From the NCBI GenBank assembly GCA_002798175.1, contig NWQL01000001.1, positions 393,078-457,077 of the forward strand: DNA of 64,000 nt, read 5' to 3'. The stretch comes from Lysobacteraceae bacterium NML91-0213 (GTDB taxonomy: Bacteria; Pseudomonadota; Gammaproteobacteria; Xanthomonadales; Xanthomonadaceae). The translations under genes were made by a program, and so were the position numbers. Below are positions 1 to 64,000 of this stretch, piece after piece. Position 1 is the stretch's first letter; every line of letters starts with the position of its first letter. Below the pieces are notes generated by a model. That model was given only the letters and a program-made list of their open reading frames with translations, was not told the DNA's origin and ran no database searches.

Positions 1-80
1 GCGGCGAGGAGCAGCAGCACGCCGAGCCGCAGCAGCGGCAGCAGGCGCCACGGCGACGCCGGACCCGGAGCGCGGATCAC
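1..80 (-). CDS. lnt: Apolipoprotein N-acyltransferase Lnt, N-terminal fragment
   Basis: Only the first 26 codons lie in the window; the gene runs off the left edge. A GTG start sits 4 nt after the corC stop. The fragment reads VIRAPGPASPWRLL and then a leucine-rich stretch that looks like a first membrane segment. Lnt transfers the third acyl chain to lipoproteins in the inner membrane and follows corC in many proteobacteria. The assignment rests mainly on this conserved gene order, because the visible sequence is too short to identify by itself. Confidence 0.6.
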   Translation of the reverse strand, partial: MIRAPGPASPWRLLPLLRLGVLLLLA

Positions 81-84
81 CGGC

Positions 85-963
85 TCAGGCGTCCTGCAGC
101 GGATCGGCGTGCACGCTGACGTGCAGCGCGTGCAGGCGGCGCGAGTCGGCACGTGCCACGCGGAACCCGAAGCGGCCGAGGGTGAGCTCCTCGCCGGCCT
201 CCGGCAGGTGGCCGATGGCCGCGGTCACCAGCCCGCCGATGGTGTCGTACTCGTCGTCGTCGAAATCGGCACCGAAGCGCTCGTTGAAGTCGCCGATCGG
301 GGTCAGCGCGTTGACCAGGTACTGGCCGTCGGCCTGCGCGGCAATGAGCGCGCCGGGGTCCTCGGCCTCGTCGTATTCGTCGTCGATCTCGCCGACGATC
401 TCCTCGAGCACGTCCTCGATGGTGATCAGCCCGGCCACGCCGCCGTATTCGTCGATGACGATCGCCATGTGGTTGCGCGACTGGCGGAACTCGCGCAGCA
501 GCACGTCCAGGCGCTTGGATTCGGGGATCAGCACCGCCGGGCGCAGCAGCTCGCGGATATTGACCGCCGGGCTGCCGGGTACCACCCCACGCAGCAGGTC
601 CTTGGCCAGCAGGATGCCGAGGATCTCGTCGCGGTCCTCGCCGTGCACCGGGAAGCGCGAATGCCCGGAGTCCACCACCTCGCGCATGATGTCGGTGAAG
701 TCGGTATCCAGCGCCAGCGCCACCATCTGCGAGCGCGGCACCATTACGTCGGCCACGCTCATGCCGGAGACGTTGATCGCGCCTTCCATCATGCGCAGCG
801 TGTCGGACTCGATCAGGCCGTCGGCCTGGGCGTCGCGCAGGATCTCGACGAGGTCCTCGCGGGTGGTCGGCTCGCCGGAGATCGCGGAACTGATGCGGTC
901 CAGCCAGCTGCGGCGTTTCTCGTGGAGCTCGCCGGCGGAGTTGCTACTGTCGTCTTCGGACAT
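85..963 (-). CDS. corC: CorC/YbeX family CBS-domain protein
   Basis: A 292-aa soluble protein with two CBS domains (about residues 70-190; VADVMVPRSQM and VIDEYGGVAGLITIEDVLEEIVGEI are typical) and a C-terminal CorC/HlyC transporter-associated domain (DDDEYDTIGGLVTAAIGHLPEAG). The family is linked to magnesium/cobalt efflux and to ribosome and membrane homeostasis through its YbeY and Lnt neighbours. The start at MSEDDSSN is preferred; an in-frame start further upstream would add 36 low-complexity residues with no family counterpart. It is probably co-transcribed with lnt, 4 nt downstream. Confidence 0.92.
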   Translation of the reverse strand: MSEDDSSNSAGELHEKRRSWLDRISSAISGEPTTREDLVEILRDAQADGLIESDTLRMMEGAINVSGMSVADVMVPRSQMVALALDTDFTDIMREVVDSGHSRFPVHGEDRDEILGILLAKDLLRGVVPGSPAVNIRELLRPAVLIPESKRLDVLLREFRQSRNHMAIVIDEYGGVAGLITIEDVLEEIVGEIDDEYDEAEDPGALIAAQADGQYLVNALTPIGDFNERFGADFDDDEYDTIGGLVTAAIGHLPEAGEELTLGRFGFRVARADSRRLHALHVSVHADPLQDA

Positions 964-1211
964 CTCGTGGGTGACATGGGCGCCCGGGGGGAGGGCGTCA
1001 GCGCGAAGTCTAGCGCGTCCGTCTGGCACGGTGTCCAGCGGCGCGGCCGCGCAGCCGGGCGTGGCCGGCACCCGGAGGGGCGGACGCGATCCGCGCCGGC
1101 CGTTCTGCCGGCGAGGACGGACTCCGACTCACACGCGCGGGTTTTTCCGATGGCCGGCTGCCGCGTGCCCGGCGACGCTGGCCTCCCACCCGACTCAAGG
1201 AAGAGCCAGCC

Positions 1212-1715
1212 ATGTCGCAGACCGTCCCCAGCCTGTTCCGTTCCGTCGCCGCCGCGGCCGTCCTCGTCGCCGGACTGCTGGCCGGGCCGGACGCGGTCCG
1301 GGCGCAGGCACACGGGCCGTATGTCGACGTCTCCGCGTACATCAGCAGCGATGAGGACATCGACGCCTGGTACGGAATGACCTGGCAGCTCCGCCGCGAC
1401 TTCGACGACATCTGCGGCGATACGTTCTGCGAGGGCGAGTACACCAATATCGAGTCGCTGCGTTTCCAGTTCTCGGTGCACCGGGTCAGCGGTCGTCTCG
1501 GGATGTGCGTATGGAGCTTCGCCGCGAGCGACGAGGTCGTGGATCCGGCGTCGGGCAAGGTGGTGGTGCGGCCGCGGACCTGGCAATGCCGGGCGCCGAT
1601 CGGGGCGGGCACGACGCTGGAAGAGCTGCTGGCGGCGGTCGGGGAGCAGTCACCGCTGTATGCGCCGCTGCCGGGCGGCCGCTCGGTGTTCGAGGGTCTG
1701 GTGGACTGCCTCTGA
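1212..1715 (+). CDS. Secreted hypothetical protein, opposed to the miaB-lnt gene cluster
   Basis: A 167-aa protein with a clear Sec signal peptide (residues 1 to about 32, hydrophobic AAAAVLVAGLLAG, then AQA as probable cleavage site) and several cysteines in the mature part (DICGDTFCEGE, GMCVWSF, WQCRAP, C-terminal DCL), suggesting disulfides in the periplasm. An AAGGAAG ribosome site precedes the ATG. It sits on the plus strand between the minus-strand ybeY and corC and ends 8 nt from the ybeY stop. I recognise no family. Confidence 0.7.
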   Translation: MSQTVPSLFRSVAAAAVLVAGLLAGPDAVRAQAHGPYVDVSAYISSDEDIDAWYGMTWQLRRDFDDICGDTFCEGEYTNIESLRFQFSVHRVSGRLGMCVWSFAASDEVVDPASGKVVVRPRTWQCRAPIGAGTTLEELLAAVGEQSPLYAPLPGGRSVFEGLVDCL

Positions 1716-1723
1716 AACGGCGC

Positions 1724-2209
1724 TCAGGACTCCATGCGATACGGGTCGTCGACTCCGAGCCCGGCAAGGATCTCGCGTTCGAGCTGCTCCATCGCATCGG
1801 CCTCGACGTCGTTGTCGTGGTCCCAGCCCAGCAGGTGCAGCACGCCGTGCACGGTCAGGTGGGCGTAGTGCGCGTTCAGTGGCTTGCCCTGCTCGCGGGC
1901 CTCGCGTTCGACCACCGGCGCGCAGATGACGAGGTCACCCAGCAAGGGCAGGCGTACCCCGGGGGGCAGCCCCTCCGGCAGGTCGGCCGGGAAGCTGAGT
2001 ACGTTGGTGGCGTAGTCCTTGCCGCGGTAGTGGCGGTTGAGTGCCTGGCCCTCGGCGGCATCGACCACGCGGATGGCGAGGTCGGCCTGGCGGATACGCC
2101 CCTCGAGCGCCGCCTGCGCCCAGCGGCGGAAGCTGGGCGCGGCCGGCACGCCCTTGCGCGGCACCGCATAGCCCACGGCGATATCGAGCTGGACAGGACC
2201 TTTTGTCAT
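1724..2209 (-). CDS. ybeY: Endoribonuclease YbeY (rRNA maturation factor)
   Basis: A 161-aa protein with the UPF0054 zinc motif [12 protein letters not shown] (H-x3-H-x5-H) near the C-terminus. YbeY is a single-strand RNase needed for 16S rRNA 3'-end processing and ribosome quality control. The start at MTKGPVQL is chosen because the longer frame adds only seven residues unlike the family. It lies 44 nt downstream of ybeZ in the usual order. Confidence 0.95.
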
Positions 2210-2253
2210 CGCCGGGGATTGTAGGCGCAAGCGCGCGCCGGCGTGGCGCGACG

Positions 2254-3237
2254 TCAGCCCGGGCCCGTCTCCGGATCGCGCGCATCGCGGCGGTCGTAGG
2301 CGGTGACGATGCGCGCCACCAGCGGGTGGCGGACGACGTCGCGCGACTCGAAGAAGGTGAAGCTGACGCCCTCCACCTCGTGCAGCACGTCGATGGCGTC
2401 GCGCAGGCCCGACTTCATGTGCTTGGGCAGGTCGATCTGGGTGAGGTCGCCGGTGACCACGGCGGTGGAACCGAAGCCCAGCCGGGTCAGGAACATCTTC
2501 ATCTGTTCGATGGTGGTGTTCTGCGCCTCGTCGAGGATCACGAAGGCGTCGTTGAGCGTGCGTCCGCGCATGTAGGCCAGCGGCGCGATCTCGATGACGT
2601 TCTTCTCCAGGAGCTTGAGCACCTTTTCCACGCCGAGCATCTCGTACAGCGCGTCGTAGAGCGGGCGCAGGTAGGGATCGACCTTCTGGCTGAGGTCCCC
2701 GGGCAGGAAGCCGAGTTTTTCGCCGGCCTCCACCGCCGGGCGCACCAGCACCAGCCGCTGCACGCGCGCCTCGTTCAATGCCTCGACCGCCATCGCCACG
2801 GCCAGGAAGGTCTTGCCCGTGCCGGCGGGGCCGACGCCGAAGTTGATGTCGTGGGTGGCGATGGCGTGCAGGTATTTCGCCTGGTTGGCGCCGCGACCGC
2901 GGATGGTGCCGCGCTTGACCTTCACCGCGACCTCCTGCGGCGAATAGTCATCCGCCACGCGGGTCACGTTGGCCTCGGAAAGCCGCAGGTTGATGGCCTG
3001 GTTGTCGAGGGTCTCGGTTTCGGTCTCCGCGTACAACGCATGCAGCAGGCGCTCGACCTGCCCGACGGTGCGGGTGTCGCGGCCACTGACGCGGAAGATG
3101 TTGCCGCGGTTGGCGATCTCCACGCCAAGGCGCAGTTCGATCAGGCGCAGGTGCGCATCGAAGGGGCCCGCCAGGTTGGCGAGGCGCTCGCTGTCGTCGG
3201 GTTCGAGGACGAAATCGGTATGGGCTGGGCTTGGCAT
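2254..3237 (-). CDS. ybeZ: PhoH-like ATPase YbeZ
   Basis: A 327-aa protein with a Walker A motif ([11 protein letters not shown], about residue 147), a Walker B/DEAQN motif ([11 protein letters not shown]) and the PhoH family core. YbeZ is a cytoplasmic ATPase, probably an RNA helicase, that works with YbeY on ribosomal RNA. The N-terminal 120 residues include the KH-like part usual for this subfamily. It lies between miaB and ybeY on the same strand and is probably in the same transcript. Confidence 0.95.
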
Positions 3238-3325
3238 GGCGGTGAAGATAACAGCCGGCGATGTCGTCGCCGCGCAACGGCCGGCCCTGGCCCGATCGCG
3301 CGCCCTGGCGGCTGGATGTCCCGGG

Positions 3326-4858
3326 TCAGGACGCTGCGCTATCCACAGGAATCGCCACCCGGCCGCGCAGCGAATTGCTCATCGCCTCGGTGATCACCAC
3401 ATCGACGAACTGGCCGATCAGCCGCTTCGGTGCCGGGAAGTTCACGAAGCGCATGTTCTCGGTGCGGCCGGTGAGCTCGCTGTCGCTCCTGCGCGACACG
3501 CCTTCCACCAGCACCCGCTGCACGCTGCCCACCATCGCCTCGCTGATGCGGCGGGCGTTGGCGTTGATTGCCGCCTGCAGGCGCTCCAGGCGCGCGTGCT
3601 TGACGGCATCCGGGGTGTCGTCGGCGAGGTCGGCGGCGGGCGTACCCGGGCGGCGCGAGTAGATGAAGGAGAAGCTCTGGTCGAAGCCGACCTCCTCGAT
3701 CAGCCTCATGGTCTTCTCGAAGTCGGCATCGGTCTCGCCCGGGAAGCCGACGATGAAGTCCGACGACAGGCAGATGTCCGGGCGCACCGCGCGCAGCCTG
3801 CGCACCTTCTGCTTGAACTCCAGCGCGGTGTAGCCACGCTTCATCGCCGCCAGGATGCGGTCGCTGCCCGACTGCACCGGCAGGTGCAGGAAGTCGGCCA
3901 GCTGCGGCACGTCGCGGTAGGCGTCGATCAGCGAATCGGAGAACTCCAGCGGATGCGAGGTGGTGAAACGGATGCGCTCGATGCCGTCGATCTCGGCGAT
4001 GGTGCGGATCAGCAGGCCGAGGTCGGCGACGTCGCCGGTGTCGGCCCCCATCGGGCCGCGGTAGGCGTTGACGTTCTGGCCGAGCAGGGTGACCTCGCGC
4101 ACGCCCTGCGTGGCCAGCTGCACGACTTCCACCAGCACGTCCTCGAACGGGCGGCTGACTTCCTCGCCGCGGGTGTAGGGCACCACGCAGAACGAGCAGT
4201 ATTTCGAGCAGCCCTCCATGATCGACACGAACGCCGTCGGGCCTTCCGCCCGCGGCTCCGGCATCGCGTCGAACTTCTCGATTTCCGGAAAGCTGATGTC
4301 GACCTGCGGCCGGTCCTGCTCGCGGCGGGCGCGGATCAGGTCCGGCAGGCGGTGCAGGGTCTGCGGGCCGAACACCAGGTCGACGAACGGCGCGCGCCTG
4401 ATGATCGCCTCGCCTTCCTGCGAGGCCACGCAGCCGCCGACGCCGATGATCACGTCGCGATGCTTCTTCAGCGCCTTCCAGCGGCCAAGCTGGCTGAACA
4501 CCTTCTCCTGCGCCTTTTCGCGGATCGAGCAGGTGTTGACCAGGATGACGTCGGCGTCCTCCGCGCGGTCGGTCAGTTCCATGCCCTCGGCCGCCGCCAG
4601 TACGTCGGCCATGCGGTCCGAGTCGTACACGTTCATCTGGCAACCGTGGGTCTGGATATAGAGCTTGCCGGCGCCGGGAAGGGCCGGGCGCCGCGGCGTG
4701 GCAAGCGGCAGGATGTCGCCGACCGCGGCCCGGGGCGGGGCTCCGGCGGACGTGCCTTCGGTCCCCCATCCGTCCTGCGGAAGGCCGTCCCCGCTCCCGT
4801 GGGGCTGGAGAGGGGCGCTGGAGGGCAACCCGTGGTCGCCGTATTCGTTCTGGGTCAT
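3326..4858 (-). CDS. miaB: tRNA-2-methylthio-N6-dimethylallyladenosine synthase MiaB
   Basis: A 510-aa radical-SAM methylthiotransferase. The radical-SAM cluster motif is [18 protein letters not shown] (C-x3-C-x2-C). The N-terminal UPF0004 cysteines are in [17 protein letters not shown] and GVGGCVAS, which bind the auxiliary cluster, and a TRAM domain ends the protein. It methylthiolates A37 of tRNAs reading U-starting codons. The start at MTQNEYGD gives an N-terminal extension of about 60 residues, longer than in Escherichia coli, before the domain begins. Confidence 0.96.
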
Positions 4859-5013
4859 GGCGGTTCCGGGGCGCGGCGGTGAGTCCGGGCCGGAGTGGCG
4901 GGTGACGGGGCCGGCGATCGCCGGGGCGCGCAGTGTACCCGCCGGCGTCGACGCAGCGCGGCGTTTTTCACGAGGCCTTGGCAAGCCACGTGTTTGCGGC
5001 GAGACTTCGCGCG

Positions 5014-5955
5014 ATGGGGATCAAGGGGTTCATCACGTTCATCTGCCTGCTCGCGACGGCTCCGGCCGCCGCGGGCACGCTGTACCGTTGCGATGCCGGC
5101 GACGGCGTGCCGCAGTACGTGAGCAAGCGGGTGTCGGGCGCGCGCTGCAGCGTGGTCACGCGCTATTCCCCGGAGCGCAACCGCCCCGCACCGGCGCCTC
5201 GCGCGGTCGGCAGGGTGGTCGAGGCAGGCCGCGTGGAGGGCTCGCCGGCCGCGATCAACACCGGTGCCCCCGCGACCTTCATGGCACAGCGGGAGGCCGG
5301 CACAGTGGCCACGGCCACGGCCACGGCCACGGCCACACCGTCGCCGGCGCCGCGCGGCACGCCACGCCTCGTGCAGGGCCAGGTGTATTCCTACATCAAG
5401 GACGGGGTCCGCCATTACACCAGCCGCCCACCGGGCCGTGGCTCGGGCGCGACGGCGATGCGGACGATCCAGTACAGCTTCATGGAAACCTGCCACGCCT
5501 GCGCGGCCCGGCCGGGCGTCAACTTCGGCACCGTGCGCCTCAATACCGACGCCTACGCCGGCGAGGTCCGCGCCGCAGCGCAGGAATTCGGGGTCGAGGA
5601 GGCGATCGTGCGCGCGGTGATGCATGCCGAGTCGGCGTTCAACCCCAACGCGCTGTCGCGTGCCGGCGCCCAGGGCCTGATGCAGCTGATGCCGGCCACC
5701 GCGCAGCGGTTCGGCGTGTCGAACGCATTCGACCCGGCGCAGAACATCCGCGGCGGCGTGAAATACCTGGCGTGGCTGCTGAAGCGTTTCAATGGCGACC
5801 TGACCCTGGCCGCTGCCGGCTACAACGCGGGCGAGGGCGCGGTGGACCGCCACGGCGGCGTGCCTCCGTACAGTGAAACCCAGCGCTACGTGCAGCGCGT
5901 GGCGGTGCTCTCGGACCGCTACCGCGGCCATCTCGCCAGTGTGGCAGCGCCCTGA
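5014..5955 (+). CDS. Lytic transglycosylase with N-terminal DUF4124-like domain
   Basis: A 313-aa secreted protein. Signal peptide [20 protein letters not shown] is followed by a DUF4124-like segment ([18 protein letters not shown]), a low-complexity linker encoded by a perfect hexanucleotide repeat, and a C-terminal SLT goose-lysozyme fold (about 195-300). The SLT part has the catalytic Glu region [14 protein letters not shown], the [10 protein letters not shown] motif and [12 protein letters not shown]. It should cleave murein glycan to anhydromuropeptides in the periplasm. The start at MGIKGF is chosen because it begins the signal peptide; upstream in-frame codons overlap the promoter side of miaB. 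Confidence 0.88.
5307..5336 (+). repeat. In-frame hexanucleotide tandem repeat (GGCCAC)5
   Basis: Five exact GGCCAC units inside the transglycosylase gene encode an alternating Ala-Thr linker between the DUF4124-like and SLT domains. The six-base period keeps the frame, so copy-number change would alter linker length without breaking the protein. Confidence 0.9.
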
Positions 5956-5979
5956 CGTGCGCGAATGCGGTCGGGCCCG

Positions 5980-6009
5980 TTGTGGGCCGATTCAGCGTTC
6001 CGTTACACT
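5980..6009 (+). promoter_or_regulatory. Putative petABC promoter
   Basis: TTGTGG (5980-5985) and TACACT (6004-6009) are separated by 18 bp, about 90 bp upstream of petA. The -10 form TACACT/TAGAAT/TACAAT recurs before other genes in this window. The -35 match is modest. Confidence 0.4.
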
Positions 6010-6100
6010 CCAGCGGCTTTATGCAACCGGTTCCGTTGCGGCACGTACGCGCGGCAGCCAATGACCCAACAGCTACCGATCCAGGTTTGCGGAGTACCGG

Positions 6101-6739
6101 ATGGCGAATGAAACGGTGATCCAGCCCGTCCCGGGCGAGGATTCAGTCAATACGGGCCGGCGCCGGTTCCTGACCGCGACCACAGCCGTGGTCGGCGCGG
6201 TCGGAGTGGCGGGCCTCGCGGTGCCCTTCATCAAGTCCTGGAATCCAAGCGCGCGCGCGCTGCTTGCAGGTGCGCCGGTCACGGTGGATATCAGCGCGCT
6301 GCAGGAGGGCCAGCGGCTGATCCTGGAATGGCGAGGCCAGCCGATCTGGATCGTCAAGCGCTCGCAGGCGATCCTCGAAGCGCTGCCGACCCTCGACGAC
6401 GAGCTGCGCGATCCGAATTCCGAGAACCCCGACCAGCAGCCCGACTACGTGCGCGAGGCCAATCCGGTGCTCCGCTCGATCCGCCCGGAGATCTCGGTGC
6501 TCGTCGGCCTGTGCACCCACCTGGGGTGCTCGCCGGAAATGGCCGCCGAGATCCGCCCGGAACCGTTCGATGCCAACTGGAAGGGCGGCTACTTCTGCCC
6601 CTGCCACAAGTCGAAGTTCGACATGGCCGGCCGCGTCTACCAGGGCGTGCCGGCGCCGACCAACCTGGTCGTGCCGCCCCATTACTACGCCGACGAGAAC
6701 ACCATCGTCGTTGGCGTCGATCCGCAGGGAGCCGCATAA
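6101..6739 (+). CDS. petA: Ubiquinol-cytochrome c reductase iron-sulfur (Rieske) subunit
   Basis: A 212-aa protein with a Tat-type N-terminus (TGRRRFLTATTA) followed by one membrane anchor (about 25-45). The Rieske 2Fe-2S ligands are visible in CTHLGCSP and FCPCHKSKFD. It passes electrons from ubiquinol to cytochrome c1 on the periplasmic face of complex III. It is first in petABC, and its TAA stop abuts the petB ATG with no spacer. Confidence 0.97.
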   Translation: MANETVIQPVPGEDSVNTGRRRFLTATTAVVGAVGVAGLAVPFIKSWNPSARALLAGAPVTVDISALQEGQRLILEWRGQPIWIVKRSQAILEALPTLDDELRDPNSENPDQQPDYVREANPVLRSIRPEISVLVGLCTHLGCSPEMAAEIRPEPFDANWKGGYFCPCHKSKFDMAGRVYQGVPAPTNLVVPPHYYADENTIVVGVDPQGAA

Positions 6740-8029
6740 ATGGCCAACGCCGACGACAAGGTCTCCGCACCCAACGATCCGGCCATCGCGATCATCGCCG
6801 CGGCGCGTGCCTGGTTCGACGAACGCACCCCGGGGCTGATGCCGGCCTACCGCAAGCACATGACGGAGTACTTCGCACCGAAGAACTTCAACGTCATGTA
6901 CTACTTCGGCTCGCTGGCGATGCTGGTGCTGGTCAACCAGATCGTGACCGGCATCTTCCTGACGATGCACTACAAGCCGTCCGCGGCCGAGGCGTTCTCC
7001 TCGGTCGAGTACATCATGCGCGACGTCGAGTGGGGCTGGCTGATCCGCTACATGCACTCCACCGGTGCATCGCTGTTCTTCATCGTCGTCTACCTGCACA
7101 TGTTCCGCGGGTTGATGTATGGCAGCTACCAGCGTCCGCGCGAGCTGGTGTGGATCCTCGGCATGCTGATCTACCTGGTGCTGATGGCCGAGGCCTTCCT
7201 GGGCTACGTGCTGCCGTGGGGCCAGATGTCGTTCTGGGGCGCCAAGGTGATCATCTCCCTGTTCGGCGCGTTCCCGGTGATCGGCAACGGGCTGACCGAA
7301 TGGATCATGGGCGACTACCTGCCGTCCGACGCCACCCTCAACCGCTTCTTCGCCCTGCACGTGATCGCGTTGCCGCTGGTGCTGCTGCTGCTGGTGGTGC
7401 TGCACCTGGGCGCGCTGCACGAGGTCGGGTCGAACAACCCGGATGGCGTCGAAATCAAGTACGGCCCCAAGGGCAACCGGTGGTCGAAGAACGCACCCGC
7501 CGACGGCATTCCCTTCCACCCCTACTACACGGTCAAGGACCTGGTGGGTGTCGGCTTCCTGCTGCTGATCGCCGCCTTCATCATCTTCTTCGCGCCGGAG
7601 TTCGGCGGCTGGTTCCTCGAGCACGACAACTTCGTCGAGGCCAATCCGCTGGTGACCCCGGAGCACATCAAGCCGGTCTGGTACTACACCCCGTACTACG
7701 CGATGTTGCGCGTGGTGCCGGACAAGCTCGCCGGCGTGCTGGTGATGTTCGGCGCGATCGCGATCCTGTTCGCGGTGCCGTGGCTCGATCGCGCCAGGGT
7801 GAAGTCGTACCGCTACCGCGGCCTGATGTCGAAGGTGCTGCTGGGCCTGTTCGCGATCAGCTTCATCTGGCTCGGCAAGATCGGCGCCGGCCCGGGTACC
7901 GACCCGGTCGAGACCATCGTCGGCCGATTCCTGACCTTCTATTACTTCGCCTTCTTCCTCACCATGCCGCTGTGGACCCGGTGGGACAAGACCAAGCCTG
8001 TGCCGGAGCGGGTGACGACGCATGACTAA
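6740..8029 (+). CDS. petB: Ubiquinol-cytochrome c reductase cytochrome b
   Basis: A 429-aa integral membrane protein with eight or so transmembrane helices and the paired haem-ligand histidines (HSTGASLFFIVVYLHMFRG and HVIALPLVLLLLVVLHLG). The Qo-site motif reads PVWYYTPYYAMLR, so Val replaces the Glu of the PEWY motif of mitochondrial and alphaproteobacterial enzymes. I recall this form in other beta/gammaproteobacteria. It forms the core of complex III. It overlaps petC by 8 nt. Confidence 0.97.
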   Translation: MANADDKVSAPNDPAIAIIAAARAWFDERTPGLMPAYRKHMTEYFAPKNFNVMYYFGSLAMLVLVNQIVTGIFLTMHYKPSAAEAFSSVEYIMRDVEWGWLIRYMHSTGASLFFIVVYLHMFRGLMYGSYQRPRELVWILGMLIYLVLMAEAFLGYVLPWGQMSFWGAKVIISLFGAFPVIGNGLTEWIMGDYLPSDATLNRFFALHVIALPLVLLLLVVLHLGALHEVGSNNPDGVEIKYGPKGNRWSKNAPADGIPFHPYYTVKDLVGVGFLLLIAAFIIFFAPEFGGWFLEHDNFVEANPLVTPEHIKPVWYYTPYYAMLRVVPDKLAGVLVMFGAIAILFAVPWLDRARVKSYRYRGLMSKVLLGLFAISFIWLGKIGAGPGTDPVETIVGRFLTFYYFAFFLTMPLWTRWDKTKPVPERVTTHD

Positions 8030-8783
8030 GCAGCCTCTCGCCATCCTTCGTCGTGCCGCGCTCGTTGCAGGCGGCCTGCTGCTGTCGTTCGGCGCGCTGG
8101 CCGCCGGCCCCGGGTCGGCGCTGCAGCAGTCGGGCACCGACATCGCCGACCGCGCGTCCCTGCAGCGTGGCGCGCAGCTGTTCATGAACTACTGCTCCGG
8201 CTGCCACTCGCTCAAGTACCTGCGCTACTCGCGCATGGCCGAGGACCTCGGCCTGTCCGAGGAAGAGGTGATGGAGAACCTCAACTTCACCGGCGCGGCA
8301 TTCGGCGAGCATATCGTGTCGGCGATGCCGGCAAGCCATGCCGACCGCTGGTTCGGCAAGGCGCCGCCCGACCTGTCGCTGGTGGTGCGCACCAAGATCG
8401 GCGGCCCGGACTGGGTCTACACCTTCCTCAAGAGCTTCTACCAGGACGAGGAAGCCGTACTGGGCTGGAACAACCAGCTGTTCCCGAACGTCTCGATGCC
8501 GAATGCGCTGTGGGAACTGCAGGGCCTGCAGCGCCCGGTGTACGGCGCACCCGACGAGATCGGCCAGCCGGTGGTGGAGTCGTTGCAGCAGGCGCAGCCG
8601 GGCCGGCTTTCGGAAGCCGAGTTCGACCGCGCGGTGCGCGACATCACCGCCTTCCTGGAGTACGCCGCGGAACCTGCCGCGCTCAAGCGGCAGGGCATCG
8701 GCGTCTGGGTGATCTTCTTCCTGGCGTTCTTCACCTTCCTCACCTGGCTGCTGAAGAAGGAGTACTGGCGCGACGTCCACTGA
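8022..8783 (+). CDS. petC: Cytochrome c1
   Basis: A 253-aa protein with an N-terminal signal peptide, a covalent haem motif CSGCHS (about residue 66) in the typical c1 context followed by LKYLRYSRMAEDLG, and one C-terminal membrane anchor (VWVIFFLAFFTFLTWLL) ending in KKEYWRDVH. It accepts electrons from the Rieske protein and passes them to soluble cytochrome c. It is the last gene of petABC. Confidence 0.97.
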   Translation: MTKQPLAILRRAALVAGGLLLSFGALAAGPGSALQQSGTDIADRASLQRGAQLFMNYCSGCHSLKYLRYSRMAEDLGLSEEEVMENLNFTGAAFGEHIVSAMPASHADRWFGKAPPDLSLVVRTKIGGPDWVYTFLKSFYQDEEAVLGWNNQLFPNVSMPNALWELQGLQRPVYGAPDEIGQPVVESLQQAQPGRLSEAEFDRAVRDITAFLEYAAEPAALKRQGIGVWVIFFLAFFTFLTWLLKKEYWRDVH

Positions 8784-8799
8784 CGCGCGGTCACGCACG

Positions 8800-8815
8800 G
8801 CCCGCCACGGCGGGC
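8800..8815 (+). terminator. Hairpin after petC without a T-tract
   Basis: GCCCGCC and GGCGGGC form a 7-bp perfect stem with a 2-nt loop, 17 nt after the petC stop. No run of T follows, so termination is uncertain and sspA may be partly co-transcribed. Confidence 0.3.
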
Positions 8816-8926
8816 GCACGCGTCGGTCCGGGCGGGGAGCGGCCGACGCGGAACCGGGACGACCCTCCGCACGGGGCGGATGGCGTCGATGCGATCGGCG
8901 GATACCGGTCGTTGGGAGACACGATG

Positions 8927-9562
8927 ATGGCGTCGAGCCTGCGTATGCGTCATGCACTGACCCTGTTTTCCGCGGTCGATGATGTGCTGTGCCACCGGGT
9001 CCGCCTGGTGCTCGCCGCCAAGGGCGTCACCTACGACCTGATCACGGTGGATCCGCAGGATCCGCCGGAAGACCTGATCGACCTCAACCCCTACCATTCG
9101 GTACCCACGCTGGTCGAGCGCGACCTGGTGCTCTATGCCGCTTCGGTGGTCAGCGAGTACATCGACGAGCGCTATCCGCATCCGCCGCTGATGCCGATCG
9201 ACCCGCTGTCGCGGGCCCGCCTGCGGCTGGCCATGCTGCGTCTCGAGCACGACTGGGTGCCGCAGGTCCAGGCCATCCAGTTCGGCAACAGGCAGCAGGC
9301 CGAAGCGGGCCGCAAGCGCCTGCGTGAGCTGCTGACCGCGTCGGTGCCGCTGTTCAAGGCCAGCAAGTTCTTCCTCAGCGCTGAAATGAGCCTGGCCGAC
9401 TGCGCGATCGCCCCGATCATCTGGCGGCTGCAGGCGCTCGACGTGCCTTTGCCCAAGGATGGCAAGGTCATCGAGGACTACGGCAACCGCATCTTCCGGA
9501 ACCCGGGTTTCGTGCGCAGCCTGACGCCACAGGAGCGCAACCTGCGCGAGCTTCCGGCCTGA
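8927..9562 (+). CDS. sspA: Stringent starvation protein A (GST-fold)
   Basis: A 211-aa glutathione-S-transferase-fold protein (N-terminal thioredoxin-like part with NPYHSVPTLVERDLVLYAA, then a helical domain). SspA binds RNA polymerase and changes transcription under starvation and acid stress. Two adjacent ATGs exist (8924 and 8927). The second is chosen because the GGGAG site at 8914-8918 is 8 nt from it, against 5 nt for the first, and it begins like known homologues. It lies between petABC and sspB, a common order in this family. Confidence 0.92.
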   Translation: MASSLRMRHALTLFSAVDDVLCHRVRLVLAAKGVTYDLITVDPQDPPEDLIDLNPYHSVPTLVERDLVLYAASVVSEYIDERYPHPPLMPIDPLSRARLRLAMLRLEHDWVPQVQAIQFGNRQQAEAGRKRLRELLTASVPLFKASKFFLSAEMSLADCAIAPIIWRLQALDVPLPKDGKVIEDYGNRIFRNPGFVRSLTPQERNLRELPA

Positions 9563-9683
9563 TCGCGGGCGGCAGGCGCATCCGGGCGATGGCTGCGGGA
9601 ATGCCGCCATCCGCCATCCTCGATCCACCGTCCAGTGGTCGCTGCGGCCACATCCGGATCGTCGCGCCGCTACACTTGCGCCC

Positions 9684-10142
9684 ATGAGCGAACCGCAGCT
9701 GCCCGCCATGACCAGCCACCGTCCGTACCTGTTGCGGGCGCTGTACGAATGGATCGTCGATAACGGCATGACCCCGCACATCCTCGTCGACGCGACGCGG
9801 CCGGGCGTGCGGGTGCCGGCGCATACGGTCAACGAAGGGCGGGTGGTCCTCAACATCGCCGACCGTGCGGTCGGCCGTCTCGAGATGGACAACGAGAGCG
9901 TGCGCTTCACCGCGCGCTTCGGCGGCGTCAGCCAGTCGGTGTCGGTGCCGGTGTCGGCGGTGCTGGCGGTGTATGCGCGCGAGACCGGGCAGGGCATGGT
10001 GTTGCCGGACGACATCGTCGGCCATGGGCCCGCCGAAGACGACCCGACCGGTCCGCAGGACGCCCCGGACGACGACGACACCCCGCCCCCGGGCGACGAC
10101 TCGCCGCCCAGGCGCGGTGCGCACCTGCGCGTCGTCAAATAA
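9684..10142 (+). CDS. sspB: ClpXP specificity-enhancing factor SspB
   Basis: A 152-aa adaptor that delivers ssrA-tagged peptides to ClpXP. The folded substrate-binding domain (about 8-112; PYLLRALYEWIVDNGMTPHILVDA at the start, GVSQSVSVPVSAVLAVYARETGQGM at the end) is followed by a flexible acidic linker rich in Asp and Pro, and by the C-terminal ClpX-binding tail HLRVVK. A TACACT -10-like element lies about 10 nt before the start codon. Confidence 0.94.
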   Translation: MSEPQLPAMTSHRPYLLRALYEWIVDNGMTPHILVDATRPGVRVPAHTVNEGRVVLNIADRAVGRLEMDNESVRFTARFGGVSQSVSVPVSAVLAVYARETGQGMVLPDDIVGHGPAEDDPTGPQDAPDDDDTPPPGDDSPPRRGAHLRVVK

Positions 10143-10154
10143 CGACGGCCGGTC

Positions 10155-10178
10155 GCCGCGGCCGCGGCCGCGGCCGCG
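10155..10178. repeat. (GCCGCG)4 tandem, self-complementary repeat between convergent genes
   Basis: Four exact GCCGCG units lie between the sspB stop and the convergent DUF3301 gene. The repeat can fold on itself and could act as a bidirectional barrier. No T-tract is present. Confidence 0.6.
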
Positions 10179-10187
10179 GGGAATTGC

Positions 10188-10517
10188 TCAGCGCAGCGCC
10201 TGGACCACCTGTTCGCCCCCGACCGGCCCGATGAAGGCGACCAGCTCCTCGCCCCGCAGCACCAGGCGGCCGACCGAACGTTCCACGCCATCGCCGGAAT
10301 ACTCGAAACGGAAGCTGCGTTCGAAGCCCAGGCGGCCGTCGTCGCGGCGGCGCAGCCGCAGCCCGCTGGCATGCACGGTCTGGTCCAGCCATTGCACGCC
10401 GGCCAGGCGGCAGGCTTCCCGCCCGATGCTCTCGGCACGCTCCGCCGCCGCACGCGCGGCGCTCCACCACGCGAACGCGGCGGCGCCCAGGATCATCACG
10501 AAGATTGCATCGGTCAT
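10188..10517 (-). CDS. DUF3301 domain-containing membrane-anchored protein
   Basis: A 109-aa protein with one N-terminal membrane helix (MTDAIFVMILGAAAFAWW) followed by a basic segment and a small beta-rich domain (GLRLRRRDDGRLGFERSFRFEYSGDG), the usual DUF3301 pattern. Its function is unknown. The start MTDAIF is preferred because the longer frame would overlap the divergent FHA gene. It converges on sspB. Confidence 0.8.
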   Translation of the reverse strand: MTDAIFVMILGAAAFAWWSAARAAAERAESIGREACRLAGVQWLDQTVHASGLRLRRRDDGRLGFERSFRFEYSGDGVERSVGRLVLRGEELVAFIGPVGGEQVVQALR

Positions 10518-10568
10518 GCCGCTAATGTGGCGACCGCCGCGCACGCCGGCAAGAGACCCAAGCACCCC

Positions 10569-11354
10569 ATGAGTAGCCAGGCCCTGAAACTCGTCTTCCC
10601 CGGTGGCGAACACCCGCAGGTGCTGCTGTCCCCGGGCCGCAATGCGATCGGCTCAAACGCCGGCAACAGCGTGGTCATCGACCGCCCCGGCATCCGCCCG
10701 GAGCACTGCGAACTCCAGGTCAACCTGCATGGGGTGATGCTGCGTGTGCCCGACGGGGTGGTGGTGGAGGTCAACGGACGCCCGGTCGCTGGCCTGATCG
10801 CGCTGCGGCCCGGCGACGTGGTCGGCTTCGACGAGGTGCAGGCGCGGCTGGTGTCGCTGGAGGTCGCCGGCACTGCCGCGCCCGCGGTGACCGGGGCTGC
10901 GCCGGCAAACGACGACGGCCCCGCGGCGACGGCGATCCGTCCCGCGGTCCCGCGTTATGTGCTGCGTGGCGTGTCGGGCAGCAACTTCGGCCGCAGCTTC
11001 CCCCTGGTGGGCGATACGGTGGTCGGGCGTGCCGCGGAATGCACCCTGCGTTTCGACGACGACGGCCTGTCGCGGCTGCACGTGCGGCTGGAACCGCTGC
11101 TGGATGGCATCCGTGTCCAGGACCTTGGCTCGACCAACGGCACCTTCATCAACGGGCGCCGGGTGCGGATGGCGCTTGCGCGCCACGGTGACGAGATCGG
11201 CTTCGACCGCCTGCGCTTCCGGGTGCTGGCACCCGGGCGCAGCGAGACCGTGGACGAGGTTCCGGCCACGACCGGCGCCGGACGCGTGCGCTGGATGCTG
11301 GCTGCCGCCGCGCTGGCCGCGATGGCGGCCGTGGCCGTGGTGGCAGTCGCCTGA
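10569..11354 (+). CDS. Tandem FHA-domain membrane protein
   Basis: A 261-aa protein with two forkhead-associated-like modules. The first (about 5-100) is divergent. The second (about 125-230) has the phosphothreonine-binding pattern VVGRAAECTL, LSRLHVRLE and LGSTNGTFINGRRV. A C-terminal hydrophobic helix (MLAAAALAAMAAVAVVAVA) anchors it in the membrane. FHA domains bind phosphothreonine peptides, so it may link to a Ser/Thr kinase or a secretion system, but no such partner lies nearby. Confidence 0.82.
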   Translation: MSSQALKLVFPGGEHPQVLLSPGRNAIGSNAGNSVVIDRPGIRPEHCELQVNLHGVMLRVPDGVVVEVNGRPVAGLIALRPGDVVGFDEVQARLVSLEVAGTAAPAVTGAAPANDDGPAATAIRPAVPRYVLRGVSGSNFGRSFPLVGDTVVGRAAECTLRFDDDGLSRLHVRLEPLLDGIRVQDLGSTNGTFINGRRVRMALARHGDEIGFDRLRFRVLAPGRSETVDEVPATTGAGRVRWMLAAAALAAMAAVAVVAVA

Positions 11355-11381
11355 GCGACGGAACGCCGTCCGATCCTGGCG

Positions 11382-12254
11382 TCAGGTCGTCGGCGCCGGC
11401 CCCAGCTTCATCGACAGGTCGATTGCGCGTACGTGCTTGGTCAGTGCGCCGATCGAGATGACGTCGACGCCATCCTCGGCGATGGCGCGCAGACCGGCGA
11501 GGTCCACACCGCCGGATACCTCCAGCGGAATCCGGCCGTCATGGGGATGGCCACGCGCGATGCGCACGGCCTCGCGACGCTGGTCGGCGCTGAAGTCGTC
11601 GACGAGGATACGTTCGCAACCGGCATCGAGCGCCTCCCGCAGCTGCTCGAGCGTTTCCACCTCGACCACCAGCGGAAGATCCGGCAACTGCGCGCGCGCG
11701 GCCGCGATCGCAGCGGCCACCGACCCGGCCACGCGCACGTGGTTTTCCTTCAGCATCACCGTGTCGTACAGGCCGTGCCGGTGGTTGTCGCCGCCGCCGG
11801 CGCGCACCGCGTACTTCTGTGCCTGGCGCAGGCCGGGGAGGGTCTTGCGGGTATCGAGAATGCGCGTGCCCGTGCCGGCCACCGCTTGCACGTAGGCCGC
11901 AGTGGTCGTCGCGGTGCCACTGAGGGTCTGCAGGAAATTGAGCCCGGTGCGCTCGCCGGTCACCAGCGCCCGGCTGCGCCCGGCCAGCGTGGCGACCACG
12001 GTGCCGGCAGCAACGTGGTCGCCCTCGGCGACATGCCAGTCGATGCGGACCTGCGGATCGAGCGCGCGGTGGCAGGCGTCGAACCACGGCCGCCCGCAGA
12101 TGACCGCCTCCTCCTTGCACAGCACATAGGCGATCTCGGGAACATCGGGCAGCAGCGCGGCGGTGACATCGCCGCTGCCGATGTCCTCGGCGAGCGCGCG
12201 GGCAACGTCGGCTTCCACGACCTCGGCGGCCGGTGGGTGCAGCGGCGCGCTCAT
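11382..12254 (-). CDS. nadC: Nicotinate-nucleotide pyrophosphorylase (carboxylating)
   Basis: A 290-aa quinolinate phosphoribosyltransferase of de novo NAD synthesis. Typical segments are ALAEDIGSGDVTAALL, TGERTGLNFLQTLSG, ILDTRKTLPGLR, YAVRAGGGDNHRHGLYD and the C-terminal VEVSGG-like LEVSGGVDLAGLRAIAEDGVD. The ATG overlaps the TGA of the Trm112-like gene (ATGA), so translation is probably coupled. Confidence 0.96.
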   Translation of the reverse strand: MSAPLHPPAAEVVEADVARALAEDIGSGDVTAALLPDVPEIAYVLCKEEAVICGRPWFDACHRALDPQVRIDWHVAEGDHVAAGTVVATLAGRSRALVTGERTGLNFLQTLSGTATTTAAYVQAVAGTGTRILDTRKTLPGLRQAQKYAVRAGGGDNHRHGLYDTVMLKENHVRVAGSVAAAIAAARAQLPDLPLVVEVETLEQLREALDAGCERILVDDFSADQRREAVRIARGHPHDGRIPLEVSGGVDLAGLRAIAEDGVDVISIGALTKHVRAIDLSMKLGPAPTT

Positions 12255-12529
12255 CGCGCGGGCGCGGCGGGGAAACCGTCGATCTGGCCGGTGGCGATCG
12301 CCTCCTCGACCAGCAGCACCGGAATGCCGTCGTCGACCCGGTAGACACGCTTGTGGTCGCGGGTGACCAGGGCCGCGCGCACCGGCGAGGTCTGGGCTGC
12401 ACCGTCGTCGCGCTGCACCGTGCCGGCGCCGATCGCGCGGTTGAGCGCGTCCAGGCCGGCGCCGTCGAGCAGCGACAGCGGCTGGCGGGTGGCGGGGCAG
12501 ACGAGGATGTCGAGCAGCTTGCGGTCCAT
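12251..12529 (-). CDS. Trm112/YcaR-family small protein
   Basis: A 92-aa protein with the Trm112-like start MDRKLLDILVCPATRQPL and the conserved end region YRVDDGIPVLLVEEA. The family includes zinc-binding activators of methyltransferases in eukaryotes; bacterial members are uncharacterised small proteins. Only one Cys is present here (LVCPAT), so the full zinc site is lost. It is translationally coupled to nadC. Confidence 0.85.
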   Translation of the reverse strand: MDRKLLDILVCPATRQPLSLLDGAGLDALNRAIGAGTVQRDDGAAQTSPVRAALVTRDHKRVYRVDDGIPVLLVEEAIATGQIDGFPAAPAR

Positions 12530-12733
12530 GAGGCGTCGATTCCGGGGGCGTGATCGAAGGCGGAAAAGGGTAGCACCCCGCCGGGGCGCGGCCGCTTCGC
12601 GGGCGGCCCGACAGCCATCGTTGCCGAAGGCCGACGCGGTTCCGCCGCGTGCCGTCGGCGGGTTCGCCGCCACGGTGGGGTCTCCTTGGCGCCCCGAACC
12701 GCCTAGAATGCGCGTTTCGGCCCGGAATCCAGC

Positions 12734-13258
12734 ATGTCCGCCAATTCTCCCGGCCCGCTCGTGGGCATCGTGATGGGCTCCAGGTCCGACTGGGACACCA
12801 TGCAGCCCGCGGCCGAGCGCCTCGCCGCACTCGGCGTGCCCCACGAGGTGCGGGTGGTATCCGCGCACCGCACGCCGGATGCGATGTTCGCCTATGCCGA
12901 GCAGGCGCAGGCGCGCGGACTGCGCGCGATCATCGCCGGCGCCGGGGGCGCGGCGCACCTGCCGGGGATGCTGGCGGCGAAGACCGCCGTGCCGGTGCTG
13001 GGGGTGCCGGTGCAGTCCAGGACATTGAACGGGCTGGATTCGCTGCTCTCCATCGTGCAGATGCCGGCCGGCGTGCCGGTGGCCACGTTCGCGATCGGTC
13101 GCGCCGGCGCCACCAACGCGGCGCTGTTCGCGGCCGCGATGCTGGGTGACCAGCCCCAAGTCGTGCAGGCGCTGGCGGAATTCCGCGCCCGGCAGACCGA
13201 AGAGGTCGCGCGCAACGATGATCCGCGCGTCGACACGCCGCCGACCGGGTTCGCATGA
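12734..13258 (+). CDS. purE: N5-carboxyaminoimidazole ribonucleotide mutase PurE
   Basis: A 174-aa class I PurE. The substrate-binding core [23 protein letters not shown] and [16 protein letters not shown] is complete. It converts N5-CAIR to CAIR in purine synthesis. A TAGAAT -10-like element lies at 12704-12709. Its stop overlaps the purK start (ATGA). Confidence 0.97.
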
Positions 13259-14400
13259 CCACCGTCGGCATCCTCGGCGGCGGCCAGCTCGCGCGCATGC
13301 TCGTCCTGGCCGGAGCACCGCTCGGCCTGCGCTTTGTCGTTCTCGACCCTGCGGCCGATGCGTGCGCAGGGCAGTGCGCGCCGCTGCTGGTCGGCGGCTA
13401 CGGCGATGAAGCCGCACTGGCGGCGTTCGCCGCCCGCATCGACGTGGCCACCTTCGATTTCGAGAACGTTCCCGCCGACAGTGCGCGGCGCCTGGCGGCG
13501 CAGGCGCCGGTGTTTCCTTCACCCGACGCACTGGCGATGGCCCAGGACCGGCTGGTGGAGAAGTCGCTGTTCCGCGAACTCGGCATCCCGGTGCCGGCCT
13601 TTGCCGATGTCGCCTCGCGCGACGCGTTGGATGCCGCCGTGGCCGAGGTCGGCCTGCCGTGCATCCTCAAGACCCGCCGGCTGGGCTATGACGGCAAGGG
13701 GCAGTTCCGCATCCGGGATGCCGCCGACCTCGACGCCGCCTGGCAGGCGCTGGGCGACCAGGCGCCGCGCGTGGGATTGATCGTCGAGGCCTTCGTGCCG
13801 TTCGACCAGGAATACTCGGTGGTTGCCGTGCGCGGCCGCGACGGGAGCTTTCGCGCCTGGCCGCTGACCGCGAACTGGCATGTCGACGGCGTACTGTCGG
13901 CGAGTCTCGCGCCGGCGCAGGTGCCGGAGTCACTGACCGTGCAGGCACAGACCTACGCACGGGCGCTGGCGGAGCGGCTGGACTATGTCGGCGTGTTCGC
14001 GCTCGAGCTCTTCTGTCGCGATGGCGCACTGCTGGCCAACGAGATGGCGCCGCGGGTGCACAACTCCGGGCACTGGACCATCGAAGGGGCGGAGACCTCG
14101 CAGTTCGAGAACCACCTGCGTGCGGTGCTGGGTCTGCCGCTGGGCGCAACCGCGGCGCGCGGCCACGCCTGCATGCTGAACTGGATCGGGGCGATGCCGG
14201 ATGCGGGGCCGGTGCTGGCCGAAGCCGGCGGGCACTGGCACGACTACGGCAAGCAGGCGCGCGCGGGCCGCAAGGTCGGCCACGCCACGCTGCGTGCCGA
14301 CGACGCCGAAGCCCTCGCCGAAGCGTTGGCGCGTGTGGGTGCGGCGCTTGGACGGGATGCGCAGGTGCAGCCGGTGGTGGACGCGCTGCGCGCCCGGTAG
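13255..14400 (+). CDS. purK: N5-carboxyaminoimidazole ribonucleotide synthase PurK
   Basis: A 381-aa ATP-grasp enzyme. The start [17 protein letters not shown], the substrate segment [17 protein letters not shown] and the metal/ATP segment [24 protein letters not shown] are typical. It carboxylates AIR to N5-CAIR with ATP and bicarbonate and feeds PurE, to which it is translationally coupled. Confidence 0.97.
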
Positions 14401-14452
14401 GGCGTCGACCCGCAGGTCGCATGCGGATGTGCCGACGGGGCGGAGCGGGCGG

Positions 14453-15043
14453 CTAGCTTCCCGTCAGCCGGGATCCCACCGCGCCCCAGTTGACCAGCTG
14501 CCACCATGCGGCGAGGTAACGCTCGCGCTGGTCGCGATAGTCGAGGTAATAGGCGTGCTGCCACAGGCAGCAGGCCAGCAGCGGCCGGTCCGGGCCCGTC
14601 AGCGGCGTGACCGCGTTGGGGGTGGCGGCGATTCCAAGGCGCCCGTCGCGCCGTTGCACGAGCCAGGCCCAGCCGGCGCCGAAGCCACGCAATGCGGCGG
14701 TGTCGAACTGCTGCCGCAATGCATCCAGGCTGCCGAACGAGGCGTCGATCGCGCTGGCCAGCGGCCCGCGCGGCGCGCTGCCGCTGGCGGTGGGCGGCGC
14801 CATGCCACGCCAGTAGAAATCCGTGTTCCAGGCCTGGGCGGCGTGTTCGAACAGCCGGCCCTGTGCGCGCCGCACGATGTCCTCGAGCGTGGCGTCCTCC
14901 AGCGCGGTGCCGGTGATCAGCGCATTGACGCGTTCGATGTCCGCCCGCTGGTGGTGGCCGTGGTGCTGCTCGACGGTCTCCCCCGACAGGTGCGGCTCGA
15001 GTGCGGTGTGGGGGTAGGGGAGGGCAGGGAGTTCGATGGGCAT
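14453..15043 (-). CDS. Fe/Mn superoxide dismutase paralogue with degenerate metal site
   Basis: A 196-aa protein of full SodB length with the fold signatures EPHLSGETVE, AAQAWN, FYW, GFGAGWAWLV and HAYYLDYRD. Two of the four metal ligands are changed. His27 and His163 remain, but the His expected at 74 is Thr (WNTDFYW) and the Asp expected at 159 is Cys (CCLWQHAYY). The gateway Tyr34 position is Asp35, and the second-shell Glu before the last His is Gln162. It may have lost dismutase activity or bind another metal. It converges with purK and lies back-to-back with grxD. Confidence 0.85.
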   Translation of the reverse strand: MPIELPALPYPHTALEPHLSGETVEQHHGHHQRADIERVNALITGTALEDATLEDIVRRAQGRLFEHAAQAWNTDFYWRGMAPPTASGSAPRGPLASAIDASFGSLDALRQQFDTAALRGFGAGWAWLVQRRDGRLGIAATPNAVTPLTGPDRPLLACCLWQHAYYLDYRDQRERYLAAWWQLVNWGAVGSRLTGS

Positions 15044-15173
15044 CCGGTGTGGCCGTGGCGGCTCGATGGGCGTGAGCGCTTACAATGGCCGGATTCTAAT
15101 CCACGCTCTCCAATCCACGCCCCGCCACCGGCCGTCGCTCCGCGCCGCGGCGCAGGCGACGCAGGAGCCGTCC

Positions 15174-15500
15174 ATGTCGGTGATGCAGCGCATCCAGTCC
15201 GCAATCGAAGCGCATCCCATCGTGCTCTTCATGAAAGGTACCCCCGAGTACCCGATGTGCGGCTTCTCCAGCCGGGCCGTCGAGAGCCTGCGCGCGGCGG
15301 GCCTGGAGGAGGGGCAGCTGCACGTGGTCAATGTGCTGGAGGACCCGGAAGTCCGCGCCAACCTGCCGCGCTTTTCCAACTGGCCGACCTTTCCGCAGCT
15401 TTTCATCCATGGCGAGCTGATCGGCGGCTGCGACATCACCGTCGAGCTGCACGAGTCCGGCGAACTCGCCCGCATGGTGGCCGAGGTGCGCAGCGCGTGA
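15174..15500 (+). CDS. grxD: Monothiol glutaredoxin Grx4
   Basis: A 108-aa monothiol glutaredoxin with the CGFS active site (YPMCGFSSRAVE) and the glutathione-binding segments NWPTFPQLFIHGELIGGCD. Such proteins carry glutathione-ligated 2Fe-2S clusters for cluster delivery. The start MSVMQRIQ fits the family; upstream in-frame codons are rejected. The TGA overlaps the GTG of the SDR gene. Confidence 0.95.
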   Translation: MSVMQRIQSAIEAHPIVLFMKGTPEYPMCGFSSRAVESLRAAGLEEGQLHVVNVLEDPEVRANLPRFSNWPTFPQLFIHGELIGGCDITVELHESGELARMVAEVRSA

Positions 15501-16243
15501 GCACCCCGGTGGCGTTGCCCCTGCCGCAGGCCTTGCCGCTGCGCGATCGCGTGGTCCTGGTGACCGGTGCATCCGGCGGGCTGGGTGCAGCCGCGGCGCG
15601 TGCCTGTGCCGCCGCTGGCGCACGCGTGGTGCTGCTGGGGCGCAAGGTGCCGCGGCTCAATCGCGTGCACGATGCGATCGCGGCCGACGGCGGCGATGCC
15701 GCGCTGTATCCGCTGGACATGGAAGGTGCGGGTCCTGACGACTACGCGGAACTCGCCTCACGCATCGCCGACGCCTGGGGCCGGCTGGACGGCGTGCTGC
15801 ACTGCGCTGCCGAGTTCCGCGGCCTGGTCCCGCTCGACCATGCGGATCCCGCCGCGTTCGCCCGCGCGGTGCACGTGAACCTCACCGCCCGCTGGTGGCT
15901 GACCCAGGCCTGCGTGCCGCTGCTGCGGCAGGCCCCCGACAGCGCCGTGGTGCTGGTGATGGACGACGCGGACAGCGGCAGCCAGGCGTTCTGGGGCGGC
16001 TATGGCATCGCCCAGCGCGGCCAGGAGGCGATGGTGGAGATGCTCCACCGCGAGCTCGCCAACGGCCCGGTGCGCGTGAGCGGCCTGCGGCCCGGCCCGA
16101 TGCGCACGCCACTGCGCGCACGCGCCTATGTCGACGGCGAGCACCTCGCACGCGATCCGGTCGACTGCGCGCCGTACTGCGTCGAGCTGCTGTCCGCTGA
16201 CGGCGCATCGCATCGCGGCAAGGTATGGAGCCCCTCGCGATGA
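15497..16243 (+). CDS. Short-chain dehydrogenase/reductase (YciK-like) with altered catalytic residues
   Basis: A 248-aa Rossmann-fold protein with the cofactor motif TGASGGLG (23-30) and HCAAEF in place of NNAG. The GTG start overlaps the grxD stop (GTGA). Of the usual Asn-Ser-Tyr-Lys tetrad, Asn128 and Tyr169 are kept, but the Ser position is Asp156 and the Lys of YxxxK is Gln173 (YGIAQ). It may be a non-catalytic or altered SDR. It is coupled to grxD upstream and overlaps the MarC gene downstream by 19 nt. Confidence 0.85.
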   Translation: MSTPVALPLPQALPLRDRVVLVTGASGGLGAAAARACAAAGARVVLLGRKVPRLNRVHDAIAADGGDAALYPLDMEGAGPDDYAELASRIADAWGRLDGVLHCAAEFRGLVPLDHADPAAFARAVHVNLTARWWLTQACVPLLRQAPDSAVVLVMDDADSGSQAFWGGYGIAQRGQEAMVEMLHRELANGPVRVSGLRPGPMRTPLRARAYVDGEHLARDPVDCAPYCVELLSADGASHRGKVWSPSR

Positions 16244-16842
16244 CGGTGGCATCGGCGGCATTGCTGCTGTTCCTGATCCTCGATCCGCTGGGCAACATCC
16301 CGGTCTTTCTGAGCATGCTGCGGCGGCTGCCGCCACAGCGGCAGCGCATCGTGCTGGCGCGCGAGATGCTGATCGCACTGGTGGTGCTGATGCTGTTCCT
16401 GTGGGGCGGCAAGTACGCGCTGGAACTGATGCACCTGCGCCAGGAGTCGGTGGCGATCGCTGGCGGGATCATCCTGTTCCTGATCGGCATCCGGATGATC
16501 TTCCCCAGCCCGCAGGGGCTGATGGGCGAGATCCCCGACGGCGAGCCCTTCATCGTGCCGATGGCGATCCCGCTGGTGGCCGGCCCGTCGGGCATGGCGG
16601 CGGTGATGCTGATGGGCAGCAACGAACCGGACCGCCTCGGCGAATGGAGCCTTGCGCTGCTGATCGCCTGGGGCGCGACGGCGGCGATCCTGTTCTCCTC
16701 GACCTGGCTCTACAAGCTCCTCGGCCTGCGCGCGCTGACCGCGCTTGAGCGGCTGATGGGCATGCTGCTGGTGGCCATCTCGGTGCAGATGCTGCTCGAT
16801 GGCGTCACCAGCTATCTGGCCAGCGGCGTCGCCGCCGCGTGA
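16225..16842 (+). CDS. MarC/YhgN family integral membrane protein
   Basis: A 205-aa protein with six predicted membrane helices and MarC-family segments LLLFLILDPLGNIPVFLSML, MLIALVVLMLFL and VPMAIPLVAGPSGMAAVML. The family is annotated as NAAT transporters, but the substrate is unproven. The start overlaps the SDR gene; a second Met five codons in is also possible. Confidence 0.88.
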   Translation: MEPLAMTVASAALLLFLILDPLGNIPVFLSMLRRLPPQRQRIVLAREMLIALVVLMLFLWGGKYALELMHLRQESVAIAGGIILFLIGIRMIFPSPQGLMGEIPDGEPFIVPMAIPLVAGPSGMAAVMLMGSNEPDRLGEWSLALLIAWGATAAILFSSTWLYKLLGLRALTALERLMGMLLVAISVQMLLDGVTSYLASGVAAA

Positions 16843-17109
16843 ACAGCGGATGACGCTGTCTGTGGCCGCCGTTCATGCCGGAAACGCGAAATATCTGCAG
16901 CGTCAACCACTTGCGACATTCCGCCGTGGTCATGGCACTGTCATATCGACGGTCTAGCATGTTAATCTGCTGTTAACCGCTACGGGCCTGCACGCCCGTC
17001 GCTCCGCAGGGGCACCTTCCAGCCGTTCGTTGTTGTCGTCCAACGCCACCTGTTGGCTGCACGCAGCCGCCTTTCCGTTCCGTTCCCAACGTACCCTCGA
17101 GGCCACACC

Positions 17110-20100
17110 ATGAGCTCCAAGTACCGCGTCCGCCTGTCCCGGTTGTCGCTCGGTCTGATCGTTGCGCTCGCCGCAGCGCCCGCTTTTGCACAGAGCACGT
17201 CCGCCGGTGTCGGCGGCCAGGTGCTCGGACCGAACGGCCAGCCGGTCGTCGGCGCGGAAGTGACCATCGTCCACACCGAGTCGGGCACCGTCAGCCGCGC
17301 CACGACCGACGCCAACGGTCGCTACAACGCCCGCGGCCTGCGCGTGGGTGGCCCGTACACGATCACGATCAACAAGGCGGGCGAGGGCACCAAGACCGAA
17401 GACGACGTCTACCTCAACCTCAACCAGGTCAACCAGGTCAATGCGCAGCTGACCGGTGACATGACCACGCTCGAGCGCGTGGTGGCCGTGGGCGTTGCCG
17501 GCGGCTCGGAAGTCTTCAGCGCCACCAAGATGGGCACAGGCAGCAACGTGACCCGCGAGATGATCGAGGCGCTGCCTTCGGCCAATCGCAACATCCAGGA
17601 CTACATCCGCCTCGATCCGCGCATCGCGCAGACCGACAAGGTCGACGGCTCGATCTCCGCTGGCGGCCAGAACTCGCGCTACAACGTGATCCGCATCGAC
17701 GGCATCAGCTCCAACGATCCGTTCGGCCTGGAGTCGAACAACCTGCCGACCGCGCGCCAGCCCGTTTCGATGGACGCGATCGAGGAAATCAGCGTCGACC
17801 TCGCCAACTACGACGTGACGGTGGCCGGCGGTACCGGTGCTGTGGTCAATGCGGTGACGAAGTCGGGTACCAACGATTTCAGCGGCAGCGTGTACCACAC
17901 GATCCGTGATGCCGACTGGGTGGCGGACAACCTCGACGAGAACGGCGGCGGTGGCTTCACCGGCTTCGAGAAGGAAGAGACCTGGGGCGCGACGCTTGGT
18001 GGTCCGCTGATTCGCGACCGCCTGTTCTTCTTCGCCAACTACGAGAAGTTCACCCGTAGCGCGCCGAGCACCAGCTTCGCGGGCACCCCGTACGGCCGCG
18101 GTGAGATCACCGACGCGCACATCGCACGTGTCCAGGCCGCCGCCCAGCGCTTCGGCTTCGACGCCGGCGGCCTCACCGGCCCGGCCAACAAGACCGACGT
18201 CGAGGAGTACGCAGTCAAGTTCGACTGGAACATCAACGACAACCATCGTGCCACCTTCCGTTACAGCAAGATGGAAGAGGTGGTGCCGAAGTTCCCCGCC
18301 ATCCAGAACTCCAACATCTCGCTGAGCAGCCACTGGTACGACCAGGTGAAGTCGTTCGAGAGCCAGGTCGGTGAGCTCTTCAGTGACTGGTCCGAGAACT
18401 TCTCGACCGAGCTCAAGGTGTCGCGTCGCCAGTACGACTCGGTGGCCAATCCGTACGCCAACCTGCCGTATTTCCGCATCGACGGTTTCGGTTCGTCCAA
18501 CCTGCGCTTCGGTACCGAGCAGAACCGCCACGTCAACGTCATCGAGACCGACCAGCTGACCGCGTTCGGTGCCGCCAACTGGTACATCGGCGACCACACC
18601 CTGAAGTTCGGCTTCGACTACGAGAACAACGACGTCCTGAACTTCTACGGCCGCAACCTCAACGGCGTGTGGACCTTCGGCAGCCTGGAGGCCTTCGAAG
18701 CCGGGACCCCCGCGCGTTACGAGCTGCGCGCCCCGCGTCCCGGTGGCAGCCTGGCCGACATCCCGGCCGACTACGAGATCAAGAACACCGCGTTCTTCCT
18801 CCAGGACACCTGGTTCGTCAACTACAACCTCAGCCTGATGTTCGGCCTGCGCTACGACAAGCCGTCCTTCGGCGGCCGTCCGATCTACAACCCGCGCATC
18901 GAGGAGCTCTACGGCCTCGACAACACCAATACGATCGATGACGGCCTGCTGCAGCCGCGCTTCGGCTTCAACTACACCTTCGACAGCGATCGCCCGACCC
19001 AGCTGCGTGGCGGCGTGGGCCTGTTCCAGGGCGCAAGCCCCAATGTGTGGCTGGCGGGTGCGTTCCAGAACACCGGCCTGAACTTCGTCGAGTACGACCT
19101 GCGTGGCGCTGCGATCCCCGCGTTCGACCCGACCCTCCCGCCGACGATCCCGCCGGGCGGCAACGCCCTGCTGGTCGCCGACATCATGGAGCCGGGCCTG
19201 AAGCTTCCGTCGGTGTGGAAGGCCAACATCGCGCTCGACCACGAACTGCCGTGGTACGGCATCGTGGCTTCGGCCGAAGCGCTGTTCACCAAGAACAAGG
19301 AGGCGCTCTGGTTCGACCGCGTGGACGTCGGCACTCCGACGGCCATCGGGCAGGACGGCCGCCTGATCTACTGGAACGAGGCCGGGCGCGACGTCAACAA
19401 TGCGCTGCGGGTGAGCACCAGCTGTCGCAACATCGAGATCAGCCACGGGTGCTTTGGTGCGACCAACCGCGCCAACAAGCCGCGCGACGTCAACCAGGCG
19501 ATCGTGGTGCGCAACAACTCCGAGGGCAGCGCCCAGCAGTTCACGCTGAGCCTGAGCAAGCCCATGATCGAGAACTGGTCGTGGACGGTGGGCTACACCT
19601 ACACCCATGCGACCGACTTCAGCCCCGCGACCAGCTCGCAGAACTCGTCGAACTGGAACAACACGCTGGTCTTCCAGACCAACCAGCCCGAGGCCTACAA
19701 CTCGCGCTATGCGATCAAGGACCGCTTCACCGGCGTGCTGACCTGGCAGAAGGCGTTCTTCGGCGACAACAGGACCTCGGTCTCGATGTTCTACGAAGGC
19801 CGCTCGGGTCGTCCGTTCAGCTACATCTTCTACAACGACGTCAACGGCGACAGCGGCGTGACCAATGACCTGTTCTACGTGCCGAACGGCTACGGCGACG
19901 TGCTGTTCACCGGCGGCGCGCCGATGGAGCAGGCGTTCTTCGACTGGCTGAACCAGAACCCCGAGCTCAAGAGCTACCAGGGCGGCGTGGCTCCGGCCAA
20001 CGCATTCCGCGCGAGCTGGGTCAACAGCTTCGATGTCCGCATCAGCCAGGAGTTCCCCGGTTTCATGGACGGTCACAAGGCCGAGGTGTCGCTGGACATC

Positions 20101-20331
20101 ATGAATTTCGGCAACCTGCTCAACAAGGACTGGGGCCACATCAACGACTACGGCTTCTTCGCCACCCGTCGTGTGGCCAACTACGCGGGTATCGATCCGG
20201 CCACCGGCAAGTACATCTACAACTTCACCGGTCGGACGGACAACGAGTCGCTGCAGGAAGTGAACAACGACGGTGTCAACACCGCCGTGTCGCGCTGGTC
20301 GGTGATGCTGGGCCTGCGCTACCGCTTCTGA
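17110..20331 (+). CDS. Oar-like TonB-dependent outer membrane receptor
   Basis: A 1073-aa outer membrane protein. The signal peptide (cleavage after AFAQ) is followed by a carboxypeptidase-regulatory-like domain (about 28-115; GQVLGPNGQPVVGAEVTIVHTESG), a plug domain (about 125-260) and a large beta-barrel ending in LRYRF, with the terminal Phe typical of outer membrane proteins. It resembles Oar of Myxococcus and the many such receptors of Xanthomonadaceae. The substrate is unknown; peptides or glycans are possible. It stands alone and ends at a strong terminator. Confidence 0.9.
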   Translation: MSSKYRVRLSRLSLGLIVALAAAPAFAQSTSAGVGGQVLGPNGQPVVGAEVTIVHTESGTVSRATTDANGRYNARGLRVGGPYTITINKAGEGTKTEDDVYLNLNQVNQVNAQLTGDMTTLERVVAVGVAGGSEVFSATKMGTGSNVTREMIEALPSANRNIQDYIRLDPRIAQTDKVDGSISAGGQNSRYNVIRIDGISSNDPFGLESNNLPTARQPVSMDAIEEISVDLANYDVTVAGGTGAVVNAVTKSGTNDFSGSVYHTIRDADWVADNLDENGGGGFTGFEKEETWGATLGGPLIRDRLFFFANYEKFTRSAPSTSFAGTPYGRGEITDAHIARVQAAAQRFGFDAGGLTGPANKTDVEEYAVKFDWNINDNHRATFRYSKMEEVVPKFPAIQNSNISLSSHWYDQVKSFESQVGELFSDWSENFSTELKVSRRQYDSVANPYANLPYFRIDGFGSSNLRFGTEQNRHVNVIETDQLTAFGAANWYIGDHTLKFGFDYENNDVLNFYGRNLNGVWTFGSLEAFEAGTPARYELRAPRPGGSLADIPADYEIKNTAFFLQDTWFVNYNLSLMFGLRYDKPSFGGRPIYNPRIEELYGLDNTNTIDDGLLQPRFGFNYTFDSDRPTQLRGGVGLFQGASPNVWLAGAFQNTGLNFVEYDLRGAAIPAFDPTLPPTIPPGGNALLVADIMEPGLKLPSVWKANIALDHELPWYGIVASAEALFTKNKEALWFDRVDVGTPTAIGQDGRLIYWNEAGRDVNNALRVSTSCRNIEISHGCFGATNRANKPRDVNQAIVVRNNSEGSAQQFTLSLSKPMIENWSWTVGYTYTHATDFSPATSSQNSSNWNNTLVFQTNQPEAYNSRYAIKDRFTGVLTWQKAFFGDNRTSVSMFYEGRSGRPFSYIFYNDVNGDSGVTNDLFYVPNGYGDVLFTGGAPMEQAFFDWLNQNPELKSYQGGVAPANAFRASWVNSFDVRISQEFPGFMDGHKAEVSLDIMNFGNLLNKDWGHINDYGFFATRRVANYAGIDPATGKYIYNFTGRTDNESLQEVNNDGVNTAVSRWSVMLGLRYRF

Positions 20332-20355
20332 TCCCTCACGCCAACTGCAATACGG

Positions 20356-20386
20356 AACGGCCGGGCTTGCCCGGCCGTTTCCTTTT
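20356..20386 (+). terminator. Rho-independent terminator after the TonB receptor gene
   Basis: AACGGCCGGGC and GCCCGGCCGTT form a perfect 11-bp stem with a 2-nt loop (20356-20379), followed by the T-rich tail TCCTTTT. Confidence 0.85.
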
Positions 20387-20443
20387 GGCCGGACGGCTGC
20401 GCTACAGTTCGCCGGCTCGGACGACAGATAAAAGAAGAGACAG

Positions 20444-21826
20444 ATGGAACAGCGGATCGAGGCATCGACGATGCCGGTGGTGAGTGCGCGGATCTACCCA
20501 AGCGGCAGCCTGGACGTGCTGTCGCGCGAAGAGGTCGCCCGGCTGAAGGACGCCTCCAGCGGCGGCCTGCACGACCTGCTGCGCCGGTGCGCGCTGGCGG
20601 TGCTGACCAGCGGCAGTGCCAGCGACGACCCGCGCGCCGCGCAGGAGCTGTACCCGGGTTTCGACATCCAGGTGCTGCAACAGGATCGCGGCGTACGCAT
20701 CGAGCTCATCGACGCACCCGCGATGGCGTTCGTGGATGGTGAGATCATCCGCGGCGTGGCCGAGCTGCTGTTCGCGGTGGTGCGCGACCTGGCGTACAGC
20801 GCCATCGAGTTCGATGACTGCGCGGAAGAGCAGCAGGATTCGGAGGGCATCACCAACGAGATCTTCGGCCTGCTGCGCAATGCACGCCTGCTGCAACCGG
20901 CCGATCCCAACCTGGTGGTGTGCTGGGGCGGCCACTCGATCAATCGGGACGAATACGAGTACGCCAAGCTGGTCGGTTACGAGCTCGGCCTGCGCGGCAT
21001 GGATATCTGCACCGGGTGCGGCCCAGGCGCGATGAAAGCGCCGATGAAGGGCGCCAACGTGGCGCATGCCAAGCAGCGCCGCAGCGAGTCGCGCTATATC
21101 GGCATCACCGAGCCGGGCATCATCGCGGCGGAGTCGCCGAACCCGATCGTCAACCACCTGGTGATCATGCCGGACATCGAGAAGCGTCTCGAATCGTTCG
21201 TGCGACTTGGCCACGGCATCATCGTGTTCCCCGGCGGCGTGGGTACGGCCGAGGAGATCCTCTACCTGCTCGGCCTGCTGATGCGCGAGGAGAACGCGGG
21301 CGTGCCGTTCCCGCTGATCCTCACCGGCCCGACCGCTTCGGCGCCGTACTTCGAGCAGATCGACCAGTTCCTGCGGCTCACACTCGGCGAAGCCGCGACG
21401 TCGCGCTACGAGATCATCGTCGCCGACCCCGCGAGCGTCGCGCGACGCATGGCCGCCGGCATCAAGCGCGTGCGCTCGCACCGCATCGAGCAGAAGGACT
21501 CGTTCTACTTCAACTGGTCGATGACGATCCCGCTGGAATTCCAGCAGCCGTTCGTGCCCACCCACGAGGCGATGGCATCGCTCGACCTGCACCGCGGCCG
21601 GAAGCCCCACGAGCTCGCCGCCGACCTGCGCCGCGCGTTCTCCGGCATCGTCGCCGGCAACGTCAAGGAAGACGGTATGCGCCGGGTGGAGGAGCACGGC
21701 CCGTTCCAGATCCACGGCGATCCCGACTTCATGCAGGCGCTCGATGCGCTTCTGCAGGCCTTCGTCGCCCAGCGCCGGATGAAGATCTCCGGCCAGTACC
21801 GCCCGTGCTACGAGGTGGTGGTCTGA
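20444..21826 (+). CDS. ppnN: Nucleotide 5'-monophosphate nucleosidase PpnN (LOG family)
   Basis: A 460-aa protein of the PpnN/YgdH type: an N-terminal DUF4478-like domain, a central LOG/lysine-decarboxylase-like domain with the signature FPGGVGTAEEILYLLGLL, and a C-terminal DUF3412-like domain ending EISGQYRP-like (KISGQYRPCYEVVV). PpnN cleaves purine nucleotides to base and ribose phosphate and is activated by (p)ppGpp in E. coli. It is monocistronic, with a TACAGT -10-like element just upstream. Confidence 0.93.
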   Translation: MEQRIEASTMPVVSARIYPSGSLDVLSREEVARLKDASSGGLHDLLRRCALAVLTSGSASDDPRAAQELYPGFDIQVLQQDRGVRIELIDAPAMAFVDGEIIRGVAELLFAVVRDLAYSAIEFDDCAEEQQDSEGITNEIFGLLRNARLLQPADPNLVVCWGGHSINRDEYEYAKLVGYELGLRGMDICTGCGPGAMKAPMKGANVAHAKQRRSESRYIGITEPGIIAAESPNPIVNHLVIMPDIEKRLESFVRLGHGIIVFPGGVGTAEEILYLLGLLMREENAGVPFPLILTGPTASAPYFEQIDQFLRLTLGEAATSRYEIIVADPASVARRMAAGIKRVRSHRIEQKDSFYFNWSMTIPLEFQQPFVPTHEAMASLDLHRGRKPHELAADLRRAFSGIVAGNVKEDGMRRVEEHGPFQIHGDPDFMQALDALLQAFVAQRRMKISGQYRPCYEVVV

Positions 21827-22132
21827 CAGGCAGCCCTGCCACCGGCCGGGCTGAGAGAGCCCGTCTGCCGGGAAAGACCGCGTCGTTCTTGTTGAGCCCC
21901 TCTCCCGCCAGCGGGAGAGGGTGCCCCGAAGGGGCGGGTGAGGGGCGGGTGAGGGGCGGACACCATGCGGCGCCAGTCGCCCCAGCCCACGTGCTTCATA
22001 CGCCGTGAGCCCCTGACCGCACCTGCCCGGACGTCCGTCCGCCCATTCCGACCGCTTGTCCCCATCCGGCTTGCGGCCCCCAGTGGTGCGGCTAGGCTAC
22101 CCGGGGGCCCATGCGGGCAAGGGGAGCGCGCA
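21827..22132. repeat. Gene-free stretch with palindromic REP-like element and 11-bp direct repeat
   Basis: No gene is seen in these 306 bases. They hold a 12-bp/11-bp palindrome (CCCCTCTCCCGC ... GCGGGAGAGGG, 21897-21921), then a GCCCC-GAA-GGGGC hairpin (21923-21935), then two tandem copies of GGGTGAGGGGC (about 21936-21957). A related partial palindrome (TTCTCCCGC-AG-GCGGGAGA) occurs near 30088-30106. The element resembles the dispersed palindromic repeats common in Xanthomonadaceae. The pilus-operon promoter probably lies at its right side, but I cannot place it. Confidence 0.6.
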
Positions 22133-22666
22133 ATGCGCAACAGGGGTTTCACGCTGGTGGAGCTGATGGTCACCGTGGCCATCGTGGCGATCCTCGCCGC
22201 CATCGCGTTTCCGAGTTTCGAATCGACCATGCGGTCGAACCGCGTAGCCACGGCCACCAACGAGCTTCAGGCGAGCATCTCGCTTGCGCGTTCGGAAGCG
22301 ATGCGAAATCCGAATGGCGCCGCAATCTGCACGAGCCGCGCCGGGACGGCCTGCGATGGTGAGTGGTCGGACGGGTGGCTGGTCTGGATCGATACCGACG
22401 GCGATGGGCAGCTGGATTCCGGAGAGCGCGTGGTGCGTTTCTCGCAGAGCAATTCGAAGCTGTCGTTTACCGGTACCTCCACTGCCGGTAGCGCGAAGGC
22501 GAAGCTGATCCGCTTCGACCAGCGTGGCCGGCTGCGCAGCGATGATGCCAGCGAGCGCACGATCGTGTTCCGGCCTACGCACTGCAGCTCGGGCCAGCAA
22601 CTGGTGCGCACCCTCGTCCTGGGCTCATCGGGACAGCCGCGCGTGGCCAAGGGAGTCTGCGCATGA
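22133..22666 (+). CDS. fimT: GspH/FimT minor pseudopilin
   Basis: A 177-aa minor pilin. The prepilin peptidase site is RG-FTLVELM, with the N-terminal helix VTVAIVAILAAIAFPSF, and the C-terminal domain is GspH/FimT-like. It is the first gene of the pilus-tip operon fimT-pilV-pilW-pilX-pilY1-pilE; the stop overlaps the pilV start by 4 nt. Such minor pilins prime type IV pilus assembly, and FimT can bind DNA for uptake in relatives. Confidence 0.9.
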   Translation: MRNRGFTLVELMVTVAIVAILAAIAFPSFESTMRSNRVATATNELQASISLARSEAMRNPNGAAICTSRAGTACDGEWSDGWLVWIDTDGDGQLDSGERVVRFSQSNSKLSFTGTSTAGSAKAKLIRFDQRGRLRSDDASERTIVFRPTHCSSGQQLVRTLVLGSSGQPRVAKGVCA

Positions 22667-23145
22667 ATCGGTTCGGTAGTGTCCGCCGCGGCGGTCGCGC
22701 CCAGGTCGGGGGCTTCAGCCTGATCGAGGTCCTGATCGCCCTTGTGGTCCTCGCACTGGGTCTGCTTGGTTTTGCCCTGCTGCAGACGTTGAACCTGCGC
22801 TACACGCAGAGCGCGAATTACCGGACCCAGGCCACCAACCTGGCATACGACCTGCTCGATCAGATGCGATCGAATCATTACGCCGCCGCCTGGTATGCAG
22901 GGCCGGCGGGTGCGAGCTTCGAGCCCGGCGACGTCACCAGCAGGCAGTGCGGTCGCGACGTCGGCACCGTGACGATCGAACAGAACGTTGCGCGTTGGCA
23001 GTGCCAGGTATTTTCCGCACTCGGAGACCAGGCGCGTGCCACCGTGACCTACAACAACCGGGACGTGGTGGTGACGTTGAACTGGGGTGAGCGTCTCGAG
23101 CTGGGGCCCTCCTCGACCACCTTCCAGGTGAGGACCGTGCTATGA
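22663..23145 (+). CDS. pilV: Type IV pilus minor pilin PilV
   Basis: A 160-aa minor pilin with cleavage motif GG-FSLIEVLIALVVLALG after a 16-residue leader and the PilV-typical LLQTLNLRYTQSANYRTQATNLAYDLLDQ segment. It helps form the priming complex at the pilus tip with PilW, PilX and PilY1. Both ends overlap neighbours by ATGA. Confidence 0.92.
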   Translation: MNRFGSVRRGGRAQVGGFSLIEVLIALVVLALGLLGFALLQTLNLRYTQSANYRTQATNLAYDLLDQMRSNHYAAAWYAGPAGASFEPGDVTSRQCGRDVGTVTIEQNVARWQCQVFSALGDQARATVTYNNRDVVVTLNWGERLELGPSSTTFQVRTVL

Positions 23146-24335
23146 CCGGAGCTCGTCTTTCCAGGGGCGTGTCGCTCATCGAGCTGATGATCGCGCTACT
23201 GATCGGAAGCCTGCTGATCCTCGGGCTCGTGCAGGTCTTCAGTGCGTCGCGCACCGCGTACCAGTTGTCGGAAGGCATGTCCCGGGTGCAGGAAAACGGG
23301 CGTTTCGCGCTTGATTACCTGCAACGCGATATCCGTCTCGGCGGACACTTCGGATGCGTGAACGACCAGGCGCACTGGGTGAAGGACGCGACGGAGGGCG
23401 TCCAGGTCCACCTGGGCACGGGGTTGGCGTTGACGCACCCATTGAACTTCTCCGTTTCGGTGCAGGGCTACGAAGCCACAGGGACGGCACCCGGGAATTC
23501 GCTTGCCATCGGAAGTGCGACTGCGGGCTGGAATCCCGGGTTGCCCGCCGCCATTTCGGGCCTGAGCGTTCCGCCGATCGCCGGCAGCGATGTGCTCGTG
23601 CTGAGGTATCTCGGAGCCCGCGGCACGCCGGTGACGTCCATCACTGGTAGTGCCGGTGCCGAAGTGCTGAATTTCCCCGCTGCAGGCTGGGTCGGGCTTA
23701 CGGAGGAGGGCGTGACGTCTCCCACCCTGTACGGGATTGCCGACTGCTCGCATGCATCGGTGTTCCCGGGCACCGGTAGCAGTGGCCAGGTGAGCGTGAG
23801 CAGCGGAATCGTTTCACCGGCGACCGGCCTGCTTGGCCGCTACACCGCCCATCCGTCCGGCCAGACACTGCTGTATCGCGCCAATTCGATCGTCTACTAC
23901 GTCGGGCTCAACCCGGTGGGCGAGCCCGCCCTCTACCGCGCGCGCGCCACGTCCGCCGGTGGGTACGGAGTACCCGAAGAGCTGGTGGAGGGGGTGGAGA
24001 GTCTTCAGCTCCTCTTCGGCCAGGACGCCACTCCGCAACTGGGCCCGACGACCCCGCCGGTCGGAAACATCACCAGCCAGAACACCGCCGCGACATTGCT
24101 GGCAGGGGCCGCGAACGACGTGCAGCGGGCGAACCAGTGGCGGCGCGTCGGCCTGGTGCAGGTCGGCCTGCTGATGCGCAGTCCGCAGCGCGCCGCCGCG
24201 CCCGATATCACCGACGCCTCCAACCACCTGCGGGTACTGGGCACCGTTTTCCAGCCGCCGGCAACCGACGACGGTCGCTTCCGCGCGAGCTACGAAACCA
24301 CCATCGCACTGCGCAACCGACTTTTCGGTAACTGA
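23142..24335 (+). CDS. pilW: Type IV pilus minor pilin PilW
   Basis: A 397-aa minor pilin. Cleavage motif RG-VSLIELMIALLIGS is followed by QVFSASRTAYQLSEGMSRVQENGRFALDYL, a strong PilW signature. The large C-terminal part (about 60-397) is a beta-rich head. It is coupled to pilV by ATGA, with pilX starting 2 nt after its stop. Confidence 0.92.
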   Translation: MTGARLSRGVSLIELMIALLIGSLLILGLVQVFSASRTAYQLSEGMSRVQENGRFALDYLQRDIRLGGHFGCVNDQAHWVKDATEGVQVHLGTGLALTHPLNFSVSVQGYEATGTAPGNSLAIGSATAGWNPGLPAAISGLSVPPIAGSDVLVLRYLGARGTPVTSITGSAGAEVLNFPAAGWVGLTEEGVTSPTLYGIADCSHASVFPGTGSSGQVSVSSGIVSPATGLLGRYTAHPSGQTLLYRANSIVYYVGLNPVGEPALYRARATSAGGYGVPEELVEGVESLQLLFGQDATPQLGPTTPPVGNITSQNTAATLLAGAANDVQRANQWRRVGLVQVGLLMRSPQRAAAPDITDASNHLRVLGTVFQPPATDDGRFRASYETTIALRNRLFGN

Positions 24336-24337
24336 CC

Positions 24338-24877
24338 ATGTCCAGATCGACTCTGTCGCGCCGTCCACCCTCCCTCCGGCAACAGCGGGGCGCGGTGCTC
24401 TACATCGCACTGATCATGCTCATCCTGCTGGCGCTGATCGGCCTGGTGGCGATGCAGGTCGCGGGCATGCAGGAGCGGATGGCGGCGAACTACAACGCGG
24501 TGAACCAGGCCTTCCAGCGCGTGGAGGGTCTGGTGCGCAACGTGGAATGCAACCTTGAGGATCTCGAGAATCGTCTGCCCAACAGCTGCACGGACGTACT
24601 GTCCGGCGTCAGCATCTCCTACCGCTGCGATGACGGGCACGACACGGGCGTCTGGGTGAGCGGGCGGACGCTTGCATCCGCCCCCGCGCTCAACGTCCGC
24701 AAGATCGACGAATGCGTGGTCGGGGAGAGCCCCATTGCAATGGGCGTTGGTCCAATGGGCGAGACCAGTCCCATCGTGATGTACCAGATCAGTGGTTACG
24801 ACACCGATCTTCCCAACCAGGTGGGCGCGCCGGCGCCAACCACCGCTGCCGCGCTCGATACCGTATTCAAGCTCTGA
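24338..24877 (+). CDS. pilX: Type IV pilus assembly protein PilX
   Basis: A 179-aa protein with the PilX N-terminal pattern QRGAVLYIALIMLILLALIGLVAMQ, then MQERMAANYNAVNQAFQRVE. The cleavage site is RG-AVLYIA, the divergent form seen in PilX. The C-terminal half has four Cys that may form disulfides. It belongs to the minor-pilin priming complex. Confidence 0.9.
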   Translation: MSRSTLSRRPPSLRQQRGAVLYIALIMLILLALIGLVAMQVAGMQERMAANYNAVNQAFQRVEGLVRNVECNLEDLENRLPNSCTDVLSGVSISYRCDDGHDTGVWVSGRTLASAPALNVRKIDECVVGESPIAMGVGPMGETSPIVMYQISGYDTDLPNQVGAPAPTTAAALDTVFKL

Positions 24878-24885
24878 GGCCCGCA

Positions 24886-27800
24886 ATGAAGACCTCCACG
24901 CAGATCCTCGCCGCAGTCGGTGTCCCCTTGATCGCGCTGAGCGGATGGTTGGCCTATTCGGTGTACGCCGCGCAGGCGAAGCCTGGCGCGCCGCTCGCCC
25001 AGGCTCCGATGAACACCCAGGTGCAGGTGCCGCCCGCCTTCATCATGGCGGTGGATGATTCCGGCTCGATGACGTTCCACAACCAGTTTCCAGGTCGCGA
25101 CGGATATGCCTGCTGGTCGGGGAGTTCGTTTTTCTCGAGCGGTGGAGTCCTGCGAACGTCTGGCACCTGTAATTTCGCCTACAGCTACACGGGGCCGCGG
25201 ATCGGTGCTACCTATCTCGGTATTCCCCCGGTCGATACCCATGGTTTCGCGCGCTCTCCTGACTTCAACCCCTCGTACTTCGATCCCGAAATCACCTACG
25301 AGCCTTGGCTGAACGCTGATGGCACGCCCTATGGCGGGGACGCGGACCTCAATAACACACGCATTGATCCCCGTTACAGTGACACGATCTCGCTACCTTC
25401 CGACTTCAACGAAGTCGCGGAGCGGTCGAGGTTCAATACCCGGAGCAACATGTTTCTGCCGGCAGGGACGAAGTACAGGCTCGATGGCGATAACAATGCG
25501 AGCTGCGGCGGGCTTTCGAATGGCGGAAATTCCAGCTGGAAGACGGTGGGAACCGGGGGGCAAACGGTAACCGCGAATTGCGTGATCTATATCGAGTATT
25601 GGCCGGCCACGTTCTTCCTCAGGGAAACGGTTGCGAACACGGCGCCTACGATCTCAGCTCCGGGGTATTCCGGAATCACGCCGGTGCGCGTGCAGAACGC
25701 ATGCGGAAGTGGCTGCCACATGTGGAAGTACACGATTCCCAGAGGTGGCTCGGACAAACGCGCGTTGCAGAACTTCGCGAACTGGTACTCGTTCTACGGC
25801 AATCGTAACCGTGCGATGGTCGCAGGCATGACCCGCTCGATGGCGACAGTCAATAACATGCGGGTCGGTTATTTCACGATCAACAGTCACGCCAGTAACG
25901 ACAATCCGGTGGGTAATTCCAATGAGCGCGTCTGGATGCGCGACATGGCAGTGCCCGCCGACCGCACCGCGCTGTGGACCAACATGCTAGCGCTGCCTGC
26001 AAGCGGCGGTACTCCCAATCGGCAGGCTGTTTATGCAGCGGGACAGCAGTTCCGCAGGACGACTACCGATCGCGGAGGGGCGCCGGTTGCACTGGCATGC
26101 CAGCGTAACGCGATCATGCTGTTCACGGATGGATTCAGCAACAACAACGGCCCATCGGTCGGTAACGTGGACCAGAATATGGGTGCGCCGTTCCGTGATG
26201 GCCACTCCGACACCATGGCGGATATCGCGAGTCTTTACTATCTGGACGACGCCGATGGGAAGTCACCGATCCGCCCCTACATGCAGGCCGGCCAGGTGCC
26301 TGTTCCTTCAACTTGCCCCAGCAGTGATCCCCGGGTGAACTGCCAGAAGAATCTGCACGTCAATTTCTATGGTGTGACACTGGGGGGGCGCGGCAACCTG
26401 TACGACCCGGATAATCCGGCCGACCCGTATGAAACCGCGGCTGTCTATAACAACTGGCCGTCCCGCGAGAACGACAACCGCAGCACGATCGACGACATCT
26501 GGCACGCCGCCGTGAACACGAGGGGCGAATTCATCAACGCGCGTACGCCGGTGGACATCGTGAACGCGATGCGCCGCATCCTCGGCAATGTTGCGGGCGG
26601 TGCCACGCCTTCCGGGACGCTCGCACTGACGGGTGCGCGCATCGGCGCCGGCTCGCTCGGCGTGGAGCCCGGATACGAGGTCAAGAACGAGGGGACCGAC
26701 TGGCTGGGCACGCTGTCGGCCTTCCGTCCTTCCATCAGTGCCGATGGAACGGTGTCGCAGGTCGAGGCCTGGCAGGCGAACTTCCCTTCCCACACGACCC
26801 GTGCAAGCAAGACCTTCTTCGCGCGGGACAACGCGGTGCTGCCGTTCAACTCGACCAACGTGTCGCTGGCCAACCTCTGCGCGACGCCGGTCGACCGGTA
26901 CCCGGGCATGTCCCGATGCAGCGCGTCGGATCTGACCTCGCTCGGGGCAACTTCCGCAACGGCCGTGCGCTACCTCCTGGGCGATGTCTCGCTGGAGCGT
27001 CGCAACGGCGGCGCGCTCCGTGACCGGTCCTCGGTACTGGGTGATATCGTCAACTCCACGCCGGTCGTCAGCGCTCCCCGCGACGACTACGGTTACAGGT
27101 CGATCGCAGGCGACATCGGGACCAGCTACAACAGTTACCTCACGTCCAAGGGCAGCAGGCCGTACATGGTGTACGTCGGCGCCAATGACGGAATGCTGCA
27201 TGCATTCCATGGCGGGATGAACGCATCCGGTGGCGTGGTCGCAGGAGGGGGGCGCGAAGAGTTCGCCTACATCCCCGCCACGTCGATCGGGCACATGGGG
27301 AACCTGCTGTTTCCGTACGATCCCGCGAATGGCGGTGACCAGAAGTTCGATCACCGCTATTTCGTGGATGGCCCGATCGCGGTGTCGGATGTCTGCGGGA
27401 CCACCTGCACCGCGTCGGGCCATTGGAAGACGGTGCTGGTGGGTACATCCGGTGCTGGCGGTCGTAGCGTGTTCGCGCTCGACGTCTCCAATCCCACTTC
27501 GTTCGGTGCGGCCAACCGCATGTGGGAGATCAACGACCTCAATACGAACCTTCCAGTCAACGTCCGCAACAATATCGGCTTCGTGCTGGGACGCCCGGTC
27601 ATCGTGCCGGTGAAGAGCGGCAGCAGCGTGAGGTGGAAAGCGATCTTCGGTAATGGCTACAACAGTGAAAGCGGCAAGGCGGTCCTGTTCGTGGTCGACC
27701 TGAGCGGTAGCTTCAGTGCATCCAATATCCGGATGATCGAAGCCGAAGCGTCAGGCGCACCCGGGGGCAAGAACGGGCTGGGGAATATCGTCGTTGTCGA

Positions 27801-28683
27801 TCGCTCCGGTGCCCTGGGCGCCGTTCGCGACGGGTTTGCGGACGTGGTCTATGCGGCCGACCAGAAGGGGTCCATCTGGAAGTTCGATCTCCATGATGCG
27901 ACCGATGCCAAGCTCACGGTCCCGCTTTTCACGAGCAACTCGTTCGTTGAAGCCGGGGTGACCCAGCGCCAGCCTATCATTGGCGGGATGACCGCTGCGA
28001 CCGGCCCTGGCGGGGGTGTCATGCTGTACTTCGGTACCGGCAGTTTTTCCTTCGTCGGTGATGCGACGGACACCACCCAGCAGTCGTTGTATGCAGTCAA
28101 CGACACCGCAACGGGTGCGGTGACCACCACGGTGACGCGCGCACAGCTGGTCGCGCGCACTGTCAACACCGCAGTCGACGGCGCCCGCACGCTGGGCAAC
28201 CCGTCCACCGTGACGGGTGCACGCGGGTGGTATGTCGACCTCCCGGCGGGCGAGCGCTTCGTGGGCAATCCGCGTATTGCATCGGGCGTGGTGTTCATGC
28301 CGACGTACACCCCACAGGTGGGCTCGGGCGGATGCTCCACAACGGGCCGCAATGCGTTGTTCGGTCTCAATGCGCGGACCGGCGCGGCGGCGCTCGGCAA
28401 TGTGCGTCAGGGCAGCCCGAACGGCACCACCCCGGCTCCGGGCACGGCGTCGCTGCAGCTCAATACTCCAGGGACGGCGCCGGTGAAGGATGTTGGCGTG
28501 ACCGTACTGCCCCGCGTTGGCCCAGCAGTGCCTGATCCCACGCTACCGCCCGGTACGCCGCCTGGCACGCCGCCCGCGCCTCCCGCGCAGGGTTGCTGGA
28601 TGACGGTTACTGCAGCTGGTCTGGTGGACCCTCTGTACCTGCCGTATCCCTGTGGTCGCCAGTCCTGGAGGCAGGTGCAATGA
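24886..28683 (+). CDS. pilY1: Pilus tip adhesin PilY1
   Basis: A 1265-aa protein with an N-terminal signal anchor, a von Willebrand A-like part (about 50-560) with a metal-site motif DDSGSM (D-x-S-x-S), and a C-terminal PilC beta-propeller (about 690-1200; IVNSTPVVSAPRDDYGY, YVGANDGMLHAFHGG, DVVYAADQKGSIWKFDL). The VWA part contains a long insertion relative to short homologues. PilY1 sits at the type IV pilus tip and acts in adhesion, surface sensing and extension. The stop overlaps the pilE start. Confidence 0.93.
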   Translation: MKTSTQILAAVGVPLIALSGWLAYSVYAAQAKPGAPLAQAPMNTQVQVPPAFIMAVDDSGSMTFHNQFPGRDGYACWSGSSFFSSGGVLRTSGTCNFAYSYTGPRIGATYLGIPPVDTHGFARSPDFNPSYFDPEITYEPWLNADGTPYGGDADLNNTRIDPRYSDTISLPSDFNEVAERSRFNTRSNMFLPAGTKYRLDGDNNASCGGLSNGGNSSWKTVGTGGQTVTANCVIYIEYWPATFFLRETVANTAPTISAPGYSGITPVRVQNACGSGCHMWKYTIPRGGSDKRALQNFANWYSFYGNRNRAMVAGMTRSMATVNNMRVGYFTINSHASNDNPVGNSNERVWMRDMAVPADRTALWTNMLALPASGGTPNRQAVYAAGQQFRRTTTDRGGAPVALACQRNAIMLFTDGFSNNNGPSVGNVDQNMGAPFRDGHSDTMADIASLYYLDDADGKSPIRPYMQAGQVPVPSTCPSSDPRVNCQKNLHVNFYGVTLGGRGNLYDPDNPADPYETAAVYNNWPSRENDNRSTIDDIWHAAVNTRGEFINARTPVDIVNAMRRILGNVAGGATPSGTLALTGARIGAGSLGVEPGYEVKNEGTDWLGTLSAFRPSISADGTVSQVEAWQANFPSHTTRASKTFFARDNAVLPFNSTNVSLANLCATPVDRYPGMSRCSASDLTSLGATSATAVRYLLGDVSLERRNGGALRDRSSVLGDIVNSTPVVSAPRDDYGYRSIAGDIGTSYNSYLTSKGSRPYMVYVGANDGMLHAFHGGMNASGGVVAGGGREEFAYIPATSIGHMGNLLFPYDPANGGDQKFDHRYFVDGPIAVSDVCGTTCTASGHWKTVLVGTSGAGGRSVFALDVSNPTSFGAANRMWEINDLNTNLPVNVRNNIGFVLGRPVIVPVKSGSSVRWKAIFGNGYNSESGKAVLFVVDLSGSFSASNIRMIEAEASGAPGGKNGLGNIVVVDRSGALGAVRDGFADVVYAADQKGSIWKFDLHDATDAKLTVPLFTSNSFVEAGVTQRQPIIGGMTAATGPGGGVMLYFGTGSFSFVGDATDTTQQSLYAVNDTATGAVTTTVTRAQLVARTVNTAVDGARTLGNPSTVTGARGWYVDLPAGERFVGNPRIASGVVFMPTYTPQVGSGGCSTTGRNALFGLNARTGAAALGNVRQGSPNGTTPAPGTASLQLNTPGTAPVKDVGVTVLPRVGPAVPDPTLPPGTPPGTPPAPPAQGCWMTVTAAGLVDPLYLPYPCGRQSWRQVQ

Positions 28684-29144
28684 TGTCCTTGATTCCCTTG
28701 ATGTCCGATCGGTCGACTCGAGGAGCCCTTGGCGCCCACCAGCGGGGTTTCACCCTGATCGAGCTGATGGTCGTGGTGGCCGTGGTCGCGATCCTCGCCG
28801 CCATCGCGTATCCGTCGTACCAGGACCAGGTGCGCAAATCCCGTCGCGGGCAGGCGAAGGCTGACCTGGTCGAGTATGCGCAGCTCGCAGAGCGGTTCCA
28901 CACGGTCAACAACACCTATGTGGGCTTCACCGCGCCCACCCAGTCGCCCCGGCAGGGCACCGCCTTCTACGGAATCGCCGTGTCGGGTCTGACCCAGAGC
29001 GCCTTCAACCTGGTGGCGACGCCGGTCGCAGGCGGGCCACAGGCGGCCGATCGATGCGGGACCTTGCGGATCAACCAGTCAGGCGTGAAGTCGCACTCCA
29101 AGGGAACCGTCGACGAGTGCCAGTTCGGGACCCTCGTGCCCTAG
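28680..29144 (+). CDS. pilE: Type IV pilin PilE-like minor pilin
   Basis: A 154-aa pilin. Cleavage motif RG-FTLIELMVVVAVVAILAAIAYPSYQDQVRKSRRGQ is typical of PilE minor pilins that close the fimT-pilVWXY1E operon. Two Cys near the C-terminus (DRCGTL, DECQFG) fit the D-loop disulfide. Tandem ATG codons (28680, 28683) are possible starts, 7-10 nt after GGAGG. Confidence 0.9.
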   Translation: MMSLIPLMSDRSTRGALGAHQRGFTLIELMVVVAVVAILAAIAYPSYQDQVRKSRRGQAKADLVEYAQLAERFHTVNNTYVGFTAPTQSPRQGTAFYGIAVSGLTQSAFNLVATPVAGGPQAADRCGTLRINQSGVKSHSKGTVDECQFGTLVP

Positions 29145-29172
29145 GGCTTCGTGCATTCCGCGGCTGGCTTGC

Positions 29173-29200
29173 TTGACCGGCAGCACGGAGCCACTACAAT
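29173..29200 (+). promoter_or_regulatory. Promoter of tRNA-Asn
   Basis: TTGACC (29173-29178) and TACAAT (29195-29200) are 16 bp apart, with the tRNA 5' end 10 nt downstream. This is the best sigma-70 match seen in the window. Confidence 0.75.
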
Positions 29201-29210
29201 ACGCGTCCCC

Positions 29211-29287
29211 GCCCGAATAGCTCAGCCGGTTAGAGCACTTGACTGTTAATCAGGGGGTCGTTGGTTCGAGTCCAACTTCGGGCGCCA
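29211..29287 (+). tRNA. tRNA-Asn(GTT)
   Basis: Acceptor arms GCCCGAA and TTCGGGC pair, followed by discriminator G and encoded CCA. The anticodon loop CTGTTAA carries GTT, and the T-arm is GGTTCGAGTCC. A strong terminator lies 10 nt after the CCA. Confidence 0.97.
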
Positions 29288-29296
29288 GATGATGTG

Positions 29297-29328
29297 AAAG
29301 GCCGCGGATCTCCGCGGCCTTTTGCTTT
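29297..29328 (+). terminator. Rho-independent terminator after tRNA-Asn
   Basis: AAAGGCCGCGGA and TCCGCGGCCTTT form a 12-bp perfect stem with a 2-nt loop; the tail is T-rich (TTTGCTTTT). Confidence 0.85.
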
Positions 29329-29436
29329 TGGCAAACTCGCGGCCGCTCTGTGCAGGTATCGCGATGCGGCAAGCAGGGCCCTGTGTTGCCGTCGGCCTCA
29401 GCCGTGACACCCGGGCCTACGGCGAAGTGGGCCAGC

Positions 29437-29955
29437 TCAGCGCGGGCAGTCGGTCGGCTTCCGCGGACGCTCGCTGCGCACGCGTCCCAGGTTGTTGACG
29501 ACCACGGTGCCGGCGAGGTGCTCCCCGGCGCACAGCCGCACGGTCTGGTTGCTGTGGGCACTGCGGCCGTCGTGCTGGTAGCGCAGGTAGCGTCGGGTGG
29601 CGGTCACGGTCAGGCCTCGGGGCATGGCTTCGCGGCTGCCGAGGATGTCGGCCGTGTGGTCCGGTTGGCGGTTGCCGTCCGGGTCGAGGAAGAACATCCA
29701 GCCCTGGGTCCAGTCCGAGTCGTCGCGGCAGCGGTGGTCGGTGCTGCGTGGGCAGATCACCAGCTGGCTGCGGCGTGCGATGGCGGTACTGCGGGCGGCG
29801 GCGAGGTCGGCGCTGATGCGATGCATGGCGGTCTGAACGCGCAAGCGGGAGAGGGAGTCGGCGAAGGCCGGCAGGCCGATGGTCAGGGAGACGGCGAGGA
29901 CCGTCAGCACGGTCATCATTTCGATCAGGGTCACGCCCGCATTGCTGCGCTTCAT
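29437..29955 (-). CDS. GspH/FimT-type pseudopilin, isolated copy
   Basis: A 172-aa pseudopilin. The leader MKRSNAG is cleaved before [20 protein letters not shown], and the C-terminal part has the GspH pattern [20 protein letters not shown] and four Cys. It is on the opposite strand to the pilus-tip operon, separated from it by tRNA-Asn, and divergent from uvrB. It may be an extra FimT (FimU-like) that acts with the same pilus or a type II secretion system. Confidence 0.85.
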
Positions 29956-30235
29956 CGCACCGGCCTCCATGCCGCGTTGTCGATGGCGGAAGGATGGGGC
30001 GTGTGGCGGGTGCGGCCCATCGGCGCGGAGCGTGGTGTGCTGTAGGAAAAGTGGCCTGGGGCGCCGTCATCCCCCTTCAGGGCATCTTCTCCCGCAGGCG
30101 GGAGAGAGGGGCGATCCCGGCCACGCACGGGTCGCCCACGTCGCTACGTACCGGGCCTTTCCCACATTCCGCTATCGGTCACGTCGCGCTGCGGCACGGG
30201 GCCTAGACTGGTCGCTTTCCGCTGGTCCGTCATCG

Positions 30236-32278
<2,043 letters not shown>

Positions 32279-32287
32279 CGATTCCGC

Positions 32288-32316
32288 TTGCCGGGCGCGC
32301 CGGCCCGGGCTAGAAT
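32288..32316 (+). promoter_or_regulatory. Promoter of tRNA-Val
   Basis: TTGCCG (32288-32293) and TAGAAT (32311-32316) are separated by 17 bp, about 28 nt before the tRNA 5' end. Confidence 0.65.
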
Positions 32317-32344
32317 TCACGGCCTTGCCGGATGGCGAGGCATC

Positions 32345-32419
32345 GGGCGGTTAGCTCAGCGGTAGAGCACTACCTTGACATGGTAGGGGTCACAGGTTCG
32401 AACCCTGTACCGCCCACCA
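32345..32419 (+). tRNA. tRNA-Val(GAC)
   Basis: Acceptor arms GGGCGGT and ACCGCCC pair, then discriminator A and encoded CCA. The anticodon stem ACTACC...GGTAG encloses the loop TTGACAT with anticodon GAC. The T-loop is GGTTCGAACC. Confidence 0.97.
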
Positions 32420-32453
32420 GAAACTGCAGATTCAATGGTGTTTCTGGATCGAG

Positions 32454-32477
32454 ACCCTGGCGCAAGCCGGGGTTTTT
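32454..32477 (+). terminator. Rho-independent terminator after tRNA-Val
   Basis: ACCCTGGC, loop GCAA, GCCGGGGT (one T-G wobble) followed by TTTT. Confidence 0.75.
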
Positions 32478-32570
32478 CGCGTTCCGGGATCGGGATTCCT
32501 GATCACCGCTCGCAGTTCGCCGGTCAGCCCGCAGTCCGCCTCCAACCGACGCGGCCGATAGGATGCAGGG

Positions 32571-33500
32571 ATGCCACGCCCTGCGCTCCCGTTCGCCGCG
32601 CCCGCCGCTGCCGCCATCCGCCGGTGGGTGCTGGGCGTATTCCCCCGCGGGGAGAGCGGTATCGATTACGACCACCCGCCCGGTGATCCCGGTCTGTTTG
32701 GGCCGCAATCGGTGACCTGGCGGGTGCATGCGGATTTCCCCGGCATGCTGGCTGGCGGCCTGTGCGCGCTGATGCTGCAGGCATTGCACCCACGGGCGCT
32801 GGCCGGGGTCTGGGACCATTCGGATTTCCGCGGCGACCTGGTCGGGCGGCTGCGGCGCACGACCGCCTTTGTCGCCGGGACCACCTTCGCCGGCACGGAG
32901 CAGGCGCAGCGCCTGGTCCGCCGGGTCACGGCGATCCACACCCGTGTGCGCGGCGAGACCGCCGACGGGGTTGCCTACGCGGCGGACGATCCGGACCTGC
33001 TGACCTGGGTACATGTCACCGAGGCGTACGCATTCCTGCAGGGCTTCAATGCCTATGCCGGGTTGCCGGGGCCGGCCGGCGTCGGGGACCGCTACTACGA
33101 CGAGACGCGTCGCGTGGCCGAAGCCCTGGGTGCGCGCGATGTGCCCGCGGACGGTGCCCATGTCGCCGCGTACTTCGCACGTGTGCGCCCGGAGCTGTGC
33201 TACGACGCACGCTCGCGCGAGGTGCTGGCGGTGCTGGGCGACGTGCGCCTGCCCGTGCCGGGCGCCACGCTGTCGCGCGAACTGTTCCTGGGCGCCGGTG
33301 CCGCGTTGCTGCCGCCGTGGGCGGAAGCGCTGCTCGGGATCGGGCCGCTGCAGCGGGCGCGCCATCACGCCTGCGCCGGCGCGCTGCGGGCCGCGGCGCC
33401 GCTGTTCCGGATGGCATTGCCGGATGGCGTGGCGCCACGCGCGTGCCGCCGCGTGGGTGTGCCGGTGGAGATCCTGCGCGACTTCCGCGGGGTGCTTTGA
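32571..33500 (+). CDS. Oxygenase MpaB family protein (DUF2236)
   Basis: A 309-aa protein of the MpaB/latex-clearing-protein-like family. The family haem-binding region is visible in LMLQALHPRALAGVWDHSDF and in the later TWVHVTEAYAFLQGF, both holding conserved His. Members bind b-type haem; bacterial roles are mostly unknown. It has its own start shortly after tRNA-Val and converges on regA. Confidence 0.85.
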   Translation: MPRPALPFAAPAAAAIRRWVLGVFPRGESGIDYDHPPGDPGLFGPQSVTWRVHADFPGMLAGGLCALMLQALHPRALAGVWDHSDFRGDLVGRLRRTTAFVAGTTFAGTEQAQRLVRRVTAIHTRVRGETADGVAYAADDPDLLTWVHVTEAYAFLQGFNAYAGLPGPAGVGDRYYDETRRVAEALGARDVPADGAHVAAYFARVRPELCYDARSREVLAVLGDVRLPVPGATLSRELFLGAGAALLPPWAEALLGIGPLQRARHHACAGALRAAAPLFRMALPDGVAPRACRRVGVPVEILRDFRGVL

Positions 33501-33527
33501 ACACGTTCCGCGGGGCGTGCGCGAACC

Positions 33528-34070
33528 TCACTTCACCCGCTGCTTCTCCAGCTTGCGGGCCAGCGTGCGGCGGTGCAGGCCGAGCCGCCGCGCAGCCTCG
33601 GAGATGTTGAAGTTGGTCTCGGCCAGCGTCTCGTGGATGTGTTCCCACTCCAGCGTCTTGATCGAGGTCTTGCGCGCGGTGAGCTCGACATCCACGGTGC
33701 CCTGCGCGCGGTCGAACGCGGCCTCGATGTCGTCGGTGTTCGACGGTTTGGCGAGGTAGTGGCAGGCGCCGAGTTTGATCGCCTCCACCGCGGTGGCGAT
33801 GCTGGCATAACCGGTCAGCACCACGATCAGCATGTCCGGATCGTGCGCATGCAGCGCCTGTACGCAGGCCAGTCCGGAGCTTCCGTTGGCCAGCTTGAGG
33901 TCGACCACCGCATGGGTGGGGCTGAATTGCTGCAGTGCGGCCGGCAGGTCGTCGAGGCTGGCAGCGGAGCGCACGGCATAACCGCGGCGCTGGAAGGAAC
34001 GGGCGAGCGTGCGCGCGAACGCGGCATCGTCCTCGACGACCAGCAACCTGCGCGTGGAGTCATTCGTCAT
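33528..34070 (-). CDS. regA: Redox response regulator RegA/PrrA family
   Basis: A 180-aa regulator. The receiver domain (1-120) has the acidic pair ED-D at 13-15, phospho-acceptor Asp57 (AVVDLKL), Thr86 (VLTGYAS) and Lys108. The C-terminal Fis-type helix-turn-helix is NISEAARRLGLHRRTLARKL, nearly identical to RegA/PrrA/ActR. The pair globally controls respiration in response to redox state. The start overlaps the regB stop by 11 nt. Confidence 0.93.
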   Translation of the reverse strand: MTNDSTRRLLVVEDDAAFARTLARSFQRRGYAVRSAASLDDLPAALQQFSPTHAVVDLKLANGSSGLACVQALHAHDPDMLIVVLTGYASIATAVEAIKLGACHYLAKPSNTDDIEAAFDRAQGTVDVELTARKTSIKTLEWEHIHETLAETNFNISEAARRLGLHRRTLARKLEKQRVK

Positions 34071-35409
34071 CGGTGTCCTGCTCCTCGAGGGCCAGTGCCG
34101 ACAGCGGCAGCACCATCGTCACCACGGCGCCGCCCATCGGGCGATTGCGGGCGGACAGCCGCCCACCGAGTGTACGGGCCACGTTGACCGACAGGAACAG
34201 GCCCAGCCCGCGGCCCGGTTCACCCTTGCTGGAGTTGTACGGCGTGCCCAGGCGTTCGAGGATCGCGGCGTCGAAACCGCTGCCGGAGTCGGCGACCTCG
34301 ATCACCAGTTCGTTGCCGAGGCAGACCACGTCCAGCACGACGTGATCCGGCGAGGCCTCCAGCGCGTTGTCGAGCACGTTGAAGACCATCTGCCGCAGCC
34401 CGGGCTCGGACACCAGCGGCGGATCCTCGTCGCAGCGGTTGCGGTACTCGAAGTGGCGCACCGGCCGCGAGCGTTCCCATTCCGCGGCCATGTCGTCGAG
34501 GAACGCATGCAGCGTGGTCTCGCGTGGGGCCTCGCCACGCATCTCGCCGGCCGAAAGCAGGATGTTGGTGACGATCGCCTTGCAGCGCAGCACCTGCGCT
34601 TCCATCTCCGCAACGTCCTCGCGCAGTTCCGGCTCGGATGCGAACAGCGGCAGGCGCTGCCAGTCGCGCAGGATCACCGCCAGCGTCGACAGCGGGGTGC
34701 CGAGCTCATGCGCCGCACCACTGGCGAGCAGGCCCATCCGTACGATGTGCTCTTCCTCCGCCGCGCGCTGGCGCAGCGCGGCCAGGCGTGCCGCGCGCTC
34801 GCGCAGGATGCGTTCGATCCGCGCCACGAACACCACCAGCAGCGCGGCCATCAGCCCGAAACACACCAGCAGCCCCTGCACGTACGGGTCCGCAAGGCCA
34901 TCGGCAGGATCGACTGGAATCCGGGTGGGGCCGGGAAACACCACCAGCAGCACCACGCCCAGCGCGGTCGCGGCCGCCACCAGCCAGGTGTACGGGGAGC
35001 GCAGCAGCACCGCGCCCAGTGCCACCTGCAACAGGTACAGGAACAGGAACGGGTTGCTGAGCCCGCCACTGAGATGCAGCTGCACGGTCAGCGAGGCCAC
35101 GTCCACCAGCAACGCCACCAGCAGCGCGAGGCCGGTGATCCGGCTGCGGCCGTGCCACCACGCCAGGCTGAGCAGGTTGAAGACCACCAGCACGCCGAGC
35201 ACCGCGAACATCGCCTGCAGCGGCAGCGTGATTCCGTATCCGAAGTGCACGACCAGGATCGCAGCCACCTGGCCGAAGGTGGCGATCCAGCGCAGCTGGA
35301 TCAGCTGCTGCATGCTGCGCAGCCCGGCGTGGTCGGGGGTGCCGGTCAGGCCGGTGGGGCCGGGCAGGAGGTCCGCGACCGCGTCACCGGCCCGTGCGCG
35401 GTCGGACAT
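34060..35409 (-). CDS. regB: Redox sensor histidine kinase RegB/PrrB family
   Basis: A 449-aa kinase with six N-terminal membrane helices. The ubiquinone-linked heptapeptide GGLSNPF (115-121) lies in the membrane part; the H-box is GAAHELGTPLSTL (His234), and the redox Cys of RegB corresponds to Cys276 (LRCKAIVTNIL). Kinase boxes NALEASPDHV and GRGLGLFLSVNVA follow. Both known redox inputs of RegB (quinone and cysteine) thus appear conserved. It starts inside the 3' end of the SURF1 gene. Confidence 0.93.
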   Translation of the reverse strand: MSDRARAGDAVADLLPGPTGLTGTPDHAGLRSMQQLIQLRWIATFGQVAAILVVHFGYGITLPLQAMFAVLGVLVVFNLLSLAWWHGRSRITGLALLVALLVDVASLTVQLHLSGGLSNPFLFLYLLQVALGAVLLRSPYTWLVAAATALGVVLLVVFPGPTRIPVDPADGLADPYVQGLLVCFGLMAALLVVFVARIERILRERAARLAALRQRAAEEEHIVRMGLLASGAAHELGTPLSTLAVILRDWQRLPLFASEPELREDVAEMEAQVLRCKAIVTNILLSAGEMRGEAPRETTLHAFLDDMAAEWERSRPVRHFEYRNRCDEDPPLVSEPGLRQMVFNVLDNALEASPDHVVLDVVCLGNELVIEVADSGSGFDAAILERLGTPYNSSKGEPGRGLGLFLSVNVARTLGGRLSARNRPMGGAVVTMVLPLSALALEEQDTDDE

Positions 35410-36187
35410 CGGGAGACTCCTCGGAAGACTGCCCGCGATGGTGCCGGAAACGGCGCTCCAGCACGAACAGGCAGGCACCCGCGACCAGCGTCAGCACTGC
35501 CATCGCGAACCAGGTCAGTGCGTACTGGAGGTGGTGGTCGCGGAATTTCACCACCGTCATGCCGCCGCGCGGCCAGCCGGCCCGCGACGGATCATGCGCG
35601 GCGTCGATGAAGTATGGGGCGACGCGCCCCGCAGGCAGGCCGCGCGAGGCGGCGATGGCGGCGACGTCGCGCGAGTGCCAGCGGTCCGCGGCGGCGTCGT
35701 TCTCGCGCAGGAAGCCACCGCCGACCTCGGGCAGGCGCAGCAGGCCGGTCACCTCGGCGGGGCCCGGAATTGGCGGCGCCACGTCTGCCCCGGTGGGCAC
35801 GAATCCGCGGTTGATCAGCACGATGTCGCCGGACGTGGTCTCCAGTGGCGACAGCTGCCACCAGCCGGCGCCCAGCCCGGTCACCGCCTGCGTGCGCGCA
35901 GGTGCGACGTCGAGCCACGTCCCGCGCAGGTGCACGTGGCGGTACTCGTCCTCTTCGGCGGTGATCGAGGCCCAGCGTGCGCGCGCTGGCGGATCGACCG
36001 GATCGGCCTGCACCCGGGCATCGACGCGGGCGATCAGCGCGTCCTTCCAGGCCATGCGCTGCAACTGCCAGGTGCCCAGCGCGACGAAGCAGAAAAAAGC
36101 CGCCGCAAGTGCGGCGGCGAAGACGATGCGAAGCACCGGCCGCCGTGACCGCGGAGTTGCGGCGGTGGCGGCCGGGGTCGGGCTCAT
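35384..36187 (-). CDS. SURF1 family oxidase assembly protein
   Basis: A 267-aa protein with one N-terminal and one C-terminal membrane helix (FAAALAAAFFCFVALGTWQLQRM and FAMAVLTLVAGACLFVLE) flanking a periplasmic domain, with the SURF1 signatures LGTWQLQRMAWK, LINRGFVP and HLQYALTWFAMA. SURF1 helps deliver haem to oxidase subunit I. It occupies the place that cyoE has in E. coli cyo operons, so it is probably a quinol-oxidase type (Surf1q). It is coupled to cyoD by ATGA. Confidence 0.9.
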   Translation of the reverse strand: MSPTPAATAATPRSRRPVLRIVFAAALAAAFFCFVALGTWQLQRMAWKDALIARVDARVQADPVDPPARARWASITAEEDEYRHVHLRGTWLDVAPARTQAVTGLGAGWWQLSPLETTSGDIVLINRGFVPTGADVAPPIPGPAEVTGLLRLPEVGGGFLRENDAAADRWHSRDVAAIAASRGLPAGRVAPYFIDAAHDPSRAGWPRGGMTVVKFRDHHLQYALTWFAMAVLTLVAGACLFVLERRFRHHRGQSSEESPDVRPRTGR

Positions 36188-36600
36188 TGCAGGTTCCGCA
36201 GCATCTCTTCCATGTCGTGCGGGCCCGGCATCATGTTGGTGTTCATGTGGTGCATGACCCACAACGACCCGGCAAGCACGATCACCACCAGCACCAGGGT
36301 GAAGATCAGCGCCAGCATGTTCCAGCCGCCTTCCGACTTCGGATTCATGTGCAGGAAGTAGATCATGTGCACGACCACCTGCACGGCGGCGAAGCCGAGC
36401 AGCACCACCGAGGTGACGGTGGCATTGGGCAGCACGTCGGCCATCACCAGCCAGAACGGGATCACGGTGAGGATCACCGACAGCACGAAGCCGGTGAGGT
36501 ACTCCCTGGCGGAGACGTGCGGGATGCCGTCCTCGAGGTGGTTCTCGGGCGGATCCAGGGTGCCGTGGTCGCTTCCGGCGTGACCGCTCTTGCCACTCAT
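36184..36600 (-). CDS. cyoD: Cytochrome o ubiquinol oxidase subunit IV
   Basis: A 138-aa protein with three membrane helices and the CyoD pattern [42 protein letters not shown]. It stabilises the copper/haem core of the bo-type oxidase. It overlaps cyoC and the SURF1 gene by ATGA at both ends. Confidence 0.95.
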
Positions 36601-37226
36601 GGCAGCACTCCCATCAGGTAGACGAAGGTGAAGACGCCGATCCAGACGACGTCGAGGAAATGCCAGAACAGCGACAGGCAGGCGATGCGCCGGGTATTGG
36701 CGCGGGTCAGCCCGTGCTTGTTGACCTGCACGCACAGCACCACCAGCCAGATCACGCCGAACAGCACGTGGATGCCGTGGGTGCCGACGAGGGCGAAGAA
36801 CGCCGACAGGAACGCGCTGCGCTGCGGGCCCGCGCCCAGCGAGATCAGGTGCCAGAACTCGTAGAGCTCGATCGCCAGGAACGCGGCGCCGAGCACGCCG
36901 GTGGCGGCCAGCCAGCCGATCACCGCCTTCGACTGCCGGCGCTGCATCGCGATCATCGCGAAGCCGTAGGTGATCGACGACACCAGCAGGATCGCGGTGT
37001 TGGCGGCGATCAGCCGTAGGTCGAACAGGTCGGCCCCGGAAGGGCCTGCCGCGTACGAGCGCCCCAGCACGCCATAGGTGGCGAAGAGGCTGGCGAAGAT
37101 CATCAGGTCGCTGAGCAGGTAGATCCAGAAGCCCAGCAACGTGCCGTTCTCGGGATGGTGCTTGTTGCCCGTATCGAGGAAGACCGGCGAGCCGTCCTCA
37201 CGGGTCATGGCGATGGATTCAGACAT
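36597..37226 (-). CDS. cyoC: Cytochrome o ubiquinol oxidase subunit III
   Basis: A 209-aa protein with five membrane helices and CyoC features [20 protein letters not shown] near the start and [19 protein letters not shown] at the end. It is a haem-copper oxidase subunit III that supports the proton pump. It overlaps cyoB by 8 nt and cyoD by 4 nt. Confidence 0.96.
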
Positions 37227-39231
37227 GGACGTTCTTCAGTTGCTCGGTACGTGCGTGCTCGGTGGCCGCGACCTCGTCGGCGGGGATATGGAAATCGCGG
37301 TCGTAGTTGAAGCTGTGCCAGATCGCGTAGGCCACTATGGCCACGAAGCTCACTGACGCCAGCCACCAGATGTGCCAGATCAGGCCGAAGCCGCACACCG
37401 TGGCCAGCACCGACAGCACGATGCCGGCGGGGGTGTTCTTCGGCATGTGGATCGGCGTGAACCCGCTGGTCGGGCGCTTGAAGCCGCGCTCCTTCATGTC
37501 GGTCCAGGCGTCGTTGTCATGCACGACCGGGGTGAACGCGAAGTTGTAGTCCGGCGGCGGCGACGAGGTCGACCACTCCAGCGTGCGGCCGTCCCACGGG
37601 TCGCCGGTGACGTCTCGCAGCTGCTCGCGCTTGCGGAAGCTCACGTAGATGCAGATCAGGAAGCAGGCGATGCCGAGTGCGATCAGCACCGCACCGACCA
37701 GCGCGATCTGGAACCAGATCTGGTACGACGGATCCTCGAAATGGCTCAGGCGGCGGGTGACGCCCATCAGGCCAAGGATGTAGATCGGGGTGAACGCGAC
37801 CCAGTAGCCGGACAGCCAGAACCAGAACGACAGCTTGCCCCAGAAGTCGTCGAGCTTGAAACCGAAGGCCTTCGGGAACCAGTGGGTCATCGCCGCGAAC
37901 AGGCCGAACACCACGCCGCCGATGATCACGTTGTGGAAGTGCGCGACCAGGAACAGCGAGTTGTGCAGCACGAAGTCGGCCGGCGGCACCGCCAGCAGCA
38001 CGCCGGTCATGCCGCCCACCACGAACGTCACCATGAAGCCGATCGTCCACAGCATCGGCACTTCGAAGCGGATGCGCCCGCGGTACATGGTGAACAGCCA
38101 GTTGAAGATCTTCGCGCCGGTGGGGATCGAGATGATCATCGTGGTGATGCCGAAGAACGAGTTGACGCTCGCGCCCGACCCCATGGTGAAGAAGTGGTGC
38201 AGCCACACCAGGTACGACAGCACCGTGATGCAGACCGTCGCGTAGACCATCGACGAGTAGCCGAACAGGCGCTTGCCCGAATAGGTGGACACCACCTCGG
38301 AGAACACGCCGAACAGCGGCAGGATCAGGATGTAGACCTCCGGGTGGCCCCAGATCCAGATCAGGTTCACGTACATCATGGCGTTGCCGCCAAGGTCGGA
38401 CGTAAAGAAGTTGGTGCCTAGGTAACGGTCCAGCGTGAGCATGCCCAGCACCGCGGTGAGCACCGGGAACGACGCCACGATCAGCACGTTGGCGCACAGC
38501 GAGGTCCAGGTGAACACCGGCATCTTCATCATGTCCATGCCCGGTGCACGCATCTTGATGATGGTCACCAGCAGGTTCACGCCCGACAGCAACGTGCCTA
38601 CGCCTGCGATCTGCAACGCCCACAGGTAGTAGTCCATGCCCACACCCGGACTGAAGCCGATCCCCGACAGCGGCGGGTAGGCCAGCCAGCCCGTGGCGGC
38701 GAATTCGCCCAGGAACAGCGACAGCATCACCAGCATCGCGCCGGCGGTGGTCATCCAGAACGAGAAGTTGTTGAGGAAGGGGAACGCCACGTCGCGCGCG
38801 CCGATCTGCAGCGGGACGAGGTAGTTCATCAGGCCGGTGATCAGCGGCATCGCCACGAAGAAGATCATGATCACGCCGTGGGCGGTGAAGATCTGATCGT
38901 AGTGGTGCGGTGGCAGGTAGCCGAGGTTGTCACCGAAGGCCATCGCCTGCTGGATGCGCATCATCAGCGCATCGGCGAAGCCGCGCAGCAGCATCACCAG
39001 GCCCAGCACCATGTACATGATGCCGATCTTCTTGTGGTCGATGCTGGTGAACCAGTCCTTCCACAACGTACCCCACAGGCGGTACCTGGTGATCACCGCG
39101 AGCAGCGCGAGGCCGGCGACCGCGGTGCCGACGAAGGCGGCCATGACGATGGGGTCGTGCAGCATGGGGATCGATTCCCATGACAGGCGACCGAAGAGGG
39201 GGGAATGGGGCAAACCGTGTTCAGGGGACAT
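37219..39231 (-). CDS. cyoB: Cytochrome o ubiquinol oxidase subunit I
   Basis: A 670-aa haem-copper oxidase with about 15 membrane helices. Low-spin haem ligand region [10 protein letters not shown], the CuB/active-site Tyr motif [12 protein letters not shown], the His pair WLHHFFTMG and the proton-channel segments are present. It reduces oxygen to water using ubiquinol and pumps protons. The N-terminus ([11 protein letters not shown]) fits CyoB-type proteins. It is second in cyoABCD. Confidence 0.97.
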
Positions 39232-39273
39232 CTGGAGTTTCCGGAAGAACGCGATGAAGCGGTGGCGCAGGCG

Positions 39274-40335
39274 TCAGGGCGCCTGCAGGCCACCGACGAC
39301 GGACGACAGCAGCGGAGCAACGGTTTCCACCGTGCACACGCCGGCGGAGATGTACGGGCCATTGCGGGCATCGCCCTGGCGGGGCAGGGCCAGCGCATCA
39401 AGGCCGCGCAGGCCCATGCCACCGGCGGAATCGAGCGCCATCATCTGGTCCATGCACAGGCGGTCGATGTCCACGCAGCGGTTGACGACCATGTCGAACA
39501 TGCCGTCCTCGACGTTTGCGTAGTAGCGCACGGGCTCACGCTGGCTGGGCTTTTCCAGCGCGAGGTATTCGTCGCGCGTCAGCGCGTGGCCACTGCTGCG
39601 GGCCTTCGCGATCCAGCCGTCGAAATCGGCATCGGCCATGCCGTGGAAGCGGAAGCGCATGTGCGAGAAGCCGGCGCCGCTGTAGTTCGACGAGAAGCCC
39701 GCGTAATCACCCGGCTCGTTCATCACCGCATGCAGCGTGCTCTCCATGCCCGGCATGCCGTAGATCATGCCGGCCAGCGCGGGCACGTAGAACGCGTTCA
39801 TGACCGACGACGCCGTGATGCTGAAGCGGATCGGGCGATCCACCGGCGCGGCCGCCTCGTTGACGACCGCGACGCCGTATTCCGGATAGATGAACAGCCA
39901 CTTCCAGTCCAGGGCGACCACCTGGATCTCCAGCGGCTCGACGCCCTCGGGCACCGGGCGGTTGGCATCCAGACGTTCGAGCGGGCGGTAGGGGTCCAGC
40001 AGGTGCGTGCTGATCCAGGTGATCGCGCCGAGCGCGATGATGATCAGCAGCGGCACGCCCCAGATCACCAGCTCGAGCTGGGTGGAATGGTCCCAGTCCG
40101 GGGTGTACTTGGCCTTGCGGTTGGACGCGCGGTAACGCCACGCGAACACGAACGTGAGGATGATCACCGGTACGATGACGATGAGCATCAGCACCGTCGC
40201 AACGACGATCAGGTTGCCCTGTTGCGCCGCCACGTCGCCGGGCGGGGAGAGCAGCAGCAGGGAGTTGCAGCCTGAAAGCAGAGCGGCGAGCCCGAAGGCG
40301 GCGGCGATGCGCAGGATGGATCGGAAACGGGTCAT
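39274..40335 (-). CDS. cyoA: Cytochrome o ubiquinol oxidase subunit II
   Basis: A 353-aa lipoprotein (lipobox LLSGC at about 27) with two membrane helices and a cupredoxin-like periplasmic domain lacking CuA ligands, as in quinol oxidases (ALDWKWLFIYPEYGVAVVNE, SSVMNAFYVPALAGMIYGMPGM). It is longer than E. coli CyoA because of a C-terminal tail with four Cys. It heads the cyoABCD-SURF1-regBA operon; the 180-bp region shared with the divergent MFS gene should hold the promoters, but I see no convincing -35. Confidence 0.95.
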   Translation of the reverse strand: MTRFRSILRIAAAFGLAALLSGCNSLLLLSPPGDVAAQQGNLIVVATVLMLIVIVPVIILTFVFAWRYRASNRKAKYTPDWDHSTQLELVIWGVPLLIIIALGAITWISTHLLDPYRPLERLDANRPVPEGVEPLEIQVVALDWKWLFIYPEYGVAVVNEAAAPVDRPIRFSITASSVMNAFYVPALAGMIYGMPGMESTLHAVMNEPGDYAGFSSNYSGAGFSHMRFRFHGMADADFDGWIAKARSSGHALTRDEYLALEKPSQREPVRYYANVEDGMFDMVVNRCVDIDRLCMDQMMALDSAGGMGLRGLDALALPRQGDARNGPYISAGVCTVETVAPLLSSVVGGLQAP

Positions 40336-40515
40336 GAGGGTTCTACGGCCGGGTGACACGAGCCGGCCACTCTAGTCCGGCGCACCCGCGTCGGCGATTG
40401 GACGTTTTGTCCCATCGCGTCCTACCGGCAAGGCTGCGAAACTTGCCGATGCTGGCGGGACTGCATCCGAGCGGTCCCGCGCTCCCCCCGTTCCATATCT
40501 GCGAGCAGAACGTCG

Positions 40516-41829
40516 ATGTCCATGCATCCCGATGCCACCCTGTCCGATCACGACCATGGCACCAAGGCCAGCCACGATATCGCACCTGGCGAGATTGCCG
40601 TCGGCGTGGTGATCGGGCGCGCGTCGGAGTATTTCGATTTCTTCGTCTACGGCATCGCCTCGGCGCTGATCTTCCCGTCCATCTTCTTCCCCTTCCTCGA
40701 CCGGCTGGAAGGCACGCTCGCCGCATTCGCGGTGTTCGCCCTGGCGTTCGTTGCGCGGCCGTTCGGCACCGTGCTGTTCATGAAGATCCAGTCGCGCTGG
40801 GGCCTGGGCGTGAAGCTCACCAGCGCGTTGTTCCTGCTCGGCACCGCCACCGCGGGCATCGCCTTCCTGCCCACCTACGGCAGCCTGGGCATGCTGGCCA
40901 TCGTGCTGCTCGCGGCGTTCCGGACCCTGCAGGGCGTGGCGCTGGGCGGCTCGTGGGATGGTCTGCCGTCGCTGCTCGCGCTCAACGCGCCGAAGGAGCG
41001 TCGCGGCTGGTACGCGATGCTCGGCCAGCTGGGCGCGCCGCTGGGTTTCATCGTCGCCGCCGGCGTGTTCGCATTCCTCTACGCCAGCCTGAGCATGGAC
41101 GACCTGCTGGCCTGGGGCTGGCGCTATCCCTTCTTCGTCGCGCTGGCGATCAACGTCGTCGCCCTGTTCGCGCGCCTGCGCCTGGCGGTGGCCGACGAAT
41201 ACCGCAACAAGATGGACGAGCTCGAACTCGAGCCGACACCTGTGCGCGAGCTGTTCCAGGCCAAGGGCCGGCACGTGTTCATCGGCGCGTTCGCCGCGCT
41301 GTGCAGCTACGCCCTGTTCCACATCGTCACGATCTTCCCGCTGTCGTGGATCCTGCTGTATTCCGAGCAGTCGATCCCGGCGTTCCTGGTGATCCAGATC
41401 ATCGGCGCGTTCCTGTGCGCCGGGGCGATCGTGGCCTCGGGCTTCATCGCCGACCGCGTTGGCCGCGCGCGCACCCTGGGTGGCCTTGCGCTGGCGATTG
41501 CGATGTTCAGCGGCTTTGCGCCGACCATCCTCGCCAGCGGCGAAACCGGGCAGGCGGCGTTCGTGCTGATCGGCTTCATCCTGTTGGGCCTGTCGTACGG
41601 CCAGGCAGCCGGCGCGGTCACCGCGAATTTCGGTCGGCGCTACCGCTACACCGGTGCCGCGCTGAGCTCGGATGTCGCGTGGCTGATCGGTGCCGCATTC
41701 GCACCGCTGGTCGCCCTGTGGCTGTGTGCGAACTTCGGGCTCGCATGGCTGGGCGCCTACCTGCTGTCGGGCGCGGTGGCCACGGCCGCGGCGCTGGCGA
41801 TCAACCGCAAGCTCAGCTACAGGAGCTGA
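40516..41829 (+). CDS. MFS transporter, metabolite:proton symporter type
   Basis: A 437-aa protein with 12 predicted membrane helices and signatures GRASEYFDFFVYGIASALIFPS, ARPFGTVLFMKIQSRWG, RTLQGVALGGSWDG and ADRVGRARTLGG, as in the ShiA/ProP-like group of sugar/organic-acid symporters. The N-terminus is His/Asp-rich. The substrate cannot be told. It is divergent from cyoA. Confidence 0.88.
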   Translation: MSMHPDATLSDHDHGTKASHDIAPGEIAVGVVIGRASEYFDFFVYGIASALIFPSIFFPFLDRLEGTLAAFAVFALAFVARPFGTVLFMKIQSRWGLGVKLTSALFLLGTATAGIAFLPTYGSLGMLAIVLLAAFRTLQGVALGGSWDGLPSLLALNAPKERRGWYAMLGQLGAPLGFIVAAGVFAFLYASLSMDDLLAWGWRYPFFVALAINVVALFARLRLAVADEYRNKMDELELEPTPVRELFQAKGRHVFIGAFAALCSYALFHIVTIFPLSWILLYSEQSIPAFLVIQIIGAFLCAGAIVASGFIADRVGRARTLGGLALAIAMFSGFAPTILASGETGQAAFVLIGFILLGLSYGQAAGAVTANFGRRYRYTGAALSSDVAWLIGAAFAPLVALWLCANFGLAWLGAYLLSGAVATAAALAINRKLSYRS

Positions 41830-41850
41830 CCGCCCGCATGGCCGACCTGC

Positions 41851-41875
41851 CGACGCCCGCCCCGTGCGGGCGTCG
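41851..41875 (+). terminator. Strong hairpin after the MFS gene without T-tract
   Basis: CGACGCCCGC and GCGGGCGTCG form a perfect 10-bp stem with loop CCCGT, 22 nt after the stop. No T-run follows. Confidence 0.5.
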
Positions 41876-41877
41876 TG

Positions 41878-41906
41878 CTGTCCGGGGCGGACAACGCTGC
41901 TAGAAT
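41878..41906 (+). promoter_or_regulatory. Putative thrS-operon promoter
   Basis: TAGAAT (41901-41906) with CTGTCC 17 bp upstream (41878-41883). It lies before a leader peptide and a terminator, so it is the likely start of an attenuated thrS transcript. Confidence 0.5.
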
Positions 41907-41959
41907 CGCCGTGGAATCCGACCAGGGTGGCCCGCGGAAACGCCGGCCGAGCGTGCGAC

Positions 41960-41986
41960 ATGAGCACTACCAGCCGCCAACGCTAG
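41960..41986 (+). CDS. Putative thrS leader peptide (MSTTSRQR)
   Basis: An 8-codon open frame ATG-AGC-ACT-ACC-AGC-CGC-CAA-CGC-TAG carries two adjacent Thr codons. It lies inside a 5-bp stem AGCGT (41950-41954)/ACGCT (41980-41984), which resembles a pause hairpin, and 23 nt before an intrinsic terminator. Ribosome stalling at Thr codons when charged tRNA-Thr is scarce would let thrS transcription continue. The antiterminator is not evident by eye, and no good ribosome site is visible. Confidence 0.45.
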   Translation: MSTTSRQR

Positions 41987-42009
41987 AGTCCCGGGGGTCC
42001 CGCCCAACG

Positions 42010-42031
42010 GCGCCCTCGTGGCGCTTTTTTT
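42010..42031 (+). terminator. Intrinsic terminator in the thrS leader (attenuator)
   Basis: GCGCC, loop CTCGT, GGCGC, followed at once by seven T residues. It lies 76 nt before the thrS start, between promoter and gene, as expected of an attenuator. Confidence 0.8.
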
Positions 42032-42106
42032 GTGCCCATGGCACAACGCGCGGGATGCAGGCCCAATGCATCCCACCCTCCGATCCACCGACGAATCCCG
42101 GCTCCC

Positions 42107-44011
42107 ATGATCACCATCACCCTTCCCGACGGCAGCCGCCGCGAATTCGATGCCCCCGTCACCGTCATGCAGGTCGCGCAGTCGATCGGCCCCGGCCTGG
42201 CCAAGGCCACCGTGGCCGGCAAGGTCGACGGGCGCCAGGTCGATGCCTGCGACGTCATCGACCGCGACGCCAGCCTGCAGATCCTCACCCCGAAGGACCC
42301 GGAAGGCGTCGAGATCATCCGCCACTCCTGCGCCCATCTCGTGGGCCACGCGGTCAAGCAGCTCTACCCGGACGCCAAGATGGTGATCGGCCCGGTGATC
42401 GAGGACGGCTTCTACTACGACATCTGGCGCGCCCAGCCCTTCACGCCGGAGGACATGGCTGCGATCGAGGCCCGCATGCGCGAGCTGATCGACACCGAGT
42501 ACGACGTCATCAAGCGCATGACCCCGCGCGACGAGGTCATCGCGATCTTCAAGGCGCGCGGCGAGGACTACAAGCTGCGCCTGATCGAGGACATGGGCCC
42601 CGAGGTCACGGCCATGGGCCTGTACCACCACCAGGAATACGTGGACATGTGCCGCGGCCCGCACGTCCCCAACACGCGCTTCCTCAAGGCGTTCAAGCTG
42701 TTGCGCACGTCCGGCGCCTACTGGCGCGGCGATGCGAAGAACGAGCAGCTGCAGCGCATCTACGGCACCGCCTGGGCCGACACGAAGCAGCTCAAGGCCT
42801 ACATCCAGCGCATCGAGGAGGCCGAGAAGCGCGACCACCGCCGTATCGGCAAGGCCCAGCAGCTATTCCATCTGCAGGAGGAGGCCCCGGGGCTGGTGTT
42901 CTGGCATCCGAAGGGCTGGGCGCTGTGGCAGGTGGTGGAGCAGTACATGCGCCGCGTGTACCGCGACAGCGGCTACGGCGAGGTGCGCTGCCCGCAGATC
43001 CTCGACGTGACCCTGTGGCAGAAGTCCGGCCACTGGGACAACTACAAGGAGAACATGTTCTTCACCGAGTCCGAGAAGCGGACCTATGCGGTGAAGCCCA
43101 TGAACTGCCCGGGCCACGTGCAGGTGTTCAACCAGGGCCTGCACAGCTATCGCGACCTGCCGATCCGCTACGGCGAATTCGGTTCCTGCCATCGCAACGA
43201 ACCGTCGGGCGCGCTGCATGGCATCCTGCGCGTGCGCGGCTTCACCCAGGACGACGGCCATGTGTTCTGCACCGAGGAACAGGTCGAGCCCGAGGTGCGC
43301 GCGTTCCACGCACAGGCACTGAAGGTGTATTCGGACTTCGGCTTCGAGGACATCCAGATCAAGATCGCCCTGCGCCCGGAATCGCGCCTCGGTGACGATG
43401 CCACCTGGGACAAGGCGGAGGAGGCGCTGCGTTCCGCGCTGCGCGCATCCTGCGTGGAGTGGCAGGAGTTGCCGGGCGAGGGCGCGTTCTACGGCCCCAA
43501 GATCGAGTACCACCTCAAGGACGCCATTGGCCGCACCTGGCAGCTGGGCACGATGCAGGTGGATTTCATGATGCCCGAGCGCCTCGGCGCCGAGTACGTC
43601 GACGAGCACAGCCAGCGCCGCCACCCGGTCATGTTGCACCGCGCCATCGTGGGTTCGATGGAGCGCTTCATCGGCATCCTGATCGAACACCACGCCGGGC
43701 AGTTCCCGACCTGGCTGGCCCCGGTCCAGGCGGTGGTGATGAACATCACCGATGCACAGGCCGACTACGTGGCGGAGGTGCGGAAAACCCTTGTCAATCA
43801 AGGCTTCCGGGTCGAGGCGGATTTGCGGAACGAGAAAATCGGCCGTAAGATTCGCGAGCACACGCTGCAGCGCGTGCCGTATCTGCTCGTGGTGGGGGAC
43901 CGCGAGAAGGAGAACGGAGCGGTCGCGGTCCGGACGCTCGCGGGGGAGGACCTGGGCAGCATGCCGGTCGCCGACTTCGCTTCACGTCTGGCTGCAGGCA
44001 GCGCGCAGTAG
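42107..44011 (+). CDS. thrS: Threonyl-tRNA synthetase
   Basis: A 634-aa class II synthetase. It has the TGS domain (1-60), the editing domain with [13 protein letters not shown] and MCRGPH, the catalytic core with zinc Cys in [12 protein letters not shown], motif 2 [14 protein letters not shown], and the C-terminal anticodon-binding domain. The start at MITITLPDG is the family start. It is first in thrS-infC-rpmI-rplT-pheST-ihfA. Confidence 0.97.
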
Positions 44012-44153
44012 CATGATGGTCGAACGCAGGGTGCGCCGGACGGTCCGGCGTGCCCGCGGGCCCGGTGGCTGACGAGCCGCCGGGGCGTGCGGGCCCGTTC
44101 CGCAGCGCCCCGCCGTCGAGGGCCGGACTCTCAAATCCTTTGGAGATTGCAAT

Positions 44154-44675
44154 ATCAGCACCCCGGAAAAGCAGAATCGCAGGAACCAGGAGATCCGCGT
44201 CCCGCGCGTGCGCGTGATCGGCTCCGACGGCGAGATGATCGGCGTCCTCTCGCGGGACGAAGCCCTGCAGATGGCCGAAGATGAAGGTCTCGATCTCGTC
44301 GAGATCCAGCCGAATGCGGACCCGCCGGTCTGCAAGATCATGGATTTCGGCAAGTTCAAGTTCGAGCAGCAGAAGCGCGCGAACGAAGCGAAGAAGAAGT
44401 CGAAGCAGGTCGAGATCAAGGAAGTGAAGTTCCGTCCGGTCACGGACGAGGGCGACTACCAGATCAAGCTGCGGAAGATGCGCGGCTTCATCGAGGAAGG
44501 CGACAAGATCAAGGTCAACATCCGCTTCCGTGGCCGCGAGATGAGCCATCAGGAGCTGGGCCGGCAGATGGCCGCCCGCATCGAGGCCGACCTTGGCGAG
44601 GACATCGTCATCGAATCGCGCCCGCGCCTGGAAGGCCGGCAGATGGTGATGATGATCGCGCCGAAGAAGAAGTGA
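44154..44675 (+). CDS. infC: Translation initiation factor IF-3, ATC start codon
   Basis: A 173-aa IF-3. The reading frame that encodes [21 protein letters not shown] extends upstream in phase through [17 protein letters not shown] to an ATC at 44154; no ATG, GTG or TTG starts this part. GGAG at 44142-44145 is 8 nt before the ATC. Non-AUG starts (AUU in E. coli) are known for infC and allow IF-3 to repress its own translation. A gene call from the first GTG (44208) would lose 18 N-terminal residues. Confidence 0.92.
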
Positions 44676-44710
44676 TCCGCGCGCGCGACGGCCGTCGCGC
44701 GGCATGCGGA

Positions 44711-44742
44711 ACGGAAAAGGCGCCGGAAGGCGCCTTTTCCGT
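44711..44742 (+). terminator. Hairpin between infC and rpmI
   Basis: ACGGAAAAGGCGCC and GGCGCCTTTTCCGT form a perfect 14-bp stem with loop GGAA, 36 nt after infC. The T-run lies within the 3' arm. It may end the thrS-infC transcript or act as an attenuator for rpmI-rplT; a GCATAAT -10-like element lies about 40 nt further on. Confidence 0.7.
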
Positions 44743-44952
44743 CTCCGGGCGCGAAGTGATCGGGTTTGCATGCCGGTCGCCCGCCCTGCATAATGGCCGG
44801 CCGGCTCGCCCGGGTGCTTTACCGTTTTTCAGGACCGGCCACGATCCCCAGGGGACAATGGCTCAACCACCGGCATCGGCAGGAAGGAAAGCGCGGGCCT
44901 CGACGGCCGCCGCCCGTGTCAGTCGCAAACAGATCCTACAAGGGACTTCGCA

Positions 44953-45156
44953 ATGTCCAAGATCAAGATCAAGACCCATCGGGGGGCGGCCAAGCGCTTC
45001 CGGAAGACCGCTTCCGGCAAGTACAAGGCGGGTCATGCCAACCGCAGCCACATCCTCACCAAGAAAGCGACCAAGCGGAAGCGCAACCTGCGGCAGACGA
45101 ACCACGTCCGCGCCGAGGATGCAGGCCGTCTGGACCGCATGCTGCCGTATCTCTGA
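44953..45156 (+). CDS. rpmI: 50S ribosomal protein L35
   Basis: A 67-aa very basic protein; [21 protein letters not shown] and the C-terminal end are the L35 pattern. It is followed 13 nt later by rplT. The 200-nt leader may bind L20 as an autoregulatory site, as known in E. coli, but I cannot show the structure here. Confidence 0.97.
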
Positions 45157-45169
45157 GGAGGGCTGAACA

Positions 45170-45529
45170 ATGGCACGAGTCAAACGTGGCGTGCAGGCGC
45201 GCCGCCGTCACAGGAAGGTTCTCAAGCTCGCCAAGGGCTACTACAACGCACGCCACAAGGTGTTCCGCGTTGCCAAGCAGGCGGTCATCAAGGCGCAGCA
45301 GTACGCCTACATCCACCGCAAGCAGAAGAAGCGCAATTTCCGTTCGCTGTGGATCACCCGCATCAACGCGGCGGCCCGCATCAACGGCATGAGCTACAGC
45401 CGCTTCATGAACGGCCTGATGAAGGCCGGCATCACCCTCGACCGCAAGGTGCTGGCCGATATCGCCGTGCACGACGCGGCGGGCTTCGCGGCCCTGGCCG
45501 AGAAGGCGAAGGGCGCTCTGGCGGCGTAA
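45170..45529 (+). CDS. rplT: 50S ribosomal protein L20
   Basis: A 119-aa protein with the L20 start [25 protein letters not shown] and [26 protein letters not shown]. It has an early role in 50S assembly and represses rpmI-rplT in E. coli. Confidence 0.98.
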
Positions 45530-45589
45530 CACAACCGTCCCACCGGCCCGCGCAGTGCGCGGTGCCGGCCGGGTACCGGCGGTTCACGC

Positions 45590-45625
45590 ATGGGGAAGGG
45601 CGCAAGTCCTTCCCCATGTCTTTTT
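45590..45625 (+). terminator. Terminator between rplT and pheS
   Basis: ATGGGGAAGG and CCTTCCCCAT form a 10-bp stem (loop of 8 nt), followed by GTCTTTTT. It lies 31 nt before the pheS start. In E. coli pheST is attenuated by a Phe-rich leader peptide; I see no such peptide here, so this may be a simple partial terminator. Confidence 0.75.
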
Positions 45626-45646
45626 GCGGTCCCGGAACATCCTTGA

Positions 45647-46666
<1,020 letters not shown>

Positions 46667-46688
46667 TGACGATCCACGGAATTTCAGC

Positions 46689-49061
46689 ATGAAATTTTCC
46701 GAGAACTGGCTCCGCCAGCATGTGCACACCGACGCCAGCCGCGAGGAACTTGCCGCCACGCTGACCGCAATCGGGCTCGAGGTCGAGGACACCACGGTGC
46801 TCGGCGCGGGACTCGACGGCATCGTGGTGGCGCGCATCGTCGCCTGCGAGAAGCACCCGGAGGCCGATCGCCTGCAGGTGTGCAGCGTCGATGCGGGCAC
46901 CGGCACCCCGCTGCAGATCGTCTGCGGTGCGCCTAATGCACGTGCCGGCCTGGTCGCGCCACTGGCGATGGTCGGCGCACAGGTCGGTGAGCTCACGATC
47001 AGGGCGGCGAAGCTGCGCGGGGTCGAGTCCAATGGCATGCTGTGCTCGGCGAAGGAGCTTGCGCTCGACACCGATGCGTCCGGCCTGCTGGAACTGCCCG
47101 ACGATGCGCCGGTGGGCACGCCGCTTGCCGATTACCTCGGGCTGCCCGACGCCACCTTCGAGCTCAAGCTCACTCCGAACCGCGCCGACTGTTTCAGCGT
47201 GCGCGGCATCGCCTTCGATGTCGCCGCCGCCTGCGGCAGCAACGTCGCCCCCTATACGATCGCGCCGGTGGCCGCGTCCGGCGACGCGCGGCTCGACGTC
47301 ACGCTCGATGCCGGAGCCGATGCGCCGCGCTATCTGGGCCGGGTGATCGAGGGCATCGATGCCCGCGTGCGCACGCCGGTGTGGATGGCCGAACGCCTGC
47401 GGCGCAGTGGCATCCGACCGCTGAGCTTCCTGGTCGACGTCACCCAGTACGTGATGCTCGAGCTGGGCCAGCCGATGCACGCATTCGACCGTGACCTGCT
47501 GCGCGGCCCGGTGGGCGTGCGCCATGCCCGTGACGGCGAGACGCTGACCCTGCTCGACGAACGCGAAGTCGTACTGGAACCGCATTTCCTGGTGATCACC
47601 GACGCCGACCGCCCGGTGGCGCTGGCCGGCGTGATGGGTGGCCATGACACCCGGGTGACCGATGCGACCCGCAACGTGTTCCTGGAGTCGGCGCATTTCG
47701 CCCCCGCCGCCATCATCGGCCGCGCGCGCCGGCTCGGCCTGCACACCGACGCCTCGCACCGCTTCGAACGCGGGGTGGATCCGCAGTTGCCGGCACAGGC
47801 GCTGGAACTGGCCACCCGGCTGATCCTCGACCATGCCGGCGGCACGCCCGGCCCGGTGGTCGCCGCCGAACGGCCCGAGCATCTGCCGCAGCCGCAGACG
47901 ATCCATCTGCGCCGCCAGCGCCTCGAGCGCGTGCTCGGGCTGTCGATCGACGATGCCGACGTTGCGCGGATCCTCGGCGCGCTCGGCCTGGCGGTCGTCG
48001 ACACCGTGGACGGCTGGCAGGTGACCCCGCCACCGCGTCGCTTCGACCTCGCCATCGAGGAGGACCTGATCGAGGAGGTCGCGCGCATCCATGGCTACGA
48101 CCGCGTGCCGACCACGCTGCCCGGTGCCGCCACCCGTCTGTGCGCGCCGGGGGAGGGCAGGCTGGCCGACGCCGAACTGCGCCGTCATCTGGTCGCGCGG
48201 GACTGGCTGGAAGCCATCAACTACGCCTTCGTCGACGCCGGCCTGCTGCGGGCCTGGCAGCTCGACACCGGTGCGGTGCCGCTGGCCAACCCGCTGAGCG
48301 CCGAGCTGGGTGTGATGCGCACCTCGCTGCTGCCGGGTCTGGTCGATGCACTGGCACGCAACGCCGCGCGCCAGCAGCCGCGCGTGCGGCTGTTCGAACT
48401 GGGGCGCAGCTACCACGCCGCCGCCCGGGGCGAAGCGCCAACGGAGACCCCGCGACTGGCGGCGGTGGCCATCGGCCCGGCCGGTGTGGAGCAGTGGGGC
48501 GTGCCGTCCCGCGACGTCGATTTCCACGATCTCAAGGGCGATCTCGAGAGCCTCGCATCGCTCGCGCGCGGTGCACTGGAGTTCCACCCTTCGCGGGCGC
48601 CGTTCGGCCACCCCGGGCGCTCGGCCGAGGTCTACCGCGACGGCACGTGCATCGGCTGGATCGGCGAACTGCATCCCGCCCTGCTGCGCCAGCTTGATAT
48701 CGACCATCGCGTGGTGGCGTTCGAGGTCGAACTCGAGCCCCTGCGCAGGCGTGCGCTGCCACGCGCCGCCGCGCTCACACGCTACCCGTCGGTGCGCCGC
48801 GACCTTGCGCTGCTGGTGGACGAGGACATGCCCTGGGGCAAGCTCGAAGCCGCGATCCGCGAGGCTGCCGGCCCGCTGCTGGCCGACCTGCGGCTGTTCG
48901 ACCGTTACCAGGGCAAGGGCGTCGAAACCGGATTCAAGAGCCTGGCTACCGGCTTGATTCTGCAGGACAACTCGCGCACCCTGACAGACCGCGACGTCGA
49001 CGACGTGGTGGCCCGCGTGACCGCCGCACTCGCACTGCACGGCGCACGCATCCGCAGTTGA
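46689..49061 (+). CDS. pheT: Phenylalanyl-tRNA synthetase beta subunit
   Basis: A 790-aa subunit with an EMAP-like tRNA-binding domain (about 40-150; IVACEKHPEADRLQVCSVDAG, VCGAPNAR), B3/B4 editing domains, a B5 domain and the C-terminal ferredoxin-fold anticodon-binding domain (YPSVRRDLALLVDE, LFDRYQGKGVETGFKS). The start MKFSENWLR is the family start, 22 nt after pheS. Confidence 0.98.
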   Translation: MKFSENWLRQHVHTDASREELAATLTAIGLEVEDTTVLGAGLDGIVVARIVACEKHPEADRLQVCSVDAGTGTPLQIVCGAPNARAGLVAPLAMVGAQVGELTIRAAKLRGVESNGMLCSAKELALDTDASGLLELPDDAPVGTPLADYLGLPDATFELKLTPNRADCFSVRGIAFDVAAACGSNVAPYTIAPVAASGDARLDVTLDAGADAPRYLGRVIEGIDARVRTPVWMAERLRRSGIRPLSFLVDVTQYVMLELGQPMHAFDRDLLRGPVGVRHARDGETLTLLDEREVVLEPHFLVITDADRPVALAGVMGGHDTRVTDATRNVFLESAHFAPAAIIGRARRLGLHTDASHRFERGVDPQLPAQALELATRLILDHAGGTPGPVVAAERPEHLPQPQTIHLRRQRLERVLGLSIDDADVARILGALGLAVVDTVDGWQVTPPPRRFDLAIEEDLIEEVARIHGYDRVPTTLPGAATRLCAPGEGRLADAELRRHLVARDWLEAINYAFVDAGLLRAWQLDTGAVPLANPLSAELGVMRTSLLPGLVDALARNAARQQPRVRLFELGRSYHAAARGEAPTETPRLAAVAIGPAGVEQWGVPSRDVDFHDLKGDLESLASLARGALEFHPSRAPFGHPGRSAEVYRDGTCIGWIGELHPALLRQLDIDHRVVAFEVELEPLRRRALPRAAALTRYPSVRRDLALLVDEDMPWGKLEAAIREAAGPLLADLRLFDRYQGKGVETGFKSLATGLILQDNSRTLTDRDVDDVVARVTAALALHGARIRS

Positions 49062-49073
49062 CCGGGGCACGGC

Positions 49074-49373
49074 ATGGCACTGACCAAGGCAGAAATGGCC
49101 GAACGCCTCTACGAGGAAGTCGGCCTGAACAAGCGCGAGGCGAAGGAATTCGTCGATGCGTTTTTCGACGCCCTGCGCGAGGCCCTCCAGGGCGGGCGCC
49201 AGGTGAAGCTGTCCGGCTTCGGCAACTTCGACCTGCGCCGCAAGAACGAGCGCCCCGGGCGCAATCCCAAGACCGGCGAGGAAATCCCGATTTCCGCGCG
49301 CACGGTGGTGACCTTCCGCCCGGGCCAGAAGCTCAAGGAACGCGTGGAAGCGTACGGTGGCCGTCATGCTTGA
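49074..49373 (+). CDS. ihfA: Integration host factor alpha subunit
   Basis: A 99-aa DNA-bending protein. [26 protein letters not shown] and the arm [25 protein letters not shown] (Pro at the intercalating position) are the IHF-alpha pattern. It follows pheT as in E. coli. IHF is used by many temperate phages for integration, and this locus lies just before an integrated phage. Confidence 0.97.
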
Positions 49374-49722
49374 TCCCGGCAGCAATCGCGAACTCCCGCC
49401 GATCCCGGCCAAGCGCTACTTCACCATCGGCGAGGTCAGCGAGCTGTGCGACGTCAAGCCGCATGTGCTGCGCTACTGGGAAACGGAATTTCCCGGCCTG
49501 AGTCCGGTCAAGCGCCGCGGCAACCGCCGCTACTACCAGCGCCACGACGTGCTGATGGTCCGCCAGATCCGCGGGCTGCTCTACGAACAGGGCTACACCA
49601 TCGGCGGTGCGCGGCTGCGCCTGGAAGGCGACAGCGCACGACAGGATTCGTCGCTGACCACGCAGGTGGTGCGCCAGGTGCGCACCGAACTCGAGGACAT
49701 CCTGCAGCTCCTCAAGCGCTGA
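49366..49722 (+). CDS. MerR family transcriptional regulator
   Basis: A 118-aa protein with a winged helix-turn-helix ([45 protein letters not shown]) and a short dimerisation helix. It lacks sensing Cys. Members after ihfA are widespread and uncharacterised. The ATG at 49366 is preferred over the GTG at 49357; both overlap ihfA. Confidence 0.9.
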
Positions 49723-49779
49723 TCCGGCATGACCGGAATCGGATGTGATCCGAGGCGCGACGGCCGCGGGTGAAGTGGC

Positions 49780-49785
49780 TATAAT
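49780..49785 (+). promoter_or_regulatory. -10 element of the tRNA-Pro promoter
   Basis: A perfect TATAAT lies 27 nt before the tRNA 5' end and is followed by a GC-rich discriminator typical of stable-RNA promoters. The -35 is weak. Confidence 0.6.
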
Positions 49786-49811
49786 GCCGGGCCGCCACTG
49801 GCGGAACCCAT

Positions 49812-49888
49812 CGGGGTATAGCGCAGCCTGGTAGCGCACTTGTCTGGGGGACAAGTGGTCGTCGGTTCGAATCCGGCTACCCCGACCA
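49812..49888 (+). tRNA. tRNA-Pro(GGG), attachment site of the integrated phage
   Basis: Acceptor arms CGGGGTA and TACCCCG pair, then A and CCA. The anticodon loop CTGGGGG holds GGG. The phage-derived genes begin right after its 3' end, with integrase nearby, so the 3' part is the likely att core. The tRNA is intact. Confidence 0.96.
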
Positions 49889-49932
49889 TCTTTCCTAGGG
49901 TTTGTAAGTGAGCAGTTGGGTTAAATAGGGCT

Positions 49933-49962
49933 GCAACCCTATGGCAACCCTGACGCAACCCT
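49933..49962 (+). repeat. Three GCAACCCT direct repeats at 11-bp period (probable Int arm sites)
   Basis: GCAACCCT occurs at 49933, 49944 and 49955, one helical turn apart, 45-75 nt from the tRNA 3' end. An inverted AGGGTT lies at 49897-49902. Lambda-type integrases bind such arm-type repeats beside the core. The last two copies also encode the C-terminus of the leftward HNH-like gene. Confidence 0.7.
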
Positions 49963-50712
49963 ATCGAGCCGGGCGATTCGCCGACGTGCGATCGCCTTGG
50001 CCATCTCCACCAGGACGTCCTCGCCCCACTGGCTCATCGCGTAGTTGGCGGCGCAGCAGACGATCCTGCAGTTCGAGAGCGTGTAACCCATGCTCGAGTC
50101 GAGCCGGTCGATGCTCGGCGCCCAGGGTCGCCGCATCTTTCTGCCGGCCGGCAAGGCGCCGCGGTCAACCGACATCGCGATGCCGGTCACCGCGCACAGG
50201 CCCCGGCTCTCCGTCACTAGGTGCCGGACGTCCTCGACGGTGAGAATGAACTCCAGCCCGCGCACCTTCGCGTTCTTCTTCGCACTGGCGAAAAGCTGGG
50301 GGACACACGCGTCGATCTCCCTGCTTTGTGTGCGGAGGCCGTGGCGAAGCGCGGCGGCGGGCGGGGGCTGGTAGGCCCACGAGTGCCGGATCTGCTCCTG
50401 CACCGCCAGGCCCTTCTGCATCGGCAGAATGTCGTGCAGCTTCATCGCCACCACGTCGAGCAGCTCCTGATCGACCCCTGACCAATCGAAGGCGCGGAAC
50501 CTAGTCCGATAGTGGGTCTTCAGGCCGCGTGGCGCGGTGTCGCCGAAGGCGGTATTGGCCAACTCCGCGAAGCGGATGGCGACCTCCTCGGGATGTGTGG
50601 AGAGATAGACATAACGGTCGTTGTCAGGCCGCTTGTAGCGCAGCTTTTCGCTGCGCGGATCTCGGGACAGCCGGCGCGGCAGGTCCAGGTTCTTCGTTCG
50701 CTTCCTTCCCAT
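49939..50712 (-). CDS. Int-arm-like plus HNH-like domain protein
   Basis: A 257-aa protein of unusual make-up. The start MGRKRTKNLDLPRRL and the next 40 residues resemble the arm-binding domain at the start of lambda-type integrases (lambda Int begins MGRRRSHERRDLPPNL). The C-terminal part (about 170-250) has the HNH-like pattern CAVTGI, then PSIDRLDSSMGYTLSNCRIVC, with no classical catalytic His visible. No recombinase domain is present. It lies between integrase and the att site, and its end overlaps the 11-bp repeats. Function unknown; it might modulate excision or act as a nuclease. Confidence 0.75.
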   Translation of the reverse strand: MGRKRTKNLDLPRRLSRDPRSEKLRYKRPDNDRYVYLSTHPEEVAIRFAELANTAFGDTAPRGLKTHYRTRFRAFDWSGVDQELLDVVAMKLHDILPMQKGLAVQEQIRHSWAYQPPPAAALRHGLRTQSREIDACVPQLFASAKKNAKVRGLEFILTVEDVRHLVTESRGLCAVTGIAMSVDRGALPAGRKMRRPWAPSIDRLDSSMGYTLSNCRIVCCAANYAMSQWGEDVLVEMAKAIARRRIARLDRVASGLP

Positions 50713-50719
50713 GGCCGTC

Positions 50720-51820
50720 CTACCGATTGAGCGAGAGGCCTGTCTCGACCTCGCTCCACGGCACCTCGTGTCCTTCCAGATAGACCGTCGTCATGCTCGG
50801 CGATGCGTGGCCCATGAGCGCCTGGACCTGCTCGACCGTCCACCCCTGCTCGCGCAGCAGTGCACCGCCCAAGCTGCGGATCTCGTGGAAAGTGGGCGGG
50901 CTGTCGCCGCCGATTCCAGCCGCGTCGCGCGCCTCGGCGAAGGCGCGGGTGATCTGCTCGGGCATCACCTGCGTGTGGTGCACGCGCGCGGCGGCGCGCT
51001 TGTCGCGCGGGCGGGCCTTCTCGGGCAGACGGTGCACCAGGTAGGGCGACACGACGTGGTCGCGACACCTGGCAATCAGCGCCTCGAGATCGGCGCCCAC
51101 CTTAATCCGGAGCCGCAGCGCCGTGCTGCCCTCGGTCTTCTGGGGCACCACCCACATGGCATCGTCGTGCACGTCGGCGAAGCGCAGGCCGGCGACGTCC
51201 TCGCGCCGCAGCAGGGTGATCAGCGACAAATCCATCGCGTTCTGCAGCCAGCTCGGCGCCCGCGCGCGGATGGCGGTGTAGGCCTCGAGCGTGAGGCGCT
51301 CCCGCTGCCGCGTGTGCACGAACTTGCGGGTCTGCTCGGCCGGGTTCGATTCGATCCAGCCCTCCTGCACGGCGCACGCGAGGATCCAGCTCAGCATCAG
51401 GCGGTAGGTCTGGCGCCCGCGCGCGGACTCCGTCACCCCGCGGATGTACTCGGCGCACTCCTTGACGGTGAACTGCTCGAGTTCGCGATCGCCGATGTCG
51501 GTTTCGATGCGGCGCAGGAACACCTCGTACCAGGCCGCCGTCTTCGACGCCCAGCCGCGGTGCGGCATGTCGTCGGCGCGGAAGATGGCCAGCGCATCCA
51601 CCACCTTGCGCGCGCCGCCCACGACACGGGCCACCAGGTCATTCGTCGGGACCAGGAGGGCATTGAGCTTCTTCGCCGCCGTGAAGGCACGGGCTTTGTC
51701 CGTGCCCATCCACGTCTCCTTCTTGGTGACGGGGTGGCGGTACTTGAAGCCACCGCGGCCGGACGTGTACAGGTTGGCTGGCCAGCCGGCGCGGGCTCGG
51801 GATCGGGTTCTCGGCACCAT
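50720..51820 (-). CDS. Phage integrase (tyrosine recombinase)
   Basis: A 366-aa tyrosine recombinase. It has an arm-binding-like N-terminus (LYTSGRGGFKYRHPVTKKETWMG), a core-binding domain (about 70-165) and a catalytic domain. Catalytic residues are visible in LLRREDVAGLRF (Arg), HEIRSLGG (His-x-x-Arg), LMGHASPSMTTVYL (His and the nucleophile Tyr). The ATG at 51820 directly follows the excisionase stop and is preferred over a Met five codons upstream. It is near the end of the leftward operon, next to tRNA-Pro. Confidence 0.95.
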   Translation of the reverse strand: MVPRTRSRARAGWPANLYTSGRGGFKYRHPVTKKETWMGTDKARAFTAAKKLNALLVPTNDLVARVVGGARKVVDALAIFRADDMPHRGWASKTAAWYEVFLRRIETDIGDRELEQFTVKECAEYIRGVTESARGRQTYRLMLSWILACAVQEGWIESNPAEQTRKFVHTRQRERLTLEAYTAIRARAPSWLQNAMDLSLITLLRREDVAGLRFADVHDDAMWVVPQKTEGSTALRLRIKVGADLEALIARCRDHVVSPYLVHRLPEKARPRDKRAAARVHHTQVMPEQITRAFAEARDAAGIGGDSPPTFHEIRSLGGALLREQGWTVEQVQALMGHASPSMTTVYLEGHEVPWSEVETGLSLNR

Positions 51821-51821
51821 G

Positions 51822-52022
51822 TCAGCGTGCCTCATCCAGCACCCGTTGCACCAGATCGTCGCCGTCGGCCAGCCAAGCGGCCTCGTCGATGAACCAGGTG
51901 CCGCCGACCTTCCGGCCGGGCAGCTTGCCGCTGCGCAGCCATCGGCGGATGGTGACCTCGTCAGGGGCGCTGCCCTCGGCGAAGTGCTGCTCGCGCCAGC
52001 GGGGGATCGAAATCAGCTTCAT
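51822..52022 (-). CDS. Excisionase-like small DNA-binding protein
   Basis: A 66-aa protein with a winged-helix pattern DEVTIRRWLRSGKLPGRKVGGTWFIDEAAWL, as in Xis/AlpA-type proteins. Placed just before integrase with 1 nt between stop and start. Probable recombination directionality factor. Confidence 0.8.
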   Translation of the reverse strand: MKLISIPRWREQHFAEGSAPDEVTIRRWLRSGKLPGRKVGGTWFIDEAAWLADGDDLVQRVLDEAR

Positions 52023-52276
52023 GCCGTGGGCGGGACCTTGGCGGCGGGACGTGCCGCGTGGCCGACCGCCACGTGGCGTGCTTGGTGCGTGCCGGGGTTA
52101 AGCGTCTCGATCTGCCCATAACGGCGCATGCGGTGGGTCAGCACCTGCACCGACTCGCGGGTGGTGCCGATCTTCTTCGCAAGCTCGTCGTTGCTGCGCG
52201 GCGCCGTGCTGCAGAGACGGACGATCCGGCGCATGACGCGCTGGCGATCGAGGCGAGGGGCGGCGTACTCACGCAT
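52019..52276 (-). CDS. Small helix-turn-helix protein
   Basis: An 85-aa basic protein with a MarR/winged-helix-like segment (RIVRLCSTAPRSNDELAKKIGTTRESVQVLTHRMRRYGQIE). It may regulate phage genes. The stop overlaps the start of the excisionase-like gene (ATGA). Confidence 0.7.
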   Translation of the reverse strand: MREYAAPRLDRQRVMRRIVRLCSTAPRSNDELAKKIGTTRESVQVLTHRMRRYGQIETLNPGTHQARHVAVGHAARPAAKVPPTA

Positions 52277-52616
52277 CGGCGGCCTCCGCGTCGGCTTGCC
52301 GTATCTCCGCCGCCAGGAGCTCGGCGAAATCCTGCAACGTCCGGATCGGGCGGAACTCGAAGCCGACGCCCGCTCTGAGCGCGCGCTCGCCCATCTGGTT
52401 TTCCAGCCGATACCACTCGAACCAGCTTTCGCCGGCGCGCACGGCCGATGCGGCCCAGAGGTCGGCCAGACCCTGCAGGTCATAGACGGCCTGGGGCAAA
52501 GGCGCTTCGGGCTCCAATCCGGTCGCCGCCTGGATCAGATCCAGCGCGTGGTCGGATGCGGTGATGGCGCCGGCCCATCGATCGAGGACGGGAAGGATTG
52601 TCGACACGTCAGCCAC
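52269..52616 (-). CDS. Hypothetical phage protein, 115 aa
   Basis: An acidic, mostly helical protein (VLDRWAGAITASDHALDLIQA, FEWYRLENQMGERAL). No family recognised. A GTG start overlaps the J-domain gene by 8 nt, and the stop overlaps the next gene by 8 nt. Confidence 0.65.
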   Translation of the reverse strand: MADVSTILPVLDRWAGAITASDHALDLIQAATGLEPEAPLPQAVYDLQGLADLWAASAVRAGESWFEWYRLENQMGERALRAGVGFEFRPIRTLQDFAELLAAEIRQADAEAADA

Positions 52617-53184
52617 GGGCCACCTCCTCCTGCCACTGCTCGTACGCCTGCTGCACGCGCCGGAACTGTTCGGCGCAGCCGCCAGCCCGGTCCGGGTGAT
52701 GCTGCGATCGCAGGCGGCGATAGCTGGCCATGGGGTCGGCCGGGTCCAACACGTCGCGCCAGCCGCTTGTGGCCGGCGCCGGCAGGGCGACGAACCCGGT
52801 GAAGGCGCGTTCCATCATGTCGGAGCTGCCCCAGCGCTCGATGCCGCGGATCGCCTCGATGGTCTTCGAGATTGCCCGCATGTTCTCCTCGCGGCGCAGG
52901 TACTTGTCGCACGCCAGCACCATGTCGACGCCCTTGCGGCGGAAGTAGACCGCGATGCCTTCGTCGTCGTGCTTCGGCTGGCGCGCGTAGGGCAGGCCAT
53001 CGGCGCGCAACATGAGGTTGCTGCTCAGGATGACGTCGCGCGCGCCGAGCCGGCGCAGCTCCTCGAGGAGATCGGCCATGGCGACGCCCGGCGTGACCTT
53101 GAAACTGCTGCGCTGACGCCGGTACGGCGGCGTGCGCGGCCAGCCCTCCGGCCAGGTCAGCGGATAACGCTCGTCGGGGCGCAT
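52609..53184 (-). CDS. J-domain protein of the phage early operon
   Basis: A 191-aa protein. The N-terminal part (about 1-100) has a unique fold (YRRQRSSFKVTPGVAMADLLEELRRLGARDVILSSN...). The C-terminal 60 residues form a DnaJ J-domain with the HPD motif in SQHHPDRAGG and QQAYEQWQEE. J domains recruit and stimulate DnaK, so it may redirect the host chaperone, for example for replication. The ATG overlaps the upstream stop (ATGA). Confidence 0.82.
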   Translation of the reverse strand: MRPDERYPLTWPEGWPRTPPYRRQRSSFKVTPGVAMADLLEELRRLGARDVILSSNLMLRADGLPYARQPKHDDEGIAVYFRRKGVDMVLACDKYLRREENMRAISKTIEAIRGIERWGSSDMMERAFTGFVALPAPATSGWRDVLDPADPMASYRRLRSQHHPDRAGGCAEQFRRVQQAYEQWQEEVARG

Positions 53185-53414
53185 CACCGCACCTCCTGGG
53201 CGCGACGGGCGCGCTTGTCGGCCTTGCGTTGCGCCTTGCTGCGACGATCCGGGTTCGGTGGCGTGCCCTTGACGCCGGCCCGCTTGCGTCGCGCAGCGGT
53301 GCGTTCCTCCAGCGTGTCGGCACGCCTCGGCTTCGCTGCGCCAGTGCGCGATGGAATGGCGTGCGCCGCCAGCAGCATCGCCAAGGCGATGCCCGGGCTC
53401 GGGACTCGGCCCAT
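53184..53414 (-). CDS. Small basic hypothetical protein, 76 aa
   Basis: A short protein with a hydrophobic start (PGIALAMLLAAHAI) and a very basic C-terminal half (RRSKAQRKADKRARRAQEVR). It could be a membrane-tethered or nucleic-acid-binding peptide. Overlaps both neighbours (a 1-nt overlap upstream and ATGA downstream). Confidence 0.6.
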   Translation of the reverse strand: MGRVPSPGIALAMLLAAHAIPSRTGAAKPRRADTLEERTAARRKRAGVKGTPPNPDRRSKAQRKADKRARRAQEVR

Positions 53415-54292
53415 CACTGCACCTCCTCCTGCTGCGCGGCGGCCAGCCAGTCGCCAGCGGTGATTCGGTCCATCTCCTCCACACGGATCAGGTCTTGTCC
53501 ATCGCGCGGGTGCCAGTTGAGGCGCGCGATCTCCTCGGCTCCATACAGCTTTGGCAGCTTGCCCGGGTACTGCGTGGCCCACCCGGACCAGCCCTTCGCC
53601 GCCGCGCTGCGCAGCGGGTTGCACACACGCTCGGCTGTCGCGTCCAACGGCGGCAGCTCTTCGAAGACCCCCGGCACGTCCCCGGGGAGCACCGGGAGTT
53701 CGCCAGTGAACGTCGCCGCACGCTTCTCGGCCAGCGCCTCGTACTCGCGCCACGGCACCTTCCGGCCGTCGACCAGAAAGCCCCATGTGCCGCGGTAGTC
53801 CCAGGTGAAGAACAGCGTCCACACGCCGGCGTCGCTGACGGCCTCGATGTGGTGGTAGCTGCCGTGGGCGATCTGCGCGGTCGCGCCGCGCGCCATCACC
53901 CGCCTGGGAGATCGAAACGGGGAGCCCGCGCGGTGCCGGCGCTCGATGTACCAGCCATCGAGGATGATCGTGCGCGCATCCCAGGGGTGGTCGTGCGGAT
54001 GCTCGGCGAGATCCTCGCGCAGGATGTGGTGCACGCGGACGGAGGGCAGGCGCGGGAACCGCATCGCGGCGCGGCGCTGCTCGGCCGGCAGATCCGGGTT
54101 GCTGTCGTAGGCGTTGAACAGCCACCAGCGCTCCATGTAGCCGGGCAGGTGGAAGTAGGGCGTGCGCTGGGCTCGCCGGATCAGGTAGTAGGCGATCGCG
54201 CGGCGGGAGAGCACGAACGCGGCGACGCGCCACGCCAGCTCGGCGAGGGCAGCACGCCACGGCCGCTCGGCCAGAAGTTCGATCACGGTCAT
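53414..54292 (-). CDS. Cupin-like phage protein
   Basis: A 292-aa protein whose central part (about 85-190) has a cupin-type metal motif HPHDHPWDARTIILDGWYIE (His98, His100, His102) and a second segment AHGSYHHIEAVSD, matching the two cupin boxes. The C-terminal 80 residues (WSGWATQYPGKLPKLYG, LNWHPRDGQDLIRVEEMD) look like a separate small domain. Its role in the phage is unknown; modification of a small molecule or of DNA precursors is possible. Confidence 0.7.
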   Translation of the reverse strand: MTVIELLAERPWRAALAELAWRVAAFVLSRRAIAYYLIRRAQRTPYFHLPGYMERWWLFNAYDSNPDLPAEQRRAAMRFPRLPSVRVHHILREDLAEHPHDHPWDARTIILDGWYIERRHRAGSPFRSPRRVMARGATAQIAHGSYHHIEAVSDAGVWTLFFTWDYRGTWGFLVDGRKVPWREYEALAEKRAATFTGELPVLPGDVPGVFEELPPLDATAERVCNPLRSAAAKGWSGWATQYPGKLPKLYGAEEIARLNWHPRDGQDLIRVEEMDRITAGDWLAAAQQEEVQ

Positions 54293-54426
54293 CCGGCCTG
54301 CTCCATGTAGCGGCGGCAGAAGTCCTCGAGCACATCGAGGAGGTCCGGGTCGCCGCGGGTGATGACGATCAGCAACAGGATCGTCAGGATCCACGCTCCT
54401 GAAGTCGTGTCGACGTCCACGCGCAC
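54289..54426 (-). CDS. Small single-helix membrane protein, 45 aa
   Basis: A frame from GTG at 54426 encodes VRVDVDTTSGAWILTILLLI and then VITRGDPDLLDVLEDFC and a charged end RRYMEQAG. AAGGGA lies about 5 nt before the GTG, and the TGA overlaps the next start (ATGA), as for all neighbours. One membrane helix is likely. No family recognised. Confidence 0.6.
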   Translation of the reverse strand: MRVDVDTTSGAWILTILLLIVITRGDPDLLDVLEDFCRRYMEQAG

Positions 54427-54437
54427 CTGGTCCCTTC

Positions 54438-54710
54438 TCAGCCACGGCCGATGGCCCTCCCGCCGTGTCCGGCGCTGGGCAGACCACGCGGCCCGCCGGC
54501 CGGCGCGCGCTGTTCGGGGATGAAGCCAGTGCCGGCGTCGGCGCCGGTGACGCGCAGGAACTCCGTCTCGGCCTTCGCCGAGTCCACGATCACCTTGGCG
54601 ACGTCGGCGATCGCGCGCGCGCGGTCGATCGGCATGGGCTCACCCTTGTCCTGCAGCGCCTCGAGCGTGGCGAACAGGTGGTTCCGGAGATCTTCGATCT
54701 TGTTCTTCAT
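54438..54710 (-). CDS. Hypothetical phage protein, 90 aa
   Basis: A helical N-terminal part MKNKIEDLRNHLFATLEALQ... PMPIDRARAIADVAKVIVDSAKAE, a pattern I recall from small proteins of Xanthomonas and Pseudomonas phages, and a Gly/Pro-rich tail. Function unknown. Overlaps the HNH gene by 4 nt. Confidence 0.7.
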   Translation of the reverse strand: MKNKIEDLRNHLFATLEALQDKGEPMPIDRARAIADVAKVIVDSAKAETEFLRVTGADAGTGFIPEQRAPAGGPRGLPSAGHGGRAIGRG

Positions 54711-55303
54711 TCGGCCTGGGCCTTCTTGTCGATCGCGCGGCGGACGCGCGCGGCGAGCTTCATCACTGCGCGAAGCTCGGGCGGGTAGCGGTGGATGGTG
54801 TTGAGCCGCATGTTCTCGGCGTGGGTGACGAGCTCGAGGCGGTCAACGGTGATCAGCGCCTCGTCGGTGGTCTTCATGCCGGCCCTGAAGCGCACGACGT
54901 GGCCGGCGGGCACCGGGCCGTGTGCGGCCTCCCACACGGTGCGGTGCACCGGCACCCAGCGGCGCGCGGGGTAAAGCGTGGGGTCGTCGGTGACCTTGCG
55001 GGCCAGCACCCCGTCCTTCACCCGCAACGTGCCGATGGGCACGTAGTTGTGCTGCGCAGCGCCGGCCATCTGGCCCTTCTTGAACCGCTTCTCCACGCTG
55101 CGCGGATCGGCGGTGCCGTTCCACAGGTGAGCCATGGGGTGCCTGGCGAAGTCCGGCGACTTGGCCAGCCCGAGGACATGTGCGCGGTTGTGCACCATGC
55201 TGGTGGTGCGGCCCAGCACGTGCGCGATCAGGAAGGCGGGGAAGTTGGGGTAGTTGAGCCGCAAGGTTTCGTCCTCGTCGGGTGTCCAGGGGCGCCCGCG
55301 CAT
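54707..55303 (-). CDS. HNH endonuclease with N-terminal helix-turn-helix
   Basis: A 198-aa protein. The N-terminus (WTPDEDETLRLNYPNFPAFLIAHVLGRTTSMVHNRAHVLGL) is a SANT/Myb-like helix-turn-helix. The C-terminal part is an HNH_3-type nuclease (VPVHRTVWEAAHGPVPAGHVVRF, VDRLELVTHAENMRLN). This layout is typical of free-standing homing-type nucleases in phages. Confidence 0.82.
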   Translation of the reverse strand: MRGRPWTPDEDETLRLNYPNFPAFLIAHVLGRTTSMVHNRAHVLGLAKSPDFARHPMAHLWNGTADPRSVEKRFKKGQMAGAAQHNYVPIGTLRVKDGVLARKVTDDPTLYPARRWVPVHRTVWEAAHGPVPAGHVVRFRAGMKTTDEALITVDRLELVTHAENMRLNTIHRYPPELRAVMKLAARVRRAIDKKAQAE

Positions 55304-55327
55304 GTCAGCCGTGGCCGGCGACGCCGG

Positions 55328-56263
55328 TCAGGCGTCGGCCTCGGAGAAGCGGAGCGCGCTGGCCAGCACGTCGAACAGGCGCCCGAACTCGCCGGCCATC
55401 AGGGCGAAGCGGGCGTCCAGCTCGGCGGCGATGTCATCGGCCTCCGTCTGCTCGAGCGAGTCGATGGCGCCATCGAGGAATCGCAGCTTCCGGATCACCA
55501 GGTCGTCGCCGAGCACGAACGACAGGTGGTCATCCAGCACCAGCGCGACGCGGGTCACCTGCTTGCCGGACTCGAGGTGGCGCGCGATCTCGTCGGAGGC
55601 CAGATCCTGGTGCTGGCACTTCACGACGGCGCCGCTGCCGGCGGGATCCTTCAGCTCGACCTCCTCGCCCAGCGACAGCCCGTCGGGCAGGGCCTCGCCG
55701 GCGAGCCACCCGGTGAACACCGACCGCGGCGAGATCTCCGCGTTGAGCGGCAGCGCAGGGAAGCTGCCCGCGGCGCGCCGCACCTCGCCCACCACGGTCT
55801 CGGCCGTGCGCCGGCTGGTGGTGTCCACGGCGATGAAGCGACGGTCGAGATCGAAGTAGGCGTCGACGCGCACCGGCTGGACGAACGCCTTCGGCAGCAG
55901 CTCGTGCACCAGGTCATCCCTCAGCTGCTTGCGGCGACGCCCGCCCGGGCGTCGTCCTTCCCGTTCTTCAATCTCCTCGAGCTTGCGGGCGAGCAGCTCG
56001 TTGACCACCGCCGCCGGGAGCAGTCGGTCCTCGCCACCCAGGGTGATCCAGATGGCGTTGCCCAGCTGGTGCGAGAGCTTCTCCCCGCTGCGGCCGAACG
56101 GCGACACGAAGCCGCGGGTGCTGAGCTCGAGCGGGCCGACCGGGCGCAGGGCGCAGTCGACCAGCTGCGCCGGCAGCCCGGCGAGCTCATTCGCGACCGA
56201 CGTGGGGAACAGCCCGGCGAAGTCGGCGGGGAATCGGAAGAACGTGAGGTTCCGGAAGAACAT
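55328..56263 (-). CDS. rdgC: Recombination-associated protein RdgC
   Basis: A 311-aa RdgC with the family start MFFRNLTFFRFP and the segments ALRPVGPLELSTRGFVSPFG and WITLGGEDRLLPAAVVNELL. RdgC is a ring-shaped DNA-binding protein that modulates RecA. The gene is phage-encoded here, in the early operon. Confidence 0.93.
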   Translation of the reverse strand: MFFRNLTFFRFPADFAGLFPTSVANELAGLPAQLVDCALRPVGPLELSTRGFVSPFGRSGEKLSHQLGNAIWITLGGEDRLLPAAVVNELLARKLEEIEEREGRRPGGRRRKQLRDDLVHELLPKAFVQPVRVDAYFDLDRRFIAVDTTSRRTAETVVGEVRRAAGSFPALPLNAEISPRSVFTGWLAGEALPDGLSLGEEVELKDPAGSGAVVKCQHQDLASDEIARHLESGKQVTRVALVLDDHLSFVLGDDLVIRKLRFLDGAIDSLEQTEADDIAAELDARFALMAGEFGRLFDVLASALRFSEADA

Positions 56264-56266
56264 CGG

Positions 56267-56452
56267 TCAGGCCTCCGCGGCGGCGTCGATGCCGTGCGCA
56301 CTGGTGTCGGTGACGGTGGTGCCCGGCGGGGCGAAGTTGAGACCTCGCTCCCACAGGGCCTCGGCCAGCGCTGCGTCGGCGCCTTGGGCGAACACGACCT
56401 CCGGCGTGGCAATGCCGGGGATCTGCACGACGTACTGCCGCATGGCGCTCAT
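56267..56452 (-). CDS. Small hypothetical protein, 61 aa
   Basis: MSAMRQYVVQIPGIATPEVVFAQ... is a short protein 3 nt before rdgC. The pattern suggests a small alpha/beta fold. Its start overlaps the upstream stop (ATGA). A second Met three codons in is possible. Confidence 0.6.
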   Translation of the reverse strand: MSAMRQYVVQIPGIATPEVVFAQGADAALAEALWERGLNFAPPGTTVTDTSAHGIDAAAEA

Positions 56453-56817
56453 GCCACCGTGCTCCGGCGAGGCGCGGTCACAGCCGGCCGCGCGGCCAGG
56501 CGGGACGTGCGCTCGATCGCCAGCACCGACCGCCGGTAGCCGCGCATGTCCGGGTAGCGGCCGCTCTGCCAGCAGCTGCGCAGCATCCGGCCGACCTGCA
56601 TGCGGCAGTCCGCGGAGCTGGCGTGGCGGAACTCCGGCGGGTGCTCCGCAGCGGCGTTGGCGTAGCGGATCAGGCGGTCGAGCGGATCCACGGCCTGCAG
56701 CGAGGCGTCCGTCTTCATGATCAACGCGTCCAGGCCATCGCCCAGCAGATGCAGGCTTTCGTCGGCCGGCGCGGGCCGCAGCGCGCGGCGGAGGGCGGCG
56801 CATGCGCGGCGGATCAC
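56449..56817 (-). CDS. Hypothetical phage protein, 122 aa
   Basis: A basic helical protein; DPLDRLIRYANAAAEHPPEF and RMLRSCWQSGRYPDMRGY are its clearest segments. GTG start overlaps the upstream stop (GTGA). Family unknown. Confidence 0.6.
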   Translation of the reverse strand: MIRRACAALRRALRPAPADESLHLLGDGLDALIMKTDASLQAVDPLDRLIRYANAAAEHPPEFRHASSADCRMQVGRMLRSCWQSGRYPDMRGYRRSVLAIERTSRLAARPAVTAPRRSTVA

Positions 56818-57170
56818 GAGTGCACCTGCGTGTGGTCGCCGGCCAGCGCATGGTCGCCGGCGACGGGGTCGTGTTGCTTGTCGGGCGCCACGGGCTCGCC
56901 GATCGTCGCGCTCTGGCCATCCAGCCATACGGCGACGCGCGCGAGCTGGCGCTTCGGCACGGCGAACCCGGTGCTGCCGATCCATAGCACCGGCCCTGCG
57001 GCGCTGTTGCCCACCGATGCACGGCCCGCATCGGACGCAGCGAACACCAGCGCGGGTGCCGCCGGCGGATCGGTGACGCGGCGCAGGGCTGCGACCAGGC
57101 CGCCCTCGCGGGTCACCTCGAGCGTCAGGAGGAAGGGCGAGTACTGCACGGTGATGCTGGGCTGGCTCAT
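56814..57170 (-). CDS. Hypothetical phage protein, 118 aa
   Basis: A beta-rich protein (MSQPSITVQYSPFLLTLEVTREG, ASVGNSAAGPVLWIGSTGFAVPKRQLARVAVWLDG). No family recognised. Coupled to both neighbours by 4-nt overlaps. Confidence 0.6.
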   Translation of the reverse strand: MSQPSITVQYSPFLLTLEVTREGGLVAALRRVTDPPAAPALVFAASDAGRASVGNSAAGPVLWIGSTGFAVPKRQLARVAVWLDGQSATIGEPVAPDKQHDPVAGDHALAGDHTQVHS

Positions 57171-57403
57171 GAGGTGCGTGCTCCTGCGGGGGGCTGTTCG
57201 GCGGGCTCCTGCCCGGCGTGGCGTTCTTCCACCGCCAGGTCGGCGAGGTGGCGGGCGATCGATGGGCTGGCGCCGCGCACGTTCCGCTCGATGCCGAAGC
57301 GGATGCGGCGGAGCTCCTCGTCGCTGGGCGGGATGAAGTCGATGGGCCCGGTTTCGGGGGTCCGGGTGGGTACGTCGCGGAAGTCGAGCGTTACGCGGCT
57401 CAT
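57167..57403 (-). CDS. Hypothetical phage protein, 78 aa
   Basis: A short acidic protein (MSRVTLDFRDVP, FIPPSDEELRRIRFGIERNVRG). No family recognised; ATGA overlaps at both ends. Confidence 0.6.
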   Translation of the reverse strand: MSRVTLDFRDVPTRTPETGPIDFIPPSDEELRRIRFGIERNVRGASPSIARHLADLAVEERHAGQEPAEQPPAGARTS

Positions 57404-57699
57404 CGGTTCTGGCCCTCCGTTGGTGATGGCGATTGCTCAGCGCGATCGACGCCGTAGGCCTCGGCGAGCACGTCCAGCCACTGGTCTGCAACGGCTCGGC
57501 GAAGCGCGAAGCGGGCGACCGCCTGTTCGACGGTCGGGAGCACGTCCTGTGCGGTGGCCCAGGCGAAGAAGCGCGCGAGCACGGCCAGCTGCACCGAGAC
57601 GAACGGCCCGCCGACGTCGGCCGGCGCGGGCGCTGCGACCTGGACGTCTGCGCTCATCGACCCGCACCGCCGCCCGAGGGAAGCAACCGGGCCGTTCAT
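57400..57699 (-). CDS. Hypothetical phage protein, 99 aa
   Basis: A mostly helical protein (VQLAVLARFFAWATAQDVLPTVEQAVARFALRRAVADQWLDVLAEAYG). The ATG at 57699 overlaps the upstream stop (ATGA) and is preferred for that reason; a Met 14 codons later is possible. Confidence 0.6.
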   Translation of the reverse strand: MNGPVASLGRRCGSMSADVQVAAPAPADVGGPFVSVQLAVLARFFAWATAQDVLPTVEQAVARFALRRAVADQWLDVLAEAYGVDRAEQSPSPTEGQNR

Positions 57700-57932
57700 C
57701 GCCGACTCGCCTTGCGCAGTGCCGCGGCGCTGCAGCGGGCGCGATGCGTGCTGCACCCCGCCTCGGTGCGCCACGGCGACGTGCTGCCCCGCGGCGCCGC
57801 GGGTGCGCACAGCGCTTCGCCGCGCAGGCCACGCCGCACGCGGTTGCACGCCGTCGTCTGGCTGATGCCGGCCAGCAACGCGATCTCGCGCGTGGTCAGC
57901 TGGTGGCGGCCGCAGTCGTAGCGCGCGCTCAT
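57696..57932 (-). CDS. Small helix-turn-helix protein, 78 aa
   Basis: A basic protein with a homeodomain-like segment (HQLTTREIALLAGISQTTACNRVRRG). Probable DNA-binding regulator of the early operon. Confidence 0.65.
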   Translation of the reverse strand: MSARYDCGRHQLTTREIALLAGISQTTACNRVRRGLRGEALCAPAAPRGSTSPWRTEAGCSTHRARCSAAALRKASRR

Positions 57933-58321
57933 TTCGCGGTCGCCTGAGATGCCGCCACGGGTGCCGCACGGTCGGCTCGCGATCGTGCGCGCTGCAGCAA
58001 GGAGCCGGCCGGGCGTTGGCGCTGGCGGTAGTACAGCGCCGACCGAAGCGTCCACTCGTTGATCTGGAGACGTCGCGAGATCCACCGCGGCCCGTAGCCC
58101 TGGTCGTGCAGTTGCCGCGCCTTCTCGATGAGGTCATCGCTGTAGCGGGCGTTCGGCACTGCCTCGCCGCACTTGCGGAGTTCGATGCCGTGACGGCGGG
58201 CTGCGTGCTTGACCGCGTCCGAGGTGCGCCCGAGCTCAGCTGCGATCTCGAAGCTGCTGCAGCGCGGCGCCATCGCGCGCAGGATCGCCACGTCCCGACT
58301 GGTCCACGGCACGCCGGCCAT
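57929..58321 (-). CDS. Double helix-turn-helix phage protein, 130 aa
   Basis: Two DNA-binding-like segments are visible: WTSRDVAILRAMAPRCSSFEIAAELGRTSDAVKHAARRHGI (SANT-like) and IEKARQLHDQGYGPRWISRRLQINEWTLRSAL. A basic tail follows. Probable DNA-binding protein of the early operon. Confidence 0.7.
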   Translation of the reverse strand: MAGVPWTSRDVAILRAMAPRCSSFEIAAELGRTSDAVKHAARRHGIELRKCGEAVPNARYSDDLIEKARQLHDQGYGPRWISRRLQINEWTLRSALYYRQRQRPAGSLLQRARSRADRAAPVAASQATAK

Positions 58322-58644
58322 CACGAGTCACCCCGCAGGCGGGCCAGTGCAGCGGCGCGACGCGACTCGGCCGCGACCAGGCGCATGCCCGCCTCGCGGA
58401 GTGCGTTGTGCTCAACCTGGATCCACCCGCTTTCGGCGACACGGCGGTTGAGTTCCTTCAGCGCGGCGAGCGCGGCGTCGTACTCGAGGTCGGCTTCGAC
58501 CAGGGCCGGGACCGCGATGCTGAGCTGCAGCACCTGCTCGGCCAAGCGCTGGTCATGGGCGTCCTCGGCGTGCAGGTACACCAGCGAGTGCGCGGCATCG
58601 AGGATCTCCTCGGGTGATCGTGCTGGGGCGGCTACCGTGCTCAC
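58321..58644 (-). CDS. Helical hypothetical protein, 107 aa
   Basis: An alpha-helical protein (AHSLVYLHAEDAHDQRLAEQVLQLS, ALVEADLEYDAALAALKELNRRV). GTG start chosen by the GTGA overlap with the upstream gene. Family unknown. Confidence 0.6.
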   Translation of the reverse strand: MSTVAAPARSPEEILDAAHSLVYLHAEDAHDQRLAEQVLQLSIAVPALVEADLEYDAALAALKELNRRVAESGWIQVEHNALREAGMRLVAAESRRAAALARLRGDS

Positions 58645-58913
58645 GACCACACCTCGGCGTCGGCCCCGTTTGCCTCGACCGCGGCGTCCTGCTTGCGCAG
58701 CGACGATCCGCAGAATGGGCAGTAGCTGGCGTACAGCCCGATGGCCTTCGGTTTGCCGCGCCCGGATTCGATCTGACTGGTGGCGATGGGCCAGGGCGAG
58801 CCGACGTAGGGACTGTCGAGAACCAGCGCCACCGTCACCCTCGTGTTACGGCGCGCCAGCAGGGCGTCCACCCGCTCTCTGCATCCGCAGGGCTTTGATT
58901 CGGTGGCGCTCAC
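58641..58913 (-). CDS. Small cysteine-rich zinc-ribbon-like protein, 90 aa
   Basis: A short protein with Cys pairs CGC near the start and YCPFCGSSL near the end, a likely zinc site. GTG start overlaps the upstream stop (GTGA). No further assignment. Confidence 0.6.
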   Translation of the reverse strand: MSATESKPCGCRERVDALLARRNTRVTVALVLDSPYVGSPWPIATSQIESGRGKPKAIGLYASYCPFCGSSLRKQDAAVEANGADAEVWS

Positions 58914-59398
58914 GACCGCACCTCGGCGAATGCCAGGCCGGCGATGACGCACTGCGGACCCGGGCCAACCGCATCGTGGGGGACATGCACGACACGGTTG
59001 ACCCGGGCGCAGGCGAGGGGGACGTCGTACGAACCGCTGTCCACCGCGTCGACGGCATCGAGCGCGCGCTGCCAGCGCAGGGTGTCGAGGCCGCCGCGCA
59101 GGATCTTCGCGAGGTCGGGCGAGCAGTCGGGTCCGGTCTCGCCCTGATAGAGGTTGAGCGCGGCGCGGGCGATGACCGCGTGCTGCGACCAGTCGTAGAT
59201 GGTGGCCTGGGAATACACCGCCACTGCGGCGCAGACGCGCGGCTGGGTGACGGTGGGGATGCCTGGGTCGACGACAGGCGCCGGGTCGTGCCCGGTGCCA
59301 CGCACCACGATCGCGGTGGCGATCAGGGCATAGAGCCCGAGGATGGCCAACGCCAGGCGGCGCTGCTCACGGCGAAGCTCTGCGGGAAGCTGGGACAC
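58910..59398 (-). CDS. Membrane-anchored protein, first gene of the leftward early operon
   Basis: A 162-aa protein with a basic N-terminus, one membrane helix (LALAILGLYALIATAIVV) and a C-terminal domain with three Cys (RVCAAVAVYSQATIYDWSQHAVIARAALNLYQ, DCSPDL, QCVIAGLAFAEV). GTG at 59398 has GGAG 6 nt upstream. Function unknown; first product of the putative leftward promoter. Confidence 0.65.
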   Translation of the reverse strand: MSQLPAELRREQRRLALAILGLYALIATAIVVRGTGHDPAPVVDPGIPTVTQPRVCAAVAVYSQATIYDWSQHAVIARAALNLYQGETGPDCSPDLAKILRGGLDTLRWQRALDAVDAVDSGSYDVPLACARVNRVVHVPHDAVGPGPQCVIAGLAFAEVRS

Positions 59399-59514
59399 GG
59401 CGGACTCCGACTGGAGCGAAGAACGCCGGCGGGGTCTGGGGCGGGAGAGGGGAGGCTCCCGAGGGGACGACCCCGCCGGGCGTCCTGTCGTCGGACCATC
59501 CGGCGACACGCACA

Positions 59515-59556
59515 GTTAGCCCTAAGCTAATCATCCCGTCAATAGCCATGTGCTAA
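59515..59556 (-). promoter_or_regulatory. Left operators and promoter of the leftward early operon
   Basis: Two 15-bp palindromes, TTAGC-CCTAA-GCTAA (59516-59530) and ATAGC-CATGT-GCTAA (59542-59556), lie 26 bp centre to centre. On the minus strand TTGACG (59542-59537) and GCTAAC (59520-59515), 16 bp apart, form a possible promoter spanned by the operators. The same palindrome occurs at the repressor/Cro region. Confidence 0.75.
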
Positions 59557-59650
59557 TGAAAGCGGGAAACGAGACAGCCGGCGTTCAGGCTCAGTCAACG
59601 CAATCGACCGTCTTGCGCCAGAATGTGCGTCGATGACGCCGGAGACAGGG

Positions 59651-60184
59651 ATGGACGCAAGGCTGTTGCTGGGAGCGATGCTCCTGCTCGTGTCGGCTAC
59701 TGCGCAGGGCCAGATCTATCGATGCAAGGGGGCGGGAGGCGCGACTACGTACTCGGACAAGCCGTGCGGAGCGGACGCCGAGCTTCGCGAGTACCGGGCA
59801 CCTCGGGCACCGGAAGCTTCCGGCGAGCCTGACTCGAACGTCAGGGCTATCCTGCAATCCAACGAGATGAGTTCCATTGCGATCGCGGAGCGGCGCTGCC
59901 TAGGGAACGCGGAGTCGGACATCTACCGACCGGTCAATTCGCGTGTTGCGGGATACCAGCGGGAGATCCAGCAGCTCGAGCGTCAGCTCAGCGGTGCGAA
60001 CAACAACCTCGCTGGCGCGACATACGGCAGCGGGATCCGCAACCAGATCGCAGCGCTCCACCAGTCGATCAGCACGGAACGGGCTGCGGCGGATACCCAG
60101 ATGGCGGCTGCCAGGCAGAACTGTTCGCAGCAGCGACGTGATGCCGAGTCTCGGACCAGAGAGAAGTTCACCACCACTCCCTGA
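59651..60184 (+). CDS. Secreted DUF4124-type protein (phage cargo)
   Basis: A 177-aa secreted protein with signal peptide MDARLLLGAMLLLVSATAQG, a DUF4124-like segment (QIYRCKGAGGATTYSDKPCG) and a long coiled coil (SRVAGYQREIQQLERQLSG onward). GGAG 6 nt before the ATG at 59651 decides the start over an ATG at 59633. It lies inside the immunity region on the opposite strand to its neighbours; possible cell-envelope cargo gene of the lysogen. Confidence 0.75.
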   Translation: MDARLLLGAMLLLVSATAQGQIYRCKGAGGATTYSDKPCGADAELREYRAPRAPEASGEPDSNVRAILQSNEMSSIAIAERRCLGNAESDIYRPVNSRVAGYQREIQQLERQLSGANNNLAGATYGSGIRNQIAALHQSISTERAAADTQMAAARQNCSQQRRDAESRTREKFTTTP

Positions 60185-60191
60185 TCTCCCG

Positions 60192-61028
60192 TCAGGCGGT
60201 TTCGAGCTCGATCAGCTGCCCGGCGCCGCTCTCGGCACTCACGACCGTGCGGAAGATCACGCCCGCGGATTCCGCCTCGCGGCCGAGCTCATGGCGCATC
60301 TCGTGCAGCCGCGCGCGCTGGCGATCGCCCAGCACCGGGTCGTCATCCCGCTGCATGCCGGAGATCAGGGCGGCTTTCGGCTGGCGGCCGACGCGTCGCC
60401 CCTTGTCGAGCTCCCACAGTCGACCCCGCGCATCGCGCAGGCTGGCGCCGTGGCGCAGGGGGTTGAGCACGCTGAAGTGGGCCAGAACCCTGGTGGACGC
60501 GTAGCCGAACCGCACCAGCTCGCCCCCTTCAACCAACACCGACGTGCGGCCGAAGTACTGCCTGAGTTCGGGACGGAGATTGGTCACCGCCTGCCGGATA
60601 TCGGTGCTGAAGCGGCGTGTGATTTCCTCGTCGCCGGGGCCGTCCGATTCGTCGGCGTCGTCCAGCGCGTCGAGGTTGGCCAGGCTGGAGTACTGCAGGG
60701 CCGCAATACGTAGCAGATCGTTGACCGACAGCGCAGCTGTCTCGCGAAGCTCGGATGGGTGAAGCCCGCCGAGCGAGACGTCCAGACGGTCCAGAGACCC
60801 GCCTGCGCGCGCGGCAGCGACGTACATCTCCAGCGCCACGTCGATCAGCTTTCGGGCGCCATCAGCGGCCTTGCCGTACAGGGCCGTCAACACGTCGTCG
60901 CGCAAGATCCGTCTGCCGCCCCAGCCTTCACCGAAGTGGTAGACGACACCCACCATGAGGCGCTCGCCGGTGCCGGCGACCGGCTCCCAGAACAGGGCAC
61001 GCCAAGGGGCTAGGGAGGGCGTCGTCAC
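60192..61028 (-). CDS. DUF3037-like protein, partner of the HipA-like kinase
   Basis: A 278-aa protein. The N-terminal part (WRALFWEPVAGTGERLMVGVVYHFGEG) resembles the DUF3037 pattern in which a Gly-Glu-(R/F)-x-N-x-Gly-Val-Val core follows a short strand. The rest is mixed alpha/beta with an Asp/Glu-rich segment (LDALDDADESDGPGDEE). GTG overlaps the kinase stop (GTGA). DUF3037 proteins are, from memory, common neighbours of HipA-like kinases. Function unknown. Confidence 0.65.
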   Translation of the reverse strand: MTTPSLAPWRALFWEPVAGTGERLMVGVVYHFGEGWGGRRILRDDVLTALYGKAADGARKLIDVALEMYVAAARAGGSLDRLDVSLGGLHPSELRETAALSVNDLLRIAALQYSSLANLDALDDADESDGPGDEEITRRFSTDIRQAVTNLRPELRQYFGRTSVLVEGGELVRFGYASTRVLAHFSVLNPLRHGASLRDARGRLWELDKGRRVGRQPKAALISGMQRDDDPVLGDRQRARLHEMRHELGREAESAGVIFRTVVSAESGAGQLIELETA

Positions 61029-61771
61029 GCCCGGGATAGTAGATCGTCGGGTGCCGGGAAGCGAGCGAGGATTCGGGACGCAATATCCGACATCCGTGAC
61101 GCCACGAACTCCGCCTGCTGGCGGGTGTCGTGCATCGTGGCCATCGCATCGGCGACGGCGTCGGGCAGGTCGCGGGCCATCACGAACGTGCGCGCCACGG
61201 CGGCCTGCCGGAAGGGCGCCTCCTGCCCCACCATCACGGACATGAAGCAGAGCTTGTTGTGGTCGGCCAGCTGGCTCTGGCCGAGGCTGTGCGCGTGGTC
61301 AATCCACGCCTCGCGCTGGCCATCCCAGAGGATGTTCTCGAGGTTTCGGTCGCGGTTGTCGATCGCCTCGTCGGCGACGGCGGCCAGGGGGGCGTTGGCC
61401 AGCCCCACCGCCACGCCGATGGCAATCCCGATCGCGGCGTCCCGTTCCGGTGAGCCTTCTTCGAGACCCACCGTGAGCGGCTGCAGGAGGTTCGGGTATC
61501 CGGCGTCGGCACTGCCGAACGCCAAGGCACCACCCACGTCGACCAGGTATGGGTCCGGCACGGGCAGGCCCCAGCCGCGTAACAGGAGAGCCGCGAAGGA
61601 CTCCGTGACCACGTGCTCGAGCGGGATGCGCTTGATGATGCCGGAGACGGCCTTTCCGGCCACTCGCAACGCGCAGCGGGATGCGCCAGTCCGCCCGATT
61701 CCGATCGGCCGCTCGGTTCCCGCGATCAGCTCCGCCCACTGTATGGCGGGCGGCTGCCTGGGCTCAGTCAC
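61025..61771 (-). CDS. HipA-like Ser/Thr kinase
   Basis: A 248-aa compact kinase-fold protein. Visible features are a possible ATP-lysine (SGIIKRIP, Lys47), ESFAALLLRGWGLPVPDPYLVDV, the catalytic loop DNRDRNLENILWD (Asp141-Arg142, Asn146) and the metal Asp in WIDHAHSLG (Asp158). This matches the short HipA_2-type rather than the 440-aa HipA toxin. No HipB-like antitoxin is next to it. GTG start overlaps the upstream stop by 8 nt. Probable toxin or signalling kinase. Confidence 0.75.
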   Translation of the reverse strand: MTEPRQPPAIQWAELIAGTERPIGIGRTGASRCALRVAGKAVSGIIKRIPLEHVVTESFAALLLRGWGLPVPDPYLVDVGGALAFGSADAGYPNLLQPLTVGLEEGSPERDAAIGIAIGVAVGLANAPLAAVADEAIDNRDRNLENILWDGQREAWIDHAHSLGQSQLADHNKLCFMSVMVGQEAPFRQAAVARTFVMARDLPDAVADAMATMHDTRQQAEFVASRMSDIASRILARFPAPDDLLSRA

Positions 61772-62225
61772 TGGTCCGCGCCGCCTGCCTGGCGGAATGG
61801 AGGGCCTGCTCCGCCAGCAACTTCCGAACGGCTGAGAGGTCGTTGGCAATGCGGAACACGATGGCTATCCCTTCCAGGGCGAGCCGTGCCGCCACCAGCC
61901 ACACAAGGCACCCGACGGCCAGAAGGTAGGCCTCCTGCATGATGGCCAGGATGGCGCCGGCCACGCTGCCCACCACGGCAAGCAGGAAGGCGACATGCAC
62001 GAGGAAAGGCGTGTACATCGTGCGGAACGCGGTGAAGCCAGCGCCGTCAATCTCGCCCGCCTGCCGGTACCGGAGCGCGGCCCTGGCGCTTCGTACTGTG
62101 GCCGCGTCCGGCCCCGCGACGCCCTCCACGCGCGCATAGATCACACCGCACCGGGGGCATTCGCCCGCTGGCGCCGTGTCGGTGTCCTGGCGCTCGTAGC
62201 CGCAGCGCACGCAGATCTTTCCCAT
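61764..62225 (-). CDS. Zinc-ribbon plus DUF4282 membrane protein
   Basis: A 153-aa protein. The N-terminal zinc ribbon (ICVRCGYERQ, GECPRCGVIYARVEG) precedes a DUF4282-like domain with two membrane helices (FTAFRTMYTPFLVHVAFLLAVVGSVAGAILAI and YLLAVGCLVWLVAARLALEGIAIVFRI). It lies just after the CI-like repressor gene on the same strand and overlaps the HipA-like kinase. It might be the membrane sensor or anchor of the module. Confidence 0.7.
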   Translation of the reverse strand: MGKICVRCGYERQDTDTAPAGECPRCGVIYARVEGVAGPDAATVRSARAALRYRQAGEIDGAGFTAFRTMYTPFLVHVAFLLAVVGSVAGAILAIMQEAYLLAVGCLVWLVAARLALEGIAIVFRIANDLSAVRKLLAEQALHSARQAARTSD

Positions 62226-62262
62226 CGTCCCTCCCTCGAAGAGTCCTTTCCCCCGGCCTGCG

Positions 62263-62718
62263 CTATCGGTTCCCCCCGTCGCGCTTGCTGCCGGTGATCA
62301 TGTGCGCCAGCGACTCCTTCAGGTGGGGGTCTTCTGGTGTAGCGGCCAGCGATTCAAGGAGCTTTCCGGCTGCCGGCCGCAGTCCTGCCGGCATGCGCCG
62401 CAGCGCATCGGCCAGCACGCTGGCAATGTCGCGCTCGGTAGCGGCCGCGATCGGCGGTTCTTGAGCACCCGTTTCGCCGGGTCCTGAGTGGAACGTATCG
62501 AGCCAGCCCTCGGGTTTGCCGGTAACACGTTCGATGTATCGGGCAGTGTCTTTCAACATGCCGCGCGGTTTCCCGGTGGCCGAGTTCTTGCTGCCGTTGA
62601 GCCACTGGCTCACTTGGGAGGGGGTCCGATCGGCAAGCCGGGCCACCGCGGCTACTGAGCCGAACTCTCGGACGAGGATCGCGAGGTTCGCCCGGCGTAT
62701 TTCATCGATGTCGTGCAT
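62263..62718 (-). CDS. CI-like phage repressor (short form)
   Basis: A 151-aa protein with an N-terminal Cro/CI helix-turn-helix (NLAILVREFGSVAAVARLADRTPSQVSQWLNGSK) and a short helical C-terminal part. The S24 self-cleavage domain of long CI proteins is absent, so induction must differ from lambda. The start MHDIDEIRR keeps both right operators upstream of the gene. First gene of the leftward immunity transcript. Confidence 0.85.
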   Translation of the reverse strand: MHDIDEIRRANLAILVREFGSVAAVARLADRTPSQVSQWLNGSKNSATGKPRGMLKDTARYIERVTGKPEGWLDTFHSGPGETGAQEPPIAAATERDIASVLADALRRMPAGLRPAAGKLLESLAATPEDPHLKESLAHMITGSKRDGGNR

Positions 62719-62729
62719 CGAGCGATTGC

Positions 62730-62791
62730 ATAGCCCGTGGCTAACAAAAGCCATTCGCGGCAGGCTTGCGAGAGCATTAGCCATGCGCTAA
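62730..62791. promoter_or_regulatory. Right operators between the repressor and YdaS-like genes
   Basis: ATAGC-CCGTG-GCTAA (62730-62744) and TTAGC-CATGC-GCTAA (62777-62791) lie in the divergent region. They share the form of the left operators 3.2 kb away. For the rightward promoter, TTGCGA (62766-62771) and TAATGT (62789-62794) at 17 bp are possible; the second operator would cover this -10. Confidence 0.78.
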
Positions 62792-62800
62792 TGTGGCCGC

Positions 62801-63088
62801 ATGAACCTCACCGACTATTTGAAGCAGGAGCGGGGCCGCGGCGCCGCGTTGGCGCGAGTGCTGAGCGTCACCCCCGTGACCGTTTCCCAGTGGAGCAGCG
62901 GCGATCGGCAGGTGCCTGCGGAGCGCTGCCCCGCGATCGAGCGCGCCACCGGTGGCCAGGTCCGCTGCGAAGAGCTGCGCCCCGATGTCGACTGGAAGTA
63001 CCTGCGCGCCAGCGCCGTGGAGTCGAACTCCATGGTCGAAGCCGACCCTGATGCCGGGCGCATCGAGCCGCTGGCGGAGTTGCCGTGA
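62801..63088 (+). CDS. YdaS/Cro-like antitermination or repressor protein
   Basis: A 95-aa protein of the YdaS_antitoxin/Cro group (LTDYLKQERGRGAALARVLSVTPVTVSQWSSGDRQVPAERCPAIERATGG). It occupies the Cro position, divergent from the repressor. No Shine-Dalgarno is visible before its ATG, which lies only 6 nt after the putative -10, so the mRNA could be leaderless. Confidence 0.85.
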   Translation: MNLTDYLKQERGRGAALARVLSVTPVTVSQWSSGDRQVPAERCPAIERATGGQVRCEELRPDVDWKYLRASAVESNSMVEADPDAGRIEPLAELP

Positions 63089-63141
63089 TGTCGCGAGAGC
63101 TTCCATGCCTTGCAGCGTGGGTCACGCCGAGGACTCCGTAA

Positions 63142-63768
63142 ATGACGCAGCAACGTCAGTACCGCGAGCCACGCGCCGCGGTCATCTTCCGCTTCACTAC
63201 CGATGCCATCCGCAACAGCCACCACAACGATGCGTCGTTCGCCCAGGCCGTTGCCGATGCCTACATGGATCAGGTGGCGCCCGAGGAGCGCACCACGCAG
63301 TTCCACGTGGGCACTGACCTCGCCAGCCTGGAGAAGGCCGGCAAGCTCAACGCGAAGCTGATCGAGCGGTTCCGCAACGGCACGGTGAAGCTGCCGGCCG
63401 ACCTCGAGGAAGCGTGGGTTGCCGCGCTGCCTGAGCCGTGGCGGCTGGACTGCGCCCGGGAGCTGGCGCGCCGGTACGGCTTCATCGGCGCCCGTGTGCC
63501 CTCCAGCGCCGCGGCCGGCCAGATGCTCTGCACCGCGCAGGTGGCGATGGAGTTCGGCCAGGCCCTGCAGGCGCTGGCCGAGATCAACATGGACGGCGTG
63601 GTCAACGCGCACGACCTGGCGCGGGTGCGCCGCGCGCTGAAGGAATGCGGAGATCTCGCCAGCGAGGTCACCACGCTCAAGGCCACGCTGCACCAGCAGC
63701 TCGACACCCTGGAGGCGAGCGCGCGGCCGGTGGCAGTGGGTGGCGACGCGCGGAGGGCAGGGCGGTGA
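63142..63768 (+). CDS. Phage early regulatory-type protein
   Basis: A 208-aa protein (VIFRFTTDAIRNSHHNDASFAQAVADAYMDQVAPEERTTQFHVG, LIERFRNGTVKLPADLEEAWVAALPEPWR). I recall similar proteins in Xanthomonas and Stenotrophomonas phages just after a Cro-like gene; the function is not known to me, possibly CII-like or in replication control. GAGG lies about 10 nt upstream of the ATG. The stop overlaps the next gene (GTGA). Confidence 0.7.
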   Translation: MTQQRQYREPRAAVIFRFTTDAIRNSHHNDASFAQAVADAYMDQVAPEERTTQFHVGTDLASLEKAGKLNAKLIERFRNGTVKLPADLEEAWVAALPEPWRLDCARELARRYGFIGARVPSSAAAGQMLCTAQVAMEFGQALQALAEINMDGVVNAHDLARVRRALKECGDLASEVTTLKATLHQQLDTLEASARPVAVGGDARRAGR

Positions 63769-64000
63769 GCACGCCGAAGCCCTGGAACCGTAGCCGCGTG
63801 GCCTACCAGCGGACGGAATGCAGCATCGAGTTGGCCACGTGGCTCCTCGATCGCGTGCCCGCTGACCAGCACGCCGCGCTGGGCGATCGCCTGCCCGTGG
63901 TCCGCCTGCTGCTGGCCGCGCAGGAGCAGCGCCGACCGCTGACCCCCGAGTGGGTGATGCGGATGCTGGAGTGCAGCCGCGCCACGGCGTACCGCGTGCT
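63765..64000 (+). CDS. Partial phage protein with helix-turn-helix, runs off the right edge
   Basis: From GTG at 63765 (overlapping the upstream stop) the frame is open to the end of the window: VSTPKPWNRSRVAYQRTECS, then ELATWLLDRVPADQHAALGD, then LTPEWVMRMLECSRATAYRV, which looks like a helix-turn-helix. Probably a regulator or replication-associated protein. Confidence 0.65.
   Translation, partial: MSTPKPWNRSRVAYQRTECSIELATWLLDRVPADQHAALGDRLPVVRLLLAAQEQRRPLTPEWVMRMLECSRATAYRV

Follow-up and report, generated by a model that had tools for sequence, protein, structure and literature searches.

A probable lysogen-expressed exclusion cassette of HipAD type with a strongly diverged partner behind a Lysobacteraceae prophage repressor

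Two overlapping genes in the lysogeny region of a prophage of Lysobacteraceae bacterium NML91-0213 probably (probability roughly 0.7) form a toxin-antitoxin exclusion cassette of HipAD type, which would be expressed in the lysogen and represents a lineage of its own, marked by a strongly diverged partner protein. The repressor transcript would carry the cassette, so that it would be made while the lytic genes are off, and the partner would bind and silence the kinase. Infection by another phage would free the kinase, which could then phosphorylate a host target and stop growth before the invader matures. A role in the exclusion of other phages, as proposed in the original prediction, is likely by homology with HipAD, for which kinase-dependent defense is described in the accessible parts of PMC13092281 and PMC12548924.

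The analyzed stretch of 64,000 nucleotides (the window) is part of a genome of 3.24 Mb, and its relevant features are listed in Table 1. The arrangement of three same-strand genes following the repressor was verified by coordinates and reading frames. A gap of 37 nt separates the repressor gene from the zinc-ribbon gene, which overlaps the kinase gene by 8 nt, and the kinase and partner genes overlap by 4 nt. The open frame of the kinase reaches back to 61849; the GTG codon giving the 8-nt overlap was taken as the start. Due to the repressor matches and the divergent YdaS/Cro-like and CII-like neighbors, the region was identified as the lysogeny switch. A perfect second copy of the 48-bp repeat is located on the same contig (C1:491725-491772), and the paired repeats point to a prophage of about 48.9 kb, which starts at 49842 and continues past the end of the window. 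Genes for terminase, portal, head protease, tape measure and tail proteins were found to the right of the window. A simple scan of positions 59400-63200 detected no sigma-70-type promoter, and co-transcription with the repressor is therefore suggested by gene position. In addition, a gene for a DUF4124 protein (59633-60184, forward strand, E 3.9e-9) and the partner gene are convergent, their stop codons being 7 nt apart; the DUF4124 gene is probably another prophage passenger.

Table 1. Positions of the cassette, the lysogeny switch and further prophage features in the window.
Feature	Positions	Strand	Remarks
Att-like repeat, 48 bp	49842-49889		At the 3' end of tRNA-Pro (49812-49888)
Prophage integrase, near tRNA-Pro	50720-51835	-	phrog_1, 1.5e-38
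Recombination exonuclease	55328-56263		
Partner protein, 278 aa, proposed antitoxin/sensor	60192-61028	-	GTG start; phrog_21150 family
HipA_2-type small kinase, 248 aa, proposed toxin	61025-61771	-	GTG start
Zinc-ribbon protein	61764-62225	-	ATG start
Phage repressor	62263-62784	-	phrog_12107, 7.4e-28
Divergent Cro/YdaS-like regulator	62801-63088	+	Pfam YdaS_toxin 8.9e-24, phrog_35 3.7e-22
CII-like activator	63142-63768	+	phrog_4834, 3.1e-38

The assignment of the second gene to the HipA-like kinases was confirmed at the family level, the window protein alone remaining below the Pfam cut-off. It matches HipA_2 weakly (E 0.006, 16.3 bits, cut-off 27) and is one of 27 among the 37 aligned kinases that match this profile at E ≤ 0.01. 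The comparison of the kinase-family profile with the HipAD kinase profile by hhalign resulted in a probability of 99.0 and an E-value of 2.7e-18. The residues K47, E57, D134, N139, D141, R142 and D158 are invariant across the 37 kinases; from general knowledge of HipA, we take them to be the ATP-lysine, catalytic-loop and metal-binding residues. Against PADLOC PDC-M66A, the window kinase scored an E-value of 0.044, the kinase of Luteimonas sp. 9C 0.006 and three other kinases of the new lineage 5.8e-7 to 3.2e-14. In a tree of 92 rows, which was obtained by a quick search and contains four long branches flagged by the program, the new-type kinases form a lineage separate from HipAD, as 39 kinases with the new partner and 53 kinases from DUF3037 loci are divided by one branch (SH-aLRT 95). 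This division by partner type means that no exchange of partner type between kinases occurred in this sample.

The partner had been described as a DUF3037-like protein, which probably applies to the predicted fold and does not apply to the sequence family. It matches phrog_21150 (5.3e-54), a family without known function. Unlike the HipAD partners, of which 34/34 match Pfam DUF3037 at E ≤ 0.01, none of the 38 new partners does so, and the partner has no HTH or other Pfam match. PADLOC PDC-M66B likewise gave no match for the five partners and one fragment scanned, the window partner included, and the window locus was not among the hits of a PF11236 profile search of its genome. Surveys by partner will thus miss this lineage, as it escapes the partner searches tried (Pfam DUF3037, PADLOC PDC-M66B). 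The new partners share the invariant motif E-P-x4-G-E-R, in contrast to P-x2-E-T-x-E-F-x-N-x-G in HipAD.

With HHalign, the partner and DUF3037 profiles could be aligned end to end over 254 columns. The local score of 26.0 (E 0.0083) compares with 11.4-18.5 for eight column shuffles and with 21.3 when the profile was reversed, and the global mode gave an E-value of 2e-4; at probabilities of 4.8% (local) and 21.9% (global), the link at the sequence level is weak. The predicted models of the partner and of a DUF3037 protein (pLDDT 91.8 and 92.1) contain strands and helical stretches in the same order. The top two BFVD matches of the partner model (4.1e-17 and 2.8e-8) are also the only two matches of the DUF3037 model below 1e-3 (9.6e-9 and 1.8e-10), with low TM-scores to these two shared models (0.38-0.55). 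The C-terminal domain of the partner (about residues 134-278) is nuclease-like in its predicted fold. No acidic residue or lysine is conserved in it at ≥70%, and it may therefore bind DNA or protein rather than cut. A nuclease-like domain lacking conserved catalytic-type residues leads to a sensor hypothesis, which may extend to HipAD.

A counter-defense function, in which the prophage partner neutralizes a HipA_2/DUF3037 pair of the host itself, was considered due to the resemblance of the predicted partner fold to DUF3037. Outside the prophage, the same genome contains a DUF3037 match (2.7e-43) at C11:292070-292423 (L061), and the frame beside this gene contains a HipA_2-type kinase by eye. 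Cross-talk between the prophage pair and this locus is possible. For pure counter-defense, the kinase with its invariant residues, which the prophage has kept, would be superfluous, and the division of the kinases by partner type points to dedicated pairs, so that hardly any weight is given to this function.

The system closest to the cassette is HipAD (DS-6; PADLOC candidate PDC-M66A/B), a recently validated anti-phage system that consists of a HipA_2 kinase and a DUF3037 partner, by which it is recognized; DUF1829 is also named for DS-6B. In the accessible part of PMC13092281, DS-6, renamed HipAD, is described as a HipA-related kinase with a DUF3037/DUF1829 protein, which loses defense upon a catalytic mutation of the kinase; kinase-partner and partner-DNA contacts were predicted with AlphaFold3, and abortive infection was hypothesized. 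For Retron-Sda1, whose kinase/DUF3037 pair is PDC-M66 in PADLOC, the accessible part of PMC12548924 reports that the kinase is required for defense against Bas51 and that deletion of the DUF3037 gene is toxic. HipAD and the new pair have homologous kinases and partner models with the same predicted order of elements. In both, the kinase comes first and the partner second, often with a 4-nt overlap, and both occur behind phage repressors, including one shared slot. Like HipBA, HipBST and the families of Gerdes et al. 2021, the cassette combines a HipA-like kinase with a small partner, and the accessible part of that work suggests DNA-binding HIRAN domains of such antitoxins as possible phage-DNA sensors (PMC8262856). 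Unlike in HipBA, the window partner is encoded after the kinase, is DUF3037-like and nuclease-like in its predicted fold and has no HTH family match. The HTH antitoxin HipB before the kinase is absent, the upstream HTH protein matching phage repressor families.

Kinase and partner form a conserved, tightly packed two-gene unit. Scans with the partner alignment revealed 21 loci in viral_contigs and 22 in genome_contigs, near-duplicates included. In 42 of these 43 loci a kinase of the same family adjoins the partner (exception L057), and in 42 of 43 the kinase gene is directly followed by the partner gene, as in HipAD. A partner start giving the 4-nt overlap is available in 25/43 non-redundant new-type pairs and in 60/61 HipAD pairs. 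The pair was also found in Alteromonas phage P24, in Acinetobacter phage vB_AbaS_qsb1 and on a Marinobacter plasmid with phage-type genes. Luteimonas sp. 9C (G244), one of the genomes with the pair, belongs to the same genus as the window genome. The phrog_21150 partner family is rare and was found in 4 of the 369 genomes sampled from the class, the window's own included; of 297 family genomes sampled, two contain the partner and three the kinase, one of the latter being a weak match lacking the partner. Comparisons between relatives revealed purifying selection on the pair, with dN/dS of 0.05-0.12 in 8 of 10 gene comparisons; the window's own genes are not among these pairs, dS was not estimable in the other two comparisons, and it was near saturation (1.4-2.2) for L052/L055. 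On two Pseudomonas plasmids, shortened partner-type genes are present as frames of 133 aa (L007:3944-4345) and 186 aa (L010:3785-4345), and no kinase match was found beside them.

The kinase/partner architecture and its presence on phages and a plasmid would also fit a plain addiction module, that is, a toxin-antitoxin pair that maintains the prophage in the population without any exclusion role. The toxic loss of the DUF3037 partner, reported in the accessible part of PMC12548924, agrees with this. HipAD itself defends in published assays (PMC13092281 and PMC12548924, in their accessible parts), and the copy in Luteimonas sp. 9C, which by eye lies outside a prophage, would not need an addiction role, so that addiction as the only function is considered unlikely. 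This Luteimonas pair (L011:7013-12597) has no repressor near it; the neighboring genes encode an OmpA-like protein and a long membrane protein that is coiled-coil-like.

The third gene is accessory: it belongs to the same operon by position and is not part of the conserved unit. Its original description as a DUF4282 zinc-ribbon membrane protein was retained for the zinc ribbon, with two CxxC pairs, and for the hydrophobic C-terminal half, while the DUF4282 match is partial and below threshold (32/86 profile positions, E 1.6e-4, 22.6 bits, cut-off 27). The suggested three-gene set was not recovered elsewhere. No relatives of the zinc-ribbon protein were found in viral_contigs, in the phage records or in the 296 other sampled family genomes (1/297, the genome itself). 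In nine loci (L006, L018, L022, L029, L031, L037, L043, L052, L055), the kinase gene starts ≤6 nt after the HTH gene, which leaves no room for a third gene. Among loci with an upstream HTH gene, gaps of ≥180 nt were found in 4/18 of the new type and in 14/41 of HipAD type (from the best 80 of 107). The frames in such gaps vary and several resemble small lipoproteins or membrane proteins; some of those listed are probably not genes, and in the window an out-of-frame ORF was picked. The gap between repressor and kinase looks like a second passenger position and not like the place of a required subunit.

It is consequently very improbable that the zinc-ribbon protein acts as integral sensor or anchor of a three-part membrane set. 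Such a set would agree with the 8-nt overlap with the kinase gene and with two HipAD loci that also have a zinc-ribbon protein between repressor and kinase (L074, L085); it is opposed by the lack of relatives in viral_contigs, the phage records and the other sampled family genomes, by the nine loci with closed gaps and by the variation of the frames where there is room. In the exclusion cassette preferred here, the zinc-ribbon gene would either be carried along as an accessory or be another, independent exclusion gene in this operon. The zinc-ribbon proteins of L074 (about 3826-4164) and L085 (about 3726-4181) contain hydrophobic segments, and in L091 and L093 the region between the repressor and the HipAD kinase holds a lipoprotein-like frame and what by eye is a DnaQ-like exonuclease.

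In phage lambda, rexAB is located behind the repressor gene cI. The window genes immediately follow the repressor and share its strand, so that the predicted rex-like place was confirmed by position, and lysogen expression is expected for them as for RexAB. No Rex family is among the matches of the three window proteins in Pfam, PADLOC and PHROGs and, unlike RexAB, the window cassette encodes a predicted kinase. This placement had been regarded as new, which could not be maintained: HipAD-type cassettes in phages commonly occupy this place, and a public record already shows it. Escherichia phage PhiR5_1 (PV340545) is annotated with Cro, cI, HipA, HipD, Kil, Gam and Bet, and the first publication on HipAD (Brenes and Laub 2025) may already describe the position behind cI. 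In the open-licence literature, no study was found that deals with this lineage of partners or with HipA kinases in combination with cI repressors.

The HipAD viral loci were taken from the best 80 of 107 and made non-redundant. Of those with enough flank, 37/49 have a same-strand HTH gene at a distance of up to 1.5 kb upstream and 2/49 have one downstream, using an HTH profile trained only on loci of the other family. For the new-type viral loci, a profile built only from HipAD loci detected such a gene upstream in 7/17 (window included) and downstream in 0/17, leaving 10/17 phage-type loci with no same-strand upstream HTH gene by this independent profile; a pooled profile, which is circular here, gave 11/17. 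Among the genome and plasmid loci with enough flank, the pooled profile found an upstream HTH gene in 5/18 and none in 13/18. Linkage to the repressor is thus common but not required.

The frequent location of the pair close to the repressor in phages would also be expected if the kinase acted on the switch of its own prophage and tuned induction, with a precedent in KKP, the kinase-phosphatase module of Pf prophages (accessible part of PMC11341870). By eye, the repressors that precede the pair are visibly different, and some genome loci with the pair lack a nearby HTH gene, which makes a specific repressor substrate unlikely, and such a control of lysogeny is regarded as improbable.

Two prophages, L025 and L148, indicate that cassettes of both types use the same slot. 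They share 2418 bp at 90.5% identity on one side and 4921 bp at 91.6% on the other; between these flanks, one contains the kinase with the new partner and the other the kinase with DUF3037. The two cassettes could not be aligned at the DNA level. The kinases share 24.6% identity over 122 aa, and BLASTP found no meaningful match between the partners. The DNA-binding half of the repressor and Cro also differ between them, the C-terminal end of the repressor being kept (L025:3081-12794, L148:1191-10801). These backbones show a modular immunity region. They represent one clear pair, the flanks of other pairs being about 70-80% identical. With the same backbone and slot and a different kinase and partner, L025 and L148 are a natural pair to ask what the partner recognizes.

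A further-reaching interpretation is put forward tentatively and is rather doubtful. The cassette would represent a second, unrecognized HipA_2 antitoxin lineage, in which a dead nuclease-like domain binds incoming phage DNA and releases the kinase, and temperate phages would exchange this cassette and HipAD at one repressor slot. If this is true, the slot behind the repressor would serve as a socket for immunity that is expressed in the lysogen and covers different phage spectra. In another two loci (L034, L035), a common kinase/partner cassette was observed with repressor frames of 128 and 196 aa upstream of position 6202, which differ in the N-terminal half and are similar at the C-terminal end.
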